From the NCBI GenBank assembly GCA_900290245.1, contig OKRB01000068.1:25134-89133 (forward strand): DNA of 64,000 nucleotides, in the 5' to 3' direction. The DNA is from Candidatus Sulfuritelmatomonas gaucii. Lineage in GTDB: Bacteria; Acidobacteriota; Terriglobia; Terriglobales; Acidobacteriaceae. The notes below the pieces were generated by a model. The model searched no databases. It worked only from the letters and a program-made list of their open reading frames with translations, and was not told where the DNA came from. Below, piece by piece: positions 1 through 64,000 of this stretch (position 1 is the stretch's first letter; every line of letters starts with the position of its first letter). Position numbers and translations under genes: made by a program.

Positions 1-1578
1 CCAATCGACGTGGTATTCGTCGGAAGGCTGATGATAGTGGTGCGCTGTATAGTCCTCGCGTTGGTCGTGGCCCCATGCCAAGTCGTGGCCTTCAAACAGA
101 TCTCCCTGGTCGATGGAGAACGCGGGGATCCCGACTCGGGCCATTGAGAAGTGGTCGGAGCGGTAATAATGGCCGGCAGAGGGAGTGGAATCAGGCATGA
201 GAGCAAGATCGAAGGCCTTCGCCACCGTGTCGACCGTGGGCCAGAAGTCAATGCGCTCGGCTCCACTCAGGTTTACTGAAACCGGGATGCCGATGGGGAG
301 CAACATGTCGTAATTCAGGTCGAGTGCGATTTGGCCAGCCGGAACTGGCGGATGCATCCCCAGATACTGGGAGCCCAGCAACCCCTGTTCTTCTGCAGTG
401 ACAGAAGCAAAGTAGACCGCGTGTGGCGGCCGCACTGCTGACTGCGCAAAAGCGCGCGCAAGTTCGAGCAAAATGCCGCAGCCCGTGCCGTTGTCGGCCG
501 CGCCGTTGTAAATATTGTCGCCTTTGGCGTTGGGATCGATGCCCAGATGGTCGTAATGCGCCGTATACATAACCGCATGGCCACCGGGGCTGGCTCCCGG
601 CACGACGCCGACAACGTTCGCGCTCAAATAGTGACGCACGCGGCTTTCGATGTGCGCGCGCAACCGGACCGGCAACTCCACGGCATGGAACTCTCCGGGA
701 ATCCCCGCGCGATTGATCGCCTGGTCCAGATCGCCCAACCCTGCCGCCGTGAATAACTCTTGCGCTACATCGTGCTGGATCCAGGCGGCGGCGCGCAGCG
801 TTGCTGTCGGGTCGCCTTCGAGGTAGCTCTTCTCCGTTGCCTGCGAATTCCGCACGACGTCCCAGCCGTAACTGGCAAGATCTGTGCGGTGGATGATGAG
901 CACGCCAACAGCTCCACGCCGCGCCGCCTCTTCATACTTGTAGGTCCAGCGTCCGTAGTAAGTGAGAGCTTTGCCCTTGAAGAACTTTGGATCATCCGAG
1001 GGCGGCTCATTAACAATCACCAGGACGACCTTGCCCTTGACGTCCACTCCCGCGTAGTCGTTCCAGTGGTACTCGGGAGCATCAATGCCGTAACCAACAA
1101 AGACAATGGGCGCGTCGATGTCTGCCGTGGGCTGGCCGGTCTGATCTTTTAATACAATTTCGCGACCATAAGTCAGCGGGATCGTTTCGGCGCCGCCCTT
1201 GGCATTCGTCGCCTCGAAGCTGATCGTAGTCTTGTCCTCCATCGTGTGCACTGCGTAAAGCGGCACTCGCTGGAAGTAGGTTCCGTCATCGCCGGCGGGC
1301 TGCACGCCCGCGAGCGCGAACTGCGTTGCGATGTATTCGGCGGCCAACTCGCCCCCGCGTGTTCCGGGGCCGCGCCCCTCCAGCAGATCGAGCGAGAGAA
1401 AACGGACGTGGGCTCGAATCTTCTCGGGATCGATCGACGCGGCTGCCGCGCGTGCGGCTTCTGGCAGGCCTGCGATCGCAGGAACCGGATTGGCCACGGG
1501 CGATTGCGCAGAAGTGCCGGAAAAGTTTGTGGCAAGTAAGATCGCAATAATGACGGCTGGAATAAACTTGCGAGACAT
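1..1578 (-). CDS. Exported M28 family metallopeptidase, C-terminus cut by window edge
   Basis: The minus frame is open from an ATG at 1578 to the window edge (526 codons, no stop), so the C-terminus is missing. An AGGGAGA ribosome-binding site lies just upstream of the ATG. The N-terminus is a signal peptide (hydrophobic VIIAILLATNFSG then SAQ). A PA-like insert precedes the catalytic domain. The M28 metal-binding pattern is visible: AHYDHLG around residues 340-346, GAADNGTG around 360-366 and TAEEQG around 394-399, consistent with a two-zinc aminopeptidase or carboxypeptidase acting outside the cytoplasm. Substrate specificity cannot be read from the sequence. It is followed, in transcription order, only by DNA outside the window. 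Confidence 0.93.
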   Translation of the reverse strand, partial: MSRKFIPAVIIAILLATNFSGTSAQSPVANPVPAIAGLPEAARAAAASIDPEKIRAHVRFLSLDLLEGRGPGTRGGELAAEYIATQFALAGVQPAGDDGTYFQRVPLYAVHTMEDKTTISFEATNAKGGAETIPLTYGREIVLKDQTGQPTADIDAPIVFVGYGIDAPEYHWNDYAGVDVKGKVVLVIVNEPPSDDPKFFKGKALTYYGRWTYKYEEAARRGAVGVLIIHRTDLASYGWDVVRNSQATEKSYLEGDPTATLRAAAWIQHDVAQELFTAAGLGDLDQAINRAGIPGEFHAVELPVRLRAHIESRVRHYLSANVVGVVPGASPGGHAVMYTAHYDHLGIDPNAKGDNIYNGAADNGTGCGILLELARAFAQSAVRPPHAVYFASVTAEEQGLLGSQYLGMHPPVPAGQIALDLNYDMLLPIGIPVSVNLSGAERIDFWPTVDTVAKAFDLALMPDSTPSAGHYYRSDHFSMARVGIPAFSIDQGDLFEGHDLAWGHDQREDYTAHHYHQPSDEYHVDW

Positions 1579-1665
1579 GAGATCTCCCTGAAACGGTAAG
1601 GCGCCCGTTGAGACATTTTTCAGAGCCCAGAGAGGCGCGTTCAAAAGTTCACGTGGACTGACAAT

Positions 1666-2775
1666 TCAGAATGCGTCCTTGCCGGCTCCGGGCGCAATCA
1701 CGTTGACCGGAGGCAAGCGCAGGAGGTGAGCGCGGGCCAGCACTTTGCGTGTCAAACCCGTGAGCGCCATGCCTGCGGCCTCGCGCAGAGGAACCCAGAG
1801 CCGCTTGCCCCCTTTTACTGTCGTCGCCTTTACATCGCCTTCAGCCACCACACGAATGCGCACATAATAATTGACCTGCATGATAGCGTGGCGCAGTGTC
1901 ATGCGCACTTCATTCGCGGGCATATCCTGATTCCGAAGCGAAGGAAGCTCCCACATTCCCGGCATCACAGTCACCTTTGCCGGTCGCTGCTCTAGGAGAA
2001 CTTCGCGTGAGTTTGCATCGGGCGTGCCTTGCTCCTGGCCGGCGCGCACACTGAGCGCGTATGCGGCGACACGGCTTGTCATTGGCGCTCGCCGTGGGGT
2101 GCGATGTTCGCCGCGCGTTTTGCAGTCGGTCATTAATGGGCATGCCAGGCACTGCGGATTGCGCGGCGTGCAAACCATCGCCCCCAAATCCATCATTGCC
2201 TGATTGAAATCGCCAGGACGCGCGCGATCCAGAAGCCGCTGGGCGAGATCTTCAACTTTGCGGCGAAGCTCCGCGCCGCCGCCCTTGCGGCTCCCCGCCT
2301 CGCAGCCAGCGAGCCGGCACAACACGCGCTCCACGTTGCCGTCAACAACCGCAACGGCCTCGCCATGAGCGATGCTGGCCACTGCCGCCGCCGTGTATGT
2401 ACCGATGCCCGGCAGCCTGCGCAGCTCCTCCGCTTGCGTCGGGAGGTTGCCTGCCAGGTGCTCGGCCACAAATTGAGCTGCCTTTTGTAGCATGCGTGCC
2501 CGACGGTAATAGCCGAGTCCGCTCCAAAGCGCCAGAACCTCCTGCTCCGGCGCAAGGGCCAGCGAAACCAGCGTGGGAAAGCGCGCAAGAAACGCCTGGT
2601 ATCGCTCGACCACAACTGCTACGCGAGTCTGCTGCAGCATGATCTCCGAAACCCAGATTGCATACGGGTCGGCACTGCCCCGCCATGGCAGTTCGCGGCG
2701 GTTGTTTCGATACCACTCCAGTAGACGTCCGCGCAAGGCCGCAGTTCTCGCCGCGTCATCTGCCATCTTGACCAT
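1666..2775 (-). CDS. mutY: A/G-specific adenine glycosylase MutY
   Basis: 369 residues, typical MutY length. It removes adenine mispaired with 8-oxoguanine in DNA base-excision repair. Visible features: LPWRGSADPYAIWVSEIMLQ with the catalytic Glu, the helix-hairpin-helix LPGIGTYTAAAVASIA, the catalytic Asp in VVDGNVERVLCR, and a complete 4Fe-4S loop C-x6-C-x2-C-x5-C (CTPRNPQCLACPLMTDC). The C-terminal third fits the NUDIX-like 8-oxoG recognition domain. A second in-frame ATG at 2766 (MADDAAR) could be the true start. The gene stands alone, divergent from the exported protein at 3132. Confidence 0.96.
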   Translation of the reverse strand: MVKMADDAARTAALRGRLLEWYRNNRRELPWRGSADPYAIWVSEIMLQQTRVAVVVERYQAFLARFPTLVSLALAPEQEVLALWSGLGYYRRARMLQKAAQFVAEHLAGNLPTQAEELRRLPGIGTYTAAAVASIAHGEAVAVVDGNVERVLCRLAGCEAGSRKGGGAELRRKVEDLAQRLLDRARPGDFNQAMMDLGAMVCTPRNPQCLACPLMTDCKTRGEHRTPRRAPMTSRVAAYALSVRAGQEQGTPDANSREVLLEQRPAKVTVMPGMWELPSLRNQDMPANEVRMTLRHAIMQVNYYVRIRVVAEGDVKATTVKGGKRLWVPLREAAGMALTGLTRKVLARAHLLRLPPVNVIAPGAGKDAF

Positions 2776-3131
2776 GGGGTCAGATTACGGCATCAGAACG
2801 ACTCGTCTGCGGCTTGACGACGCTCAATCCTCAGGACCGGAAACATCGACCAAGAACCCTGCTCTTCTGTATGCATCACTGACGGAAGCCGCAGGCAGAT
2901 TTCCTCGTAGAAGGAGGCGAACCGGAAAACCAATTCAAAGCCGCTGGTGTATCGATAAATGCTTATAGCTCTTTTGGAGTATTGCCCCGCGGACAAAGGT
3001 AACCATACTCTTAAGAGAATTCTGAGATATTTCAGGTTAGACCGGCTCTACAACTGCCGCAACTCTGCCCGAAAGCTCGATGCGGGTTCCTGCTTCAATC
3101 GGTTCCCAAGGTTCACTCTTATGGAGGCGTT
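2776..3131. other. Intergenic region between divergent genes
   Basis: About 355 bp separating mutY (minus) and the exported protein (plus). It is A/T-richer between 2940 and 3030 and contains a perfect 10-bp palindrome CTCTTAAGAG at 3008-3017. It presumably carries the two divergent promoters. I see no convincing ORF or RNA gene. Confidence 0.5.
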
Positions 3132-4022
3132 GTGAGACAACCTGCTCTGTTCTTTGCACTTACTCTATTTGCCGCAACGGCAAGCCTGCCAGCACAAACT
3201 ACGATGTCTGCCGTAGAAAATCCGGCGCCGTCCGCGCCGGCCAGCAACGGCAACGCAGTTACCTTAGTGTCGCCCGTGGCCAAAGCGGCTCGGCTTTCGC
3301 CTGCCCCGTTCTCGCGCCTTGCCTTTGGTGGTGGCGTATCTTCGATGGGCGTGAATCTTCAGACCGCAGTCCTCGCCAACCGCTATATGAACCTGCGCGG
3401 CGCCGGCAACCTTTTCAACTACTCCATCAATAACGTGCCGGTAAGCGGCTTCAAAGCGAACGGCAAGGTGAATCTCGCGGCTGCCGGTGCCTCGCTGGAC
3501 TTCTATCCGTTTCCCAATCACGGATTCCGCCTGAGCCCCGGCGCTCTGCTCTACAACCAGAACCGCGTTTCGGCATTGGGCCTTGCCGCCGCCGGGACCA
3601 GCATCACGATTGATGGAATGACCTACTATTCGGAAACCTCGGACCCCCTGAACGCATCCGCAAGCCTGGGGCTGAATCCCCGCAAGCAAGCGTTCACCAT
3701 GACCACGGGCTGGGGAAATATGATCTCCCGCCGCGGCGGTCACTGGTCCTTCCCGTTTGAGATTGGCGCGGCCTTTGTTGGTGCGCCTACGCTGACGGTG
3801 GTAGCCAGCGGTTCGGCGTGCCTCGACCAGGCGCAGACCGAGTGCTCGAGCATCACCGGCTCCAGCCAGATCGCCACCTCATTCCAGTCAAACCTGACCG
3901 CACAGGTAGCGAAGTGGAAGAACGACCTGAGCCCGTTCCGCTACTATCCCATCGCCTCTTTCGGCATTGGGTATAACTTCGGCTTTCACGGCGAGGCTAG
4001 CCCAATAGCTCGCGCACGATAG
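3132..4022 (+). CDS. Exported beta-barrel-like protein of unknown function
   Basis: 296 residues from a GTG start at 3132, preceded by a strong GGAGG (3123-3127). A signal peptide is evident ([22 protein letters not shown]). The rest alternates aromatic and small residues in short Gly-rich strands ([32 protein letters not shown]) and approaches its end with [15 protein letters not shown], the look of an outer-membrane beta-barrel. No named family was recognised. Its last 26 bp overlap the 3' end of alaS tail-to-tail. Confidence 0.75.
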
Positions 4023-6720
4023 CCGGCGCGGACTCGAGCGCCGCGTCAATCTGTGACTGGTCTTTTCCACCCGCCTCGGCGATCTCCGGCTTGCCTCCGC
4101 CGGAGCCGCCGACCAGCTTAGCCACAGCGCCGACCAGCTTGCCAGCCTGAATTCGCTTCGTGAGCCCCGGCGTGACTCCGGCGATGAGCGCAACCTTGCC
4201 CTCAGGCTGCGCCGAAGCCAGCACCACGACACCCTCGCCCAGCTTCTGTTTCAAGTTGTCAACCAGCGTGCGCAGTTGGCCGCGCTCGAGCGAGTCGGCC
4301 CGGTGCGTCAGCACTTTGACGCCCTTTACCTCCTCCGCCCCCGCTACCGCGTCGTCGAGCCCACCCGCGGCTGACTTCATGCGCATCTCTTCAAGCTCGC
4401 GCCGCAACCGCTTCAGCTCATCCTCTTGAGCAGCAAACTTCGCACGCAGCCCTTCCGAGAGATTGTCCATCGAAGGTACAAATTGCCCGGCCACCTGCGC
4501 CAGCTCAAAGTCGCGGCGGAACGTGTCCAGCGATCCCATGCCGCTGATGGCCTCGATGCGCCGGACGCCGCTCGATACCGACTCTTCGCTGGTGAGCTTG
4601 AGCAGTCCGATTTCGCCGGTGGCAGCGGTGTGAGTGCCGCCGCAGAGCTCGGTCGAAAAGCCGTCCGAGAGCTTCACCACGCGCACCTTGTCGCCGTATT
4701 TCTCACCGAATAGCGCCATGGCGTGATACTCATTCACGGCCACATCGATGGGCACGTCCTCGAGCGTTTCAACTTTCGCGTTGGCGAGCACCTCGCGATT
4801 GACGATATCTTCGATCTCATGCAACTCTTCGTCGGCCACCTGCGCGAAGTGTGAGAAGTCGAAGCGGAGACGGTCCGGATGCACTGCCGAACCCGCCTGC
4901 TTTACGTGCGTGCCCAGCACCTGGCGCAGTGCGGCGTGCAGAAGGTGCGTGCCTGTGTGGTTGCGGCGGATGGCGTCGCGACGGACACCGTTAACCATGG
5001 TATTCACGCGGTCGCCCACAGCAAGCGGCTGCCTGAGAAGAGCCTTGTGTGCGCGGACGCCCTGCACCGGAAGGACGCAGCCGGTGATTTCGGCTACGTT
5101 CGAGTTGCCGTCGGTCGAGGTGAACCAGCCAGTGTCGCCGACCTGGCCACCCGAATCGCCATAGAAGCTCGTATGGTCGAGAACGACTTCGACTTCGTCT
5201 CCTGCGGCGGCCACGGGAACGCCGAGGCCGTTTTTGACGATGGCGAGAACTTCGCAGTTGGTCGAGTTGAGCTGACGGTAGCCTTCGAAAATCGTCTTTG
5301 GCAAATCGCGGAAGGCCGGGCTCGCCGACTTCTGGCTACCGCCCTTCCATGATGCGCGGGCGCGGGCCTGCTCTTCGGCGCGAGCGCGCTCAAACCCCTC
5401 ATGGTCAAAGGCAATTCCCGCGTCACGCGCTGCATCCACCATAAAATCGAGCGGAAGACCAAAGGTCTCGTAGAGATGGAAAGCCTTCTCCCCGGTAAAC
5501 TTCCCTAGCAACTCGTCATTCAACCGCGAGAGCCCGATCTTCAGCACGCGGTCGAACTGCTTCTCCTCCGCTTCGACAACCTTCGCCACGCGCTCCGCAG
5601 AATCCGCCAGTTCCGGATAGGCTTCCTTCATCAGGTCGCGCACGGCGCCGACCATCTCATACAGAAACGGCTTCTCCTGCCCCAGCAGCCTTCCATGCCG
5701 GATAGCGCGCCGCAAAATCTTGCGCAGCACGTACCCGCGTCCCTCGTTCGAGGGCAGCACGCCATCGCTGATCAGAAAAGTTGCCGCCCGCGCATGATCC
5801 GCAATAATCCTGAGGCTGGCCGCGTCATCATCTGCAGTGCGGGTCTCTTTCTCGATAGCCGCGTCGCTCACCTGCTTTCCCGTCAGCTCTTCGGCGCGAG
5901 CAATAAGTGGTGTAAAGAGATCCGTCTCAAAGTTGCTGACCTTGCCTTGCAGAACGGCCGCGACGCGCTCCAGTCCCATACCGGTGTCGATGGAGGGCTT
6001 GGGAAGAGGCGTGAGTCTGTAGGTCGTATTCCCCTTGGCGTCCGTTACTGCCGAGCGGTCGAATTGCATGAAGACCAGGTTCCAGATTTCGACATAGCGG
6101 GCTTCGTCTTGTCCAAAGGGCAGATCGACTCCGGGCGTCTCGGCGGCTTCGATGCCCATGTCGTAAAAGATTTCGGAACAGGGGCCACAGGGGCCGGTTT
6201 CGCCCATTTGCCAGAAGTTGTCTTTGACGCCGTATTCGCCGATGCGCTCTTTGGGCACGCCCACTTCAAGCCAGTAGCGCTCAGCCTCGTCGTCGCGTGG
6301 AACGTCGGCCGTGCCCTCGAAGATGGTCACGTAGAGGCGGTCTTTGGGGATTCCGAACCACTCGGGGCTCGTCACAAGCTCCCATGCAAAGCGAATCGCG
6401 TCGCGCTTGAAGTAGTCGCCGAACGAGAAATTGCCCAGCATCTCAAAGAACGTGTGATGGCGCCGCGTGAAGCCCACATTTTCGAGGTCGTTGTGCTTGC
6501 CGCCGGCGCGGACGCACTTCTGCGAGGTGGTGGCGCGCGAGTAGTCGCGCTTCTCGGCGCCCAGAAACAGGTCCTTGAACTGGTTCATCCCCGCGTTGGT
6601 GAACAGCAGCGTGGGATCGTTAGCCGGCACCAGCGAGGAAGAGTGCACACGGCGGTGCCCCTTCGACTCAAAGAAGCGCAGAAACAGCTCGCGTATCTCA
6701 TTTCCCGAGCGAAATTGCAT
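3997..6720 (-). CDS. alaS: Alanyl-tRNA synthetase
   Basis: 907 residues, the usual bacterial AlaRS size. It charges tRNA-Ala in the cytoplasm. The N-terminal class II core starts [20 protein letters not shown] and includes [16 protein letters not shown] (motif 1 region) and [13 protein letters not shown] (motif 3 region). The editing domain carries the zinc-binding [11 protein letters not shown] and CGGTH pairs. The C-terminal DHHA1-type domain ends with [18 protein letters not shown]. All catalytic and editing landmarks are intact. The 3' end overlaps the convergent exported-protein gene by 26 bp. Confidence 0.98.
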
Positions 6721-6827
6721 GGCTCTTTCAGTGTAACCACCTGCGGTGGGGCAGCCGCCTTCGGCCCGACCGCGCGAAAAAGAAGCGTGGCGGCAGTGTG
6801 CGTCTCTCGGAAGGCGTCTTCCGTCAA

Positions 6828-7862
6828 ATGGATACCATGGCCCGTTGTCTCCGAGCGTTGATTCCGTCGTTCCTGCTTTGCCTTTGGGCGGGCGCCGCCC
6901 TCGTGTCGGCCTATTCTGCGGCCTTCGCCCAGGGGCAGCGGCAGGACTGGCACAACGTCACGATTACAGAAACTGACGAGATCAAAGTAGGTGACGCAAC
7001 GCTGCAGGTCGACTTTGCGGAAGGGCCGCTGGACCTACCGAAGACAACGGTCCTCGCCCACGTCGAGGCGGCGGCCAGCGCGGTGGCCTCGTACTACGGC
7101 CGATTTCCTGTGTCGAGGGCGCGCGTGCTGCTGATTCCTGTCGCCGACCGACACGGCATCCTGCAGGGCACCACCTGGGGCGATATGCGCGGGTTTCCCG
7201 GCTTCACGCGCATCCGCATCGGCGAACACACGACCACGGCGGACCTGGCCAGCGATTGGACCACGACGCATGAGCTGGTGCACATGGCGTTTCCTTCGAT
7301 GCCCGACGATCAGCACTGGATCGAGGAGGGCCTAGCTACCTACATCGAGCCCATCGCGCGGGTGATGACCGGAGAACTCACGGCTCAGAAAATCTGGGGC
7401 GATATGTTTCGCGATATGCACCAGGGCGAGCCGGGAGCGGGCGACGAAGGTGTAGATCACACGCACACCTGGGGGCGCACCTATTGGGGAGGCGCCATGT
7501 TCTGCCTGGTTGCGGATGTGGAGATCCGGCGCGCGACGCACAACCGCAAAGGGCTGCAGGATGCTCTGCGCGCCATCGTTGACGCCGACGGCACCATTGA
7601 CCACAACTGGACACTTCCGCAGGCGCTCGCAGTCGGCGACCGGGCAACAGGTACGCACGTGTTGAGCGAGATGTACAACGACTGGAAAGGCAAGCCGGTG
7701 ACGGTGGATCTGCCGAAGCTCTGGAACGAGCTGGGGATTCAGTCCGGCCCGCACGGGATTTCGTTCGTCGACACTGCGCCCCTGGCAAAGGTGCGCGAAG
7801 CGATCACGAAACCCGATCGGAAGCCGGTAACGGCGACCGTCTTACCACGCCAAGCTCAATGA
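6828..7862 (+). CDS. Exported HExxH (gluzincin-like) metalloprotease
   Basis: About 344 residues from ATG 6828. A GTG at 6798 and an ATG at 6837 are alternatives and none has a strong ribosome-binding site. A signal peptide spans [19 protein letters not shown]. The motif HELVH followed 16-20 residues later by [12 protein letters not shown] gives the HExxH...E zinc site of M1/M61-type gluzincins. The protein is shorter than a full aminopeptidase and looks like a stand-alone catalytic domain. It would act in the periplasm or outside the cell. Substrate unknown. It converges on recX with only 3 bp between the stop codons. Confidence 0.8.
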
Positions 7863-7865
7863 ACA

Positions 7866-8438
7866 TCATTCCTCGCGCGAGCCCTCGCCGGGGTCTTCTG
7901 TGGCTAAATTGTCCAACGCGGCCAGCTCCTCGTCCGGCACGTTCCACTGCCGGAGAATCTTGTAGATCACGCCGGTCGAGAATCCCGCAGCAACCAGACG
8001 CCGCATGACGCGGGCCGTTTCTTTTTCGTTGGTAGGCTTCGCAATTCGTTTGCGGACGAAGTGCAGGCGCGCGAGCGCCTCTTCATTGGTCGTCCCGTAG
8101 CGCGCTTCAAGGGTTTTCGCGATCAGATCGGAACGAATTCCCTTCTGCTGCAGGTCTTGCCGCACGCGTCGTGCGCCAAGCTTCTCGTTTTCCTGGCGCA
8201 GCCGCGCGTAGGTTTCAGCATAAGACGCGTCGTTGAGGTAGCCGTGGTCTTTGAGGCGAGCGAGGACTGTCTGGATCGCCGCTTCGCCGTGCGGCCCCGG
8301 TTCGGCACGGGTGGCCATCAGCCTCCGCAGCTCGGTCTCGGTGCGCATGTGGCGGCCGAGGGCTTTGATGGCGTAGTTGTAGAGCGCGGGCTCACCAAGG
8401 AAGGTGCGCGGCTTGCGAGATTTGGGTTGAAGTACCAA
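7866..8438 (-). CDS. recX: Regulatory protein RecX
   Basis: 190 residues, all-helical and rich in Arg/Lys/Glu, with the RecX three-helix repeats: ALYNYAIKALGRHMRTETEL, LKDHGYLNDASYAETYARLR, GARRVRQDLQQKGI and RRLVAAGFSTGVIYKILR. RecX binds RecA filaments and limits their growth. recA is not adjacent here, unlike in many bacteria. Upstream lies a repeat-rich spacer. Confidence 0.92.
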   Translation of the reverse strand: MVLQPKSRKPRTFLGEPALYNYAIKALGRHMRTETELRRLMATRAEPGPHGEAAIQTVLARLKDHGYLNDASYAETYARLRQENEKLGARRVRQDLQQKGIRSDLIAKTLEARYGTTNEEALARLHFVRKRIAKPTNEKETARVMRRLVAAGFSTGVIYKILRQWNVPDEELAALDNLATEDPGEGSREE

Positions 8439-8454
8439 TTTCGAGTTCCTTGCT

Positions 8455-8486
8455 TCAAGCTCTTAGCTATTAGCTATTAGTTATTC
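8455..8486. repeat. Heptamer tandem tract (TAGCTAT type)
   Basis: Degenerate 7-bp repetition, CTTAGCTATTAGCTATTAG, directly upstream of recX. Same family as the tracts at 24470, 25449 and 62000. Confidence 0.7.
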
Positions 8487-8719
8487 GTGCTGATGCGAAG
8501 AGTCAACCAGCAGATGGAATACAAAACATTCTGTCGCCCCTACGGGGCTGGAAAATTAAAACGGGACGCTCTCCCAGGGTTCCGTCCGCCGTGGCGGACT
8601 CCACCCTGGGCTAACCTCTTTGCTCCCTCCGGGAGCAAGTTTCGGCACAAATGAAGTCGTACCCAACACGAAACCGCTCTTTGAAACGACTTTAGTATGG
8701 TGAATCCGCAGCTTGCCGA

Positions 8720-8776
8720 AAAGCAACCGCAGATCCTTCGACTCGGTCGCCTCGGCGACCTCGCTCAGGATGACAG
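8720..8776. repeat. Palindromic repeat, family A
   Basis: Conserved left flank AAGCAACCGCAGATCCTTCG and right flank CTCAGGATGACAG enclose a variable dyad, here GGTCGCC (8745-8751) paired with GGCGACC (8754-8760). Similar elements lie at 50221, 51241, 56105 and 58041. REP- or MITE-like. Confidence 0.8.
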
Positions 8777-8812
8777 CGCTGTTATGACGATAGACAGGCT
8801 AGCAGCTAGAAG

Positions 8813-11104
8813 CTAGTGGCTAGAAGCTGCTCCTCCCGTCCACTCGTCGACCCAGTCATTGACCGTCTTCCACCATAGCTGCGAGTTCTGCGGCTTGAGC
8901 ACCCAGTGGCCTTCATCCGGGAAGTAGAGCATCTTGCTTGGCACGCGGAGCATTTGGAGCGTATCGAAAAGCTGAAAGCCTTCGCTTACATCGAGCCGGT
9001 AGTCAAGCTGGCCGTGAACGACGAGCGTGGGGGTGTGGAAGTTTTTCGCGTAAAGCGACGGCGACCATTTGCGGTATGGATTTTGGTCGTCCGGCTTCCA
9101 CCCCACGGACGAGGACCTGTCCGCGGGGACCCCGGTATTGCCGTAGTAGTCCCACGGATGTCCCTTGAACTCCCAGATATTGAACCAGTCTTCTTCGGTT
9201 GATCCGAACGCCGATTCGGCATTGAACATGCCGTCGTGCGAGACGATGCATTTGAAGCGGTTGGTGTGGCCCAGGACCCAGTTGGCCATGTATCCGCCGT
9301 AGCTCGCGCCCAGCGCGCACTCGCGGTTCTTGTCGATGAAGGGGTAGTGCTGCTCGGCGTAGTCGAGGCCGGTCATCAGGTCGGTGAAAGGCTTGCCACC
9401 CCAGTCGCCGTTCACTCCGTCGACGATAGCCTGGCCATATCCCGTCGATCCGCGCATGTTGATCATGACGACGACGTAGCCGTTCGCGGCGAAGAGCTCG
9501 GCGTTCCAGCGGTAACTCCACGAATCGCCCCACGCGCCCTGCGGCCCACCATGAATCAGGAACTTCACCGGATACTTCTTCGCGGGATCGAATCCCGGTG
9601 GCCGGATGATAAAGCCTTGGAGCTTCGTGCCATCCTTGGCGGTGAACCAGAAGGACTCCATCTTCGGCAGATCGAGTTGGGCAAGAAGCGCGTCGTTGAG
9701 GTGAGTGATTTGTTCAGAGTGGGAATCGGCAGCAGGGGCACTGTTCTCGGAACGCTTTGTCGTCTCGGCATTATCTGGCGAAGATCCAGCATCGAATCGC
9801 CTCGAGAACGGGGAGTATTCAGTGAAGCTCAATAATGAGATTTCAAATACTTCCGAAGGCTGATCTACTTTCACCTGCGAAGCTACTAAGTTCGAGCTGC
9901 TTTGGACGGGCAATAGAGTTGAGAATTCCCCGGTTAAGGTTTCAAGGATGAGCTTCCCATCGGGCACGGATGCAGCCAAGATCGGGGCCTCACCAACATC
10001 GCCGCTCGCGAAGTAAATGTGCTTTGAGTCAGACGCCCAAGCGAATTCGTCTACCCACCGGTCAAACTTTGGCAGCAGGTCTTTGGTCGTTTTCGCGGTG
10101 CGGTCGTAAAGCATCAGCCGCCACTTGTCAGCTTCGTAGCCGGGGCGAGCTTGGCTGCGCCACGCGAGATATTTCCCATCCGGTGAGTAGGCGGGATTCA
10201 GGTCGCCGCCGGGAGAGGTGCTGACCTTGACGGGCTTTGCTTCGGAGTTGGTCAAGTCCAGCGTGAAAATGTCGGAGTTGGTTGATACTGCCGGATCGTC
10301 GACCAACTTCTCGGTGAACGCCAGTTCCTTTGAATCCGGAGCGAAGTCGCAGCCGCAGCCCAAGCCCTCGAGCGAGAAGGGCGGCACATCGTGCGTGTCT
10401 CCGGGATTCAGGTCGCGCATCGCGCCGGTGTCGGCCGAGACGAGAAAAAGATGCGAGCGTTTATCGCCGGTGTAGTGGTTCCAGTGCCGATACAGCAATT
10501 GCGTGAAAATCTGCGCCTTGACTTTGCTGTCGGCGGCCTTTGCGTCGCGATCGTAGTTGCATTCTGCTCCCACGCCGTTATCGTCGGGCACAATGGCCGG
10601 GCAATCGGGATAAACCGGTGCAGTAAGCACAATCGAGCGGCTGTCAGGCGACCATTTCGCGTTGTCGATTCCGAAGTCGAGATTGGTCAGCTTGTGCAGG
10701 CGCGAGGCAGCGCCGGTGGCCGCGTCAAAATCGGCGAGCCAGATCTGATTCGCTCCGGTGCGGCTGCTGATCAAGAGGATTCGCTTGCCGTCGGGCGAGA
10801 ATTGCGGATCGGAGTCGCCGGGCTGGGCGACCGCCAGTTTGATCGGGGCGGGTTCCTCAGCCGATGGACCGGCGATCGCCTGCAGCCAAAGCTCCGGCGT
10901 TTTCGTATTCGCGGCCAGATTCACGGTGGTGACAGAGTAGGCCAGCCACTTGCCGTCGGGCGAAACCGCCGTCTCGCCGAGGCGCTTCATCTGCATCATG
11001 TCTTCAAAAGTCATGGGGTGCTTTGCGGGCGCACTCTGCGCTGAAGCCAACGGGGCGAGACAAAAAGCGGCAACGAGAACGGAGGCAAAAGTGTGTGTAC
11101 GCAT
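8813..11104 (-). CDS. Exported S9 family (prolyl oligopeptidase-type) peptidase
   Basis: 763 residues with a signal peptide (MRTHTFASVLVAAFCLAPLASA). The first 450 residues carry repeated WD-like/TolB-like blades (SPDGKWLAYS, SPDGKRILL, SPDGKYLAWRS), the beta-propeller of S9 enzymes. The C-terminal alpha/beta hydrolase has the nucleophile in GASYGGYMANW, an Asp in HGQLDYRL and the His in DEGHWVLKP. It fits the dipeptidyl or acylaminoacyl peptidase subfamily, cleaving short peptides in the periplasm. A Ser/Glu/Thr-rich linker (roughly residues 425-455) between propeller and hydrolase looks like an insertion. Confidence 0.95.
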   Translation of the reverse strand: MRTHTFASVLVAAFCLAPLASAQSAPAKHPMTFEDMMQMKRLGETAVSPDGKWLAYSVTTVNLAANTKTPELWLQAIAGPSAEEPAPIKLAVAQPGDSDPQFSPDGKRILLISSRTGANQIWLADFDAATGAASRLHKLTNLDFGIDNAKWSPDSRSIVLTAPVYPDCPAIVPDDNGVGAECNYDRDAKAADSKVKAQIFTQLLYRHWNHYTGDKRSHLFLVSADTGAMRDLNPGDTHDVPPFSLEGLGCGCDFAPDSKELAFTEKLVDDPAVSTNSDIFTLDLTNSEAKPVKVSTSPGGDLNPAYSPDGKYLAWRSQARPGYEADKWRLMLYDRTAKTTKDLLPKFDRWVDEFAWASDSKHIYFASGDVGEAPILAASVPDGKLILETLTGEFSTLLPVQSSSNLVASQVKVDQPSEVFEISLLSFTEYSPFSRRFDAGSSPDNAETTKRSENSAPAADSHSEQITHLNDALLAQLDLPKMESFWFTAKDGTKLQGFIIRPPGFDPAKKYPVKFLIHGGPQGAWGDSWSYRWNAELFAANGYVVVMINMRGSTGYGQAIVDGVNGDWGGKPFTDLMTGLDYAEQHYPFIDKNRECALGASYGGYMANWVLGHTNRFKCIVSHDGMFNAESAFGSTEEDWFNIWEFKGHPWDYYGNTGVPADRSSSVGWKPDDQNPYRKWSPSLYAKNFHTPTLVVHGQLDYRLDVSEGFQLFDTLQMLRVPSKMLYFPDEGHWVLKPQNSQLWWKTVNDWVDEWTGGAASSH

Positions 11105-11170
11105 GAATTCCCTCAGGCACGGAGTGGAATGTAGTTTCGCGCGAAGAAGAAGTGTACACCGGAAAGGCAG

Positions 11171-11207
11171 GGGTCAGTGATCAGTGGTCAGTGGTCAGTG
11201 GTCACGG
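11171..11207. repeat. Heptamer tandem tract (GTCAGTG type)
   Basis: About four copies of GTCAGTG/ATCAGTG in a row, upstream of the S9 peptidase gene. Confidence 0.75.
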
Positions 11208-11318
11208 GTCGGCGGCGCAGAGGCTGCGGGACCGGTTCGAAGTTCAGGTTTCAAAGCGTGGCGTCGCTGTACCCCGCCCCCCTACGTATGCCATACCTCG
11301 GTATTTGAAAACAAAAGG

Positions 11319-11379
11319 TTTCCGGGCCGGGTATAACCCGGGTAACCGAGCAGGGGCAGGGGGCCGGGCGGCCCGGAAA
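11319..11379. repeat. Large inverted repeat with internal hairpin
   Basis: TTTCCGGGCCG (11319-11329) and its exact complement CGGCCCGGAAA (11369-11379) form an 11-bp stem. Inside sits the near-palindrome CCGGGTATAACCCGG. It lies between the 5' end of the S9 peptidase gene and the 3' end of the DUF3108 gene, so a terminator or regulatory role is possible. No U-rich tail is visible. Confidence 0.6.
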
Positions 11380-11558
11380 TCTCCGGTTCCGTTGCCGGGC
11401 TCATGTGCACCTAAGACAAGCTTAGGGATTTTGCGGAATTAATCTGCAAAGTTGACGGAAGAAATAAATGCAGTGGTATGAGGGGGAAGGTGGTGGGATC
11501 GGGGTGGCAGCGCCGTTGACAGAAGCGGTTCTTTCGCGGTGGGGTTGTAGAGTCTGGG

Positions 11559-12329
11559 TTACCTGGATTCATTCCCTGTGAGGCGGAAAGTAATCGTTCC
11601 CCAGAAGAGCCTCGCGCGCATCTGCACGGGCAGATGACGGGCATCGTCGGTGTACCAGATCCAAATGTCGCCGCGGTTCTTTACGACTCCGGCGTCGGCG
11701 GTTGGCTGCACGCGAATGGTTTTGAACGTACCGAGAGAGGACTTGATCTCTTCCCGGCCTTCCACTTTCATGGTTACCAACACCGTGCGAATGGCGTCGG
11801 CAACAGGCAACTCAAAATTCCGCCCGATTACCAAGGGCTGTGAAGAGGCATAGAAAATCCCCGAGAGGAGATCAGTGAGGCAGCCATGCACCGCGGTGGT
11901 TGCGTGCTTGGTTCGTCCGTTCACCATGTTCTTTTCGTCCAGGATGGACTGGGAACCGGCGTAGTCGATGTGCAGAGTCGAGTTGTTCTGGCGCCGGCCT
12001 TCCACGGTCTGCTTGTCAAAGTCGAAAGAGCAGCCCTTATCGCGATCGAAATCGGACTGGAAGTTATCGGCGACATGAAAGAGCAGGTTGATCGCACCGC
12101 TGGTATAGGCCGAAGCGGTAATTCGCTCGCGGTCGCCAGTCGTCTCAAAATGGATGACCGCGGTGCCGGCGGGAAACACGCGCCAATCCACGCTATAGGT
12201 GAGGGTCTGCTTCTGGGGAAAATTGTAGCCGGGGCGCGGAGGGGCGAGGATCGTGGGATCCTGCCCGCGCAATGTGCCCGCGAAGGCAAAAATGCAAAAG
12301 AGGGCGACTGCTTGCGCGCGTATCTTCAA
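11559..12329 (-). CDS. Exported DUF3108 domain protein
   Basis: 256 residues with a signal peptide (AVALFCIFAFAGTLRGQ). The pattern QTLTYSVDWRVFPAGTAVIH near the N-terminus, SGIFYASSQPLVIGRNFELP in the middle and YTDDARHLPVQMRARLFWG near the end match DUF3108, a periplasmic beta-rich family of unknown function common in Acidobacteria and Bacteroidetes. It is followed, in transcription order, by the repeat-rich spacer before the S9 gene and preceded by the ICMT-like gene 67 bp upstream. Confidence 0.85.
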   Translation of the reverse strand: MKIRAQAVALFCIFAFAGTLRGQDPTILAPPRPGYNFPQKQTLTYSVDWRVFPAGTAVIHFETTGDRERITASAYTSGAINLLFHVADNFQSDFDRDKGCSFDFDKQTVEGRRQNNSTLHIDYAGSQSILDEKNMVNGRTKHATTAVHGCLTDLLSGIFYASSQPLVIGRNFELPVADAIRTVLVTMKVEGREEIKSSLGTFKTIRVQPTADAGVVKNRGDIWIWYTDDARHLPVQMRARLFWGTITFRLTGNESR

Positions 12330-12396
12330 TGTTCGGCGCGGCTCCTTATCGATTGACCCGGCCCATTCGGCTGAACTCCATGGTCACGGAAAACGC

Positions 12397-13038
12397 TCAT
12401 CCGGCGTGGTAAAACACTCTCTCCAGCACCGGTTGCAGGTAGAGCAGGCTCAGGTAAAGCAGTGCGGCCCCTATAGCAGCATTGTACTCGCGGTGCTTTA
12501 GATAAAGCCCGGGCGAAAAGCCTTCTCCGGTCACTTGGGTAACTGACTGGGAAACGGCTTTTGCATCGTTGCCGCGCCTCGATTTCGCAGGAGTGAGGCG
12601 CGGCAAAAAACGCGGCACGCTGCGGCAATACGCATCGAAGTCAGGGAACGCGCCGCGCAAGAAGCGCTCCTCAGACGTGGTCACCGGAACATAAATCACG
12701 ACGAAGCCGACGGCGACCAGCAGCGCCACTGGCCAGCTGAGAAGCCCAATCAAAAACCCCGCGGCAATGAGCGATGATCCAAGATAGAGCGGGTTCCGCG
12801 TGTAAGCGTACGGACCAGTCATGGTGAGCTCGCGATTCTTCTTCACCGTGCCCGACGCAGCCGCACGGAGCGCGAGACCAGGCAAAACCAGCGCCAGGCT
12901 CCACGCGATGGCAACCGGATGCGGAGGCCGCCGAGCCACTTCCACGAGATACACGGCAGCCATGACAAACCCGAGCGGCACACGGATGCGGCGCGCGATC
13001 TGCTCCCAGCGTCTCGCGTTCGAAGCGTGCCTGCTCAT
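12397..13038 (-). CDS. Isoprenylcysteine carboxyl methyltransferase-like membrane protein
   Basis: 213 residues with several hydrophobic segments. The signature TMTGPYAYTRNPLYLG is the SAM-binding region of the ICMT/PEMT (phospholipid methyltransferase) superfamily. In bacteria such proteins methylate unknown lipid or small-molecule substrates at the inner membrane. The start codon overlaps the stop of the upstream heptosyltransferase gene by 4 bp (13035-13038), implying translational coupling, so a role in envelope lipid or glycolipid modification is an inference. Confidence 0.85.
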   Translation of the reverse strand: MSRHASNARRWEQIARRIRVPLGFVMAAVYLVEVARRPPHPVAIAWSLALVLPGLALRAAASGTVKKNRELTMTGPYAYTRNPLYLGSSLIAAGFLIGLLSWPVALLVAVGFVVIYVPVTTSEERFLRGAFPDFDAYCRSVPRFLPRLTPAKSRRGNDAKAVSQSVTQVTGEGFSPGLYLKHREYNAAIGAALLYLSLLYLQPVLERVFYHAG

Positions 13039-14144
13039 CGCGTGGTCTCCTCATTCACCAGCTCGCAAGCTGCGCGCAAGACATCCTCAGGCGATATCGT
13101 GAGCATGCCGGGGTCGGGCGCCGAGCGCCGCGAGTGGTCGCGGCGGCTCTCGGAGCTGCGCAGCACGCGGCAGTGCGTACCGAAGGGCCCGTTGCGGCTG
13201 GGATCAGTGGGGCCGTAAATTCCAACCACCAACCGGCCAAGCGCACTCGCGAGATGCAATGGTCCTGTGTCTCCGCCAACGCACAGCGTAATGCGCCGTG
13301 TCATCGCGATCAACTGCGGCAGCGTCACGTTGAGCGGTACCGCGGTGCCGCTGGCGACAATGGGCGCCGCAAGCGACTCCTCACCTGGCCCGCAGTTGAC
13401 CAGCACGCGGAAGCCGCGCTCCGCGAGGCCGCTCGCCACCGCGGTGTAGCGTTCGGGCGGCCAGCGCTTCGCTCCCCACCCGGCGCCGGGAGCGATTAGT
13501 GCGATGGGCTGAGATGGGCCGGGAACCGTGGCTGCGAGCCAGGCATCGCACCATCGCTCGGCTTCGGTATCGATGGGCAGCAGCGGATCGATCGCCGCAA
13601 GCGCATCGCCGGCCACCGCTGAAGCCAGTTCCACGTCCTGCTCTATGACATGCGCGCCACGCGTGACAACGCGCTCAGCAAAAAGCCAGTGCGCGGGCCA
13701 CTCGCGCGGCCTTGCCTCGCCGATGCGGCGTCGAGCGCCGGACAAGCGGGCGATGACTGCCGAGCGAATCGCGCCTTGCAGATCGAGAACCACATCGTAG
13801 CCGACGGCGCGAAGCTCGCTGCGCAAGGCGCTGATTTCGCTCCGGGTCTCGCGGCTCAGCGGACGACGCTTCCACTCCCGCGTTTGGGCGAAGTGCAGCC
13901 GGTCCACTACCGGCATGCGCGGGTCACGACTGCTGTTGAGCGCACCCTGCCGATCACTGCTCCCTGACCCCTGGCCCCTGATCTCGGCCTTCAGCAGCGC
14001 CTGCCAGCGCGGTTCCACCACCCAGCCGATTTGCCACGAGGGGTGCGCCTGGCGCAGCGCCGTCACTGCGGGCAGCGCGTGAAGAATGTCGCCCATGGCC
14101 CCAAGCCGGACCACGAGCAGGCGAAATCGGGACTGGCTATGCAA
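13035..14144 (-). CDS. Glycosyltransferase family 9 (lipopolysaccharide heptosyltransferase-like)
   Basis: 369 residues. The GT9 hallmarks are present: RLGAMGDILHALPAVTALRQ at the N-terminus, ALIAPGAGWGAKRWPPERY at the start of the second Rossmann domain and CVGGDTGPLHLASALG near the nucleotide-sugar site. It most resembles heptosyltransferase I (WaaC type), which adds a heptose to the lipid A-Kdo core at the inner membrane. A basic, Ser/Gly-rich stretch around residues 52-75 (KAEIRGQGSGSSDRQG...) is encoded by a heptamer-repeat tract at 13954-13987 and looks like an in-frame insertion. Overlaps the ICMT-like gene by 4 bp. Confidence 0.9.
   Translation of the reverse strand: MHSQSRFRLLVVRLGAMGDILHALPAVTALRQAHPSWQIGWVVEPRWQALLKAEIRGQGSGSSDRQGALNSSRDPRMPVVDRLHFAQTREWKRRPLSRETRSEISALRSELRAVGYDVVLDLQGAIRSAVIARLSGARRRIGEARPREWPAHWLFAERVVTRGAHVIEQDVELASAVAGDALAAIDPLLPIDTEAERWCDAWLAATVPGPSQPIALIAPGAGWGAKRWPPERYTAVASGLAERGFRVLVNCGPGEESLAAPIVASGTAVPLNVTLPQLIAMTRRITLCVGGDTGPLHLASALGRLVVGIYGPTDPSRNGPFGTHCRVLRSSESRRDHSRRSAPDPGMLTISPEDVLRAACELVNEETTR
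13954..13987. repeat. Heptamer tract inside the GT9 gene
   Basis: GCTCCCTGACCCCTGGCCCC continuing into TGATCTC is the same CCCTGAT-type heptamer repeat found between genes elsewhere in the window. Here it is translated in frame as part of a non-conserved loop. Confidence 0.65.
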
Positions 14145-14192
14145 GCTTTGATTTTCGCACAGGGGAATTTCCCGGGGCTATGGCTGCTTCCG

Positions 14193-15137
14193 TTAATGAT
14201 CGCTGGCTGGCCTGGATGCCGTTGCAGGCTGGCGCTCGAGCGCTTGACGGTCCCAGTGTCCGAGGTTTGCCGCTGCCTGGTAAGTCGATTCACAGAACTC
14301 GAGCAGCGCGGCCGATGGAGATTCTGCGTTTCGGACATCGTCGTACATCAGGATGAACTCATGAAGTTGCGGATCGTAGCGGGCTGCCCCAGGCCGCACA
14401 GATGCTGCGGAAAATCCTTGCGGCTCCGGCGCCGCGTAGGAATAAAATGCCGGGTCGCCCAACCCGGCTCCGGGCCAGAAACCCACGCTGCTCACTTCGT
14501 GCGAGTAGGCTTCCTTTGTCATGGCATCGGATCCCGGGCGTTCCGGCGCGCGCCGTCCGGAAAAGCGCGTAAGCGCCAGGTCGAAGCTGCCCCAGAAGAA
14601 ATGTATGGGGCTGCATTTTCCGATAAATCCCGAACGAAATTCCTCGAAAACTGTTTGAACGGTCAGCAGAATCTGCCAAAACCGTTCCGCGGCATCGCGA
14701 TCATAAGCAGCGTGGGCGTAATCTTTGTCGAAACGAATTGGATTGGGGACTTCGACCGGCATTGGCCAGATCTTGATCTCGATGCCGGCCGACCGCAGCA
14801 TGTTCATAAACTCGCGATAGAAGTCAGCCACCGAACGGGCCGCCAGTGGAAGCGATTGCTCGCGGCCTGCTGACGTGAACAGAATCAGTTCGTGCCGGAC
14901 GAAATCAAACTGCAATTCGAAAGCGCTGCTGCGATAGGGAATTGCCGAAGTGGTAAGCCCGCGCGAATTGACATAAAGCGGAACGTGCCACCAGTGGTTC
15001 GCGGGCGGCGTCAGCGCGAGCCGCACCTTGCCCACCATTTGAGTCCACATGTGCAGTGTTTCGCAGGTGTCCTTCCAGGAAACCAGCGGAAGCGCCGGCC
15101 AGCATTCTGCTGCGTCGATATGTCTGCTCGGTGCCAT
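14193..15137 (-). CDS. DUF5996 family protein
   Basis: 314 residues from ATG 15137, chosen because AAGGAG sits 6 nt upstream and the reading frame further upstream has no conserved look. The protein starts MAPSRHIDAAECWPALPLVS and contains ETLHMWTQMVGKVRLALTPP, NHWWHVPLYVNSRGLTTS and PIHFFWGSFDLALTRFSGR, which match DUF5996, a cytoplasmic family of unknown function often found beside oxidoreductases. An MDR oxidoreductase gene lies 58 bp upstream in the same orientation, probably in one transcript. Confidence 0.88.
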   Translation of the reverse strand: MAPSRHIDAAECWPALPLVSWKDTCETLHMWTQMVGKVRLALTPPANHWWHVPLYVNSRGLTTSAIPYRSSAFELQFDFVRHELILFTSAGREQSLPLAARSVADFYREFMNMLRSAGIEIKIWPMPVEVPNPIRFDKDYAHAAYDRDAAERFWQILLTVQTVFEEFRSGFIGKCSPIHFFWGSFDLALTRFSGRRAPERPGSDAMTKEAYSHEVSSVGFWPGAGLGDPAFYSYAAPEPQGFSAASVRPGAARYDPQLHEFILMYDDVRNAESPSAALLEFCESTYQAAANLGHWDRQALERQPATASRPASDH

Positions 15138-15195
15138 ATTGCTACTCCTTTGAAAAGCGGATTTCTCGGTCGCAACCGCCGGGTCGGCTGACCGG

Positions 15196-16161
15196 TCAGG
15201 CGTTTGGCGCGAGGCAAATCCGTCCTTGGCCTTGCAGCACCTGAACGTAAGCTTCGCGTGCCTGCGCGATGGGAAAGCAAGTGGGAGAGCCCGGCCGCAA
15301 TTGCCCGGCTTCGATGGCGGGAACCAACCCGGCGAGCAGCTTCGCGCAGTCGGTGACATCAAGACGACGCGATTCTGTCCCAAGCACGCGCAATTCTTTC
15401 CTGTAGACGCTGCGCAGATTGAAGCTGACCATCCCGTCGGCCGGCGACGATATTACGCACACTCTGCCACTGGCCGCGACCGCCTCAACGCTTTCAGCAA
15501 ACAAGTAGCCGGTCGTGTCGAAGACAACATCTGCTCCGCGACCGTCCGTTTGCGCTCGGACTTCATCCACCCACGATGCCGCACTGGTGTCGATCGTCTT
15601 CGCTGCTCCCAGGTCTCGAGCGGCATCCGCCTGCTCCCGATTCCGCACAGCCGCAATCACGGTGGCCCCAAAAATTCTGGCGATTTGCAGCGCCGCCGAT
15701 CCTACTCCGCCGGCAGCACCCAGGATCAGCACCGTGTCCTCACGACGAATTGCGGCACCTGTCACGAGGGCCGCCCATGCTGTGACCAATGTCAGTCCGG
15801 CTGCTCCCGCGGCTTCCATAGTGAGTTTTTCCGGTTTGCTGATCAACGCAGCTGCAGGGACCAGCATGTACTGCGCGTGGGAACCGTCTCGAGTGAAGCC
15901 GACGTCGCCGCCCGTGCCCCACACTTCGCGGCCGATCCAATCTGGCGGTCCATTCACTACGATGCCCGCAAAATCACGTCCGGGAATGCGCGGCAACGAA
16001 GTTCTGGCCATGCTGCCCTCAACATTCTTCACGTCGCTGGGATTGATGGCGGCAGCCAGGACCTTAACCAGGACTTCGCCTTCTGATGGCCGCGGCTGGG
16101 CCACATCTTCAACCTGCAACTGATCCGGGTGGCCAAACTGCCTGAGCACGACGGCTCGCAT
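15196..16161 (-). CDS. Zinc-type MDR (quinone oxidoreductase-like) alcohol dehydrogenase
   Basis: 321 residues from ATG 16161, which has GGAGG 5-6 nt upstream. The longer open frame to 16368 lacks a ribosome-binding site. Features: RQFGHPDQLQVEDVAQPRPS, IPGRDFAGIV, the NADPH-binding GAAGGVGSAALQIAR and the late GLVPAIEAGQL. No structural-zinc cysteine cluster is visible, as in quinone reductases and zinc-independent MDRs. It would reduce quinones or enones using NADPH in the cytoplasm. It probably shares a transcript with the DUF5996 gene downstream. Confidence 0.88.
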   Translation of the reverse strand: MRAVVLRQFGHPDQLQVEDVAQPRPSEGEVLVKVLAAAINPSDVKNVEGSMARTSLPRIPGRDFAGIVVNGPPDWIGREVWGTGGDVGFTRDGSHAQYMLVPAAALISKPEKLTMEAAGAAGLTLVTAWAALVTGAAIRREDTVLILGAAGGVGSAALQIARIFGATVIAAVRNREQADAARDLGAAKTIDTSAASWVDEVRAQTDGRGADVVFDTTGYLFAESVEAVAASGRVCVISSPADGMVSFNLRSVYRKELRVLGTESRRLDVTDCAKLLAGLVPAIEAGQLRPGSPTCFPIAQAREAYVQVLQGQGRICLAPNA

Positions 16162-16647
16162 GAGGACCTCCGCAGCGGGATCAGGAACGTCTTGCTCGTT
16201 CGATGCCAATCCACCGGCGCCTGCCGTCTTGCGGGTTCTTCGCGTCGGCTGCACGCATGGCAGATTCAAGAATACAGCGAATGTTTGAGGGATAGCGCCA
16301 GCTCTTCCTGCGTTGAGAGGTATGCGTCTCCTCAGCCAAAGTGAAATCTGCTGCCTTAGGGTTGCCAATGTGTGACGTCCTCATCTGCAAATAGGCCACG
16401 AGCTGCAAATCAATGCCAATGTGTGCAAAAGTGATCAGAAAAGACCGCCACCGGGAAGAGCGACTGGCATTACACAGCTTCTTCCCCAATACTGTGAAGC
16501 CCGAATCACGTACCAATTCATTTCAAACGATGTCAGGCCGGCGCTCGGAAGAATTCAATCAATGCCCTGGAAGTCGAGTAGAGGACAACACCAAAGGCAG
16601 GGAGATAGACCGATGCCAGCCGGTGGTGCCCGGAATAGGAGTTCAGC
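16162..16647. other. Intergenic region between divergent transcription units
   Basis: About 485 bp between the MDR gene (minus) and the KaiC-like gene (plus). A CCAATGTGTG motif occurs twice (about 16365 and 16415). No convincing ORF or RNA gene seen. It presumably contains both promoters. Confidence 0.45.
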
Positions 16648-18207
16648 GTGGATCCGATCTTCCCGAGGAACGCCACCACCACGGAGTGCGCGAACGGTGC
16701 AGTTATCCGCGCCGACGGAAGGGCCGCGTCGATAGAACGGTTCACTACCGGGATTTTCGGCCTTGACGACATTCTAGGAGGTGGCCTGGCCCGCAATCAC
16801 CTTTACCTGATCGAAGGTGACCCGGGAACCGGAAAGACCACGATTGCCATGCAATTCCTGATGGAAGGTGCTCGTCTGGGACAAAAGGGCCTCTACGTCA
16901 CTCTCTCAGAGTCGAAGGCGGAGTTGCTGGAGATCGCGGAGTCACACGGCTGGTCTCTGGATGGGATCAAAGTATTTGAATTGGCTCCGGATGAAAGCCA
17001 GCTCCAGCCGGAAGCCCAGTACACAGTCTTTAATCCAACCGAAGTCGAACTCGCGGATACCACAAACGCCGTCCTCGCGGAGGTGGAGAAGCTTGAACCA
17101 GTGCGTGTGGTTTTTGATTCCCTCTCTGAATTACGCCTGCTTGCTCGTGATTCGCTCCGCTATCGCAGGCAGATTCTCGGCCTGAAGCAATATTTTTCGG
17201 GGCGCAAATGCACCGTGTTGTTGTTGGATGATCGCACCGCAGAACGTCATGATCTGCAACTCCAGAGCATCGCTCACGGGGTAATTCTGCTGGAGAGTGC
17301 GGTGCGGGAATACGGCGTCAAAAAACGGCGCCTGGAAGTAAAGAAGCTGCGAGGCTCAGCCTTCCGTGAGGGCTTACATGACTACAACATCAAGCGGGGC
17401 GGCGTGGAAGTTTATCCACGCCTTGTCGTCTCGGAGCACCTCATCGCTGTCCAGCCGACACAGATATGCAGTGGCATCGCCGCGCTTGACACATTGCTGG
17501 GCGGGGGGCTTGATAGCGGCACAAGCACACTTCTGCTGGGACCCGCCGGCTGCGGAAAGTCTACTATCGCCATTCGTTATGCAGTGTCTGAGGTCGAGCG
17601 CGGCGGCTGCGCGGCACTTTTCGCCTTCGATGAAACCTTGGCAACTGTGGAGATGCGGTGCAAAGGCCTGGGACTCGACATCAGGAAACATTTCGACTCC
17701 GGGAGATTGTTGCTTCGTCAAGTCGATGCTGCGGAACTCTCGCCCGGTCAATTGGTTCATGAGATCAGGCAACTTGTCGAGAATCAAAATTTGAAACTGC
17801 TAATCATCGACAGCCTGAACGGCTTTCTCAATGGAATGCCGGGTGAACAATTTCTAGCATTGCAATTGCACGAATTGCAGGCGTACCTAAGTCAGAGGGG
17901 CGTTTCGACGTTGATGACAGTTGCCCAGCATGGTTTTGTGGGAACCAATATCGATACACCGGTGGATGTGAGCTATCTTGCCGACACCGTTCTCTTGTTC
18001 CGATACTTCGAGGCGGCAGGCGAGGTGCGGCAGGCGCTTTCCGTTATCAAGAAGCGCAGTGGAGAACATGAACGCACCATCCGTGAGTTGGTGATGAAAA
18101 ACGGGACCATTGCCGTCGGAGATGTACTGATGGATTTCGAGGGCGTTTTAACCGGTGCTCCCAAATATCGCGGCGAGGTTGAAAGCCTCCAGGGGTCGAG
18201 ATCGTAA
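16648..18207 (+). CDS. KaiC-like two-domain RecA-type ATPase
   Basis: 519 residues from GTG 16648. An in-frame TAG lies 12 nt upstream and AGGAG 6 nt upstream, so the start is firm. Two tandem KaiC/RecA domains: Walker A GDPGTGKTT (residues 57-65) and GPAGCGKST (near 300), with Walker B-like VRVVFDSLSELRLL and LLIIDSLNGFLNG. In cyanobacteria KaiC is the clock hexamer. Outside them, KaiC homologues act as ATP-dependent signalling hubs. The sensor kinase 21 bp downstream is the likely partner. KaiA and KaiB are absent from the window. Confidence 0.93.
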   Translation: MDPIFPRNATTTECANGAVIRADGRAASIERFTTGIFGLDDILGGGLARNHLYLIEGDPGTGKTTIAMQFLMEGARLGQKGLYVTLSESKAELLEIAESHGWSLDGIKVFELAPDESQLQPEAQYTVFNPTEVELADTTNAVLAEVEKLEPVRVVFDSLSELRLLARDSLRYRRQILGLKQYFSGRKCTVLLLDDRTAERHDLQLQSIAHGVILLESAVREYGVKKRRLEVKKLRGSAFREGLHDYNIKRGGVEVYPRLVVSEHLIAVQPTQICSGIAALDTLLGGGLDSGTSTLLLGPAGCGKSTIAIRYAVSEVERGGCAALFAFDETLATVEMRCKGLGLDIRKHFDSGRLLLRQVDAAELSPGQLVHEIRQLVENQNLKLLIIDSLNGFLNGMPGEQFLALQLHELQAYLSQRGVSTLMTVAQHGFVGTNIDTPVDVSYLADTVLLFRYFEAAGEVRQALSVIKKRSGEHERTIRELVMKNGTIAVGDVLMDFEGVLTGAPKYRGEVESLQGSRS

Positions 18208-18228
18208 GCAAAGCACTTTTGTGACGAT

Positions 18229-19428
18229 ATGACCGGTCGAGAACATGAATCCCGAGTTCTTGTGTTTGCCCCCACAGGACGAGACGGCGTGCTGATATGC
18301 AATCTACTTGCCAGCAAAGGCATTTCCTGCTCAAATTTACCGACCGTGGAAATTGCGCGACTCGAATTGAAAATGGGGGCCGGCGTCGTGGTTCTGGCGG
18401 AAGAGGGCCTCACTCCGACAGACATCGCCGAGTGGGCAGCGCAAATTTCAGAACAGCCGTCATGGTCCGATTTCCCTCTCATTCTGCTCACCGTTTCAGG
18501 GGAAGTCGACCGGGAGAGTCAAAGGAAGATGCTTGCTCTGCAGCCGCTCGGGAACCTGGTGTTGCTGGAGCGCCCGGTTCGGCCTGAGACGTTTGTCAGC
18601 ACAGTACAGGCTGCGCTACGCAGCCGCCTCAGACAATACCAGATGCGCGACTTTCTGAACGAGATCCGCGCGACGGAAGAAGCATTACGTAAATCAGAAA
18701 AGCTCGTAGTGGCCGGGCGTCTGGCCGCCAGCATCGCCCATGAGATTAATAATCCACTCGAGTCAGTCACCAATCTCTTCTACCTCATAGGCACTTCGAC
18801 TTCGTTGGAGGATGCAAAGAAGCACACAGAAGTGGCGGAGAGAGAATTGGCGCGGGTATCTCAGATTGTCACCCAGATGCTCAGATTTTACCGGGAGCCC
18901 AGCAAACCGGCATACGTTCAGATCCGCGAGATTTTGGATTCAGCCCTCACCCTGTATGAGCCGAGACTGACCCACGCCGAGATCGTCATTGAAAGGGATT
19001 TCCGCGAATGCTCGCCGATTCTTGCCATGGCCGGTGAACTCCGCCAGGTGATCTTGAACCTGATTGGGAATGCTTTGGATGCCATAGGGCGGGGCGGCAC
19101 GCTGAAGCTTCGGGTCACGAACACGCACGATCACAGCAACGGCTCGCGTCCCGGCATTCGTTTGACCATTGCGGACACTGGATCCGGGATTGAACCTGAG
19201 ATCAGGAAGTCGCTGTTCGAGCCGTTCGTCAGTACAAAAGGCAACATGGGGACGGGACTCGGACTTTGGATAAGCTCTGAAATCATCCGTAAGCATGGCG
19301 GAACCATTCAGGTAAAAAGCAGTGTGCTTCCCCCCTCTACTGGAACAGTTTTTTCTGTCTTTCTGCCGTTGACCCGAACCGATCTCCCTGCTTCAGCTCT
19401 CAAGGAATACGAGCTTTCGGACGCGTAA
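18229..19428 (+). CDS. Sensor histidine kinase with N-terminal receiver-like domain
   Basis: 399 residues, no membrane segment, so cytoplasmic. The first 130 residues fold like a response-regulator receiver (RVLVFAPTGRDGVLICNLL, VVVLAEEGLT, LLERPVRPETFVSTV) but the usual phospho-acceptor Asp appears lost, with VVVLAEEG where VLLDxxMP is expected. A linking coiled coil is followed by the H-box SIAHEINNPLESV, N-box LIGNALDAIGRGG, G1 DTGSGIEPEI, F-box FEPFVSTK and G2 GTGLGLWIS. It is immediately downstream of the KaiC-like gene and probably co-transcribed. Confidence 0.93.
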   Translation: MTGREHESRVLVFAPTGRDGVLICNLLASKGISCSNLPTVEIARLELKMGAGVVVLAEEGLTPTDIAEWAAQISEQPSWSDFPLILLTVSGEVDRESQRKMLALQPLGNLVLLERPVRPETFVSTVQAALRSRLRQYQMRDFLNEIRATEEALRKSEKLVVAGRLAASIAHEINNPLESVTNLFYLIGTSTSLEDAKKHTEVAERELARVSQIVTQMLRFYREPSKPAYVQIREILDSALTLYEPRLTHAEIVIERDFRECSPILAMAGELRQVILNLIGNALDAIGRGGTLKLRVTNTHDHSNGSRPGIRLTIADTGSGIEPEIRKSLFEPFVSTKGNMGTGLGLWISSEIIRKHGGTIQVKSSVLPPSTGTVFSVFLPLTRTDLPASALKEYELSDA

Positions 19429-19591
19429 TTCCCACTACATTTGCCTGATTCCAAAGCTGAAGGAGTCTTGCTCCTAGGACCGAGACAGCTAACCAACGAG
19501 CGAGATCAGAGTTATACAAGAAACGCCCTGTTCGCCGATCATTCGTCGCGTGGCACCGTGCGACTGGCATGCGACCAGGTTCCGGCCTGAT

Positions 19592-19695
19592 GGTCTCGGC
19601 GACAAAAAGAAGGGCGTCGCGAGAATCTGCGCTGGGCCGGGCACACGGCGGTCCCACCCTTTCGGCCGCTCCGGCGACCGAAAGGATGGGGCAAC
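19592..19695. repeat. Palindromic repeat, family B (two adjacent units)
   Basis: First unit GGCGAC-AAAAAGAAGG-GCGTCGC (19598-19620). Second unit CCCACCCTTTCGG (19653-19665) paired with CCGAAAGGATGGGG (19678-19691). Related copies at 21505, 35568, 48634 and 56302. They follow the histidine kinase and asnA stops, so they may act as terminators. Confidence 0.65.
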
Positions 19696-19715
19696 AAGCC
19701 TGGAGGTAAATTCAG

Positions 19716-20855
19716 CTACTCGAGCACGAAGATGTCTTTCTTCGCGCACATCTCTTTTAGGATTTTTGGCCACACGGTGACGCTCACTTCGCCGAGGTGC
19801 GCCTTGCGCAGAAGCAACATCAACGTGCGCGACTGGCCGATGCCTCCGCCAATGGAGAGCGGAATCTGGTTGTTGAGAATCGCCTGGTGATAGGGCAGCC
19901 GCATGAAGTCCATCTGACTCGACATTTCGAGTTGCTTCTTCAGAGTCTCCGCAGTCACGCGGATACCCATGGACGTGAGTTCGTGGCGGCGCCTGGTCAC
20001 GGGATTCCATACGAGGATGTCGCCATTGAGGCCGTGAGTATTCTTGCCGGTTTCGTCGCTGGTGTCGGTGATCCAGTCGTCGTAGTCGGCGGCGCGCATC
20101 TCGTGCGGGTAGCCGTCTTTCAGCGGCCAGCCAATGCCAATGATGAAGATGGCGGGATAAGTCTGCAGAATCGCTGTCTCGCGCTGCTTGCGCGGCAGCG
20201 TGGGAAAAAGATCGAGGATCTCTTCCGCGTGCAGGAAGGTGAGCTCGTCGGGCAGATCGGGATAGCGCGGGTCCTTGAGCTGGGGGAAGAGCGACTGCGC
20301 GAATTTCTCCGCGCCGACAATCACTTTCCAGATCCTGCCGATGATGTCCTTGAGGAAGGTGAGGTTGCGTTGATCGGCGGTCATCACGCGCTCCCAGTCC
20401 CACTGATCGACGTAGGCGGAGTGATCGTGATCGAGGAAATAGTCTTTGCGAACGGCGCGCATATCGGTGCAGATGCCTTCGCCGACCGCGCAACCGAATT
20501 GCCTGAGCGCGACTCTCTTCCACTTGGTGGCGGCCTGCACGACCTGCGCGTCGACAGGATGGAGGCCGCGATCGTTGGAGATGTGGAATTGGATGGGCGT
20601 GCGCGAGCCGTCGCGATCGAGCATGTCGTTGACGCCGCTCTCCACGTCGACGATGAGCGGCACTTCGACCATCATGAGATTGAGTTCCTTGCACATGTGG
20701 TCTTCGATATAGCGCTTGACCTCAAAGATGGCCTGCTGCGTTTCTTTGGGTGTGAGGAGCGAATGGTAATCGTTGGGCAAGATCTTTTCGAGTTCGGTGT
20801 AATCGCCGATGCCTGGACCAGCCAGGTCGGCTCTCTTATCGAGAACAGTCGCCAT
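19716..20855 (-). CDS. asnA: Aspartate-ammonia ligase (asparagine synthetase A)
   Basis: 379 residues from ATG 20855, which has AAGGAG 8 nt upstream. Class II aminoacyl-tRNA-synthetase-like fold making asparagine from aspartate, ammonia and ATP. Recognisable blocks: VEVPLIVDVESGVNDMLDRD, FHISNDRGLHPVDAQVVQAA, DQWDWERVM and SIGGGIGQSRTLMLLLRKAH at the ATP site. About 40 residues longer than the E. coli enzyme, mostly at the N-terminus (MATVLDKRADLAGPGIGDYT). A family B repeat lies just past the stop codon. Confidence 0.95.
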   Translation of the reverse strand: MATVLDKRADLAGPGIGDYTELEKILPNDYHSLLTPKETQQAIFEVKRYIEDHMCKELNLMMVEVPLIVDVESGVNDMLDRDGSRTPIQFHISNDRGLHPVDAQVVQAATKWKRVALRQFGCAVGEGICTDMRAVRKDYFLDHDHSAYVDQWDWERVMTADQRNLTFLKDIIGRIWKVIVGAEKFAQSLFPQLKDPRYPDLPDELTFLHAEEILDLFPTLPRKQRETAILQTYPAIFIIGIGWPLKDGYPHEMRAADYDDWITDTSDETGKNTHGLNGDILVWNPVTRRRHELTSMGIRVTAETLKKQLEMSSQMDFMRLPYHQAILNNQIPLSIGGGIGQSRTLMLLLRKAHLGEVSVTVWPKILKEMCAKKDIFVLE

Positions 20856-21018
20856 GAAGTTTCTCCTTGGCGGGTTGCCGTCAAGGCCGGTGGAATCAAA
20901 GGATCGGCGACGCGGCACCCGAATGCCGACCTCGATGGTTCCTCTGAGATGAACAAGGCGCTGTGACTGCAATCACGTGTGGATGTAACAGCAGATTTTG
21001 CGGAGCACTCGGCGGTGG

Positions 21019-21429
21019 TTACCTTTTGATCTCGGGATGTTCGGAGAGGCTGAGGGTGTTGCCGTCGGGGTCCTTGAACCAGGCGACTCTTGCGCCGGCG
21101 GGCGCAGTCCAGATGCCGAGCTCATCCTGCTTCATCCAATCGAACCCGTAGTGTTCGAAGCGGACGCCGGCTTCCTCGAGTTCTTTCACCGCCGCAACGA
21201 TGTCGGGCACCTGCCAACCGAGCACCGTGCCCTTTACGGATGGAAGCTCTTTGGCCATACCAAGGCGGATCATGATGCCGTTGGCGTCAAAGACCAGCGC
21301 GAAGGGCGGCTCTTCGGCAAGCAGAGTGAGACCAAGGGTGTCGCGATAGAAGGCCTTGGCGCGTTCGACGTCGACAATGCTGGCGAAGCCGATGATGTTG
21401 TATTTTGCAAGCCGCGCAGGCTGGGGCAT
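21019..21429 (-). CDS. VOC (glyoxalase/bleomycin-resistance) family protein
   Basis: 136 residues from ATG 21429. The open frame runs further to 21558, but that part is a translated family B repeat and is unlikely to be protein. Features: IIGFASIVDVERAKAFYRDT, LGLTLLAEEPPFALVF and GARVAWFKDPDGNTLSL, the beta-alpha-beta-beta-beta VOC pattern with the last metal-ligand region. Likely a small-molecule-modifying or binding enzyme. Substrate unknown. Confidence 0.85.
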   Translation of the reverse strand: MPQPARLAKYNIIGFASIVDVERAKAFYRDTLGLTLLAEEPPFALVFDANGIMIRLGMAKELPSVKGTVLGWQVPDIVAAVKELEEAGVRFEHYGFDWMKQDELGIWTAPAGARVAWFKDPDGNTLSLSEHPEIKR

Positions 21430-21504
21430 AGCGCCATGATGAACGCCGGCCGTGAGTGGAGGCAAGGAAAATCGTAATGAGGAAGCTTGACGTGAGCGGG
21501 AACA

Positions 21505-21553
21505 ACCCCTCCCTAGCGACAAAAACAAGAACGTCGCAAGGGTCGGGCACCCG
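21505..21553. repeat. Palindromic repeat, family B
   Basis: CCCCTCCCTAGCGAC, loop AAAAACAAGAAC, GTCGCAAGGGTCGGGCACCC. The inner stem GCGAC/GTCGC differs from the GCCGC/GCGGC of other copies but still pairs. Confidence 0.75.
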
Positions 21554-21554
21554 G

Positions 21555-21818
21555 TCACGAAGAGAGATCGCGGTTGCGTTCGGTTTCAGGCAGCTCAATT
21601 GAGTCTGTCACGGTGATTTCGGCTACGCGGAGACTTTTCACGTCAAGATTGTCGATTGTCAGAGATCCGATTCGGGCCTTCTCAACGGATGCCTTCTTGA
21701 CAACCAACCGCCATATGGCCAGGCTGCCGATGGCGAAGGCACCGATTGCGGCGGCGCCAATGGCAGCGGCAACGAGGGCAGCGGCCTGGTTGGGTTTGGG
21801 ACCGGAAACCTGATTCAT
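21555..21818 (-). CDS. Small conserved membrane protein
   Basis: 87 residues from ATG 21818 with AGGAGG 8-9 nt upstream. A long Ala/Gly/Ile helix (QAAALVAAAIGAAAIGAFAI) spans the membrane and is followed by a repeating aliphatic pattern (IGSLTIDNLDVKSLRVAEIT) resembling short beta-solenoid turns. I have an impression of similar small proteins in other soil bacteria but know no function. Lies downstream of thyX in the same orientation, 82 bp apart. Confidence 0.65.
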   Translation of the reverse strand: MNQVSGPKPNQAAALVAAAIGAAAIGAFAIGSLAIWRLVVKKASVEKARIGSLTIDNLDVKSLRVAEITVTDSIELPETERNRDLSS

Positions 21819-21900
21819 GGTTCGCCTCCTGGGTTTGTATTCCGAGGCCTGCACCAAGCGGGGCCTGGGAATCGGGAAAATCGGCAGCGGGACTGCATGG

Positions 21901-23508
21901 TCAGCGCTGGAAGATGTCGATGGGTTGGGTGAAGTCGGTGACGCGGATGTGGCGGGCCAGGTTCGGATGCTGTTGCTGCAGCTTCAAAAACATCTCCCAG
22001 GCGATGCGGCGGTAGCTGAAGTGGCCGGCAGGGCCGGAACGAAGCTCGGAGATGTACTGGGCTTCGGCGAAGTCCATTTTGAAGAGAGCGCGGATGCGTG
22101 TGGCCAGCGGGTAGAGATACGCGGCGGATTGCGCGGCTTCAGGCGCGGAGCCGGAAGCGATGCGGGCGGCGGCGGCGTGGGCCGACTCGATGGCGGAGCG
22201 GTATTCGGCGAGCACACCGGACTCGGCGAGGATGTCAATGCCAGCAGGCAGGTCGCCGGAGCTGGGGGTTTCATAGCCATGCTGCGCGGTAAAGCTCTGG
22301 ATGATCTGCGTACAGCGGCGATGACGGTGCATGTCGCGGAAGCCGCCGATGTCCATAAGAATGTCGAAGCGGAGGCCGGCGCCGGCGCGAAAGGCGCGGA
22401 GAAGCTCGTCGTGGCGGCCGCGGTGGCGGGTGCCGAGCTCGACAATTTCGATGATCTGCGAGGCGGGAAGATCGGCGACCAGGTCGCGGACCTGGCGGTA
22501 GGAGTGATGGCTGGCCGAGTAGAGGAGCGTGGCCGCGAGCTCGGCTTCAAGGGATTCGCAGCGCTCGACGAGATCCACCAGTGCGTTGGGCGGGGTTTTG
22601 GAGGTTAGAGGTGCGAGGATTTCGGCGGCGGTCTGGGCGAGCTCGGCCTGGGTTTCGGTGAGGTAGGGATTGGGCTGAGCGTATTTGACGAGCGTGGGTG
22701 CGGTGCGGATGTCACGGTTGAAGAGGGCCGAGGCCTCAGCGGCGAGGGCGGTTGTGGCGTCGTCGTGAATCGCGGCGAGTTTGGCGATAAAGGCCTGGGC
22801 GGCGGGGGCGTTCAGGTTCCAGGCAGGAGTGGTTGCGGCCTCGCGCAGTTTTTCGCCGAGGAGGCGGATCTCGGCGGCCGGATGGGAGAGCAGGCGGGAG
22901 ACCTGCGTTTCAAGAGTGCGGGCGCTGAGGATCTGGCCCAGCGAGGTGTTGGTGGCGAGGGGAAGCAGGTAGCGGGCGACGTCGAAGGCGCGGGCGCGGA
23001 GGGTGCGTTCGTAAGACTCGGGCTTGAGGCTTTCAGGGCGCGGAATACGGCCACGGAGAAAGTCGAGAACCGCGGCGCTGATGCGTTGATAGGCGGTGAA
23101 GAGATTGTCGACGGTTTGGGAGTAAAGCTGGGAGGAATCGTGGTCGGAAGCGAAATCGGGGATATACCAGCCGGATTTGAGGAAATTCTGGTAGCGGGTG
23201 GAGCGCTCCTGGCCGTCCCAGCGCGGCTCATCGACGAGGACAATGGCGGCCAGCAGGCTGAGGCGCTCGACGGCGAAAGCGATGTGGGCGAGGTCGGCGA
23301 TAGAGCGGTGGCCGTATTGGAAATAAAAGGTGTTGAGGAACTGTTCGGCACGCTGGGAACTGATTTCGGCCAGCGACTCGCGCATGGAGAGGGCCGAACG
23401 GGAGTACTTGGCCATGGCGAAGGCGAGAATCTCGGGGTCGGCGCCATGGACTGCGAACACTTCAGTCTGGTTACGAAGGTCGGGAGAAATTGAAGAATCA
23501 CTGGACAT
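21901..23508 (-). CDS. thyX: Double-length FAD-dependent thymidylate synthase (ThyX-like)
   Basis: 535 residues from ATG 23508 (an in-frame ATG at 23538 is possible), roughly twice canonical ThyX. ThyX makes dTMP from dUMP using methylene-tetrahydrofolate and FAD. Two ThyX-like halves are visible. The N-terminal half has FYFQYGHRSIADLAHIAFAV and GQERSTRYQNF (about residue 98) but no RHR. The C-terminal half has SASHHSYRQVRDL and DMHRHRRCTQIIQSF (about 395), a full RHR-x7-S motif, but lacks the SxRY continuation. The canonical motif thus seems divided between halves. No other thymidylate synthase gene is in the window. Confidence 0.88.
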   Translation of the reverse strand: MSSDSSISPDLRNQTEVFAVHGADPEILAFAMAKYSRSALSMRESLAEISSQRAEQFLNTFYFQYGHRSIADLAHIAFAVERLSLLAAIVLVDEPRWDGQERSTRYQNFLKSGWYIPDFASDHDSSQLYSQTVDNLFTAYQRISAAVLDFLRGRIPRPESLKPESYERTLRARAFDVARYLLPLATNTSLGQILSARTLETQVSRLLSHPAAEIRLLGEKLREAATTPAWNLNAPAAQAFIAKLAAIHDDATTALAAEASALFNRDIRTAPTLVKYAQPNPYLTETQAELAQTAAEILAPLTSKTPPNALVDLVERCESLEAELAATLLYSASHHSYRQVRDLVADLPASQIIEIVELGTRHRGRHDELLRAFRAGAGLRFDILMDIGGFRDMHRHRRCTQIIQSFTAQHGYETPSSGDLPAGIDILAESGVLAEYRSAIESAHAAAARIASGSAPEAAQSAAYLYPLATRIRALFKMDFAEAQYISELRSGPAGHFSYRRIAWEMFLKLQQQHPNLARHIRVTDFTQPIDIFQR

Positions 23509-23659
23509 GAGGATGGTCTCGCGGACAGAATACGGCATAAGGGAGCAGCCGCGGGTTGGAGCGGTGGCAGCCTTGTACCGGACGGAGCAACGGCAGGGAG
23601 TGGGACACAAGAGCCGGAGCCTGCCGCGAAGCTCGGGAGCGCCGATAGAGGAGTATTTG

Positions 23660-24466
23660 GTGCGGGAGTTCTTGGTGCGGACGTCGCACAAACCGCGGCC
23701 TTTGCCGGCGGGACGCTGGGCGATGACCCAGCGCTGGAACGATCTGCTTTTCGCGCATTGGCCGATCCCGGCGCCGGCGATTGAGGCACTGCTGCCGGAG
23801 TGGTTGCAGGCCGATACGTACCAGGGATCGGCATGGCTTGGCGCGGTACCGTTCTGGCTGGACCGGATCAAAATCCGCGGGATGCCGCCCATCCCCGGGC
23901 TGCGCCATTTCCCTGACCTGAATTTGCGAACCTATGTGCGTGACCGGATGACGGGGTCGCCGGGGTTCTATTGCTTTTCAGTCGATTCAAGCAATCTGCT
24001 TGCCGTGGCGGCGGCGCACGCTGTGTATCACCTGCCTTACCGGCTTGCGGAGATGCGGCTTGAGCCGCGATCGGATCGGGAGTTTGCCGTCTACAGCCGC
24101 AGGCGGTTTTCGCGGCCGGATGTGATCTTCAAGGCACGCTACCGGGGATTGGGGCCGACGCACAAGACAGCCGAAATTCACCCGGGCACATTTGAATACT
24201 TCTTTTCAGAGCGGTCGTGCGTGTTTTCGACCAACCGCGCGGGCGAACCGATCCGCGCCAACCTGCACCATGTGCCCTGGCCGCTGGAAGAGGCAGAAGC
24301 CGATATTGAGCGTAACGATCTGGCCACGGCGGTGGGAATCACATTGCCCGATCAAAAACCGATGCTGCATTACTCAAGACGGCTGGCGGTTTATGTGTGG
24401 CCGGCGGAGTTGGTGCGTCCCGCGCTGGCGACGAGGCCGGTGACGATTGCGGCGACGCCGACGTAA
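23660..24466 (+). CDS. DUF2071 (YqjF-like) family protein
   Basis: 268 residues from GTG 23660, preceded by GAGGAG. A second GTG at 23675 is an alternative. The open frame extends much further upstream across thyX, which is not coding here. Conserved blocks: MTQRWNDLLFAHWPIP, EALLPEWLQADTYQGSAWLG, LNLRTYVRD and HPGTFEYFFSERSCVFS match DUF2071, an acetoacetate-decarboxylase-like fold of unknown function. Divergent from thyX. Confidence 0.85.
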   Translation: MREFLVRTSHKPRPLPAGRWAMTQRWNDLLFAHWPIPAPAIEALLPEWLQADTYQGSAWLGAVPFWLDRIKIRGMPPIPGLRHFPDLNLRTYVRDRMTGSPGFYCFSVDSSNLLAVAAAHAVYHLPYRLAEMRLEPRSDREFAVYSRRRFSRPDVIFKARYRGLGPTHKTAEIHPGTFEYFFSERSCVFSTNRAGEPIRANLHHVPWPLEEAEADIERNDLATAVGITLPDQKPMLHYSRRLAVYVWPAELVRPALATRPVTIAATPT

Positions 24467-24469
24467 AGG

Positions 24470-24528
24470 CAGCTTTCAGCTGTCAGCTATCAGCTTTTAG
24501 CTACTAGTTCCCAGCTCTTAGCTTTGAG
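24470..24528. repeat. Heptamer tract (CAGCTNT/TAGCTTT type)
   Basis: A run of AGCT-containing heptamers (AGCTTTCAGCTGTCAGCTAT and following) between the DUF2071 gene and fabG. Confidence 0.7.
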
Positions 24529-24676
24529 CCGCTCGGTTGAGGCTCAGTGCGGATACTGGGAGAACTTTGTCCACGCGAGACTCAAGACCACGAAAGTGGC
24601 CGAGTGCTGCCCGTTTATAATCGGGCGTGGAAAGGCGCGTCTTGCGAGAGAGCGCGAGCAGAGGTCAACAGAAAAC

Positions 24677-25423
24677 ATGGGTGATTTGCAGGGAAGAATT
24701 GCGCTGGTCACGGGCGGAGCGCAGGGGATCGGGCGCGCGATTGCGGAAGAGCTAGCCGCCGCCGGCGCAGTGCTGGCGCTGGCCGACGTAAATGAGGCGA
24801 AGCTGACGGAAACGGTGGGTGAATTCAAGGCCCAGGGCGTCGACGCTTCGGCGTTCACCGTGAATGTGTCGAGCCGGGAGTCGATCGAGACGGGAGCGAA
24901 GGCGATCCTGGAGAAATTCGGTAAGGTCGAGATCATTGTGAACAATGCCGGGATCACGCGCGACAACCTGATGCTGCGCATGAAGCCCGCCGATTGGGAC
25001 CTGGTGATCAGCATCAACCTGACGGGGGCTTTCCTGCTGACACAAGCGCTGCTGAGCCCGATGCTGAAGAACCGCTGGGGGCGGATTGTGAACATCGCCA
25101 GCGTGGTGGGGCGCGCGGGGCAGGCTGGGCAGGTGAATTATGCGGCGTCGAAGGCGGGGCTGATCGGGTTTACGCGGTCGCTGGCGCGCGAGGTGGCGTC
25201 GCGCGGGATTACGGTGAATGCTGTGGCGCCGGGATATATTGAGACGCCGATGACGGCGGTGCTCACTGAGGAAGTGACGAAGGCGATGCTGGCGGCGATT
25301 CCGCTGGGGCGGCGCGGGACACCCAAGGATGTCGCGCAGGCCGTGAAGTTCCTGGCTTCGGACGCGGCGTCGTATATTACCGGGCACGTGCTCGACGTGA
25401 ACGGCGGAATGTTTATGGGATAA
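24677..25423 (+). CDS. fabG: 3-oxoacyl-ACP reductase FabG
   Basis: 248 residues from ATG 24677, chosen because MGDLQGRIALVTGGAQGIG is the canonical SDR start. The frame upstream is not conserved. Features: TGGAQGIG cofactor site, NNAGITRDNLMLRM (the FabG-specific stretch), catalytic Ser in NIASVVG, YAASKAG with Tyr and Lys, and C-terminal YITGHVLDVNGGMFM. NADPH-dependent reduction of 3-oxoacyl-ACP in fatty acid synthesis. Stands alone, without other fab genes. Confidence 0.93.
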   Translation: MGDLQGRIALVTGGAQGIGRAIAEELAAAGAVLALADVNEAKLTETVGEFKAQGVDASAFTVNVSSRESIETGAKAILEKFGKVEIIVNNAGITRDNLMLRMKPADWDLVISINLTGAFLLTQALLSPMLKNRWGRIVNIASVVGRAGQAGQVNYAASKAGLIGFTRSLAREVASRGITVNAVAPGYIETPMTAVLTEEVTKAMLAAIPLGRRGTPKDVAQAVKFLASDAASYITGHVLDVNGGMFMG

Positions 25424-25448
25424 AGACGGGGAACGAGGGAGCGTTACA

Positions 25449-25495
25449 AGCTTTTAGCTTTTAGCTTTTAGCTTTTAGCTTTTAGCTTTTAGCTT
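25449..25495. repeat. Perfect heptamer array (AGCTTTT)6
   Basis: Six consecutive perfect AGCTTTT units plus a partial one, the cleanest tandem array in the window, between fabG and the membrane protein gene. Confidence 0.95.
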
Positions 25496-25559
25496 CAAGG
25501 CAATTCGGCCCTGTGCTACTATTCGTGCGAGACTTCACAATCCCAATCGGGGGGACCCT

Positions 25560-26561
25560 ATGAACGAGCAGGGCGCTCCTTCGCCTATTCCTACGTCTTC
25601 ATTTGCAACACCTGCATTTCAGCTAAGCTTCGGACAGATTCTGGACCGCACGTTCCAGTTGACGCGGACTCATTGGCGGCTCTTCTTCGGCATAGCGGGC
25701 GTGCCCGCCGCGGCGATCTTCCTGTTTGCTGCGACGATGATGAGTTTCATGGTGAGGGTTATCGGACCGCAACTAGTCGGAAAGCGATCCGTGCCGCCGG
25801 GCTTTCCACCTCTCTTTAGCGCGGGCGTTTTCATCGGCGAGCTGCTTCTGCTGATGGTCTATGCGCTCTATCTGCCATCGGCTTTCCATGCTGCGGCGCA
25901 GGCCGACCTCGGCGTCACGGTCACGTTTCGCCAGGCATACCGGGTGGTCTGGAGCCGGTATGGACGATATCTCTGGCTGATGATTCTCTACTTTCTTTAC
26001 CTGGTCGTGCCTGTTGCGGTGGTGGCGGCGCTGATCGGTGGCGGGACTGTGCTGATGCACCATGGCGCAACGAATGCCGGCAGCCAGGGATTCCCGTTGT
26101 TCCTCATTCCGCTGCTGGTGCTGTTGTATGTATGCTTCCTCGTCTATACCGTCCTGATCATGCTGCGCTTCGCAGTGGCTTATCCGGCCAGCGTGGAGGA
26201 GAATCTGCCTGCGTGGGCAGCATTTGGGCGCAGCGCGCGGCTCACGCACGGCGCGAAGGGACGCATCTTCCTCGTGATTTTGGTGGTCTACGCGGCTGTG
26301 TATGCGGCGCAACTGGCGTGCATGCTCATTCTTGGAGTATTGGCAGCGCTGGTCGCGCTCGGGGCTATGCTGGCGCACGTGGCAGTGAGATCTGCGGCGT
26401 TCTACATCCTTGTGGGCCTGGGCGTGCTGGGTTATCTGCTCGTGGCTGTGGTGACCGCATTGCTTATCTACGCAGCTCTGACCACGGTTCTGGCCGTGAT
26501 TTACCATGACCAGCGGCGGCGAATGGACGGGCTCGCGGTTGCGCACGCGCAAGCTGGATAG
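25560..26561 (+). CDS. Multi-spanning membrane protein of unknown function
   Basis: 333 residues from ATG 25560 with a GGGGG-type site upstream. After a cytoplasmic Pro/Ser-rich N-terminus come LSFGQILDRTFQLTRTHWRL and then about six hydrophobic segments (FFGIAGVPAAAIFLFAATMM, LWLMILYFLYLVVPVAVVAA, FPLFLIPLLVLLYVCFLVYT and others). The FGQILDRTFQL-type start resembles proteins labelled glycerophosphoryl diester phosphodiesterase membrane-domain-like, which lack a catalytic domain. No function is assigned. Confidence 0.75.
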   Translation: MNEQGAPSPIPTSSFATPAFQLSFGQILDRTFQLTRTHWRLFFGIAGVPAAAIFLFAATMMSFMVRVIGPQLVGKRSVPPGFPPLFSAGVFIGELLLLMVYALYLPSAFHAAAQADLGVTVTFRQAYRVVWSRYGRYLWLMILYFLYLVVPVAVVAALIGGGTVLMHHGATNAGSQGFPLFLIPLLVLLYVCFLVYTVLIMLRFAVAYPASVEENLPAWAAFGRSARLTHGAKGRIFLVILVVYAAVYAAQLACMLILGVLAALVALGAMLAHVAVRSAAFYILVGLGVLGYLLVAVVTALLIYAALTTVLAVIYHDQRRRMDGLAVAHAQAG

Positions 26562-26646
26562 CACTGAAGTCAATCGCTATATACTGGCGCGTGGCCGGAA
26601 CGGCACGTTGAAGCGACGTGTGTGATTCGGCTTGCAAGGAGGAAGC

Positions 26647-28668
26647 ATGTTGACTCTTCGCCGGGTCGCGCTTTGCGGCATTGTGTGTTTGGCTTGTGGG
26701 GTTCCGGCTACACAGGCTCAGGAAGGCAACGCGGCGCCTGCGGCTACCGTAAGCTCTCCGAACGGGCAGATCACGCTGCAGCTCTTTGCCGACACGGCTG
26801 ACCAGGATTTGCGGTACGCGGTTGAGTTCCATGGCAAACGAATTCTGGAGCCGGCGCGGCTGGGGCTGGAGTTTGTGGGGCAACCGGAACTCGGGCCCGG
26901 GATGCACAAGACGGGCGAGCAGGCGGAGAGCGCCAACGAGAACTACACAATTCCCGTGGGAAAAACGCGCACTGTGCGCAACCACTACAACGGATTGCGT
27001 GCTGACTTTGAGGACGCGAACGGGCGCAAATTGACGATCGAGGTGCGAGCCTTTGATGATGGCGTGGCGTTTCGTTATCTGGTTCCGGAGCAGGCGGCGG
27101 TGAAGCAGGTGCGCATCGCGCGGGAGGATACCGAATTCACTTTTGCAAAGGACGCGGAGACGTACCCGCTGGTTCTAGACGGATATCAATCTTCGTGGGA
27201 GGACGAATATCAGCTTCGCAACGTGAGCGGCTTGCACAAGGATTGGGTGATTGCGCTGCCGTTTCTGGCGAATGTGCCGGCAATCGGTTGGTTGGCGATT
27301 ACCGAGGCAGACATTGAGAACTACTCGGGCATGTACCTGCGCAAGGCGCCAGAATTCGCGAGCCGCACAGTGCGGGCCGATTTGTCGCCACATACCGATC
27401 GCGCGGGAAATATCGATCCGAGTTATGCGGTCGAGACGACGACCCCGTTCCAGAGCCCGTGGCGGGTGTTGATGACTGCCGATGAGCCGGCGAAGCTGAT
27501 CGAATCGAACATCGTGCTGAATCTGAATCCGCCGTCGAAGATCGCCGACACGTCATGGATCAAGGCCGGAAAGTCTGCGTGGGACTGGTGGAGCGGCGAA
27601 GCAGCGCCGAGCCTCAAAGTGAAGCCGGGAATGAACACGGCGACGATGGAGCACTACATCGACTTTGCGTCGGCGTCGGGGTTCCCGTACATGCTGGTCG
27701 ATGCGGGGTGGGAGGCGAGGGACCCGACTTCGTCGGATGCTGCGCCGCGGCAGGCGGATATTACGCGGACTTCGCCGAATATCGACATGCCTGAGCTACT
27801 GCGGTACGCGAAAGAGAAGAATGTGAAGCTGTGGCTGTGGGCGCACTGGACTTCGGTGGACAAATACATAGACCAGGCGTTTCCGCTGTTTGAGAAGTGG
27901 GGCATTGCGGGGGTGAAGATCGACTTCATGAATCGCGACGACCAGTGGATGGTGGAGTGGTACCGGCGCGTCGCGGAAAAGGCGGCTGAGTGCCACCTGA
28001 TGATCGATTTTCATGGCGCGTTCAAGCCGGACGGCCTGCGACGGACCTACCCGAATGTACTGACGCGTGAAGGCGTGATGGGCAAAGAGTACCTTAAGGG
28101 GACGGCGCGCGTGACCCCGGCGCACAATGCCACACTGCCCTTTACGCGAATGCTGGCCGGGCCGCTGGACTACACGCCGGGCGCGTTTGGGAACACGAAT
28201 CTTGCGAATTTCGCTCCGCGACCCTTTATGCCGATGGGACTAAATACGCGGGCGCAGGAGCTGGCGCTGTACGTGGTGTTTGAGAGCGAGCTGGAGATGG
28301 TGTCGGATTATCCGGAGCGCTACGCGGGGCAGAAGGAGTTCGATTTCATCAAGCGAGTGCCCTGCACATGGGATGAAGTGCGCGCGATTGGCGGCGAGCC
28401 GATGCAGTGGATCTCGCTGGCGCGCCGCAGTGGAAGCGATTGGTACGTGGGATCGCTGACGAACTGGGATGCGCGCGACGTAAAGGTACCGCTCAGCTTT
28501 CTGGGTGACGGGAAATATCTAGCGGAGATGTATGCTGACGCGCCCGATGCGGCTGACGAGCCGACGCATACGGTTCTGACCTGGCTTTCGGTGGACCGCA
28601 ATACGGTGCTGGACGTGCATATGGTTTCCGGCGGCGGAAATGCGATCTGGATTCATCCGGCGAATTGA
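26647..28668 (+). CDS. Exported glycoside hydrolase family 97
   Basis: 673 residues from ATG 26647, which follows AAGGAGGAAGC. A signal peptide ends near ATQAQ. N-terminal beta-sandwich (VSSPNGQITLQLFADTADQD), central TIM barrel with SWIKAGKSAWDWWSGE and GVKIDFMNRDDQWM (Asp near residue 426), and a C-terminal beta domain with LGDGKYLAEMYADAPDA. GH97 contains inverting alpha-glucosidases and retaining alpha-galactosidases. An Asp in the KIDFM position would favour the retaining type, but I cannot confirm it without alignment. Acts on alpha-linked oligosaccharides in the periplasm. Confidence 0.93.
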   Translation: MLTLRRVALCGIVCLACGVPATQAQEGNAAPAATVSSPNGQITLQLFADTADQDLRYAVEFHGKRILEPARLGLEFVGQPELGPGMHKTGEQAESANENYTIPVGKTRTVRNHYNGLRADFEDANGRKLTIEVRAFDDGVAFRYLVPEQAAVKQVRIAREDTEFTFAKDAETYPLVLDGYQSSWEDEYQLRNVSGLHKDWVIALPFLANVPAIGWLAITEADIENYSGMYLRKAPEFASRTVRADLSPHTDRAGNIDPSYAVETTTPFQSPWRVLMTADEPAKLIESNIVLNLNPPSKIADTSWIKAGKSAWDWWSGEAAPSLKVKPGMNTATMEHYIDFASASGFPYMLVDAGWEARDPTSSDAAPRQADITRTSPNIDMPELLRYAKEKNVKLWLWAHWTSVDKYIDQAFPLFEKWGIAGVKIDFMNRDDQWMVEWYRRVAEKAAECHLMIDFHGAFKPDGLRRTYPNVLTREGVMGKEYLKGTARVTPAHNATLPFTRMLAGPLDYTPGAFGNTNLANFAPRPFMPMGLNTRAQELALYVVFESELEMVSDYPERYAGQKEFDFIKRVPCTWDEVRAIGGEPMQWISLARRSGSDWYVGSLTNWDARDVKVPLSFLGDGKYLAEMYADAPDAADEPTHTVLTWLSVDRNTVLDVHMVSGGGNAIWIHPAN

Positions 28669-28745
28669 TGCTGGATCGCGAGTTTTGCTCGAGAATTTTC
28701 CTTGCCTCTTGAATCCGAGCGCCGCAAGGATCATCTGAGAAAATA

Positions 28746-30236
28746 ATGGGAGTGTGTGACGAGCGTTATTTTGCGTCCCGGCGGGCCGCGCCGGGTTTTT
28801 ATGTCGTCATTCTTCTCTTAAGCGGCGCCGCGCTGGGGGTTTTTCCGGGCGCGCGGGCGCATGCGCAGATGCCGAACCAGAGCTCTGCCGCCAATCCCTT
28901 CTGGGGTAGCGTGACCGTGCAGCCTGTAACGGCCGGGCCGCTGATGCTGTCGCTCGACGACGCTGTGCAGCGGGGGTTGAAGAACAATCTCGGCCTGAAA
29001 GAAGCCGAAAACGCGCAAAAGGCGCTGCACGGCGAAAAAAACGAGGCGCTACAGGAGTTTTTGCCCACCATCGAGCTCGAGGGTGATACCGGCTACTACA
29101 TGCACAATTTAGCGGCGTTGGGATTCAGCCCCAAAGTGGTGTCGAAGTTCACGTCATTTTTTCCCGGGGGAAAGCCGCCGGCGAACCTTTCGCTGATCGC
29201 ACGCGACGATCTGACCGAGGGACAACTGCGGTACAGCGAAATTCTGTTTTCCGGGCCGGTGATCCAGGCCTGGAAGGGGGCGCGCGCGGCAGAACAGTCC
29301 GCTTATTACGCGAAGATGAGCGCGCGCGGCGAGGTGGTGCAGCAGGTGGCCACGGTGTATCTTCGCGCGGTGGCTGACGCGAGCGAGGTGGACAACGCCA
29401 AAGCCCTGGTAGCGCAGGCGCAGGTGCTGCAGGACCATCAACAAGCGGCGCACGAGGCAGGAACCGTGGCGAATCTCGAGCTGTTGCGCGCGCGCGTGCA
29501 ACTCGAGTCACAGCAGCAGATGCTGATCGTCGCGCAAAATCAACAAGCGAAGGACCTGATCTTGCTGAAGCGCGAGATTGGCCTCGATCCGGGCCAGGAG
29601 GTCGCGCTGACGGACCAGTCGCCCTATAGCGAGCTGGCGACGCAAACGCCGGAAGAGGTGCGAGCGCTGGCTTACAAGAGCCGGCAGGATTACCAGAATC
29701 TGCAGAACCAGGCCGTCGAGTATAAGGCGGTGCACGCGGTGTATCGCAGTGAGCGGCTGCCGACGCTGAGCTTTAACAGCTATTACGGCACCAGCACGGT
29801 GAACGGCGCGGGCACGCACGGCAATTTCATCGCGATGGGCGAGCTGAGCTTTCCCATCTTCCGCGAAGCCAAGCTGCGCGGCGATGCGGACGTGGCGAAG
29901 GCGCAGATGGAAAGCGTAAACGCCCAGCTTGCCGACCTGCGCAACCACATTGACGAGCAGGTGCGGGCCGCGTTGCTTGACGTGAATGCGAACAGACAGC
30001 TTGTGGATGTGGCTCGATCGAACGTCGACTTGGCCAAGCGCGCGCTGAACGATGAGACCGACCGTGTGAATGCCGGCGTCGACGACAACTTGCCGCTGGT
30101 AACGGCGCAGGCCACCGTGGCCAAAGCCGAGAGCAGCCTGGTAGAGAGCCTGTACCAGTACAACGTATCGAAGCTCGCGCTGGCGCGGGCGGCGGGTGTG
30201 CTGGAGCAGCAGTACCGGGTATACCTCGGGCAGTAA
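28746..30236 (+). CDS. TolC family outer-membrane efflux protein
   Basis: 496 residues with a signal peptide (FYVVILLLSGAALGVFPGAR...AHAQ). Two long alpha-helical repeats typical of TolC: LSLDDAVQRGLKNNLGLKEA with LHGEKNEALQEFLPTIELEG, then LAYKSRQDYQNLQNQAVEYK with LGDADVAKAQMESVNAQL-like helices, ending in YQYNVSKLALARAAGVLE. Forms the outer-membrane channel of tripartite efflux or type I export. No inner-membrane pump or adaptor gene is adjacent, so the partner is elsewhere. Confidence 0.93.
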   Translation: MGVCDERYFASRRAAPGFYVVILLLSGAALGVFPGARAHAQMPNQSSAANPFWGSVTVQPVTAGPLMLSLDDAVQRGLKNNLGLKEAENAQKALHGEKNEALQEFLPTIELEGDTGYYMHNLAALGFSPKVVSKFTSFFPGGKPPANLSLIARDDLTEGQLRYSEILFSGPVIQAWKGARAAEQSAYYAKMSARGEVVQQVATVYLRAVADASEVDNAKALVAQAQVLQDHQQAAHEAGTVANLELLRARVQLESQQQMLIVAQNQQAKDLILLKREIGLDPGQEVALTDQSPYSELATQTPEEVRALAYKSRQDYQNLQNQAVEYKAVHAVYRSERLPTLSFNSYYGTSTVNGAGTHGNFIAMGELSFPIFREAKLRGDADVAKAQMESVNAQLADLRNHIDEQVRAALLDVNANRQLVDVARSNVDLAKRALNDETDRVNAGVDDNLPLVTAQATVAKAESSLVESLYQYNVSKLALARAAGVLEQQYRVYLGQ

Positions 30237-30241
30237 CCGTA

Positions 30242-30291
30242 GGGATCAGCTTCTGGCTTCTAGCTGCCGACTTTCAGGTGTTAGCTGTTAC
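30242..30291. repeat. Heptamer tract (TAGCTNN type)
   Basis: Degenerate AGCT-bearing heptamers (AGCTTCTGGCTTCTAGCTGC and following) between tolC and pgl, within the likely 5' leader of pgl. Confidence 0.6.
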
Positions 30292-30357
30292 CCGAATCCG
30301 ATCGCCGGTGGTCCAAAGCCGATTGCGAATAGCGTAAAAGTCGGAGGAGTCTCCCCC

Positions 30358-31128
30358 TTGCTGCAAAAACTGAGGATTGAGTATTTCGTGGAACCGGACG
30401 CAGGGGCGCTCGCCGCGCGTGCGGCGCGATATTTTGTGGAAAAGGCCGAGCAGGCCGCGGCGGCGCAGGGACGCGCGCGGATTGCGATCAGCGGAGGGTC
30501 AACGCCGAAGGCGGCATTCAAACTGATGGGCGACCCTGGCCGGCCCTGGCGAGCGCGGATGCCGTGGGACAAGCTGGATTTGTGGTGGGTGGATGAGCGC
30601 TGCGTTCCACCAGACGACCCCGACAGCAATTTCAGGATGACGCGCGAGGCACTGCTGGATCGTGTGCCGCTCAAGCCCGAGCAGGTTCATCGCATGGAGG
30701 GCGAACTGGAACCGGAGGTGGCGGCGGCGAGGTACGAATCGGAACTGCGGAACGGGTTTCGGCTCGAGGGGGCGGAGATTCCGCGGTTCGATCTGGTGCA
30801 GCTCGGGATGGGTCCGGATGGACACACTGCGTCGCTTTTTCCCCACACCCAGGCGCTGAATGAGCTTGGCCGGTTGGCTGTGGCAAACCATGTGGAGACA
30901 GTGAAAGACAGCTCGCGGATCACGCTGACCTGGCCGGTGATTAATCGAGCGGCCGACGTGTTTTTCCTGGTGAGCGGCTCCGACAAAGCAAAGATTCTAA
31001 AAGAGGTATTTCTTGGGCCACGCGATGTGGAGCGGTTGCCGAGCCAGTTGATCACGCCTGCGGGCGGTATACTGACCTTGCTCCTGGACCAGGCTGCGGC
31101 CGCACTGCTGCCACCGGCAGATGCGTAA
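30358..31128 (+). CDS. pgl: 6-phosphogluconolactonase
   Basis: About 256 residues from a TTG at 30358, selected because GGAGGAG lies 8 nt upstream and homology-like sequence begins at LQKLRIEYFVEPDAGALA. The frame stays open upstream to 30196 through a heptamer repeat. Conserved blocks: RIAISGGSTPKAAFKLM, WWVDERCVPPDDPDSNFRM and LGMGPDGHTASLFPHT, the DevB/NagB-like sugar-binding loops. Hydrolyses 6-phosphogluconolactone in the oxidative pentose phosphate pathway. Sits 26 bp before glk, so the two form an operon for glucose 6-phosphate metabolism. Confidence 0.92.
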   Translation: MLQKLRIEYFVEPDAGALAARAARYFVEKAEQAAAAQGRARIAISGGSTPKAAFKLMGDPGRPWRARMPWDKLDLWWVDERCVPPDDPDSNFRMTREALLDRVPLKPEQVHRMEGELEPEVAAARYESELRNGFRLEGAEIPRFDLVQLGMGPDGHTASLFPHTQALNELGRLAVANHVETVKDSSRITLTWPVINRAADVFFLVSGSDKAKILKEVFLGPRDVERLPSQLITPAGGILTLLLDQAAAALLPPADA

Positions 31129-31154
31129 GGCTGTGGCAATTTTGAGAGGAATGC

Positions 31155-32174
31155 ATGATTTTGGCTGGAGATGTAGGCGGCACCAAAGTTCACCTGGCGC
31201 TGTTCGATTTTACCGATGGCAACCTGAAGCACGCGCGAGACAAGATCTTTCCGGCAAAGGAGTACGCGGGCCTGGAAGAGATTGTGAAAGAGTTTGTGCT
31301 GGCAGAAAAGGTGACGGCAGCGTGCTTTGGCGTGCCGGGGCCGGTGCGGGAAGGACGCCTGCGCCTGACCAACCTGCCATGGACGCTGGACAGCCGCGAG
31401 CTGGCCCGCAATTTGAAGATCGATTACGTCTTTCTTATTAATGACTTGCAGGCGAACGGGTACGGGATTGCGGAACTCGAGGCCGACCAGATTTACACGC
31501 TCAGCGAGGGCGATGCGCGGCAAGTGGGCAATCGCGCATTGATTTCGGCGGGAACCGGCCTGGGCGAGGCGTTCTTGATCTGGGATGGGCGCGACTATGT
31601 TCCCTACCCCTCTGAAGGGGGTCACTCCGATTTTGCGCCTAGGAGCGAGGAGGAGATCGACCTGCTGCGCTTCCTGCGGCAGAAATACAACGGGCGCATC
31701 AGCTTTGAGCGGGCGGTGAGCGGCCAGGGGCTGACAAATATCTATGAGTTCCTACGCGACGCGCGCGGGCTGGAGGAGCCGGCTTGGCTCGCCGAGCGAA
31801 TGAGGACCGATGACCCGAATGCGGTGATCACAGAATCGGCGATGAAGGCCAAGAGCCAGCTGTGCGAAAAGACGCTCGACATGTTCGTTTCCGCATACGG
31901 CGCTGAGGCCGGCAACCTGGCGCTCAAAATTCTGTCGGTAGGCGGGCTGTACGTGGGCGGAGGGATTGCGCCGCGCATTCTGGACAAGCTGAAGGACGGC
32001 ACGTTTATGAAGGCCTTTACCGACAAGGGACGCATGGCTCAGCTGCTGGTGAACATTCCGGTGCGCGTGATTCTGGAAAGCCGGACGGCGCTGATTGGCG
32101 CGGCGGCTTATGCCGAGGCGCGGGCTGCGGAGCTGAGCGGGATTTCGCCACGAGCGGCGAGCGTGAAGTTCTAA
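31155..32174 (+). CDS. glk: Glucokinase
   Basis: 339 residues. GAGAGGA precedes the ATG. ASKHA fold: phosphate-1 loop ILAGDVGGTKVHLALFDF, FGVPGPVREGRLRLTNLPW, LINDLQANGYG (catalytic Asp), ISAGTGLGEAFL and the late VGGGIAPRILDKLKDGTFM, the last being characteristic of the proteobacterial-type Glk family rather than ROK kinases. Phosphorylates glucose with ATP in the cytoplasm. Second gene of the pgl-glk operon, closed by a strong terminator at 32193. Confidence 0.95.
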   Translation: MILAGDVGGTKVHLALFDFTDGNLKHARDKIFPAKEYAGLEEIVKEFVLAEKVTAACFGVPGPVREGRLRLTNLPWTLDSRELARNLKIDYVFLINDLQANGYGIAELEADQIYTLSEGDARQVGNRALISAGTGLGEAFLIWDGRDYVPYPSEGGHSDFAPRSEEEIDLLRFLRQKYNGRISFERAVSGQGLTNIYEFLRDARGLEEPAWLAERMRTDDPNAVITESAMKAKSQLCEKTLDMFVSAYGAEAGNLALKILSVGGLYVGGGIAPRILDKLKDGTFMKAFTDKGRMAQLLVNIPVRVILESRTALIGAAAYAEARAAELSGISPRAASVKF

Positions 32175-32192
32175 AGCGAAGTGTGGCTTGAG

Positions 32193-32220
32193 GACCCTCC
32201 GGCGATGCCGGAGGGTCTTT
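32193..32220 (+). terminator. Rho-independent terminator of pgl-glk
   Basis: Perfect 11-bp stem GACCCTCCGGC / GCCGGAGGGTC with a GAT loop, followed by TTT and a T-containing tail, 18 bp after the glk stop codon. Confidence 0.9.
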
Positions 32221-32237
32221 GTGCTTTCAGGGGCGAG

Positions 32238-33122
32238 CTATCTCGAATGAAAGGCAGGAGCGCTCGAGGGAGCGGCCTGCTCTCTGCGGTCGCTTGCGTT
32301 CAACTTCACCGCCGGGGCGGTAAAGAGCAGCACCAGCAGGCCAGCGTAGGCGAAGGCGTCGCAGGTCATTTCGACGCTGTGCGTCACGCGGAGGACGACG
32401 GGCAAAAACGTGGCGCTCGCGATTCCGTAGAACCCGACCGTGAAGGCGTTGGCAACTGCAAGCGTGAGCCAGAGACTGCGGCGCGAGACTTTTGAGAGCG
32501 CAACGAACGGCAAAGTCCCAGCCAGGAAGAAGAGGCTGCGGAGCAACTGCATCTCAACGACGACGCTCATGGACGGAATGCGCAGGCCGGCAATGCCAGC
32601 GTTGTAGTAAGGGGTGACGATGGGTGCAATGCACATGCCGAAGAAAAGGTAAACGACGGGCCAGCCGAGCCAGGCGGCGGCGACACGCCACGTCCAAGCG
32701 GGCCAACTGCGATGCGGAAGGCCGGCGAGCTGCCCAGCAGTGCCGAAGAGGAGTCCCAGGGCGGCTCCGAGGATGACTGCGAGGCAAACATAGAAGGCGA
32801 CCGCGGTGCTTATGCCCTCGTCGAGGAGGTCTGTGAACTTAAGAGCCTCAATGATGCCATTGAGGCCAAAGGCAAGAAGCAGGAAGGTGGTGAAGGCTGC
32901 GACGCGCAGGGCGGCAGGAGCAGCAAGCGATCGCGCCAGCGGCCATAGCCCAACGACGAGAACCACACCGGCGACGAGCTGTGTGAGAAAGAGAGTCTGG
33001 ACCGAGACGCCGCCTGGCAGCGGGCCGGCGTGGAGGTGCAGAACGCCGTCGACGAAGCCACTCAGTATCAACGCAACGGCAAAGCCAATCCAGCAAACGA
33101 CGAGACGAAATCCGGTTTTCAT
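32238..33122 (-). CDS. Multi-spanning membrane protein of unknown function
   Basis: 294 residues from ATG 33122. The frame upstream to 33446 looks non-coding. Roughly eight hydrophobic segments, beginning LVVCWIGFAVALILSGFVDG and including LVAGVVLVVGLWPLARSL, AVAFYVCLAVILGAALGLLF and VYLFFGMCIAPIVTPYY. Short polar loops, cytoplasmic C-tail rich in Ala/Ser. No family recognised. It converges on glk and ends 17 bp beyond the glk terminator, which may serve both genes. Confidence 0.7.
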   Translation of the reverse strand: MKTGFRLVVCWIGFAVALILSGFVDGVLHLHAGPLPGGVSVQTLFLTQLVAGVVLVVGLWPLARSLAAPAALRVAAFTTFLLLAFGLNGIIEALKFTDLLDEGISTAVAFYVCLAVILGAALGLLFGTAGQLAGLPHRSWPAWTWRVAAAWLGWPVVYLFFGMCIAPIVTPYYNAGIAGLRIPSMSVVVEMQLLRSLFFLAGTLPFVALSKVSRRSLWLTLAVANAFTVGFYGIASATFLPVVLRVTHSVEMTCDAFAYAGLLVLLFTAPAVKLNASDRREQAAPSSAPAFHSR

Positions 33123-33304
33123 TGCGCGTACTCCGCGGGCCGGGCAAGAGCAGATTGATCCCGGCGGGGCTGGGCTCCAGCCGGGAGCAGGAGAAAGAAC
33201 TCCGCGACAGTGAGCGGACACGACCTCTGCGATTGTGCTGCGGAAAGGGTAGCACGAATCCCGCATGTGGAGATGAGCCCGCGAGAAAGGCAATGCGAGG
33301 CCAG

Positions 33305-35065
33305 CTACTGTTCTTGCTTTATGCTTTGCGTCAACATCTTGCGGTAGAGGTCGCACTGCGGGGCGCGCAAGGGGCCGTTGCTGAGGGCGATTCCGCCATC
33401 CGGCGTGAAGATCAGATAGCGCTGCGAGTCGTCGAGGCGGGGCCACGCCGGCAGATTGGGTGAGTCGCCGCTCCGGTAATTGGGGTCGCCGGCTATTGCG
33501 AAGTTGGTCCAGTAGGTTTCGATCAGATCGGCCAGTCTCGTGTCGATCTGAGCGAAGTTTCCGGCGAGATTGCCGGACTTGGGGAAGTTGCCGAAGACGT
33601 AGGGGAGCTCCGCGGAGTGCAGCGCGCCCTGGGCTTCCTGGCCGGGGATGGGGCGGTCAAATTCGTACTCGTAAGTTGGTTGATGCGCTTCACTGTGCCA
33701 GAGAGCTTGAGTCGCGATCGGGCAATGGAACATCTTGTCGGCGTTCCACTGAACAGAGGCTGAGCCGTAAAGGGGATCACTGGCGGGCGGCTGATCGCCG
33801 GCGAGGCCGTAGAGCGCGAGTGCCTGTGGCGCCAGATCTCCGGCGGCGCTCTGGATGGATTCTCGCAGTGCATCGAGCGGTTCCGAGTCGCCGAATTCGC
33901 GCGAAGTGGCGCCGATGAGAAGTGGGATTGCAGCTTCTTTTCCGCCGGCGAATACCTGTTGCGGCGAGGTGGGGAGGACCCAGCCATCGACGTCGGGCGT
34001 AAAACCGCCAGGCCACTCGAATGCTCTGTCGCCGAGTTTCGCCAGAAGATCTGCAGCGGGGATTTTGCGCAGGAATGCGATGGCGTGGCGACCTGCAGGC
34101 GCGTGCAAGTCTGCGGCGGCCTCTTCGCTGAACCTCTCTTCATCGGCCAGGGGCACGACGGGTGGAGAGAAGGCCGCACCGCTTTCAGCGATGGCCATTT
34201 GAAAGAGGCCGGCAGCGAGCGGCGAGGTCATCAACATACCGATGTCCATTGAACCCGCGGACTGGCCGGCGACAGTGATGTTGTTGGGGTCGCCGCCGAA
34301 GCGGGCGATGTTGCTGTGGACCCACTGCAGGGCCAGGATCTGATCCATGAGTCCGTAGTTGCCGGAAGCGTGATGCGGCGACTCGCGGGTGAGTTCGGAG
34401 TGAGCGAAGAAGCCGAGGACGCCGAGGCGGTAGTTGAACGTGACCAGCACCACACCGTGCTCGGGCAGCGTGCCTTCGGTGTAAAACGAGCCGAATCCCG
34501 ATCCGCCGATATTGGCTCCGCCGTGAATCCAGAAGATGACCGGGAGGGGCTTGGCGGCCGGCCACGCGGGCGTGAAGACGTTGATGTAGAGACAGTCTTC
34601 GCGGTTGTTTTCGGCGTCGTGCCGGTTCCATGCGCCGCCGAGCAGAGGCTGGGGGCAGGACCAGCCGAACGAAGTAGCGTCGCGGATCCCCTTCCACGGC
34701 TTTTTGGGCACGGGCGCGCGCCAGCGCAGTTTGCCCACCGGCGGCTCGGCGTAAGGGATGCCGAGAAACTCCGCGCCGCCGCCGGGCCGGACGGCGCCAT
34801 GCGCAAGGCCCGCCGTGGTGCGCACGATGTAAGTGTCGTCTGCCGCATGGACTTGTATGGTGCAGGCGAGCACGCAAACTGTTGCGAGCAAAAGCAGTGT
34901 TGGCGTGTGATGGCGGTGCGGATTGACGATAAACGCGGGATTACGGCAATTCCTGAGTTGCTGTGACCCCTCCAGGTCTTGCGCAAGGTCGCCGCTCCCT
35001 GATGGTCGCGTCAACTTGACGGTGGCGGCTTCGGGATAGAGTGACTCAGGAATTGCGTTGGCCAC
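33305..35065 (-). CDS. Exported type-B carboxylesterase/lipase
   Basis: 586 residues from GTG 35065, preceded by GGAG 5-6 nt upstream. Alpha/beta hydrolase of the carboxylesterase type B family: FLGIPYAEPPVGKLRWRAP, EDCLYINVFTP, oxyanion loop FWIHGGANIGGSG, nucleophile Ser in AGQSAGSMDIGML and catalytic His in the region HSAELPYVFGN. The hydrophobic signal (TLLLLATVCVLACTIQVHA) begins only about 50 residues in, so either the N-terminus is unusually long or translation starts at a later non-standard codon. Hydrolyses esters outside the cytoplasm. Confidence 0.92.
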   Translation of the reverse strand: MANAIPESLYPEAATVKLTRPSGSGDLAQDLEGSQQLRNCRNPAFIVNPHRHHTPTLLLLATVCVLACTIQVHAADDTYIVRTTAGLAHGAVRPGGGAEFLGIPYAEPPVGKLRWRAPVPKKPWKGIRDATSFGWSCPQPLLGGAWNRHDAENNREDCLYINVFTPAWPAAKPLPVIFWIHGGANIGGSGFGSFYTEGTLPEHGVVLVTFNYRLGVLGFFAHSELTRESPHHASGNYGLMDQILALQWVHSNIARFGGDPNNITVAGQSAGSMDIGMLMTSPLAAGLFQMAIAESGAAFSPPVVPLADEERFSEEAAADLHAPAGRHAIAFLRKIPAADLLAKLGDRAFEWPGGFTPDVDGWVLPTSPQQVFAGGKEAAIPLLIGATSREFGDSEPLDALRESIQSAAGDLAPQALALYGLAGDQPPASDPLYGSASVQWNADKMFHCPIATQALWHSEAHQPTYEYEFDRPIPGQEAQGALHSAELPYVFGNFPKSGNLAGNFAQIDTRLADLIETYWTNFAIAGDPNYRSGDSPNLPAWPRLDDSQRYLIFTPDGGIALSNGPLRAPQCDLYRKMLTQSIKQEQ

Positions 35066-35240
35066 GTATTCTCCGTTGAGTTGATCGATGACTCAAGATT
35101 CTATCAAGTGTGCGGCGCGCCCAGGTGGCGGATCGGGGACGTTTCGGTTGGGCTTATTGCGGCTTTCGGAGTTGCGCGCCTGTGATTTGCCGCTATTCTG
35201 AATGGAGAATTCAACCCCGACAACTGGAGGGAGCGGAACG

Positions 35241-35540
35241 ATGATGCGCTGGTTGGGACGGTGGTTGTTGCGGGTGCTCGTGGTGATTGCCGCGATTTCG
35301 CTTGTGGCATATGCGGTGGATTGGACGGTATATCATTTGCGGGGCTCGCCCCAGTCCACGGTGGCAGTCAGCCAGTTCATGGTGGTTCCTCTGAAAGACC
35401 AGAAGACCGAGTACGATTTTCTGGGAACATCGAACGTCAATTGCGCGGTGGCGCTGTTTCCGCAGGGAGGCGAAGATCCTTGCTGGCACCTCAGGCGCAA
35501 TCCCAACCAGTGGGAGAACGTGGGGGCGCCGGCGTATTGA
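35241..35540 (+). CDS. Small single-pass membrane protein
   Basis: 99 residues from ATG 35241 (ATGATG), preceded by GGAGGGAGCGG. The frame is open to 35202 without a better site. One N-terminal membrane segment (LLRVLVVIAAISLVAYAVDW) and a soluble, two-cysteine domain (NVNCAVALFPQGGEDPCWHL) outside. The Cys pair could form a disulfide. Looks like an acidobacterial conserved hypothetical. Function unknown. Confidence 0.7.
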   Translation: MMRWLGRWLLRVLVVIAAISLVAYAVDWTVYHLRGSPQSTVAVSQFMVVPLKDQKTEYDFLGTSNVNCAVALFPQGGEDPCWHLRRNPNQWENVGAPAY

Positions 35541-35567
35541 AGCAGATTTCAGGACTGGGGTCGATGG

Positions 35568-35617
35568 AACCCCAACCTAGCCGCAAAAACAAAGACGCGG
35601 CGAGGGTGGGGCACGCG
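35568..35617. repeat. Palindromic repeat, family B
   Basis: CCCCAACCTAGCCGC, loop AAAAACAAAGAC, GCGGCGAGGGTGGGGCAC, just after the small membrane protein gene. Confidence 0.75.
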
Positions 35618-35720
35618 ATGGGAACCTCTAGATTGCGGTGAACATGCGATCGTGATGCGAGTCACGGGACGGAAAATCAAATCGTGGCTAGGATCGTAGA
35701 GAATTTCACCCCAGAATGCC

Positions 35721-35915
35721 ATGTATAGCCGCACACAAAACGAGAATGGCAGCTTCAATACGCGCTGCCTTGATTGCCTGATGACCATTGCATCGTGCGT
35801 GGACACGGAAAAAGAACTGGACGAGCGCGAAGCACATCACCTGTGCCCGGAAAAAGCACTAGCGCAACTGCTGGCGCAGAACCGGGCTGCCGTCATCCAC
35901 GCGGCCAGGAATTAG
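35721..35915 (+). CDS. Small cysteine/histidine protein, zinc-ribbon-like
   Basis: 64 residues from ATG 35721. No strong ribosome-binding site. Pattern GSFNTRCLDCLMTIASCVDT followed by ELDEREAHHLCPEKAL places Cys, Cys, His and Cys as in a tiny zinc-binding fold. I recall similar short proteins with F-x2-RC-x2-C...E-x2-H-x-C in acidobacterial genomes, with no known function. Codon use is like the neighbours. Confidence 0.6.
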   Translation: MYSRTQNENGSFNTRCLDCLMTIASCVDTEKELDEREAHHLCPEKALAQLLAQNRAAVIHAARN

Positions 35916-35986
35916 AGCATATGATTGCGCGCCTTTGTCTGACATAATGACCTGTTACCGGGGCGCCGAGTATGCGGAGAATCCAC

Positions 35987-36490
35987 ATGTTATCGTGGCT
36001 TTTCAGTAAGAAGGCGGCTATGATCGCCGCTCTCGCATTGTCGTGTCGGGTGCTGCTCCCTGTGCGCGCGGCTGCTCAATGGGCTGCGCCGGAACCAACA
36101 AGCGCATTCAGTATTCCCACAGCGCAGCTCATCCAGCCCGACGAACTCAACCGGCTCTTAAGATCACCAGGCGCTGAGAAGCCCCTGATCCTGCAGGTGG
36201 GCTCGCACATGATGTTCGCGCAGGCGCACATTCCGGGCTCGGAATACGCCGGTCCTAGCTCCCTGTCTGAAGGCATACAGCAATTGCGTGGCCGCGCTGC
36301 CTCACTGCCGCACAATCGTTTCATCGTGATCTACTGCGGCTGCTGCCCATGGAATCGCTGCCCCAACGCGGGCCCTGCTTACAAATTGCTGGCAAGCATG
36401 GGATTCACCCACGTGAAGGTGCTCTATCTTGCTAACAACTTCGGAGCAGATTGGGCCGGCAAGGGATATCCCGTTGAAAGCGGCCAATAA
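35987..36490 (+). CDS. Exported rhodanese-like protein
   Basis: 167 residues from ATG 35987 (GGAG 8 nt upstream). An ATG at 35972 is in frame. Signal peptide (AAMIAALALSCRVLLPVRAAA). Rhodanese domain with LILQVGSHMMFAQAHIPGSEYAG and the active-site loop IVIYCGCCPWNRCPNAGPAY, which has four cysteines rather than one. The C-terminal end overlaps the start of the TlpA-like gene. A periplasmic sulfur-transfer or thiol-redox role is likely. Confidence 0.88.
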   Translation: MLSWLFSKKAAMIAALALSCRVLLPVRAAAQWAAPEPTSAFSIPTAQLIQPDELNRLLRSPGAEKPLILQVGSHMMFAQAHIPGSEYAGPSSLSEGIQQLRGRAASLPHNRFIVIYCGCCPWNRCPNAGPAYKLLASMGFTHVKVLYLANNFGADWAGKGYPVESGQ

Positions 36491-37037
36491 CGCTGCCGGG
36501 GTCGTGCCTGCGCTGCGGCGCGTCCTCCGGTGTGCTCTCCTTGGCGCCTTCGTTGGAGCTTTGCCCGTGACCGTGACTGCCGGGGCCGGCAGTGGATCAG
36601 CGCAGAAGCAACTGGTTAACAAGGATGCACCGGATTTCGTCCTCACCAGCTTTAACGGCAAAGCGCTTCGCCTTAGCAGCTACCGCGGCAAAGTGGTTCT
36701 GCTCAACTTCTGGGCAACCTGGTGCGCGCCCTGCCAGGTGGAGATGCCGGTCTTTGCCGCATGGCAGCGTGAATATGGAGCGCGGGACCTTCAGGTCGTT
36801 GGCATCTCGATGGATGATGAGGCCTCGCTTGCCCGGCACGCTGTCGAGCGCCTGAATCTCAACTATCCCTTGGCAATGGGCAACGCGCGGCTCGCGTCGC
36901 GCTACGGCGGCGTGCTCGGGCTCCCGCTCACTTTCCTTATCGACCGCAATGGAATCGTCCGTGCGCGTTACCAGGGCGAAACCGAGCTGAGCACCATCGA
37001 AAACCAGATCAAGTCGCTCCTGGCGGCGCCTCGCTGA
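36474..37037 (+). CDS. Exported TlpA-like thiol:disulfide oxidoreductase
   Basis: About 187 residues from a TTG at 36474 with AAGGGA 7 nt upstream, overlapping the rhodanese gene by 17 bp, which suggests coupled translation. GTG 36504 is an alternative start. Signal peptide (LRCALLGAFVGALPVTVTAG). Thioredoxin fold with NFWATWCAPCQVEMP (redox CxxC) and the cis-Pro LGLPLTFLIDRNG. Reduces disulfides in the periplasm, as in cytochrome c maturation. Pairing with a multi-cysteine rhodanese is notable. Confidence 0.88.
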   Translation: MKAANNAAGVVPALRRVLRCALLGAFVGALPVTVTAGAGSGSAQKQLVNKDAPDFVLTSFNGKALRLSSYRGKVVLLNFWATWCAPCQVEMPVFAAWQREYGARDLQVVGISMDDEASLARHAVERLNLNYPLAMGNARLASRYGGVLGLPLTFLIDRNGIVRARYQGETELSTIENQIKSLLAAPR

Positions 37038-37108
37038 TTTCGGAATCGCTAGTTCCGCTGACAGCGCTGGCCCGCCAACCCCGCCGTCCTCCTGAATTAA
37101 ACTGGCGC

Positions 37109-38236
37109 ATGACGCCTATGAAACTTGGCCTTGGTCTCTACCGACACATGCTCAACGAAGAGTACTACGCTTTCGCTATGCAGGCCGGTTGCACGCACGT
37201 CATCGTGCATCTCGTGGATTACTTCCGCCAGGGCGAAGCCAACCCCGCACACAATCAGCCCACTGGCGGCAAAGACAAGCCTTGGGGCGTAGCGGGCGAT
37301 CCGAGCAAGCTGTGGACCGCGGCTGAACTCATCGCCCTGCGCAAGCAAGTGGAAGCTGCCGGCCTCAGGCTGGAAGGCATTGAGAACTTCGATCCGGCGC
37401 ACTGGCACGACATTCTTCTTGACGGCCCGAAGCGCGCGCGGCACATGCAAAACGTCCACGCCATCCTGCGAGCCATGGGGGAAGCGGGCATTCCTACGCT
37501 TGGCTATAACTTCTCCATTGCCGGCGTCGGCGGCCGCACCAGCGGCCCTTTCGCGCGCGGCGGAGCGGAGTCTGTCGGCATGGATGGCCCGGTCGACACG
37601 CCCATCCCCAACGGCATGGTGTGGAATATGATCTACGACTCTGCCGCGCCACCGGGCACGCTGGCCTCCATCACGCACGACGAGCTTTGGCGCCGTCTCC
37701 AGCGATTCCTTGAAGAAGCGCTTCCTGTGGCCGAGAAGGCAGGGGTTCGGCTTGCCGCGCACCCTGATGATCCGCCCACTCCCACCATGCGTCAGCAGCC
37801 GCGCCTCGTGTATCAACCGGCCATGCACCAGCGCCTCATCGACATCTCGCCCAGCCCATCGAACATGCTCGAGTTCTGCCTGGGAACGCTCGCCGAAATG
37901 ACCGAAGGCAACATTTACGAAACGGTCGAGCGATACAGCGCCCAGCATCGCATCGCCTACGTGCACTTCCGCAATATCGCCGGAAAAGCACCGCACTATC
38001 ACGAGACGTTTATCGACGACGGCGAGGTAGACATGCTGCGCATTCTCTGGATCCTCTCGAAGAACGGCTTCGACGGCGTGATCGTTCCCGACCACGCGCC
38101 GCAGATGACCTGTTCTGCGCCTTGGCATGCCGGCATGGCGCACACGCTGGGATTCCTGAAAGCGGGGCTGATGGCCATCGAGAGGGGCTTCACGCCGGCT
38201 CCTTTGCCATCCAAGCTGTCACACGGATCGGCGTAG
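37109..38236 (+). CDS. uxuA: Mannonate dehydratase
   Basis: 375 residues. Starts at ATG 37109 or 37118 (MKLGLGLYRH). Xylose-isomerase-like TIM barrel: MQAGCTHVIVHLVDYF, KQVEAAGLRLEGIENFDPAHW, GIPTLGYNFSIAGV and KAGVRLAAHPDDPPTPT match UxuA, which dehydrates D-mannonate to 2-keto-3-deoxygluconate. With kduD and the kdgF-like cupin it forms a hexuronate degradation module, interrupted by a convergent gene of unrelated type. Confidence 0.93.
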   Translation: MTPMKLGLGLYRHMLNEEYYAFAMQAGCTHVIVHLVDYFRQGEANPAHNQPTGGKDKPWGVAGDPSKLWTAAELIALRKQVEAAGLRLEGIENFDPAHWHDILLDGPKRARHMQNVHAILRAMGEAGIPTLGYNFSIAGVGGRTSGPFARGGAESVGMDGPVDTPIPNGMVWNMIYDSAAPPGTLASITHDELWRRLQRFLEEALPVAEKAGVRLAAHPDDPPTPTMRQQPRLVYQPAMHQRLIDISPSPSNMLEFCLGTLAEMTEGNIYETVERYSAQHRIAYVHFRNIAGKAPHYHETFIDDGEVDMLRILWILSKNGFDGVIVPDHAPQMTCSAPWHAGMAHTLGFLKAGLMAIERGFTPAPLPSKLSHGSA

Positions 38237-38248
38237 CCGGGGCAAACA

Positions 38249-39430
38249 CTAATTCGGCGACGGCCGGTCCACGTGGTCAATCACGAGCACATCGACGGGC
38301 GCTTTCGTCGCTTCGAGCTTGAGCCCGATCTGCTCCTGGATCGCAGTAAAAAGACCCGGCGGCGGGTTCGGATCCGTCGGCTGCGCCGCTTCCGGCGCCC
38401 ATCGCAACGTGAAATCAAACCTGCCGGTAAGGCCCGTCTGATCGGCTGCCGGCCTATCCAAGACCAATCCCATCGCCCAGACGAAATCCGCTATGGTCAC
38501 GTTTGTAGCCTTGAGCGTGATCGCCTGCGAATTCCATTCCATGAAGCTGGTATCGGGCAGTCTTTTTGGATCGCCCAGGCTCTTCGAGAGCTTCGGTCCG
38601 TCTTTTCCTGCGTGAAGCGCGTAGACGGAAAGCGGTCTGGTTTCATGATGGAAGGCCAGGTTAAACCGTGAAGCGAGCAGGCCGCGATACATGGCCTGCA
38701 TCTGCCTCAGGTTCGGTTCGCCGATCAAGTCGGGCACGCCATCCACGTCGTACTTGTCTGTGCCAAGCCAGCCCGGACCCTCCACGATTTGCCGCACGTG
38801 GACGCCATATGCGAACGAAATGATATCGTCCACTGTTTCGGTATCGCAAGAAATGCGCCGCCCGCCAGCATGGAAACCCCGTGACGTCCAGCTGGGATCA
38901 GTCGGCTTAATCGTCGCAACTTCAAACTCCGGCGCGGCATCCGCAGGCATGCGGTCAGTGGGTTGAGGAACCGCCCATGCGGTATCAGCGGTGGCGCGCG
39001 CCAAGGTAAGAGCGTAGGAAACGGCGCCATACTTCAATGTGCCGTTCATCGATTTGCCGTCCGCGCCGAGCTTGCCCTCAAAACGCCCATCGGGAGGAGT
39101 AGTAAACCGAAGCGTCGTTCCTTCCAGCTTCATCGAAGTCAAGTCCGACTCTCGCGCTCCGTCAGGGCCCATGGTGTAGAAAACGCCCTGCCACGCACTT
39201 TTGCCGGCTTGGCTCTGATCGGCCTGCGAGATTTGGAGCATGACCCGGAACCCTCGCCCGGCCTCGACGGTCCCCTGCCAGTTGCCGCCAAGATCGGGTG
39301 TGCTCTGAGCGTGAATGGGTCCGCTTAACGGGCTACAAAAGATGATTGCGGTGAGAATTGCGATTCTCTCGGTGTGGCGCAGCCGGGATGAAGCTGAACT
39401 TGCTCTTCTCCGCTTAACTTCGCTCGCCAT
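38249..39430 (-). CDS. TIGR03435 family exported protein
   Basis: 393 residues from ATG 39430, preceded at a distance by AAAGG. The open frame continues to 39946 across kduD's 5' end and is not coding there. Signal peptide ILTAIIFCSPLSGPIHAQ. The N-terminal part (GNWQGTVEAGRGFRVMLQIS) precedes a C-terminal domain opening EFEVATIKPTDPSW and containing GLLASRFNLAFHHETRPLSVYAL and LTGRFDFTLRWAPE, the TIGR03435 (soil Acidobacteria) signature. Function unknown. This family supports the taxonomic call. It converges on uxuA with 12 bp between stops. Confidence 0.92.
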   Translation of the reverse strand: MASEVKRRRASSASSRLRHTERIAILTAIIFCSPLSGPIHAQSTPDLGGNWQGTVEAGRGFRVMLQISQADQSQAGKSAWQGVFYTMGPDGARESDLTSMKLEGTTLRFTTPPDGRFEGKLGADGKSMNGTLKYGAVSYALTLARATADTAWAVPQPTDRMPADAAPEFEVATIKPTDPSWTSRGFHAGGRRISCDTETVDDIISFAYGVHVRQIVEGPGWLGTDKYDVDGVPDLIGEPNLRQMQAMYRGLLASRFNLAFHHETRPLSVYALHAGKDGPKLSKSLGDPKRLPDTSFMEWNSQAITLKATNVTIADFVWAMGLVLDRPAADQTGLTGRFDFTLRWAPEAAQPTDPNPPPGLFTAIQEQIGLKLEATKAPVDVLVIDHVDRPSPN

Positions 39431-39602
39431 TGCAGCAAGCCTTTCTCGACCTCGGCACTGCATCTTCTGGAATTGTCTGAAAGCGGTGTTGTGGCTAACA
39501 TTATGCGCCTGAACCTGCCGCGGTTGCACCGTCAAAATCCGGCAGTGTATTCTCGGCTTGACGCGCAAGGTAATTCCGCGGATGGGCGCTCGCGAATCGG
39601 CA

Positions 39603-39658
39603 ATCCCCTGAACTCTGTTCTCTGATCCCTGTTCTCTGATCTCTATTCTCTGACTCAT
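39603..39658. repeat. Heptamer tract (TCTGATC type)
   Basis: CTGTTCTCTGATCCCTGTTC and following: heptamers CTCTGAT/CCCTGTT running right up to the kduD start codon. Confidence 0.7.
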
Positions 39659-40418
39659 GATCCTCGACTCATTCAGCCTCAAAGGCAAATCTGCTCTCGT
39701 CACCGGCTCGTCGCGCGGCCTTGGCGCGGCCATTGCCATTGCGCTCGCGCAGGCCGGCGCCGGTGTCGCCATCCACGGATCCACGTCGGTTCCCAAGGCT
39801 ACGCAGCACAAGCTCGAAGGAGTCGGCGCAAAATCCATCGCGCTGGTCGGCGACGTCGGCGATGCCGACGTTAGCGCTATGCTCGTGGAGGAGACAGTCG
39901 AATATTTTGGGAAGATTGACATTCTGGTTAACAACGCCGGCATCATTCGCCGCGCGTCCGCTGCCGACTACTCCGAGGAGGACTGGAAGGCGGTCATCGA
40001 CGTGAATCTCTCAAGCGTCTTTCGCCTCATGCAGCTTGCCGGCCGCCACATGCTCAAGCAAGGCTCAGGCAAGATCATCAACATCGCTTCGCTGCTGACA
40101 TTTCAGGGTGGAATCCTGGTGCCTGCATATGCCGCGGCCAAGGGCGGCGTGGGCCAGCTGACCAAGGCTTTCGCTAACGAGTGGGCGTCGAAAGGCGTGA
40201 ACGTCAACGCCATCGCGCCCGGCTATATGGATACTGATAATACCGAGGCGCTCAAGAAGAACGCCGAGCGCGCGCGACAGATTCTCGAGCGTATCCCCGC
40301 CGGCCGGTGGGGCAAACCCGAAGACCTTGCCGGGGCTGCGGTTTTTCTGGCCTCAGCGGCGAGCGATTACATTCACGGACATGTGCTCGTAGTGGACGGC
40401 GGCTGGCTGAACCGGTAA
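39657..40418 (+). CDS. kduD: 2-dehydro-3-deoxy-D-gluconate 5-dehydrogenase (KduD-like SDR)
   Basis: 253 residues. Short-chain dehydrogenase: TGSSRGLGAAIAIAL, NNAGIIRRASAADYSEEDW, YAAAKGGVGQLTKAFANEW and IPAGRWGKPEDLAGAAVFLA, the last typical of KduD. Interconverts 2,5-diketo-3-deoxygluconate and 2-keto-3-deoxygluconate in pectin and alginate uronate catabolism. The kdgF-like cupin begins 38 bp downstream. A heptamer repeat abuts its start and may carry its ribosome-binding region. SDR substrate assignment rests on the neighbours. Confidence 0.88.
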   Translation: MILDSFSLKGKSALVTGSSRGLGAAIAIALAQAGAGVAIHGSTSVPKATQHKLEGVGAKSIALVGDVGDADVSAMLVEETVEYFGKIDILVNNAGIIRRASAADYSEEDWKAVIDVNLSSVFRLMQLAGRHMLKQGSGKIINIASLLTFQGGILVPAYAAAKGGVGQLTKAFANEWASKGVNVNAIAPGYMDTDNTEALKKNAERARQILERIPAGRWGKPEDLAGAAVFLASAASDYIHGHVLVVDGGWLNR

Positions 40419-40452
40419 GAGCAGGGACCGAGGGAGCAAGGGACCAAGGAGA
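40419..40452. repeat. Heptamer tract (AGGGACC type)
   Basis: AGCAGGGACCGAGGGAGCAA and following, between kduD and the cupin gene. The GGAG used as the cupin ribosome-binding site lies at its end. Confidence 0.6.
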
Positions 40453-40456
40453 ATCG

Positions 40457-40795
40457 ATGGATGAATCTGGGGTCGTTTACACGGCAACTAACGCCACCGG
40501 GGTCACAGCGCCCGAATCCGGCATGTTGCGCCAGGTACTTGCGTACAACCCGCATCTGATGCTCGTGCGTCACACGTTTGATACAGGTTGGAAAGGCGCG
40601 CGGCACAGTCATCCGCATCATCAGATGGTCTATGTCGTGCGCGGTCAAATTCGCTTTCAGGCTCAGGGCAAAAGCTGGGATCTACGCGCCGGCGACAGCC
40701 TGGTCGTGGATGGGGGCGTCGAACACGAAGCCGCGGCCCTCGAGCCATCGGAGGTACTCGACATCTTTACCCCCTATCGCCAAGACTATGCGTAG
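40457..40795 (+). CDS. kdgF: KdgF-like cupin
   Basis: 112 residues from ATG 40457 with AAGGAG 5 nt upstream. Single cupin: LMLVRHTFDTGWKGARHSHP, HHQMVYVVRGQIRF, GDSLVVDGGVEHEAAALEP. The metal-binding motif H-S-H-P-H-H-Q plus the late His fits KdgF, which linearises unsaturated uronates to 4-deoxy-L-erythro-5-hexoseulose uronate. Position directly after kduD supports this. Confidence 0.85.
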   Translation: MDESGVVYTATNATGVTAPESGMLRQVLAYNPHLMLVRHTFDTGWKGARHSHPHHQMVYVVRGQIRFQAQGKSWDLRAGDSLVVDGGVEHEAAALEPSEVLDIFTPYRQDYA

Positions 40796-40858
40796 CGCCC
40801 GGACCCTGCGCCTTGCCTGGCAGGGTCAAGTTCCCGGGCTTCGGAAATTGAGGAGATA

Positions 40859-41680
40859 ATGATGAAGATCTGTTGCATGGGAATTCTGGCGCTCTTTTGC
40901 GCCTCCTCGATGACAGCGATGGCACAGCCGCCTGCGCCCGATTCCGGCATTACCGGTATCGCGCACATTGCCTTTCGCGTCAGCGACCTCGACCGTGAGA
41001 TTGCTTTTCTCGGCAAGCTTGGCTACGAAGAGGCCTTTACCATGACCAATGGCGGCCGCACCAATGAAGTCTTCATAAAGGTGAACGACCGCCAGTTCAT
41101 CGAGCTGTATCCGCAGACCAGCCCTTCACAGCCTCTCGGCTGGATGCACGTCTGCTATGAAGTGGGCGATCTCAACATCCTGTACAAGTTCTACGACTCC
41201 ATGGGTCTCAAGCTCCGGCCCGTGCAAAAGGCGTCAGCCGGCAACCTGATCTCCTCCACTGACGATCCCGAACACCGCGTTACCGAGTTCACCCAATACA
41301 TGCCCGGGTCGCGCCACACCCTCGATCGCGGACAGCACCTTGGGGCCGGCCGCATCTCCACCGAGTTGCTCGGCTTCGATCTGCCTGTGAGCGACGGCGC
41401 CGCGATGAAGGAGTTTTACACCGATCTTGGATTCGAGCCGCAGAATACGAATGGAAATATCCGCTTGACTGCACCAGCAGCTTCCGACATCCACATTGAA
41501 CTTCGCTCCTGGCATCAAGGGGCCATGCCGGAGTTTCTCTTCGCTGTACCCGATGCGAAGAAGGCGGCAGGCGAATTGAAAAACGCCGGCGTCAAAGCCG
41601 ATCGCATGGATGGGCTTGTTTTCGTTCACGATCCCGACAACAATATCTTCGTGTTCCTTGAAACCGATTCGAACAAGTAG
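40859..41680 (+). CDS. Exported double-VOC-domain protein
   Basis: 273 residues. ATGATG at 40859/40862 with AGGAG at 40851, so 40862 may be the used codon. Signal peptide ILALFCASSMTAMAQ. Two VOC modules: ITGIAHIAFRVSDLDREIAF ... KVNDRQFIELYP, and LLGFDLPVSDGAAMKEFYTD ... FVHDPDNNIFVFLETD. VOC proteins with a signal peptide are common in Acidobacteria. Substrate unknown. The upstream spacer contains a hairpin GACCCTG/CAGGGTC. Confidence 0.88.
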   Translation: MMKICCMGILALFCASSMTAMAQPPAPDSGITGIAHIAFRVSDLDREIAFLGKLGYEEAFTMTNGGRTNEVFIKVNDRQFIELYPQTSPSQPLGWMHVCYEVGDLNILYKFYDSMGLKLRPVQKASAGNLISSTDDPEHRVTEFTQYMPGSRHTLDRGQHLGAGRISTELLGFDLPVSDGAAMKEFYTDLGFEPQNTNGNIRLTAPAASDIHIELRSWHQGAMPEFLFAVPDAKKAAGELKNAGVKADRMDGLVFVHDPDNNIFVFLETDSNK

Positions 41681-41780
41681 AAGTGGTTGGGAGCGCCCCA
41701 TGTCGCGCCTTAAGGCCTGGAATACAGCGATCCTTCAGGCGCAAAATGACGCAGGCGCAAATTGACGCGGCAAAAACTCT

Positions 41781-43016
41781 TTAGTGGATCGTCTTGGATT
41801 TTCGCTGCATGTAATCCATCAGCAGGTACTGCCCGAGCGTCGCCGGCGTGGTGAAGTACGCCTTGCCGCGGCACATCTCAGAAACCTTGTGCACGAACTG
41901 CACCAGGCCGTAGTCGCTTGCCAGCATGAATGTATTGATCATGACGTTCGACCGCTTGCAGCGCGCCACCTCTTCGAGGGTCTCGCTCACCACCAGCGGA
42001 TCGAGACCGTAGGGATTCTTGTAGATCCGTCCATCGGGAAGCGTGAGCGCCGAAGGCTTGCCGTCAGTAATCATCACGATCTGCTTCATGTCCTTTTTTT
42101 GCCGGGACAAGACACGTTGTGCCACGCGCAGGCCTTCGCGCGTATTCGTGTGCCAGGGCCCGACTTTCACGCGCGCCAGGTGCGACACGGGCAGCTCTTC
42201 GGCCGAATCGTGAAACAGCACCAGCGAGAGCGAATCTCCCGGATACTGCGTGCGGATGAGATGAGACAGCGCCATGGCCACACGTTTCGCCGGAGTAAAC
42301 CTGTCCTCGCCATACAGGATCATGGAGTGAGAGCAATCGAGCATCATCACCGTCGCGCACGAGCTCTGGTAATCGCACTGGTGCACCTGCAAATCTTCGT
42401 ATTCAAGATTCAAGGGCAGCCCAAGCCCCTTGCGCGAGATCGCCGAGCCCAGTGTCGCCGTCACGTCCAGGTTCAACGTGTCGCCAAATTCATATCTCCG
42501 CGAGCCGCCGCTGGTTTCAACTCCTGTCGCCCAATGCCGCGTATCATGGCGGCCAAAGCTTGATTTGCCCAGCGAACCCATCAAATCGCGCAATGTTTTG
42601 AAGCCAAGAAAGTCCAGGCTCTTATCGGTCACTTCAAACCGCACCTGTCCTTCGGCGTTGCCCGTCTGCCCCTTCGCCTGGTCGATGCGCGTGGGGCCGT
42701 CCTGGTGGAACGAAGAGATGTAGTTCTCCTGCTCCATCCGCTCGATCATCTTGTCGATCAGCTCATCGAGTTTGCCCTCGGCCGCCAGTTGCTGCAGTTG
42801 CTCGCGCATTGCATCGTCAAGAAAATCTTCAGTCTCCAGCACCCGGCGCAGAGCTTCGCGCAAATCATCGAGGGTTTGGTCCAGATCCTGAAAGCCGTTG
42901 TACGGGTCATAGAATCCCGAATTGAGCAGGTAATCAGAGAGCCCCTGCAGCAGACCCTCAAGATCGATTTCTTGAGCCAGATCGCCGTTGTACTTCGTGT
43001 AGTGAACGCGCTTCAT
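41781..43016 (-). CDS. VWA domain protein
   Basis: 411 residues, cytoplasmic. The N-terminal 200 residues are acidic and helical ([20 protein letters not shown]). The von Willebrand A domain from about residue 215 has the MIDAS-like MLDCSHSM (D-x-S-x-S) and [10 protein letters not shown]. This is the metal-binding partner of the MoxR-like ATPase encoded just upstream, the pair resembling magnesium-chelatase subunits D and I or MoxR-VWA chaperone systems. Co-transcribed with the ATPase gene, 49 bp apart across a heptamer tract. Confidence 0.9.
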
Positions 43017-43017
43017 C

Positions 43018-43065
43018 CGCTCTCCGCTCCCAGCTTTGCCGCTCTCTCGATCCCTTGGTCCCTGC
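43018..43065. repeat. Heptamer tract between ATPase and VWA genes
   Basis: GCTCTCCGCTCCCAGCTTTG and following, degenerate CT-rich heptamers filling the 49-bp spacer of the operon. Confidence 0.5.
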
Positions 43066-44625
43066 TTAGTTCAATCCTCCGCCCCTGCGTCTGCGCCGCG
43101 CGCGCTCCCAGTCGTCGTATTCAATCTCCAATTCCTCGCGCTCCCGGCTGCGATTCTCCCGCTCGGGGCCCTGCATTTCGAGATCGCGCTTCCGCGGTCC
43201 CTCCTGCGCGGCAAAGCCATGCTGCTCGTTGCGGCTGAGCTTGCGATGCGCTACCAACCCTTCCAGCAGAAACTCCGCCGCAGCCACCACTTTGGGCGCC
43301 GCGTCGCCGGGCTTCACGCCTAGCGGCGACAGCTTCTCCAGCAGTCCCTGAATGGCTTTCAGCTCCTTCAGCGTCGCCGCGGCCGGCTGCGTTTCGTCGA
43401 GCTTCACCGTTCCGCCCAGGTTGAACCATTGCTCGATGCGCTCCATGTCGGCACCGGCAAAGTAACGGTCGAAGATCTTCCCCACCGCCGTGCGGATCAG
43501 CTCGCGCACCACGGTATCGGCGCCGCGCATCTCGCCTTCATACTCGAGCTCCAGCTTGCCCGTGATCCCGGGCATGGCTGCGTAAAGGTCGCTCACGCGC
43601 GGCAGCACGAGCGCGTCGCCAGTCGCCAGCGCGCGCCGCTCGGCATTCGACACGACCAGCTCCAGCGTCGAAATGGGCAGCCGCTGGCTCACGCCGCTTC
43701 GCTTGTCTACGCGTTTATCCTCGCGCGCCGAGAAAGCCACCTGTTCCACCACTTCGCGCAGATATTGCGGGAGTTCAACGGCTGAGCCGCGATCTTGCCA
43801 GGCCTCCTGCGCCGTGATGGAGATGCCTTCTTCGAGCGTCTCTGGGTAATGCGTGCGAATCTCAGAACCAATGCGGTCCTTCAACGGAGTGATGATCTTG
43901 CCGCGCGCCGTGTAATCCTCGGGATTGGCGCTGAACACGAGCACGAGATCGAGCGCCATCCGCACCGGGTAGCCTTTGATCTGCACATCGCCTTCCTGCA
44001 TGATGTTGAAGAGCGCCACCTGAATCTTGCTGGCGAGGTCCGGCAGTTCGTTGATGGCGAAGAGTCCGCGGTTGGCTCGCGGCAACAGGCCGTAGTGCAT
44101 GGTCAGCTCGCTCGAAAGATTCTCGCCCGCCCGGGCGGCTTTGATCGGATCGAGGTCTCCAATCAAATCCGCCACCGTCACGTCCGGCGTAGCCAGCTTC
44201 TCCACATAGCGGTCGTCTCGCCCGATCCATGCGATCGGCGTCGCGTCTCCGCGCTCGGCGATCAACTCGCGGCAGCGCACGCACAAGGGCCGGTAAGGAT
44301 TGTCGCGAATCTCGCACCCGGCCACATAGGGCATCCGCTCATCCAGCAGAGCTGTCAGCGCGCGCAGAATCCGGCTTTTCGCCTGGCCGCGCAATCCCAG
44401 CAGAATGAAATTCTGTTTTGACAACACGGCATTCACAATCTGCGGGATCACCGTGTCTTCATAACCGACGATTCTAGGGAAAATCGTCTCTTTTGCTCTC
44501 AGGCGAGCGGTCAGGTTGTCGCGCATTTCGTCTTTCACGCTGCGCGACTTCAGTTGTGCTTCGCTGAATTGATGGCTGGACCGCAGTTCAGCCAGGGTTT
44601 GGGGAAGAGGAGTTGCTGCAGGCAT
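43066..44625 (-). CDS. MoxR/ChlI-like AAA+ ATPase
   Basis: 519 residues. AAA+ core with a shortened Walker [12 protein letters not shown] (residues 76-86), Walker B-like [18 protein letters not shown] and sensor 1 [16 protein letters not shown]. An insertion with three cysteines ([17 protein letters not shown]) near residues 100-120 is uncommon and might bind zinc. The last 45 residues are highly charged ([20 protein letters not shown]). With the VWA protein it forms an ATP-driven complex of unknown client, related to magnesium chelatase. The large RNA at 44966-45845 lies upstream and ends in its own terminator. Confidence 0.9.
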
Positions 44626-44965
44626 CCTTTTGACCCCCTGTTATGCGGCTCCGTTCAAAAGCCCCACTGTTTCGTAAGACGCGCACAGCCGGCAAATGGT
44701 GCGGCGACACTGCCCCGCCAGTGGCTGGGCGCACGGTTTGCCGCTCACATGGCCGGCTCTCATTCAAGCGAACATGATGCTCAGGAATGGCTCGAAAAGG
44801 GGAAGACTCTGCACGTAAGAACCGAATCGTGCAAGAGCGCCATGCACGCAGTATGCGCCTATCTGGTCGATTCGCACAAACGGGCTGGCGACGGTGGTGG
44901 CGGGTCAATGATGGAAGGTGTGGGATGGAGGGGGTGGTGTTTTATGCCTGGAAGAAAAATGGCCG
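44626..44965. other. Upstream region of the MoxR-like gene
   Basis: About 340 bp between the ATPase start and the terminator of the large RNA. No credible gene. A promoter for the ATPase operon is expected here on the minus strand. Confidence 0.4.
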
Positions 44966-45001
44966 TAAATTGAAAACGCCAGAGACCGAAGCCTCTGGCG
45001 T
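44966..45001 (-). terminator. Rho-independent terminator of the large noncoding RNA
   Basis: On the minus strand ACGCCAGAGGC-UUCG-GUCUCUGGCGU forms an 11-bp stem (one G-U pair) with a cUUCGg tetraloop at 44976-45001, followed by UUUUCAAUUU. On the plus strand there is no U-rich tail, so direction is minus. Confidence 0.9.
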
Positions 45002-45845
45002 CTCAATCTTGATCACTCGTAGTACAACCGGTTGTTGCGTCCCCCGGTTCCCAGGGGCGAACCTGCAGCTTTCGCTGCCGCTCCTTCCTCGGGCTGCACC
45101 GGCATGAGGATTTCAGGCTTTCGCCGTCCACTCTCGATTCCGGCACGACCGGTGGCCAACTTCCCCGGCTCGGATCGGCGTTCTATCATCTAGCTCGACC
45201 GGTGGCAAAAACCTCCGACTTGCGCCGGCTGTCCCGCTCTTCCGATCGACCTTCGGCTAACCTTCCAGCTTTCGCTGGCGTCCCTCCTCGGGCAAGGCTG
45301 GCGACCACTTCCGATTCACACCTGGCGCTGATCCTTCAACTCGGCTGGTTGAATGGCTTCCGATTCTCACCGGCTGCCATCCGCAGCTTTCAGCTTGCGC
45401 CGTCTGCTGCTGCAACCTCCAGCTCGCACTGGCTGTTGCCCCTTTTGCCAAACCGTCGGCGAACTACCGACTCGCATCGGCTGTTCACCTCCGGCTTCAC
45501 CAGCTTCCACGCCATATGGCTTGCGCCGCATGACGTTTCCCCCGGCTGGGCCTTTGATGCACCCCTTGCTTCAACCGAACCTTGCATCGCCAGCTGAGCC
45601 GTCGATGAGTATTCCGTATCCGCCGGTTCGTGCACCCTCCGGATCTGCCAGCTAAACTCCTGCCGACTTGCGTCGGCTCTTGTCACTTCTGGCGCGGCCA
45701 GCGATCCCTCTGCGGCTTTCGCCTCAGGTTTCACCCTCTGGCTGGGCTGGCGGTGATTTTCCGGTTCTCACCGGCTTTTCGTTTCACCAACCGTTCCGGC
45801 AATCAACTCCCAATGCCCTACTGGGTCATCAGTTGAAGAGACATT
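44966..45845 (-). ncRNA. Candidate large structured noncoding RNA built of repeated GNRA hairpins
   Basis: No plausible protein gene occupies this stretch. Read on the minus strand, it contains at least 13 short hairpins with GNRA tetraloops. Plus-strand positions (loop on the minus strand): 45065-45078 GAAA, 45116-45125 GAAA, 45215-45228 GCAA, 45265-45278 GAAA, 45311-45325 GUGA, 45360-45373 GAGA, 45391-45402 GCAA, 45419-45432 GCGA, 45467-45480 GCGA, 45518-45527 GCAA, 45662-45677 GCAA, 45714-45723 GAAA, 45761-45774 GAGA. Most starts are 46-52 nt apart. The usual core is CCGGY-GNRA-RYYGG, preceded by ACAGC and followed by AGG or AAG with outer pairing such as GAAC/GUUC. Stems vary with compensation. 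A longer stem near the 5' end pairs UCAACU with AGUUGA. The 5' end is only approximate. I cannot assign it to GOLLD, ROOL, OLE, HEARO, RNase P, tmRNA or a group II intron. Confidence 0.8.
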
Positions 45846-46064
45846 ACGTCCGTTCAATCTGTGGATGCAAGTGCAAAAAAGAATTAAATTTGTGGATTTC
45901 ACCAAGGTTGGTGCAGACATGAGCCATTTGTGAATGCGCACAAAGATTTTGAACGAATACGCGCTCGGCTCGCGGCGATTCACGTTTGCGCGCAATGTGT
46001 TTTGTCTCACATTTTGCACACAATCTGCGCGAAATTCACAGCGCTCGGCTGGCTAAGCGGTGGC

Positions 46065-47972
46065 TTATTTCATCGGCTGCGCGTTGGCGGCAGTGAGCGC
46101 GATCGAGTTCGCGCCCGCGTGGAGAGTGATGGCCTGGCTCCACATTAACGGCTGGCCGTTGACCAGTGCGGAGATCATCAGGTAGTAAGTACCGGGCGGA
46201 ACACCGGGGAGAGTCCCATTGCCGCTGGTGTCAGCGCGGACGGCCGATGCTGCGTTGGAGTTGATTGCGGCGAGAATATTCTGGCAGTTCGCGGTGTGCG
46301 GCTGGGGCGCACATGTGAGGGCGACAAAGGCAAACGGCGACACGCCGGCCGGCACGGTGACGCCGCCCTGGGCAAGCGCATCGGCGTAGCTTGAGCGCAA
46401 CAGCACGTAGGGGCGATTGGCGAGCGGATTGGGCGAGCTGGGGAATCCCGAGACAACGGAGAGCGCTGCGTTGCCGAGAGGCTTATCGGGAGTGAAGAGG
46501 CCTGCGGATGGAGTTGCAAGCGCAGTGGCGCCGCCGGCGGAGGGGATCTCCTTGGCCGGAGTGAGCACCGCGAGGTTGCATGTGCGCTCCATGGGCGCGA
46601 AGGTGAAGTCATCGTTGTCGTCCTGGCCGGTGATCATGCGGCCGTGGACCTGGTAGGGACCAGAGCCGGGATCGAGCGAGCCGTCGGCGCGGAAAGCGAT
46701 CGTGAGCGGGTGGTCCGGTGTGGCGATATTGACGACTGCTTTTGTTCCGTCGGCGATGACGGTATAGGGGTACGCTCGCGCTGCATCCGGGCCGCAGCCG
46801 AGAATCGCGGATTCAGGGAAGAACTGCACGCTGAAACCGGTGGACGCAGAGGCGAAGACGCCGTGCATGCGGATGCCGGCCGGCGTGGGCGGGCCCTGGT
46901 CGCCGCCGAACGCGTTCTTGAGCAGATTCGTCTCCATGGTCTCGACGCCGACGCCCGCGCCCTTCGAAGTGAGGTTGATGGCGGGGCAGGTGGCGCGGCG
47001 GGGCACGAAGGTGGTCTGCGGAGCAGTGTAGGTGCCGGGTACGTAGGTGCTCTGGGTGGTGGTGTGAGAATCGACGGTGCCGTCATTGTAGTTTTGGGAG
47101 TAAGTGGTGGTTTCCTTGTTCTCGATATGGCCAGCCGACATGCCGCCGCCGACGGAGCCCCCGGGGACCACGCCGTCGATGGTGACCGGGCCGAGCGGGC
47201 CGGTGATGGTGCCGTCCATGTGCACAGTAAGCACGAGTTGCTTGGGGGTGGTGTGAAGGGTGAGCGTGGCGCGGTTGTTGGCGAGGCTGAGTGAGTAGGT
47301 TTCTTCGTTCGGCGAGAGGAAGGAACAGTTGACGAGAACACCGTCGGTTGTGAAGTCGAGACGCCAGTTGCCGGCGCCCTGAAAGACTCCGGCCATGTTC
47401 GGGCCCGCATCGGGGCCGGTGTCGGCAGGTTTGGCGCCGGCAAGGCTGGAGAGAGTGGAGCTGATCATTCCTGTGAACATGCCAAGCAGGCCGTTGCCGG
47501 TGCAGGTTGATGGCAGGCGATCGGAGGAGACACAGCGGCGCATGGCTCGCTCCTCTGGATCTTTGGGCGGCGGCAGCGCGCCGTAGGAGACGCCGGCGGA
47601 TTGCGCGGGTGCGGCGGCGGGGGCGGGTGCGTTGTTGTATTTGGGTGTTTGCGCGTCGATGAGCGCCTGCTGCTTCTTCTGAAAGGCTTGCTGTGCGGCG
47701 AGCTCCTGCGCGGTGGGCTGCTTGCACGTGGGCAGCAGTTTCTTGAGCGCGCCGCGGGTCATGTAGGTGTAGGTGTTCATGCCGGAAGGGGTGAGGTGAT
47801 CGGGGTGCGCGACCATGCAGGTGGAGGTGTCTGAGGTGTCGCGGATGTTGCAGTTCTCAACGTAGATGCGTTCGCCGTTGCAGAGGTAGGTGACGTTGAG
47901 CTTGATGTCCTGCGCGACGGCAAGCGTGGACGCGAGAAGGGTGACGGCAAGTGCATGGAGGCGGAGGCGCAT
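46065..47972 (-). CDS. Large exported protein of unknown function
   Basis: 635 residues from ATG 47972 with AGGAG 6 nt upstream. Signal peptide (LHALAVTLLASTLAVAQ). Near the N-terminus is a short Cys-containing module (VTYLCNGERIYVENCNIRDT), then a Gln/Ala-rich linker, a paired beta-sandwich-like region (GVFQGAGNWRLDFTTDGVLV and VFASASTGFSVQFFPESAIL, which look like two copies of one domain) and a C-terminal carboxypeptidase-regulatory-like fold (LPGVPPGTYYLMISALVNGQ). No named family. It lies directly upstream of the large RNA on the same strand. Confidence 0.75.
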   Translation of the reverse strand: MRLRLHALAVTLLASTLAVAQDIKLNVTYLCNGERIYVENCNIRDTSDTSTCMVAHPDHLTPSGMNTYTYMTRGALKKLLPTCKQPTAQELAAQQAFQKKQQALIDAQTPKYNNAPAPAAAPAQSAGVSYGALPPPKDPEERAMRRCVSSDRLPSTCTGNGLLGMFTGMISSTLSSLAGAKPADTGPDAGPNMAGVFQGAGNWRLDFTTDGVLVNCSFLSPNEETYSLSLANNRATLTLHTTPKQLVLTVHMDGTITGPLGPVTIDGVVPGGSVGGGMSAGHIENKETTTYSQNYNDGTVDSHTTTQSTYVPGTYTAPQTTFVPRRATCPAINLTSKGAGVGVETMETNLLKNAFGGDQGPPTPAGIRMHGVFASASTGFSVQFFPESAILGCGPDAARAYPYTVIADGTKAVVNIATPDHPLTIAFRADGSLDPGSGPYQVHGRMITGQDDNDDFTFAPMERTCNLAVLTPAKEIPSAGGATALATPSAGLFTPDKPLGNAALSVVSGFPSSPNPLANRPYVLLRSSYADALAQGGVTVPAGVSPFAFVALTCAPQPHTANCQNILAAINSNAASAVRADTSGNGTLPGVPPGTYYLMISALVNGQPLMWSQAITLHAGANSIALTAANAQPMK

Positions 47973-48195
47973 GACGATCTCCTGTGGCGCATTAGGCCCG
48001 GTGCTGCGATTTCAAGATCGATGGCCGCGCTTGGGGGGATGCCGCGGGAGGGGAAGCGGCGAGGTACGCCACCGTGACTGGTAGTGTAGCGCAGAGTTGA
48101 GTGAATCAGGAAGGATGAGCGCGTGTGCGCGGATGCGCGCACTGCTTTTGGTTCAGGTTTCAGGCCTGGAGGCTATAAAGCGCCTCAAATCATCG

Positions 48196-48348
48196 CAAAT
48201 GTTCGCTCAGATGGTGCGTTCACCCCCTCAAATGTTCGCTTAAGTGGTTACATTTGGGGCCAAAATGTAACCACCAGAGGTTGCATTTTTACGACGCAAT
48301 AACCTTCCCAGGTTCCGTCTTATTCGATTTGTAACCATCTGAGGTTAC
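48196..48348. promoter_or_regulatory. Cluster of direct repeats and GTAACC-N6-GGTTAC dyads
   Basis: CAAATGTTCGCTCAGATGG (48196-48214) recurs as CAAATGTTCGCTTAAGTGG (48229-48247). TGGTTACATTT (48245-48255) pairs exactly with AAATGTAACCA (48263-48273). GTAACC-N6-GGTTGC (48267-48284) and GTAACC-N6-GGTTAC (48331-48348) are 64 bp apart. It lies 220-380 bp upstream of the large exported-protein gene. The layout suggests regulator binding sites. No regulator is known. Confidence 0.45.
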
Positions 48349-48633
48349 GAATTAGAGCAAAGCTAACCGTGTAATTTCGCGAAAGAGGCCTTAAATGCAT
48401 TTTTTGGCATTTAAAACGCGGTTTTGAGCCTCATTTTGACGCGTTTTTGCCCGTTTTTGCGCTCAGATGCCATGGGTCTTTCGCCCGCTGAAGCGGGCTG
48501 GGGCGCGAAACTCGCTTGAACACCCCAGTCTTGCGACTGGGGCTATCCATCTGCCGCCAGCGTTGCGGGCTTGGCGCGGGTCAGGACCCCCGGGATGGCG
48601 CACTTGGTTTGAGGAGGGTGTGGACTGGACAAT

Positions 48634-48680
48634 ACCCCGCCCTAGCCGCAAAAACAAAGGCGCGGCGAGGTGGGGCACCC
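48634..48680. repeat. Palindromic repeat, family B
   Basis: CCCCGCCCTAGCCGC, loop AAAAACAAAGGC, GCGGCGAGGTGGGGCACCC, near the 3' end of the DUF3303 gene. Confidence 0.75.
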
Positions 48681-48742
48681 TGGTTTCAGGTGGTGGCGGA
48701 ATTGGATTCCCCTGCCCTAGTGGAGCTGGATGGGGCTCGAGG

Positions 48743-49021
48743 TTATTTGCCGTAGACCTTCTTCGCAGCGGCTCCGGCTTCGGCGTCCTCAATGACGGGA
48801 TAGATTTCCATCTCCAGGACGTCTGCCCACTCGGCCGCGTGCTGGGCAACAGCGGTCAGGTCCTTCGCTTCGATGAGATGCCAGCCAAGAATTGACCCTG
48901 GAACGTGCCAGCGGCCTAATGTTTTGGCACCGGCGGGCAATGGGCCGCCCGTCTTCAGGAACTGTTCAAGCGCAGTCTTGTACTTACCAGGGACAGTCTT
49001 CCACACGACCATAACTTTCAT
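48743..49021 (-). CDS. DUF3303 family protein
   Basis: 92 residues from ATG 49021 with AGGAGGAG upstream. Sequence MKVMVVWKTVPGKYKTALEQ followed by LKTGGPLPAGAKTLGRWHVP and WADVLEMEIYPVIEDAEAG matches the DUF3303 dimeric ferredoxin-like family, small cytoplasmic proteins of unknown function. Single gene flanked by repeats. Confidence 0.85.
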   Translation of the reverse strand: MKVMVVWKTVPGKYKTALEQFLKTGGPLPAGAKTLGRWHVPGSILGWHLIEAKDLTAVAQHAAEWADVLEMEIYPVIEDAEAGAAAKKVYGK

Positions 49022-49527
49022 GATTTCTCCTCCTCGGGGAATGTTTGATTGTTGAAATTGCCTGACCCGTGAGGCTCAACTTGGGCCAAGGGGAGCGGGC
49101 TTTAGGCTATACCTCGTGAGGCGAAAACAGTGAACTATATTCGGTCGGAGTCGTAGGGGAAGAGAAACGCGGTGGCGTGGTGGTAGGGCCCGGGTCAAAA
49201 CGGGATCTCTGAACACAAAACGGAGAGACGCTCCAGCCACTTAATTTTATCGGGTGAGAATTGCCTCTCCTTCGCGTGCTTTACCCAAGTTTCGACATGG
49301 CCCTCCATCTTCGACTTTGGCTCCGCGGTCTTAAGAGCGTCGTATTCGGCCGATAGCAGGCGTCCTTCACCAGCATTTGCTTAATGCCGCGGATGCCCTA
49401 GCGAGCGCGTTCTTCGTTCTCGATGAGGGCGAAGCGGGCCCGGTTTGGCCGGAAGATCGTATCATGACCCAGACAGAGGGGCCGGTTGGCGGGACGGGTC
49501 TGGCCGTCCTGGCGAAGGGAGGCGGAT
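49022..49527. other. Intergenic region with an alaC fragment
   Basis: About 500 bp. Apart from the truncated alaC-like fragment at 49360-49450, no gene is evident. Confidence 0.5.
49360..49450 (-). pseudogene. Fragment of the alaC 3' end
   Basis: About 90 bp very similar to 51425-51515, the last 30 codons of the aminotransferase at 51413. The minus frame still reads RFALIENEER-like sequence, but in-frame changes and the absence of everything else make it a remnant. A second, shorter echo (CTCGATGAGGGCG followed by GTGGTTGTCGCCGTG) lies at 50181-50212. Confidence 0.75.
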
Positions 49528-50088
49528 GTGGACCTCGCGAAGATTTTGGCGGGCGCAGCATCGGCTGCGGTCGTGATCCTGTTTCTGCCGGCAACAGTCC
49601 CGGCGCGGGGAACGCAAGACACGAATGTGCCGAAGATGGCGGTTTTGCACGCCACCATCACGATCACCGGCGGCTTGACATTCACCGGGGCCTATGACGA
49701 TCGCCTGACAGTCGGCACGTGTGCCGACATCGCGAAGGGCGGAACACACGGGCCTGACAGCGATGGCGATGCGATGTTCTATGTGCCGGTGCCACTGGAC
49801 AATACCGGCGGCGACGGTGGGCCGGTGGGCGGCGGCCACACCTTTACGACCGATGTTGCGGCCTCGCCTTATCACGGCCCGGGCACATACACGGGCTCCG
49901 GCTTGACCGCGACACAGATGGATGTGGACACTCCACCAGGTTCCCAGGACACTCATATCTTCGCGTTCCCAACCAGCGTGGGAACGATGATCGTCAACCC
50001 CGACGCTTCGGGCTCGTTCAAGTTCGAAGGTTTGCAAGATCCAGGCAGCGTCACGATCTCTGGCCAGGTCAGCTGGACTTGCTCGTAG
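49528..50088 (+). CDS. Exported protein of unknown function
   Basis: 186 residues from GTG 49528, preceded by GGGAGG 5 nt upstream. Hydrophobic signal (ILAGAASAAVVILFLPATVP). The mature part is Gly/Thr/Asp-rich and beta-predicted (ATITITGGLTFTGAYDDRLT, SGSFKFEGLQDPGSVTISGQ), ending VSWTCS. No family recognised. It is enclosed by the two alaC-derived echoes, so it may have been inserted with them. Confidence 0.65.
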   Translation: MDLAKILAGAASAAVVILFLPATVPARGTQDTNVPKMAVLHATITITGGLTFTGAYDDRLTVGTCADIAKGGTHGPDSDGDAMFYVPVPLDNTGGDGGPVGGGHTFTTDVAASPYHGPGTYTGSGLTATQMDVDTPPGSQDTHIFAFPTSVGTMIVNPDASGSFKFEGLQDPGSVTISGQVSWTCS

Positions 50089-50091
50089 ATC

Positions 50092-50135
50092 AGCGGTCAG
50101 GGATCAGGGGTCGGGGATCAGGGATCGCGAGTCAA
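50092..50135. repeat. Heptamer tract (ATCAGGG type)
   Basis: GGTCAGGGATCAGGGGTCGG and following: five or six ATCAGGG/GTCGGGG heptamers right after the exported-protein gene. Confidence 0.8.
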
Positions 50136-50220
50136 TCCCACCCTGACCGAGCCAGGATGGGGTACTCGGCGTCGGTCGTACTCGATGAGGGCGTGGGCGT
50201 GGTTGTCGCCGTGATAGGAA

Positions 50221-50257
50221 AGACAACCGCAGATCCTTCGCTCCGCTCAGGATGACA
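50221..50257. repeat. Palindromic repeat, family A (short form)
   Basis: ACAACCGCAGATCCTTCGCT and CCGCTCAGGATGACA with almost no central dyad. The minimal version of the family. Confidence 0.75.
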
Positions 50258-50280
50258 TTTGCAGGGAGGGTTAGATCTGG

Positions 50281-50460
50281 CTACCGCTTGCGGCGGCGGA
50301 AGCGCACCAGGTTTGCTGCGAATGCGGCTCCGCCTGCTACCAGGGCCAGCAAGACGGTGGGGTCTTCGGGTGAATCGGTGCAGCCGGTCTGGGCCCACAG
50401 CGGGGCCGCAACGGTGAACAGAGTTGCGACTCCTATCAGTACGAATATTTGCTTTCTCAT
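50281..50460 (-). CDS. PExPT-CTERM-like mini-protein
   Basis: 59 residues from ATG 50460 with GGAGG upstream. Two hydrophobic segments: a signal peptide (IFVLIGVATLFTVAAPLWAQ) and a C-terminal anchor (VLLALVAGGAAFAANLV) followed by RFRRRKR. Between them TGCTDSPEDPT carries the PExPT sorting motif. This is the tripartite PEP-CTERM-like signal recognised by an exosortase, leaving a mature peptide of only about ten residues, so it may be a decoy, a pilot or a lipoprotein-like anchor. No exosortase is in the window. Confidence 0.75.
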   Translation of the reverse strand: MRKQIFVLIGVATLFTVAAPLWAQTGCTDSPEDPTVLLALVAGGAAFAANLVRFRRRKR

Positions 50461-50652
50461 CACTGGCCTCCGCGAGGGTTCTTTGCAAAATTGATTCGTG
50501 AAAATCGAAGTCAACTTCAGGCGGGCGTTTGGATCATCCAGCCATCAAATAACAACCCCCACCTAACACCCCAACATAACAGCCCCACCAAGGATCGTGA
50601 CCTCTAACAGCCCGCACCAAGAATCACGGCCGTTAACAACCTGCGCCTGGGA

Positions 50653-50947
50653 TCAGGGGCGGGTGCCAATTGTGCCGTTCTTTACGGCGACCGACAGCGG
50701 AGCTGAAAGCGGTGCAGAGGTGGGGAGCGGCGCGCTTAGCTCTTCGTCCGCAGTCTCCGGCTCGTCCGGCTTGCTGCTTGCGAGCCACTCGTCCAGTTCG
50801 GAGATGAGCGCGTACACCGTGGCCCGGCATGCGCCGCACAGGGAGTCCGCGGTGCCTTTCCCAGCGCTCGACGGTGCGCCGGTCGCGGCCGAGATACGCT
50901 GCAATCTCTTTCCAGCCGTTCAGGATGTCCTTATTGACCTGGCTCAC
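50653..50947 (-). pseudogene. Frameshifted HTH (Xre/MerR-like) protein
   Basis: Start ATG 50947: ILNGWKEIAAYLGRDRRTVE with WERHRGLPVRRMPGHG, the winged-helix DNA-binding start of a common acidobacterial regulator type. The expected continuation (TVYALISELDEWLASSKPDE) lies in the next reading frame, with a +1 shift near 50836. The uncorrected frame runs to 50633 through unrelated sequence. So the gene is broken, has a sequencing error or uses frameshifting. The corrected product would end at 50653. Confidence 0.7.
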
Positions 50948-51412
50948 AGCGACCCTTGGCGTTCAGATGCGAGTAGTAGTAAGTGCGCGGGAAGAAGCCG
51001 CGCTTTAATCAATGCCCTTGCCGGTGAAATCCGTGGCGACCACGCCGCTCCCTGACAAGGTCCCTTGGCTTTAGACATCAGGTGCCTGAAAGAGGGAGGG
51101 ACAACTTTATTATGAAGCATTGTTGGCCAAGGGGGCAGGGCCGCGGGAGGCCTGCCGGTCGATATGCGGCGGAGAGGGACCCCGTGTTTGTGGGGTCGGG
51201 ATGAGGGTTTCTCGTTTTCGTGCAGCGTTGAAAGGGGGAAGAGACAAACGCAGATCCTTCGCTCGATTTAGCGCGGCAAGCGCGCCTAATCGAACTCAGG
51301 ATGACAACTGAAGAGAGGGCCCCGGAGCGGATTTCGTAAGCGTGCGGAGTTGGGGTGCCCGAAGCTTCGCTCTTGAGGCCCAGGAAGCAAGAACGTAAGC
51401 TTCGGTTCAAGC
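50948..51412. other. Intergenic region with a family A repeat
   Basis: About 465 bp. It holds a family A element at 51241-51306. No gene seen. Open frames here are shadows. Confidence 0.5.
51241..51306. repeat. Palindromic repeat, family A
   Basis: ACAAACGCAGATCCTTCGCT, then the imperfect dyad GATTTAGCGC ... GCGCCTAATC, then GAACTCAGGATGACAAC. Confidence 0.75.
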
Positions 51413-52600
51413 TCAGGCGGGGACGACGCCTTTGGCCAGCATTTGCTTGATGCCGCGGAGGGCCTGGCGGGTGCGTTCTTCGTTCTCGATGAGGGCGAAG
51501 CGGACGTGGTTGTCGCCGTGGTCGCCGAAGCCGATGCCGGGACTGACGGCGGTTTTGGCGTCGGTGAGCAGGAGCTTGGAAAACTCGAGCGACTTGAGTT
51601 CGCGGTAGGTTTCGGGGATCTGCGCCCAGACGAACATGGTGGCGCGGGGTTTGACGACGGGCCAGCCGAGCTTGTTGAGGCCGTCGACGAGGACGTCGCG
51701 GCGGCGGCGGTAGGTGTCGCAGATCTGACCGACACAATCCTGCGGGCCTTCGAGCGCGGCGATGGCGGCGACCTGGATGGGCGTGAAGGTTCCGTAGTCG
51801 AAGTAGCTTTTGAGGCGGGCGAGAGCGGTGACGAGGCGCTGGTTGCCGACCATGAATCCGATGCGCCAGCCGGGCATGTTGTAGGACTTGGAGAGCGTGA
51901 AGAATTCTACGGCGACGTCTTTGGCGCCGGGGACCTGCATGACAGAGGGAGGGCGGTAGCCGTCGAAGGCAATGTCGGCGTAGGCGAGGTCCTGGATGAG
52001 ATAGAAGCCGTGCTCGCGGGCGAGCGCGACGAGGCGCGCAAGGAATGGGAGGTCGACGCACTCGGTGGTGGGGTTCGAGGGGAAGTTGACGATGAGAGCC
52101 TTGGGGCGCGGCGTCATGCGCGGGATGAGCTCTTCGAGCTGGGCGAGAAAGCTTTCCTGGTTGTGAACGGGGACGCTGACGATGTGCGCGCCGGCGATGA
52201 CGGGGCCATAGATGTGGATGGGATAGCTGGGGTTGGGAACGAGCACGGTGTCGCGTGAATCGAGGATGGCGAGACAGAGATGGGCGATGCCTTCCTTGGA
52301 GCCGATGGTGACGATGGCCTCGGACTCGGGATCGAGTGAGACGCCGTAGCGCGACTGGTACCAGTTGCAGATGGCCTTACGCAGGCGGGGCAGGCCGCGC
52401 GAGACGGAGTAGCGATGCGTGGGCGGCTTGAGCACAGCTTCGATGAGCTTGTCGACGATGTGCTTGGGAGTGGCGCCGTCGGGATTGCCCATGCCGAAGT
52501 CGATGATGTCTTCACCACGACGGCGAGCGGCCATCTTCATTTCGGCGGTGATGTTGAAGACGTAAGCGGGAAGACGCTGAATGCGGGAAAACTCTTCCAT
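51413..52600 (-). CDS. alaC: Class I/II aminotransferase, AlaC-type
   Basis: 395 residues. PLP fold type I: IDFGMGNPDGATPKHIVDKL, NFPSNPTTECVDLPFL, the Schiff-base Lys in FTLSKSYNMPGWRIGF (near residue 234) and the late VSPGIGFGDHGDNHVRFALI with the substrate-binding Arg. The sequence fits the AlaC alanine transaminase group, which makes alanine from pyruvate and glutamate. A leader peptide rich in Ala precedes it. A duplicated fragment of its 3' end occurs at 49360. Confidence 0.93.
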   Translation of the reverse strand: MEEFSRIQRLPAYVFNITAEMKMAARRRGEDIIDFGMGNPDGATPKHIVDKLIEAVLKPPTHRYSVSRGLPRLRKAICNWYQSRYGVSLDPESEAIVTIGSKEGIAHLCLAILDSRDTVLVPNPSYPIHIYGPVIAGAHIVSVPVHNQESFLAQLEELIPRMTPRPKALIVNFPSNPTTECVDLPFLARLVALAREHGFYLIQDLAYADIAFDGYRPPSVMQVPGAKDVAVEFFTLSKSYNMPGWRIGFMVGNQRLVTALARLKSYFDYGTFTPIQVAAIAALEGPQDCVGQICDTYRRRRDVLVDGLNKLGWPVVKPRATMFVWAQIPETYRELKSLEFSKLLLTDAKTAVSPGIGFGDHGDNHVRFALIENEERTRQALRGIKQMLAKGVVPA

Positions 52601-52616
52601 GGTGACTCCAGTGTAA

Positions 52617-52650
52617 AGGCAGGGATTAGGGACCAGGGAACAGGGATTAG
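52617..52650. repeat. Heptamer tract (AGGGATT/AGGGACC type)
   Basis: GGCAGGGATTAGGGACCAGG and following, 16-50 bp upstream of the alaC start codon, within its leader. Confidence 0.8.
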
Positions 52651-52735
52651 AAAGCCGAACCCGTGGCCCCGACGCCTTAGCCGTGAGCTGTGAACTACGA
52701 ACTTTGAACTGAATTTGGGATGAGGTGAAGCGGAG

Positions 52736-52810
52736 TCAGGCGGCGGGAGCCGCCGCGGCTGCGGCTGCGCGGGCGATGGCGATTGCGAAATGGAGGACGT
52801 GGTGGTGCAT
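52736..52810 (-). CDS. Candidate alanine-rich leader peptide upstream of alaC
   Basis: 24 codons: MHHHVLHFAIAIAR, then seven Ala, Pro, Ala, Ala, stop. Twelve of 24 residues are Ala. A TATAAT (52817-52822, minus) lies exactly 7 nt before the ATG, so the transcript would begin at the start codon (leaderless). The last codons can pair as GGCGGC-UCCC-GCCGCC. alaC begins 135 bp downstream. This looks like a leader whose translation reports Ala-tRNA supply. The hairpin lacks a U-tract. Confidence 0.55.
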   Translation of the reverse strand: MHHHVLHFAIAIARAAAAAAAPAA

Positions 52811-52816
52811 CAGTTT

Positions 52817-52822
52817 GATTAT
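52817..52822 (-). promoter_or_regulatory. Candidate -10 box of the leader-alaC promoter
   Basis: TATAAT on the minus strand, 7 nt before the leader ATG. A CTGACA-like -35 lies 19 nt further upstream, a little beyond the ideal distance, inside a heptamer tract. Confidence 0.5.
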
Positions 52823-52825
52823 AGC

Positions 52826-52890
52826 GGAAAGCAGCTTTCTGCTGTCAGCCGTCAGCTGGTGGCTTGTAGCCTGTAGCCGGTAGCTTGTTG
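52826..52890. repeat. Heptamer tract (CAGCTNN/TAGCCNN type)
   Basis: CAGCTTTCTGCTGTCAGCCG and following. A similar stretch lies at about 52935-52975. Confidence 0.6.
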
Positions 52891-52980
52891 TTTGAAGTTG
52901 CCTGCCGCTGTGTCCGCGCTTTCGCATCACGCTATGGGCTTCGAGCTACAGGCTACTGGCTTTCGGCAGATGACTGATCA

Positions 52981-53064
52981 CTTACAACTAATCACTTTTT
53001 CGTCACTGGCTTGCGTCTCGTGCTTACAACTAATCACTTTTTCGTCACTGGCTTGCGTCTCGTG
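52981..53064. repeat. Perfect 42-bp tandem duplication
   Basis: The 42-bp unit beginning CTTACAACTAATCACTTTTT (52981-53022) is repeated without a single difference at 53023-53064, just after the cytochrome gene stop. Confidence 0.95.
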
Positions 53065-53068
53065 GCGA

Positions 53069-54706
53069 TCAGGGGGCTGGGTCGACGCTGGTTTCGGCGT
53101 GGGCTAGGACGACGGCGGATTTTGCGGCGGCCTGCTCGTAGTAATGGACGAAGCGCTGCGGTTCGGCTGCCTGATACGTGGCGAGGTTGTGAGCCCAGCG
53201 ATAGCCGACCGGTTGGTAGAGGAGTTCGACGGAGACATGGAGGGGACCGGCAGCGCCGTTGGTGGAGACGGCGTAGTGGGTGGTGCATGAGCCGGCGGTG
53301 AAATCGGGATCGCCGGCGGCTTCGCCGCTGACGGCTATGTCGGGCGAGGCGGTCTGCTTGTCAAAGCCGGTGGGGAGGATGCGATTGTCTTTGAGGTATT
53401 GCGTGGCGGAGATGAGGCCGGTGGTGACGTGGCCCTGGCTGTCGCCGAGGATGGGCTCGAAGATCTCCACCTGATCGGGCTGGGTGATGCGCATGTAGTG
53501 AGGCGAGAAGTGCGTTGGGTCGGCGTCGTTGGCGTTGCCGACGATGGAGCCGTCGGGGTTGAGCTTGCCGGACTCGAAGACGGAGTGGCCGTCGGCAGCG
53601 GTGACGACGACATGCAACCAGGCGCGGCGCGACGGATATGCCGTGGGCAGCTTGTGGCCGGTGAGGTTATCAACTCGAACTGCAAAGGAGAGATCGCTGG
53701 CGGAAAGTTGCGCGGAGCTGAGCGTGATGCGCGCGGATTGCGACTGGAGGAATGACGTGACCTGCGCGGTGGCGGCGGCAAGATCGGAGGGCTGTGCAGC
53801 GACAGAGAGCTCGTCGCGGTGCGCGGTGAACATGCTGTCCATGAGGAAGTTGGCGCCGACGAAGGTGTGAAGACGGACGCCCTCGCGCGGCTTGCCCATG
53901 AGGGATGCGATGGCAACCGGCTCGGTGACAGCGGGCATGTGGCATTGCTGGCAGGTCTGCCTGTCGCGGTAGTCGCTGTGCAGCCACTCAAGGTAGGGCA
54001 TCTGCTCGGGAAGCTTACCGATTTGCTTTCCGCCGGGGCCGAGCGTCGTGGTGTAGAGGGTGTGGCAACTGCCACAGAGCGCAGCGTCATGAATCTGGGC
54101 TGCCTGCGCGACGGAGTAGCCACTGGCCAGGACGTGCACCTTGTTGATGTTGTCGGAGTCGGGGGCCCAGGGGCCGAAGAGCGGGCGTGGATGAGTTCCG
54201 GGAGCGGCCACGGTGAAATTGCCGCTGTAGCTGTCGGGCGTCCCCAGGCCGGTGGGCTGGATCTGATGACAGACGGTGCAGGAGACGCCATCGGCAGCGG
54301 CGGGATCGTGGTCGGTGCGGAGTGGCAGACGCGAGAACAATTCAGTTTGGTGACCTTGCGCCTGATCCGCGAGGGCCTGAAGCGGCATGTGGCAGCGGGA
54401 GCATTCATTCTGAATGACGGCGCTTGATTCGGGGTGGTCGAGCGTCTCGCGGCGCACGCTGCCCTGCCAGTAGGGATCGCGCGCGGCGTTGGCCATGATG
54501 CTCGCGCTCCACTGAAGGCTGATGGAGACGTTCTCGCCTTTGGGCGTCTTGAGATTGCTGTGGCAGTTGGCGCAGCGCTCGGCGGTGCGGAAGTCGTCAG
54601 CGGGGGTTTGCGGTGCGGCGGCCTGGGTGTTGGCGGGTCGCGGCAGCGCAAGACAGGCGATGGCTGCTATGGAGGCAAGCGCGAATTTGGGTGTTCGGTA
54701 TGTCAT
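53069..54706 (-). CDS. Exported five-heme c-type cytochrome
   Basis: 545 residues from ATG 54706 (GGGGCGAGA before the ATG). Signal peptide (ALASIAAIACLALPRPANTQ). Five CxxCH sites: CANCH, CSRCH, CTVCH, CGSCH and CQQCH, all in the first 300 residues. Spacing is irregular and it resembles the multiheme cytochrome c family found in soil bacteria. The C-terminal 250 residues (ITLSSAQLSASDLSFAVRVD) are beta-rich and lack hemes. Probably periplasmic electron transfer. Redox partner unknown. Confidence 0.93.
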   Translation of the reverse strand: MTYRTPKFALASIAAIACLALPRPANTQAAAPQTPADDFRTAERCANCHSNLKTPKGENVSISLQWSASIMANAARDPYWQGSVRRETLDHPESSAVIQNECSRCHMPLQALADQAQGHQTELFSRLPLRTDHDPAAADGVSCTVCHQIQPTGLGTPDSYSGNFTVAAPGTHPRPLFGPWAPDSDNINKVHVLASGYSVAQAAQIHDAALCGSCHTLYTTTLGPGGKQIGKLPEQMPYLEWLHSDYRDRQTCQQCHMPAVTEPVAIASLMGKPREGVRLHTFVGANFLMDSMFTAHRDELSVAAQPSDLAAATAQVTSFLQSQSARITLSSAQLSASDLSFAVRVDNLTGHKLPTAYPSRRAWLHVVVTAADGHSVFESGKLNPDGSIVGNANDADPTHFSPHYMRITQPDQVEIFEPILGDSQGHVTTGLISATQYLKDNRILPTGFDKQTASPDIAVSGEAAGDPDFTAGSCTTHYAVSTNGAAGPLHVSVELLYQPVGYRWAHNLATYQAAEPQRFVHYYEQAAAKSAVVLAHAETSVDPAP

Positions 54707-54826
54707 TCTCGCCCCTTTCGGCGGTTAGCGCCGGTCGAGCCTGACAGCGGAATTAGGGGCGGTGAGCGAAAACGGAGGGCGCTGTGACCGATCCGCCACA
54801 GGTGCGATTTTATACTGGAAGACAAG

Positions 54827-56068
54827 ATGAGCAACTTCTTACCTGTTGATGAGCAGATGGATCTGCTGCAAAAGGGTGCGGCGGAAATTATCCGCGTGAG
54901 CGATTTGCGCGAGCGCCTGGAGGAGAGCCTCAAGACGGGGCGGCCTCTGCGCGTGAAGGCGGGGTTCGACCCGACGGCGCCGGACCTGCATCTTGGACAT
55001 ACGGTTTTGATGCGGAAGCTCAGGCACTTTCAGCAGCTGGGGCATACGGTGATTTTTCTGGTGGGCGATTTCACGTCGCTGATCGGCGACCCGACGGGGC
55101 GCAACGTGACGCGCAAGCCGCTGACGCGCGCCGAGATCGACAAGAATGCAGAGACGTATAAGCAGCAGGTGTTCCGGATTCTGGATGAGAAGACGACCGA
55201 GGTGCGCTACAACAGCGAGTGGCTGGGCAAGCTGGGGTACGAGGACACGGTACGGCTGACCGCGCACTTTACGGTGAGCCAGATGCTGGAGCGGGATGAG
55301 TTTCACAAGCGGTTCCAGGAGGAGCAGCCGATCAGTTTGCATGAGCTGCTGTATCCCGTGATGCAGGGGTACGACTCACTGTGCCTGGAGTGCGATGTGG
55401 AGCTGGGCGGGACCGATCAAAAATTTAATCTCTTGTGCGGGCGCGAGCTGCAGCGGCATTACGGGCAGAAGCCGCAGATCGTGCTGATGACGCCGATTCT
55501 GGAGGGATTGGACGGCGTGCAGAAGATGAGCAAGTCTCTAAATAATGCGATTGGCATCAACGAGCCGGCGAGCGAGATGTATGGGAAATTGATGAGCATC
55601 AGCGATGAGTTGATGTGGAAGTACTGGGTGCTGCTGACGGATTTGCGGCAGAGCGAAATTGAGGCGATGCGGGCGGAAGTTGCAGCGGGGAAGCTGCATC
55701 CGATGGAAGTGAAGAAGAGGCTGGCGCGAACAATTACGGCGGGGTTCCACGGCGAGGCGGCGGCGAAGAGCGCGGATGAGAACTGGGCGCGGATGTTTCA
55801 GGCTGGTGAGACGGCGGAGAATTTAGAGGAAGTGGCCGTCGCGTACGCAGAGGTGGCGGGGCCGGAGGGATCGAAACAGATTCGGCTGCCGAAATTGCTG
55901 GTAGCGATGGGATTGGCGGCGAGCGGCGCGGAGGCGAATCGCAAGATTGGCGAGAAGGCCGTGCGCGTGGATGGCGACGTGGTGGAGAGTTTGCTGATTT
56001 CCGCAACCCCGCCGGCGCGGCTGACGGTGCGGCTGGGCAAGCGGGCGAAGGTGGCGGTGGTGGAATGA
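54827..56068 (+). CDS. tyrS: Tyrosyl-tRNA synthetase
   Basis: 413 residues. Class I signatures: HLGH in GFDPTAPDLHLGHTVLMRKL, and KMSKS. The tyrosine pocket region ELGGTDQKFNLLCGRELQ and the C-terminal S4-like RNA-binding domain (IRLPKLLVAMGLAASGAEAN) are intact. Belongs to the longer TyrZ-like subgroup. Charges tRNA-Tyr. Divergent from the cytochrome gene. Confidence 0.97.
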   Translation: MSNFLPVDEQMDLLQKGAAEIIRVSDLRERLEESLKTGRPLRVKAGFDPTAPDLHLGHTVLMRKLRHFQQLGHTVIFLVGDFTSLIGDPTGRNVTRKPLTRAEIDKNAETYKQQVFRILDEKTTEVRYNSEWLGKLGYEDTVRLTAHFTVSQMLERDEFHKRFQEEQPISLHELLYPVMQGYDSLCLECDVELGGTDQKFNLLCGRELQRHYGQKPQIVLMTPILEGLDGVQKMSKSLNNAIGINEPASEMYGKLMSISDELMWKYWVLLTDLRQSEIEAMRAEVAAGKLHPMEVKKRLARTITAGFHGEAAAKSADENWARMFQAGETAENLEEVAVAYAEVAGPEGSKQIRLPKLLVAMGLAASGAEANRKIGEKAVRVDGDVVESLLISATPPARLTVRLGKRAKVAVVE

Positions 56069-56104
56069 GAGCCGCCACGCAGCGGTGGTCGGTTGACTTC
56101 GCTA

Positions 56105-56171
56105 AAAGCAACCGCAGGTCCTTCGACTTCGGCCGTCCGCCGCGGCGGACGGCCTGCGCTCAGGATGACAG
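56105..56171. repeat. Palindromic repeat, family A
   Basis: AAAGCAACCGCAGGTCCTTC, then a perfect 24-bp palindrome at 56131-56154 (each half GGCCGTCCGCCG), then GCTCAGGATGACAG. Confidence 0.8.
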
Positions 56172-56301
56172 AGCATTGTTTGGGTTCGTGCTATCCGAGG
56201 TCTCAGAAGCGAGATCCTTCGACTACGCTCAAGACAGGCTCTGGGGCAACCGGCGAAAGTGGCGGTGGTGCAGTAGGAATCTCCAGCTGCGAAGGGATGG
56301 A

Positions 56302-56350
56302 TCCCACCCTAGTCACAAAAACAAAAACGTGACAAGGATGGGGCACCCAG
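56302..56350. repeat. Palindromic repeat, family B
   Basis: TCCCACCCTAGTCAC, loop AAAAACAAAAAC, GTGACAAGGATGGGGCACCC. The inner stem GTCAC/GTGAC is a compensated variant. Confidence 0.8.
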
Positions 56351-56402
56351 CTCTGAGGACAAATTGGTCGAGCGAGATTGACCAATTGAAGGAGTTCCTT
56401 TG

Positions 56403-57959
56403 ATGGAACGGCGTACGTTTTTGATCCAAGCGAGTGCTGCGGCAATGGCTGCGGCGTGTTCCGGGGCGCATTGGGCGCAGGGTGAGGCAGCGGTTGAGGC
56501 GGAGTTGACTCTGCGCGAAGGACAGCGGACGGTGCCGGTTCCGCTGAACTATACCGGGCTGAGTTATGAGCTGGCGCAACTGACCGATCCACAGTTTTTC
56601 TCTGCTGCGAATCACGAACTGGTGACGCGCTTCCGGCTGCTGAGCCCGCACGGAGTTCTTCGTACCGGGGGAAACACGAGCGAGTTCTGCTGGTTCCAGG
56701 CCGATGCAGCGACCGTCGGACCGAAGTTGAGAATTCCTCCGGGCAAGCTGGAAGACAATTGGATGCCGCACCGACTGTTCGCGATCAGGCCGGAGGCAAT
56801 CGATGCGCTGGCCGGATTCTTGCAAGCGACAGGCTGGCGGCTGATCTATGGGCTGAACTTTGGCAACAGCACACCGGAGCGGGCGGCGACGGAAGCGGCT
56901 TATGTGGCGCGCGCCGTGGGCGACCGGATGGAGTATTTCCAGATCGGCAACGAGCCGGACCTTTACGAGAACGCGAACAATGGAACGCGGCCGCCGGGAT
57001 GGGGCTTCGCCGATTATTTAAAGGAGTGGACGGCATACGCCGAGGCGATTGCAGCGCGAGTGCCGGGAGCACGCTTCGGAGGGCCGGATGTGAACGGCTC
57101 ATCGGAATGGGTGACGCGGTTTGGCGAGGAGGTTCCTGCCGGGGTGCGGCCACGACTGACGACGCTCACCGGTCACTACTATGCCGAGGGTCCGCCGAAT
57201 GACCCGCGCGTAACGACCGAGCGGCTGCTCAAGGGAAACGCGAAGATCGCTGGCGAGATCCAGAGCATCGAGGCCGTCGCGAAGGCGCATGGGCTGGTGT
57301 ACCGGATGACCGAGGGCAACTCCTGCTACCGCGGCGGCAAGCCGGGCATGAGCAATGCCTTTGCTTCGGCGTTGTGGGCCGGCGATTACATGCTTGAGCT
57401 GGCGAGCCTGGGTTGCGCGGGCGTGAATCTGCATGGGGGTAGAAGCGCGTTTCTCACGGCGGGGCTGGGCGATCATACGCCGGGGATGGAAGTGGCGAAA
57501 ACTCCGCAGGCAATGCGGATCGGATTCTATACACCGATTTTCAGCGAACCGGAGAGCCCGGTGAAGGCCATGCCGATTTTTTATGGGATGCTGCTAGCCA
57601 ACCAGTTTGCGGGCGGCGTCATGCTTGAGGTGGATGGAACGATTGAGGGCGTGAATGCGACGGCCTACGCAGCGCGGAGCGGATCGGGCTTCAAGGTAGC
57701 GCTTTTCAACAAAGACGAATCGAAGACTCTAGATGTGTCGATTCGTTTGCCGGCGAGGGTGTCGGGCGAGGTTCGCAAAGCGACTGCCTGGAGGTTGCAG
57801 GCTCCGGCGCTTGACGCGACCGAAGGCGTGACGCTGGCTGGCGCGGAGATTCAAGCGGGGCAGTGGAGTCCGAGAGAGGCAGAGCCGGTTGCGGTGAGCA
57901 GCGGCGTTGCGCGGATTCGGGTTCCGGCGAGCAGTGCGGCGTTGGTGTTTCTGGGGTGA
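56403..57959 (+). CDS. Tat-exported GH79-like glycoside hydrolase
   Basis: 518 residues from ATG 56403 with AAGGAG 9 nt upstream. N-terminal MERRTFLIQASAAAMAAACS has a twin-arginine motif with a lipobox-like AACS. TIM-barrel core: LSPHGVLRTGGNTSEFCWFQ, the acid/base Glu in QIGNEPDLY, and the nucleophile Glu in RMTEGNSCY. The C-terminal beta-domain has NKDESKTLDVSIRLP. Family 79-like enzymes include beta-glucuronidases and heparanase-like hydrolases, so a uronic-acid-containing polymer is the likely substrate. Subfamily unproven. Confidence 0.85.
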   Translation: MERRTFLIQASAAAMAAACSGAHWAQGEAAVEAELTLREGQRTVPVPLNYTGLSYELAQLTDPQFFSAANHELVTRFRLLSPHGVLRTGGNTSEFCWFQADAATVGPKLRIPPGKLEDNWMPHRLFAIRPEAIDALAGFLQATGWRLIYGLNFGNSTPERAATEAAYVARAVGDRMEYFQIGNEPDLYENANNGTRPPGWGFADYLKEWTAYAEAIAARVPGARFGGPDVNGSSEWVTRFGEEVPAGVRPRLTTLTGHYYAEGPPNDPRVTTERLLKGNAKIAGEIQSIEAVAKAHGLVYRMTEGNSCYRGGKPGMSNAFASALWAGDYMLELASLGCAGVNLHGGRSAFLTAGLGDHTPGMEVAKTPQAMRIGFYTPIFSEPESPVKAMPIFYGMLLANQFAGGVMLEVDGTIEGVNATAYAARSGSGFKVALFNKDESKTLDVSIRLPARVSGEVRKATAWRLQAPALDATEGVTLAGAEIQAGQWSPREAEPVAVSSGVARIRVPASSAALVFLG

Positions 57960-58040
57960 AGGAGGGCGTCCCAATCGCAGGCCTCGAAATCGAGACCTGG
58001 GGCACCCGGCAGCCCATTCCTTGTTCCATTCATATTTAGA

Positions 58041-58104
58041 AAAAGCAACCGCAGATCCTTCGACTCGTCGCCCGCCGCGGTGGGCGACTCGCTCAGGATG
58101 ACAG
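58041..58104. repeat. Palindromic repeat, family A
   Basis: AAAGCAACCGCAGATCCTTC, dyad GTCGCCC (58067-58073) with GGGCGAC (58082-58088), then CGCTCAGGATGACAG. Lies between the convergent GH79-like and phosphohexomutase genes. Confidence 0.8.
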
Positions 58105-58124
58105 TACGATGTTGATGGGTTGGG

Positions 58125-59576
58125 TTAGCGAGCGAGCGCGAAGGAGCGTGCGGACTCGAGGAGTCTTGCGACGGATTCCCTCGAGCAGGATTCGGTGTAG
58201 ATGCGGAGGAGGGGTTCGGTGCCGCTGGCGCGGAGGAGCAGCCAGGTTTCGGCGGCCTTGGGCTTGCTGGTGGCTTCGGGATTGTCGAGGTAGAACTTGA
58301 CGCCGTCGAGATTCTCCTGGCAGTGGATGCCCATGCCGGCGAAGACAGTGTCGCCGGGCTGGAGTGCACGGGCGCGGGCGATGGCGGAGTTCTTCTGCTC
58401 GTCGGAAATGTGGAGATCGATGCGGCCGTATTGATGTTCGCCGTACTCTGCCTGGAGATCGGCGACGAGTTGGCCAAGAGTCCGGCCTTCCTCAGCCATT
58501 ACGTTGGCGAGGAGCAGACAGTTGAGCAGGCCATCACGCTCGGGCAGATGGCGCTGGAAGCCGATGCCGCCGGATTCTTCACCGCCCATGACGATTTCGC
58601 GCTCGAGCATGTAATCACAGACGAACTTGAATCCGATGCCGTGCTCGATGAGCTCGCGTTTGTATTTCCTGGCGATGCGGTCGAGCATTTTGGTGGTGTT
58701 GAAGGCGCGCGTGACGGCGCCCGGCCAGCCCTTGCGCTTGAGAACCCACTCGAGCAGGACGGAGTAGATTTTGTGCGGGTCGACGAAGTTGCCGTGCTCG
58801 TCGGTGGCGCCGATGCGATCGGCATCGCCATCGGTGCAGAGGCCAGCCTGGCAGTGGTTGGCGACGGTGGCTTCGCAGAGGGCGCGAATGTGCGGCTCGA
58901 TGGGCTCGGGATTGATGCCGGGAAAGAGCGGGTCGGGATTGGTGCGGATGGCGATGTTGGCGACGCCGATGCGAGTAAAGATGTCGGACAAAATCGTGGC
59001 GCCGGCGCCGTACATGGAGTCGATGCAGAACTTCATGCCGGATTTGGCGATGAGGTCGAGGTCGGCGAAGCTTTCGATGGCCTTGAGGTAGGAGGGCAGG
59101 AAATCGACTTCAGTAATGGGCGCGGGTTTTGTGGGGCGCGGAACGGGCTTGCCGAGGTACGACTCGATGGCGGAGATGATGGAGGGCTTGCCCGAGCCGC
59201 CATACCAGGCTTTGTATTTCACGCCGTTCCACTGCGCGGGGTTGTGCGATGAAGTGATCATGATGCCGCCGGCAGCGCCGCGCTCGCGCACGCCGAAACT
59301 CAATGCAGGTGTCGGCGTGATGGCGTGGGCAAGCTGGACGGGAATACCGGTGGCGGCGGCGACTTCAGCACATGCACGGGCGAAGGCTTTAGAGCCGAAG
59401 CGCGTGTCGTAGGCGATGCAGAGACCTTTCGCGGGATCTTCCTGGGCGGATCCGCTGCGGGAGTGGAGGTAGGCGGCAATGGCTTCGGCCGCGGTGCGGA
59501 CGTTGGCGAAGGTGAAGTCGTCGGCGATGACGCCGCGCCAGCCGTCGGTGCCGAATTTGATGGTGGGATGAGGCAT
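58125..59576 (-). CDS. Phosphoglucomutase/phosphomannomutase family enzyme
   Basis: 483 residues from ATG 59576. The open frame upstream to 59666 is not conserved. Alpha-D-phosphohexomutase signatures in order: KFGTDGWRGVIADDF, the phosphoserine loop GGIMITSSHNPAQWNGVKYK, magnesium loop CTDGDADRIGATD, sugar loop GGEESGGIGFQRHL and phosphate-binding LLLRASGTEPLLRIYTE. Interconverts hexose 1- and 6-phosphates. The exact substrate cannot be read. Two hairpins occupy the spacer upstream. Confidence 0.93.
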   Translation of the reverse strand: MPHPTIKFGTDGWRGVIADDFTFANVRTAAEAIAAYLHSRSGSAQEDPAKGLCIAYDTRFGSKAFARACAEVAAATGIPVQLAHAITPTPALSFGVRERGAAGGIMITSSHNPAQWNGVKYKAWYGGSGKPSIISAIESYLGKPVPRPTKPAPITEVDFLPSYLKAIESFADLDLIAKSGMKFCIDSMYGAGATILSDIFTRIGVANIAIRTNPDPLFPGINPEPIEPHIRALCEATVANHCQAGLCTDGDADRIGATDEHGNFVDPHKIYSVLLEWVLKRKGWPGAVTRAFNTTKMLDRIARKYKRELIEHGIGFKFVCDYMLEREIVMGGEESGGIGFQRHLPERDGLLNCLLLANVMAEEGRTLGQLVADLQAEYGEHQYGRIDLHISDEQKNSAIARARALQPGDTVFAGMGIHCQENLDGVKFYLDNPEATSKPKAAETWLLLRASGTEPLLRIYTESCSRESVARLLESARSFALAR

Positions 59577-59641
59577 GGTGGAGTTCGCTATCGTGCGAAA
59601 GATTAGGGTAAACGATTGCGGACGAGGTGAGGGGTCAGGGA

Positions 59642-59729
59642 TCGGAAACCTTCCCGTCCCCGGCAAAGCCAGTATGGGGCAACTCTGGCGGCGAAGCCGC
59701 CGCCAGTACAGCCGGTCAGGAGACCGGCG
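59642..59729. repeat. Hairpin cluster
   Basis: CCCCGG...GGGGC-like element, then CTGGCGGC-GAA-GCCGCCGCCAG (59685-59706) and GCCGGTC-AGGA-GACCGGC (59712-59729). The latter ends exactly before the stop codon of the activator gene, so it may be a terminator on the minus strand. Confidence 0.65.
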
Positions 59730-61262
59730 CTACAAATTTTCCGGGAAGGTCATGCAGTTGGCGAACTCGTCCTGGAAGGCGGGGTCGGCGGCGAGGCTCA
59801 TGTGACGGATGGGCGGGAGGGTTGGCTCGCGTTGGGCAAGGAGAAGCATTTTTGCGCCGCGGAGGGCGGTGTTGCCGGCGGCGTGGATGAGATTGTGCGG
59901 CGCTTCGAGGAGGCCGATGCGAAGGGCGGCATCGATTTGGACGTAGTTGCCGAAGGCGCCGGCGAGATGGATGGAGCGGAGACTCGATGATTGCGCGCCG
60001 AGGCGTTTGAGGAGCAGGCGGAAGCCGGCGGCAATGGCGGCCTTGGCGAGCTGGAGCTCGCGAATGTCGGATTGATACAGGACGACGGGCGGGACAACAC
60101 TCGGGACAATGGGAAAGATTTTGGTGCCGTTGGCGATGCGGCCGTTGGGAAGAATTGCGCCGGAGCGGAGACCTGCGGCGACGGCATCGACCAAGCCGCT
60201 GCCGCAGATGCCGCGTGGCGGGACGTCGCCGATGACGGTGGCGTGAAGCGAGTCATTGCGGAGCGCGACGTAGGAGACAGCTCCGGTGACGGCGCGCATG
60301 CCCATGCGGATGGCACCGGCTTCGAATGCGGGTCCTGCGGCTGTGGAGGCGCAGACGATTCCGTCGCGGTTGCCGATGGCGATTTCGCCGTTGGTGCCGA
60401 GGTCGACGAGCGCGGAGAGTTCTTCGCGCTGGGCGATTCCGGCGGCGACGATGCCGGCAAGAATGTCGGAGCCGACGAATCCGCCGATGCAGCGAGCGAA
60501 GCGGATGGTGCAGGTCGCGGGTAGATTCCAAGCGAGGTCGTGGGGCGTGAAACGCTGTTCGCCGAGGTACGGTGACTGGAAGGGCACGTGCGAGAGCGGC
60601 TCGACGCTGAGATCGCAGAACAAGTGATGCATGACGGTGTTGCCGACGAGGAGGACTTCGGTGATCTGCGACTCGCGGCCGGTGGCGAGGCGCGCGACGA
60701 GGTGGCCGAGCGCAGCGCGAATGGGAGCGGTGAGATCGCGGCCGTCGAGCGCGGCGCGGATGCGGCTCATGACATCGGAGCCGAAGGGGGCCTGCGGGTT
60801 GAGCGCGGTTTCGACGGCGAGAACGTCGCCGGTGGTAAGGTCGATGAGCTGCGCGGCGATGGTGGTGGTGCCGAGATCGATCGCGATTTTTTTGCTGGTT
60901 TTGGATTGAGTTTCGGTCGGAGTAACGGCGGAATCCGCGAGGATTTGCGTGTGCAACTGGGCGCACTCGAGGACGAGTGGCGTGTCAGAAGACGAATCGG
61001 GGCGGGTCTGGCAGGCGAGACGCCACCCGGCGGCGAGTTGATCGGGAGTGAAGATGTTGGAGTCGGCTTCGGAGATGGGGAGCGAACCGGAAAGCACGCG
61101 GATGCTGCAGCCGCCGCACTCGCCGGTGCCGCCGCAGGGAAATTCAACTCCGCGCGCGGCGAGGCCGGCAACGAGCGAGGCGCCGCGGGGCACATCGAAC
61201 TCGACGGCGAGGGGCTCGAGACGGATGCGGACGCCAGGCAAAGATGAGGAATCGGGGGTCAT
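59730..61262 (-). CDS. RACE-type corrinoid-activation protein (2Fe-2S and ASKHA domains)
   Basis: 510 residues from ATG 61262. N-terminal 2Fe-2S ferredoxin with CGGTGECGGCSIRVL and a late Cys in RLACQT, then an ASKHA-type ATPase: IAIDLGTTTIAAQLIDL, LLVGNTVMHHLFC, VDLGTNGEIAIGN and LAGAFGNYVQIDAAL. This combination reactivates cob(II)alamin to cob(I)alamin in corrinoid methyltransferases. The start overlaps the stop of the DUF1638 gene by 4 bp (61259-61262), so translation is coupled. Confidence 0.92.
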   Translation of the reverse strand: MTPDSSSLPGVRIRLEPLAVEFDVPRGASLVAGLAARGVEFPCGGTGECGGCSIRVLSGSLPISEADSNIFTPDQLAAGWRLACQTRPDSSSDTPLVLECAQLHTQILADSAVTPTETQSKTSKKIAIDLGTTTIAAQLIDLTTGDVLAVETALNPQAPFGSDVMSRIRAALDGRDLTAPIRAALGHLVARLATGRESQITEVLLVGNTVMHHLFCDLSVEPLSHVPFQSPYLGEQRFTPHDLAWNLPATCTIRFARCIGGFVGSDILAGIVAAGIAQREELSALVDLGTNGEIAIGNRDGIVCASTAAGPAFEAGAIRMGMRAVTGAVSYVALRNDSLHATVIGDVPPRGICGSGLVDAVAAGLRSGAILPNGRIANGTKIFPIVPSVVPPVVLYQSDIRELQLAKAAIAAGFRLLLKRLGAQSSSLRSIHLAGAFGNYVQIDAALRIGLLEAPHNLIHAAGNTALRGAKMLLLAQREPTLPPIRHMSLAADPAFQDEFANCMTFPENL

Positions 61263-61999
61263 TGGGCATCCACGATGGAGTCGCTGAGATTGGCGCGGAT
61301 GGTCTGGCCTGGCTGGACGATGAGAAAGTCGGCTGCGTCCCACGGGCCGTTGACGAGGCGATCAAGAAGCGTGAGCGAACCCCGCACTTCTTCGAAGTCC
61401 CAGTTTTCTTTTTCGGCTTCGGCGCGGGCCCGGGTGCGGCATGCATCGTCATGCGGGATGCCGGTGGAGATGTAAGTGAGGCCGGTGTAGTTGCGGCGGA
61501 ACGAAGAGAACTGTTCGTAGAGATAGCGGCCGTTGTCCTCACCGTACTTTGCGATGAATTCTTCGAGGGTGCTCTGCTCGCCGAGGGCGGTCTTCTGCGA
61601 GGGAAAGGCGGGCTGGAGCTTGAGGTCGGGAGTCTGGAACTCGACCCAGCCGGGCGAGCGGTAGTAGACGCCGGGGTGGTTTTCGAAGTAGTCCGCGTAG
61701 CGATGGCGGTCGCCCATGAGGACGCCGATGCAGTCGTGCGCGCGAGGGAGGATGAGTTGCGTGCGGCGGGCGCGAAGGCCCTCGGTGCCGCGGCCGCAGA
61801 GAGCGTAGCCGAGAAGAATGGCGTCGTAGCCGAGCGGGTCGGCGGCATCAATGCGCTCCTGCAAATGAGGGCGCATTTCGACGCCCAGCGAGTGCAGGCC
61901 CATGGGGATGATTTCGAGGTCGACGGAATGCGGCGAGCGGGCGAGGATGTGCTCGAACTCGCGGGTGAAGACCTGGCAGACGATGGCTTTGAGATGCAT
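61259..61999 (-). CDS. DUF1638 family protein
   Basis: 246 residues from ATG 61999. An open frame upstream to 62083 is a translated heptamer repeat. Sequence begins MHLKAIVCQVFTREFEHILA and includes YDAILLGYALCGRGTEGL, ILPRAHDCIGVLMGDRHRY and SFRRNYTGLTYISTGIPHDD, typical DUF1638. These proteins lie in corrinoid-methyltransferase clusters of methanogens and anaerobes. Function unknown. Overlaps the activator gene by 4 bp. Confidence 0.92.
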   Translation of the reverse strand: MHLKAIVCQVFTREFEHILARSPHSVDLEIIPMGLHSLGVEMRPHLQERIDAADPLGYDAILLGYALCGRGTEGLRARRTQLILPRAHDCIGVLMGDRHRYADYFENHPGVYYRSPGWVEFQTPDLKLQPAFPSQKTALGEQSTLEEFIAKYGEDNGRYLYEQFSSFRRNYTGLTYISTGIPHDDACRTRARAEAEKENWDFEEVRGSLTLLDRLVNGPWDAADFLIVQPGQTIRANLSDSIVDAQ

Positions 62000-62145
62000 A
62001 AAAGCAGCTACTAGCTGCCAGCTCCTAGCCTCTTGCTTCCAGTTCGTAGCCTGTAGCCGATAGCTTGTGGCCAGTCGATTCATCTTCGGCGCACCTGGCG
62101 TGTGTCTATGGGCTAACGGCTACTGGCTACCGGCTCTGATCTTTC
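62000..62145. repeat. Long heptamer tract (TAGCTNN/GTAGCCT types)
   Basis: About 145 bp of degenerate AGCT- and TAGCC-bearing heptamers (for example GCTACTAGCTGCCAGCTCCT) fill the whole spacer between the UroD-like and DUF1638 genes. Confidence 0.75.
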
Positions 62146-62157
62146 AGGTTTTCGCAT

Positions 62158-63231
62158 TCAATCGCTTGTGGCAGTGACGGCCATCATTGCATCGACCTTC
62201 TTCAGGATGGCGGGGCGGGCTTCGGGGACGTTGAGGACATCGCATTCGGAGCCGAGGATGTGGGGGTGGGCGCAGGCCTTCATGTTGGCGAGGAGCTCGG
62301 TGGCGCGGCGAACGACTTCTTCGACGGGCATGGCGCCGTCGGAATAGAAGGACTTGGTGGGAAGGTTGCCGTAGAGGACGACGTCGGCGGGGACGAGGCG
62401 AGCGTCGAGCCAAAGTTTGCGCGAGCTGCCCAGGCTGAGGATGACGGGATGAAGGCGTGTGGCGAAGGCTTCGACCATGGGATCGATGAGCTCGCCGCAG
62501 TCGTGGAAGATGAGGTCGCAGCCGGCGGCGTCGAGCGCAGCCTTGAGGCGCAGGTTCGGCTCCATGACGAGTTGTTCAAAGATTTTTGAGCCGGCGCGGA
62601 GCTGGCGCGGAGAAATGAAGGCGGTGCAGGCGGCGGGCTCGCAGATCATGATGGCACGCGCGCCGTGGGTAATCTGGCTGCGGACGGAGCGGAGGACGGC
62701 GGATTCGGCTGCGCGCAGGCACTGGAGGAGCAGGAGAACATCGGCGGAATCTTCGGGGGCAGTTCCCCGCCCTGCCAGGGCCGTGCCGGCGATGGGATCG
62801 GCCTTGAGGCGCGTGGCCAGCGAGAAGGGGCCGATGGCCATGCCGATGGGAAAGAGATCGGGGATCGCGGCGATGTAGTTGAGCGCCTGATCGCGCGCGA
62901 TGCTGCCGAGGCAGAACGGCGTCGCGTGTTCACCGCAGAGAGCGGAGAGCGTGGATTCGTCGAGCGGAGAGGTGAAGTGATGCGTTTCAGCATCCCGGGC
63001 GGAGATGCCGATGCGGGCGAGAAGGTCGATCTTTTCGAGGCGGAGATCCATGAGGGGAATGGCTAGAGGCGTGTTCCAGCGGCGGGCGGTTTGCTCGATG
63101 ACGCGGCCGAGCGCGGCGCCGTCGTTGCGTGCGTTTTCCGGATCAGGCTCCTCGTGCAGAACGAGATCGGCACCGATGGGCATGCGGAGGCCACGCGCGG
63201 CGAGGTCGAGATAGAAGGTGCGAGGGGTCAG
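62158..63231 (-). CDS. UroD-like (MtaA/CmuA-type) methyltransferase
   Basis: 357 residues if translation begins at the CTG at 63231. The usual ATG would be 63183. CTG is preferred because the frame upstream of the ATG reads LTPRTFYLDLAARGLRMPIG, which looks like the normal start of the family, because GGAGAGG lies 4 nt before it and because CTG overlaps the corrinoid-protein stop as CTGA. The ATG has no such site. Conserved parts: VLHEEPDPENARNDGAALGR, CEPAACTAFISPRQL, FHDCGELIDPMVEAF and VLYGNLPTKSFYSDGAMPVE. Transfers methyl groups between corrinoid protein and acceptor. The substrate-specific enzyme is not in the window. Confidence 0.85.
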   Translation of the reverse strand: MTPRTFYLDLAARGLRMPIGADLVLHEEPDPENARNDGAALGRVIEQTARRWNTPLAIPLMDLRLEKIDLLARIGISARDAETHHFTSPLDESTLSALCGEHATPFCLGSIARDQALNYIAAIPDLFPIGMAIGPFSLATRLKADPIAGTALAGRGTAPEDSADVLLLLQCLRAAESAVLRSVRSQITHGARAIMICEPAACTAFISPRQLRAGSKIFEQLVMEPNLRLKAALDAAGCDLIFHDCGELIDPMVEAFATRLHPVILSLGSSRKLWLDARLVPADVVLYGNLPTKSFYSDGAMPVEEVVRRATELLANMKACAHPHILGSECDVLNVPEARPAILKKVDAMMAVTATSD

Positions 63232-63872
63232 GCGGCCTCTCCGGCGAGAAGATTTTTGACGAGGCTCACGGCGCCGTTTGCGTTTTCGCTGAAACCGTCA
63301 GCGCCGATCTCTTTGGCATATTGCGTTGTGACGGGAGCACCTCCGACGAGGACTTTGACCTGAGTGCGCAGGCCCGCGGTTTTAAGCGCATCGATGGTTG
63401 TCTTCATGGAGGGCATGGTGACGGTGAGCAGCGCCGACATGCAGACGAATTGCGGATTGCGCTCTTTGACCGCAGCGACAAAGCTTTCGGGCGAAACGTC
63501 AGTGCCGAGATCGATGACTTCAAAGCCGCCGCCTTCAAGCATGGAGGCGACGATGTTTTTGCCGATATCGTGCAGGTCACCTTTGACGGTGCCGATGACG
63601 ACCCGGGCCGACATTTTTTGGCCGGAAGCGGAGAGCAGCGGCTTGAGAAGATCAAGCGAGCTTTTCATGGCGCGGGCGGAGAGAAGAAGCTCGGGGACGA
63701 AGTACTCTTCGGCCTCGAAGAGACGGCCGACTTCGTCCATTGCCGAAACCATGGATTCCTGAATGAGTTCCATGGGTGGGACACCCGCAGCAAGCGCGGC
63801 TTCAGTGGTGGCGCGTGCTTTTTTGGCGTCGCCGTTCAGAATCGCATCGTACAGGTCCTTCGATTGCGCCAT
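63228..63872 (-). CDS. Corrinoid (B12-binding) methyl-carrier protein
   Basis: 214 residues from ATG 63872 with GAGAGGG upstream. N-terminal helical cap (MAQSKDLYDAILNGDAKKAR), then the Rossmann-like cobalamin domain with GTVKGDLHDIGKNIVASMLE (DxHxxG, the axial His), MSALLTVTMPS and VLVGGAPVTTQYAKEIGADG. Carries the methyl group on the Co of a corrinoid cofactor for the UroD-like enzyme. First of the four-gene cluster on the minus strand. The substrate-specific methyltransferase probably lies beyond the window. Confidence 0.95.
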   Translation of the reverse strand: MAQSKDLYDAILNGDAKKARATTEAALAAGVPPMELIQESMVSAMDEVGRLFEAEEYFVPELLLSARAMKSSLDLLKPLLSASGQKMSARVVIGTVKGDLHDIGKNIVASMLEGGGFEVIDLGTDVSPESFVAAVKERNPQFVCMSALLTVTMPSMKTTIDALKTAGLRTQVKVLVGGAPVTTQYAKEIGADGFSENANGAVSLVKNLLAGEAA

Positions 63873-63948
63873 TGAAATCCCTCTCAACTCTGCGCGGCGG
63901 TGGTCGTCGCTCGACGGTCTGGCCGCACATCCGTTTTTCAGAGACCGG

Positions 63949-64000
63949 TTACTCCAAATATTCGATCGGGGCTTTGCAATAACGATAGTCGAGTGCGGAG
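63949..64000 (-). CDS. Possible C-terminus of the next gene (cut by window edge)
   Basis: The minus frame ending at TAA (63951-63949) reads SALDYRYCKAPIEYLE back to the window edge, without a start. It lies 77 bp upstream of the corrinoid-protein start, where a substrate-specific methyltransferase gene would be expected. Too short to identify. Confidence 0.35.
   Translation of the reverse strand, partial: SALDYRYCKAPIEYLE

What the first reader, a model, noticed from the sequence alone, without database searches (positions are those of the whole stretch)
44966..45845. Large candidate noncoding RNA made of about 16 GNRA-capped hairpin units with a 48-50 nt period
Seen: about 880 bp between a MoxR-like gene and an exported-protein gene with no credible ORF. 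On the minus strand it contains at least 13 hairpins whose loops are all GNRA (GAAA, GCAA, GCGA, GAGA, GUGA), whose stems vary with compensating changes (CCGGU/ACCGG, CCAGC/GCUGG, CCGAU/GUCGG, GCCGAC/GUCGGC), and whose starts lie mostly 46-52 nt apart. Flanks repeat too: ACAGC before and AGG or AAG after, often closed by an outer helix such as GAAC/GUUC. The unit ends in an 11-bp terminator with a UUCG loop and a U-rich tail. A period not divisible by 3 argues against a repeat protein. Known: large ornate RNAs (GOLLD, ROOL, OLE and others) exist, but I recognise none here. Inferred: an internally duplicated structural RNA, possibly a scaffold or multimer-forming RNA.
Basis: partly seen in the sequence, partly recalled or inferred. 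Interest (0 to 1): 0.93.

Follow-up and report, generated by a model that had tools for sequence, protein, structure and literature searches.

The report
Elastic tandem-hairpin RNA of acidobacteria
One genus of soil acidobacteria carries a stand-alone gene, predicted to make a large non-coding RNA, that repeats a 49-letter hairpin module a number of times that varies between species; it matches no catalogued RNA family and likely works as a docking platform with many equal binding sites.

Summary
On the minus strand of 45915-44972 lies a bounded gene: promoter-like block, 5' domain, body of about 49-nt modules, 3' element and a gene-specific terminator. The window copy has 12 GNRA-capped hairpins, six of eleven spacings being 48-50 nt; 55 related copies hold 386 such hairpins (4 bp or more) against 15.6 in shuffles. 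Models find the gene in 67 of 80 genomes of the genus (records named Terracidiphilus and Occallatibacter), mostly in one copy, rarely outside. Lengths vary (about 240-1123 nt) and cluster near multiples of 49. The GNRA hairpin and its outer helix are supported by covariation; a second, short hairpin per module is only predicted. No reading frame persists, and the homologous block ends at promoter and terminator. Rfam 15, phages and plasmids give nothing. CsrA is absent from 79 genomes of the genus and GGA is only 15% above shuffles, so this is no CsrB. I commit to a multivalent docking RNA that likely collects many copies of one partner; RNA-only packing, as in OLE, ROOL and GOLLD, is the main rival. 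Transcription and function are untested.

The parts
45891..45915 (-). upstream operator-like element: CACC-N6-GGTG palindrome followed by AAATCCACA
   Evidence: present in most of 29 aligned loci; L011, L020 and L042 lack the palindrome but keep the TCCACA box; position; also on one viral contig without the RNA
45859..45880 (-). conserved block TTTTTTGCACTTGCATCCACAG with likely -35 TTGCAT at 45870-45865
   Evidence: near-invariant in 29 loci; the 17-mer occurs once in the window's genome and at most once in each genome of the genus shown
45841..45846 (-). likely -10 box TAATGT (pattern TAnnnT), 18 nt after the likely -35
   Evidence: inferred from the alignment; the sigma-70 consensus scan did not report it
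45796..45837 (-). 5' domain of the RNA (CAACUGAUGACCCNGUAGGG, then a YYGG/CCRG helix)
   Evidence: one helix pair is C-G 21, U-G 12, U-A 12 and unpaired 15 of 60
45038..45795 (-). body: array of about 49-nt modules
   Evidence: GNRA hairpins and spacing; unit model R2; orthologue alignment
45751..45801 (-). module matched by unit model R2 (26.2 bits)
45653..45703 (-). module matched by R2 (34.1 bits)
45575..45614 (-). conserved core inside the array, GAATACTCATCGACGGCTCAGCTGGCGATGCAAGGTTCGG
   Evidence: position; GATGCAAAGTTCGG within 2 mismatches in 45 of 60 RNAs, 3 mismatches in 6, none in 9
45506..45556 (-). module matched by R2 (26.6 bits)
45409..45458 (-). module matched by R2 (35.6 bits); outer helix GCAAC/GUUGC around CCAGU-GCGA-GCUGG
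   Evidence: a training unit; sequence
45350..45405 (-). possible module, match to R2 at chance level (14.4 bits, E 0.48)
   Evidence: GNRA hairpins at 45360-45373 and 45391-45402
45205..45255 (-). module matched by R2 (37.9 bits, best in the window)
   Evidence: a training unit
45055..45104 (-). module matched by R2 (33.2 bits)
45005..45037 (-). conserved 3' element (ACUACGAG / ACUGCGAG) before the terminator
   Evidence: alignment of 60 RNAs; position
44972..45002 (-). terminator hairpin GACGCCAGAGGC-UUCG-GUCUCUGGCGUUUUC
   Evidence: found in all 60 kept RNAs; one pair A-U in 50 and G-C in 10 of 60; strict pattern found only at this gene

Best explanation
This is a free-standing gene, predicted to be transcribed on its own, for a large structured non-coding RNA made of tandem 49-nt hairpin modules, and it likely works as a multivalent docking platform on which each module would hold one copy of the same, still unknown, partner. 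Shown by sequence: gene borders, GNRA-capped hairpin H1 with outer helix P1 in the modules, covariation, varying module number, restriction mainly to one genus. Predicted only: transcript start and end, the short hairpin H2, the tandem G.A step. Inferred: the whole mechanism. As pictured, the promoter block would set the amount of RNA; the RNA would fold into a string of similar modules (H2, purine linker ARGA, P1, G.A step, H1 with GNRA cap); a partner, most likely an RNA-binding protein, would bind the cap, linker or G.A step of each module; the RNA would titrate or gather that partner, with capacity set by module number. This is the logic of CsrB/RsmZ, with a different module and without CsrA.
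For: Borders: the window and seven relatives (68-82% identity) align from 45903-45929 to 44955-44967 and the DNA around does not, except the MoxR gene, which in three of them lies 5-8 kb from the RNA. Terminator: in all 60 kept RNAs; a strict pattern gave 24 matches in 22 of 79 genomes, all at this gene, and 0 in the reversed control. Structure: ten copies fold together at -256 kcal/mol against -82 to -101 in six column shuffles (a crude control), with 88 double-change cells in 38 pairs against 10-26 in 5-12; MFE z -4.5. P1, not used to choose the units: 51.6% of cells paired against 44.8% in shuffles, 88 double-change cells against 56 (0 of 500 shuffles reach either) and at most 50 in slid versions; it pairs within its own unit (-4.87 kcal/mol) better than with random units (-3.10), but not with its neighbour (-3.28 against -3.38). 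Module number: gaps of 47 and 62 columns between orthologues, lengths periodic near 49 (P 0.006 after collapsing near-equal lengths), self-similarity at every multiple of 49 up to seven units, 50-134 times the median lag. Unit model: of 227 matches in 691 kb all but 4 lie in the RNA gene and on its strand, by my reading of the table; most of its 74 training units lie in these loci. Stems vary while caps and the linker A..RGA stay.
Against: No transcript data. No partner found: no neighbouring gene is constant (the commonest cluster, an MFS gene, is in 26 of 61 contexts). The best studied sponge logic is excluded. H2 does not covary: 63.3% paired against 63.2% in shuffles, 19 double-change cells against 19.0, duplex energy -4.96 against -4.89 for re-paired halves (the segment fold, -4.08, is only slightly below the range -3.73 to -4.04). 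For P1 two measures, pairs changed on both sides and pair types, are not above shuffles. Gaps of 30-33 columns between orthologues are not whole modules. GNRA caps and G.A steps are also what RNA-only packing would use. The gene is not detected in 13 of 80 genomes of the genus, some of them incomplete.
Confidence: 0.42

Rival explanations
1. RNA-only scaffold: the modules pack on one another through GNRA caps and C-G-rich helices and build a fibre or assembly whose length follows the module number, as OLE, ROOL and GOLLD build multimers without protein.
For: 386 GNRA hairpins in 55 RNAs against 15.6 in shuffles; CGG/CCG pairs beside the caps and conserved unpaired purines; three-unit, 148-nt super-repeats in two copies, lag three the strongest on average. 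OLE, ROOL and GOLLD multimers: abstract and passages of PMC12286853.
Against: A fixed closed assembly should keep its module number, which here varies several-fold; no clear long-range helix in the 5'-3' covariation scan, which is noisy; caps are GNRA, so no kissing loops were seen.
Confidence: 0.3
2. Precursor or base-pairing RNA: the array is cut into module-sized pieces, or its variable stems and linkers pair with messengers.
For: Regular modules with purine linkers that nucleases could cut; stem sequences free to vary.
Against: Stems covary to keep pairing with themselves; unpaired stretches are short and alike, poor as specific antisense.
Confidence: 0.12
3. CsrB/RsmZ-type sponge for CsrA.
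For: Tandem hairpins with GGA in many linkers (29 GGA in the window copy); GGARGA 148 against 94 and ARGGAUG 25 against 14 in shuffles over 55 RNAs.
Against: CsrA (PF02599) in 0 of 79 genomes of the genus, while the same search rings in 3 of 14 control genomes, E. coli among them; GGA 1662 against 1442, GGAGG 180 against 169, ARGGA 211 against 224.
Confidence: 0.01
4. Untranscribed repeat DNA (REP-like or recombination array) or a remnant of a repeat protein.
For: Units duplicate inside the array.
Against: 5' domain, 3' element and terminator bound the array in all 60 kept RNAs (the promoter block is there by construction of the search); in the window copy only one strand has GNRA caps; 4 of 158 indel runs are divisible by three, and stops lie in all frames of the RNA strand.
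Confidence: 0.03

Closest known systems
OLE, ROOL and GOLLD large ornate RNAs
   Same: Large, elaborately folded bacterial RNA of unclear function (PMC12286853, abstract and passages)
   Different: No Rfam match; built from one repeated 49-nt module of variable number
CsrB / RsmZ sponge RNAs
   Same: Many equal sites on one regulated RNA; CsrB and CsrC bind multiple CsrA dimers (PMC5027483, abstract in the listing)
   Different: No CsrA in the genus, little GGA excess, GNRA caps in place of GGA loops (the latter recalled for CsrB)
STAXI and tandem pan motif RNAs
   Same: Structured motif repeated in tandem (PMC2864571, passages)
   Different: [quoted passage not shown] here about 5 to 21 periods by length in most copies, in a free-standing gene
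Acido-1 and Acido-Lenti-1 RNAs
   Same: Candidate structured RNAs of Acidobacteria, RF01686 and RF01687 (table passage of PMC2864571)
   Different: No match here, assuming that both are in the Rfam 15 library
ToxI antitoxin RNA of type III toxin-antitoxin pairs (recalled)
   Same: Tandem repeats in one RNA with a terminator
   Different: No toxin gene of constant presence follows; modules are diverged hairpins

Membership tests
Any Rfam 15 family | Score above the family's gathering threshold | tested here: not met
   0 matches in the window and in 10 relatives; the best sub-threshold hit in 44700-46100 has E 0.082, 18.5 bits of 120 needed
CsrB/RsmZ | Cognate CsrA/RsmA protein in the genome | tested here: not met
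   0 of 79 genomes; rings in 3 of 14 controls
CsrB/RsmZ | Excess of GGA motifs in single strands | tested here: inconclusive
   GGA 1662 against 1442 and GGAGG 180 against 169, but GGARGA 148 against 94 and ARGGAUG 25 against 14 in shuffles; accessibility not modelled
OLE / ROOL / GOLLD | Family-specific sequence and fold | tested here: not met
   no Rfam match; that these families are in the library is recalled
OLE / ROOL / GOLLD | Protein-free multimer | not testable with these tools
   needs mass photometry or cryo-EM
Type III antitoxin RNA | Toxin gene directly downstream | tested here: not met
   no downstream gene is constant; commonest is an MFS gene, 26 of 61 contexts, 25 of them downstream and on the other strand
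Protein-coding repeat gene | Conserved open frame, indels in threes | tested here: not met
   4 of 158 indel runs divisible by 3; stops in every frame of the RNA strand in 10 copies
Phage or plasmid RNA | Occurrence on phages or plasmids | tested here: not met
   no match in 50,697 phage and 72,556 plasmid records; strict terminator pattern in 0 viral contigs; one viral contig has the promoter block only

The most novel reading that the evidence does not exclude
A new class of RNA: an elastic RNA polymer whose equal modules stack by GNRA docking, with a three-module super-repeat, so that the gene's module number sets the size of a natural RNA fibre or ruler on which cell components are arranged.
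Probability: 0.2. Interest if true: 0.96.

Novelty: categorically new. Interest (0 to 1): 0.86.

Why it matters
Large RNAs that grow and shrink by structural modules, like repeat proteins, are to my knowledge hardly known. This one gives a natural series of lengths (about 240-1123 nt) among relatives, one of them with a strain name, and so a ready test of whether module number sets binding capacity or assembly size. It adds a large RNA to a phylum whose non-coding RNAs are little studied (my recall). My paper searches list no title or abstract that describes it; only open-licence PMC papers were searched.

Tried and rejected
CsrA sponge: rejected. Shine-Dalgarno decoy: linkers look like GGAGG, but GGAGG counts are near shuffles (180 against 169; GGARGA is higher, 148 against 94); left aside. 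Pairing of neighbouring modules across H2: no better than random. H2 by covariation: not supported, kept as a prediction from its complementary consensus. Closing helix between the ends: suggested by the single-sequence fold, not clear in the covariation scan. Hammerhead-like CUGAUGA in the 5' domain and DnaA-like ATCCACA boxes: recalled look-alikes, not tested beyond Rfam. RNA in another genus (G508): the two unit hits lie ahead of what I read as a 16S rRNA gene and lack promoter block and terminator; counted as chance. Consensus promoter scan: nothing found. In six genomes (G004, G010, G027, G046, G049, G052) no RNA was found within 1.5 kb of the MFS gene; G010 has a weak 5' match elsewhere. 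H1 covariation in A2 is by construction, since units were chosen by a paired GNRA hairpin. An earlier count said 68 of 80 genomes; the right count is 67, as G017 was already among the 66.

Rows dropped: searches use 74 of the 395 hairpins (at most two per RNA, chosen at random among those 47-51 nt after another). From then on, ten of 70 entries were left out: duplicates L043, L188, L040; near-duplicate L191; L022 (contig end); weak 5' matches without terminator L173_1, L202, L203, L204; and L004, a genuine copy left out without need. That leaves 60, of which 55 carry the terminator's pattern (0-4 mismatches) and 5's. Copies known only from loci such as L007-L009, L012 and L013 were not in that set.

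Full report
What is there. On the minus strand of the window, between a gene for an AAA/MoxR-like ATPase (43066-44625; AAA_5 just under its cut-off) and a gene without a Pfam match (46065-47972), lies a stretch without a credible reading frame. It holds 12 GNRA-capped hairpins with spacings of 49, 49, 147, 49, 48, 29, 30, 95, 50, 101 and 49 nt. Nine have 4 bp or more, against a mean of 0.33 (maximum 3) in 1000 dinucleotide shuffles and none on the other strand. Over 55 related RNAs there are 386 such hairpins against 15.6 in shuffles; 386 of all 557 tetraloop hairpins found are GNRA. In the pooled spacing histogram 49 nt is the peak, with heaps near 98 and 148.

It is a bounded gene. BLAST of 5 kb around it against seven relatives gives one long block from 45903-45929 to 44955-44967 at 68-82% identity; the other matches are two short internal repeats and the MoxR gene, which in three relatives lies 5-8 kb from the RNA. 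The block starts with a CACC-N6-GGTG palindrome and TTTTTTGCACTTGCATCCACAG, runs through a 5' domain and the modules, and ends in a 3' element and the hairpin GACGCCAGAGGC-loop-GUCUCUGGCGUUUUC. All 60 RNAs kept for comparison have that terminator, 55's pattern (0-4 mismatches) and 5's (counts checked); one of its pairs is A-U in 50 and G-C in 10 of 60. A strict terminator pattern gave 24 matches in 22 of 79 genomes, all at places of this gene, and none in the reversed control. A viral contig carries palindrome and block without the RNA, ahead of a 49-residue open frame with a hydrophobic stretch; this suggests that the block is promoter DNA and not part of the RNA.

Where it occurs. A sequence model of the 5' region matches 66 of 80 genomes of the genus, 35 of 42 among the good ones; the unit model adds G030, so 67 of 80. 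Not each of these was inspected; G010's match is weak (29.8 bits, E 1.2e-6) and has no unit match beside it. Most genomes have one match; G034, G014 and G042 have two copies at one locus. In a family sample 11 of 200 genomes match, eight of the genus itself and three others (G154, G366, G437); G310 came by pattern and shows modules and terminator. Of 61 contexts, some cut short, 26 share an MFS gene, in 25 downstream on the other strand; the window copy does not. In two loci outside the genus the gene lies near what I read as rpoC. Phage and plasmid records have no match.

Module anatomy. From 131 model-aligned units and 74 chosen ones: a short hairpin H2, CYGGY-NNN-GCCRG; a linker A-R-G-A; an outer helix P1; an internal step that reads CAG/AGG in the window's clade and GAU/AGA in another, in both cases compatible with a tandem G.A pair shifted by one (my reading); and H1 with a GNRA cap, GCAA most often (193 of 557 tetraloop hairpins). 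P1 is well supported: 51.6% of cells paired against 44.8% in shuffles and 26-42% in slid versions, 88 double-change cells against 56, though the counts of changed pairs and of pair types are no higher than in shuffles. It is local: -4.87 kcal/mol within the unit against -3.10 for random partners, while neighbouring units pair no better than random. H2 is weaker: it fits the consensus (63% paired, at most 46% when slid) but does not covary (63.2% in shuffles; 19 double-change cells against 19.0), and re-paired halves fit almost as well. I therefore call H2 predicted. The whole 15-pair structure gives 186 double-change cells against 106 in shuffles, but that includes H1, which was selected for pairing.

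Orthologue test. Ten copies, the window's and nine at 71-83% identity to it, fold together at -256 kcal/mol against -82 to -101 in six column shuffles; 88 cells in 38 of 222 pairs changed on both sides and stayed paired and 83 were broken, against 10-26 and 68-79 in the shuffles, which have fewer pairs and no natural neighbour order. The copies differ by gaps of 47 and 62 columns, about one module each, and of 30-33 columns, which are less than a module. Body lengths run from 343 to 1123 nt in 55 RNAs and 243-292 nt in five short ones; the 55 are periodic near 49 (P 0.006 after collapsing near-equal lengths), with relatedness not fully removed. L205 and L159 hold 148-nt, three-module super-repeats at 79-80% match; over 40 RNAs longer than 600 nt lag three is the strongest on average but the best in only 11. 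Inside the array GATGCAAAGTTCGG is kept within 2 mismatches in 45 of 60 RNAs.

Not coding. In ten copies every frame of the RNA strand has stops, and 4 of 158 indel runs relative to the window copy are divisible by three; many runs are shared, so these are not 158 events. The other strand has longer open stretches, up to 266 codons, in differing frames.

How it may work. Varying stems, constant caps and linkers, and a changing number of similar modules point to many equal sites. I take a docking platform for an RNA-binding protein as most likely, by analogy with CsrB (PMC5027483, abstract in a listing). CsrA itself is excluded: 0 of 79 genomes; GGA is 1662 against 1442 in shuffles, though the linker motif GGARGA is 148 against 94. 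The rival is packing of RNA on RNA, as seen for OLE, ROOL and GOLLD (PMC12286853, abstract and passages). Present data do not separate the two, and neither transcription nor a partner is shown.

Novelty. Rfam 15 has no match in the window or in ten relatives. Searches of open PMC papers for Acidobacteria with noncoding RNA and GNRA, for large RNAs, for tandem hairpins, for small and long non-coding RNA, and for Terracidiphilus with noncoding RNA list no title or abstract that describes it. As a sequence family and as an architecture I rate it categorically new; its working logic may prove to be a known one.

Noticed in passing
L249:1501-1558 and 1655-1804 (viral contig IMGVR_UViG_3300036790_000802): A viral contig carries the same palindrome and TTTGCACTTGCATCCACAG block, without the RNA, ahead of a 49-residue open frame with one hydrophobic stretch; the virus may have borrowed a strong host promoter.
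   Followed up: partly
L205:1208-1698 and L159:10434-10794: Three-module super-repeats of 148 nt at 79-80% match, stronger than the single-module repeat in L205.
   Followed up: partly
L182, L183 (two short copies about 3.4 kb apart) and L156 (two copies about 870 nt apart): Some genomes hold two copies of the RNA gene in the same orientation at one locus.
   Followed up: partly
L171 and L172: In two genomes outside the genus the RNA gene lies near a gene on the other strand that I read as rpoC (no family search run).
   Followed up: no
L220:1240-1600: Two GNRA hairpins with similar flanks ahead of what looks like a 16S rRNA gene of another genus resemble single modules; no promoter block or terminator of this gene.
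   Followed up: partly
window 41781-44625: MoxR-like ATPase and von Willebrand A protein genes in tandem beside the window copy; in three relatives the MoxR gene lies 5-8 kb from the RNA.
   Followed up: partly
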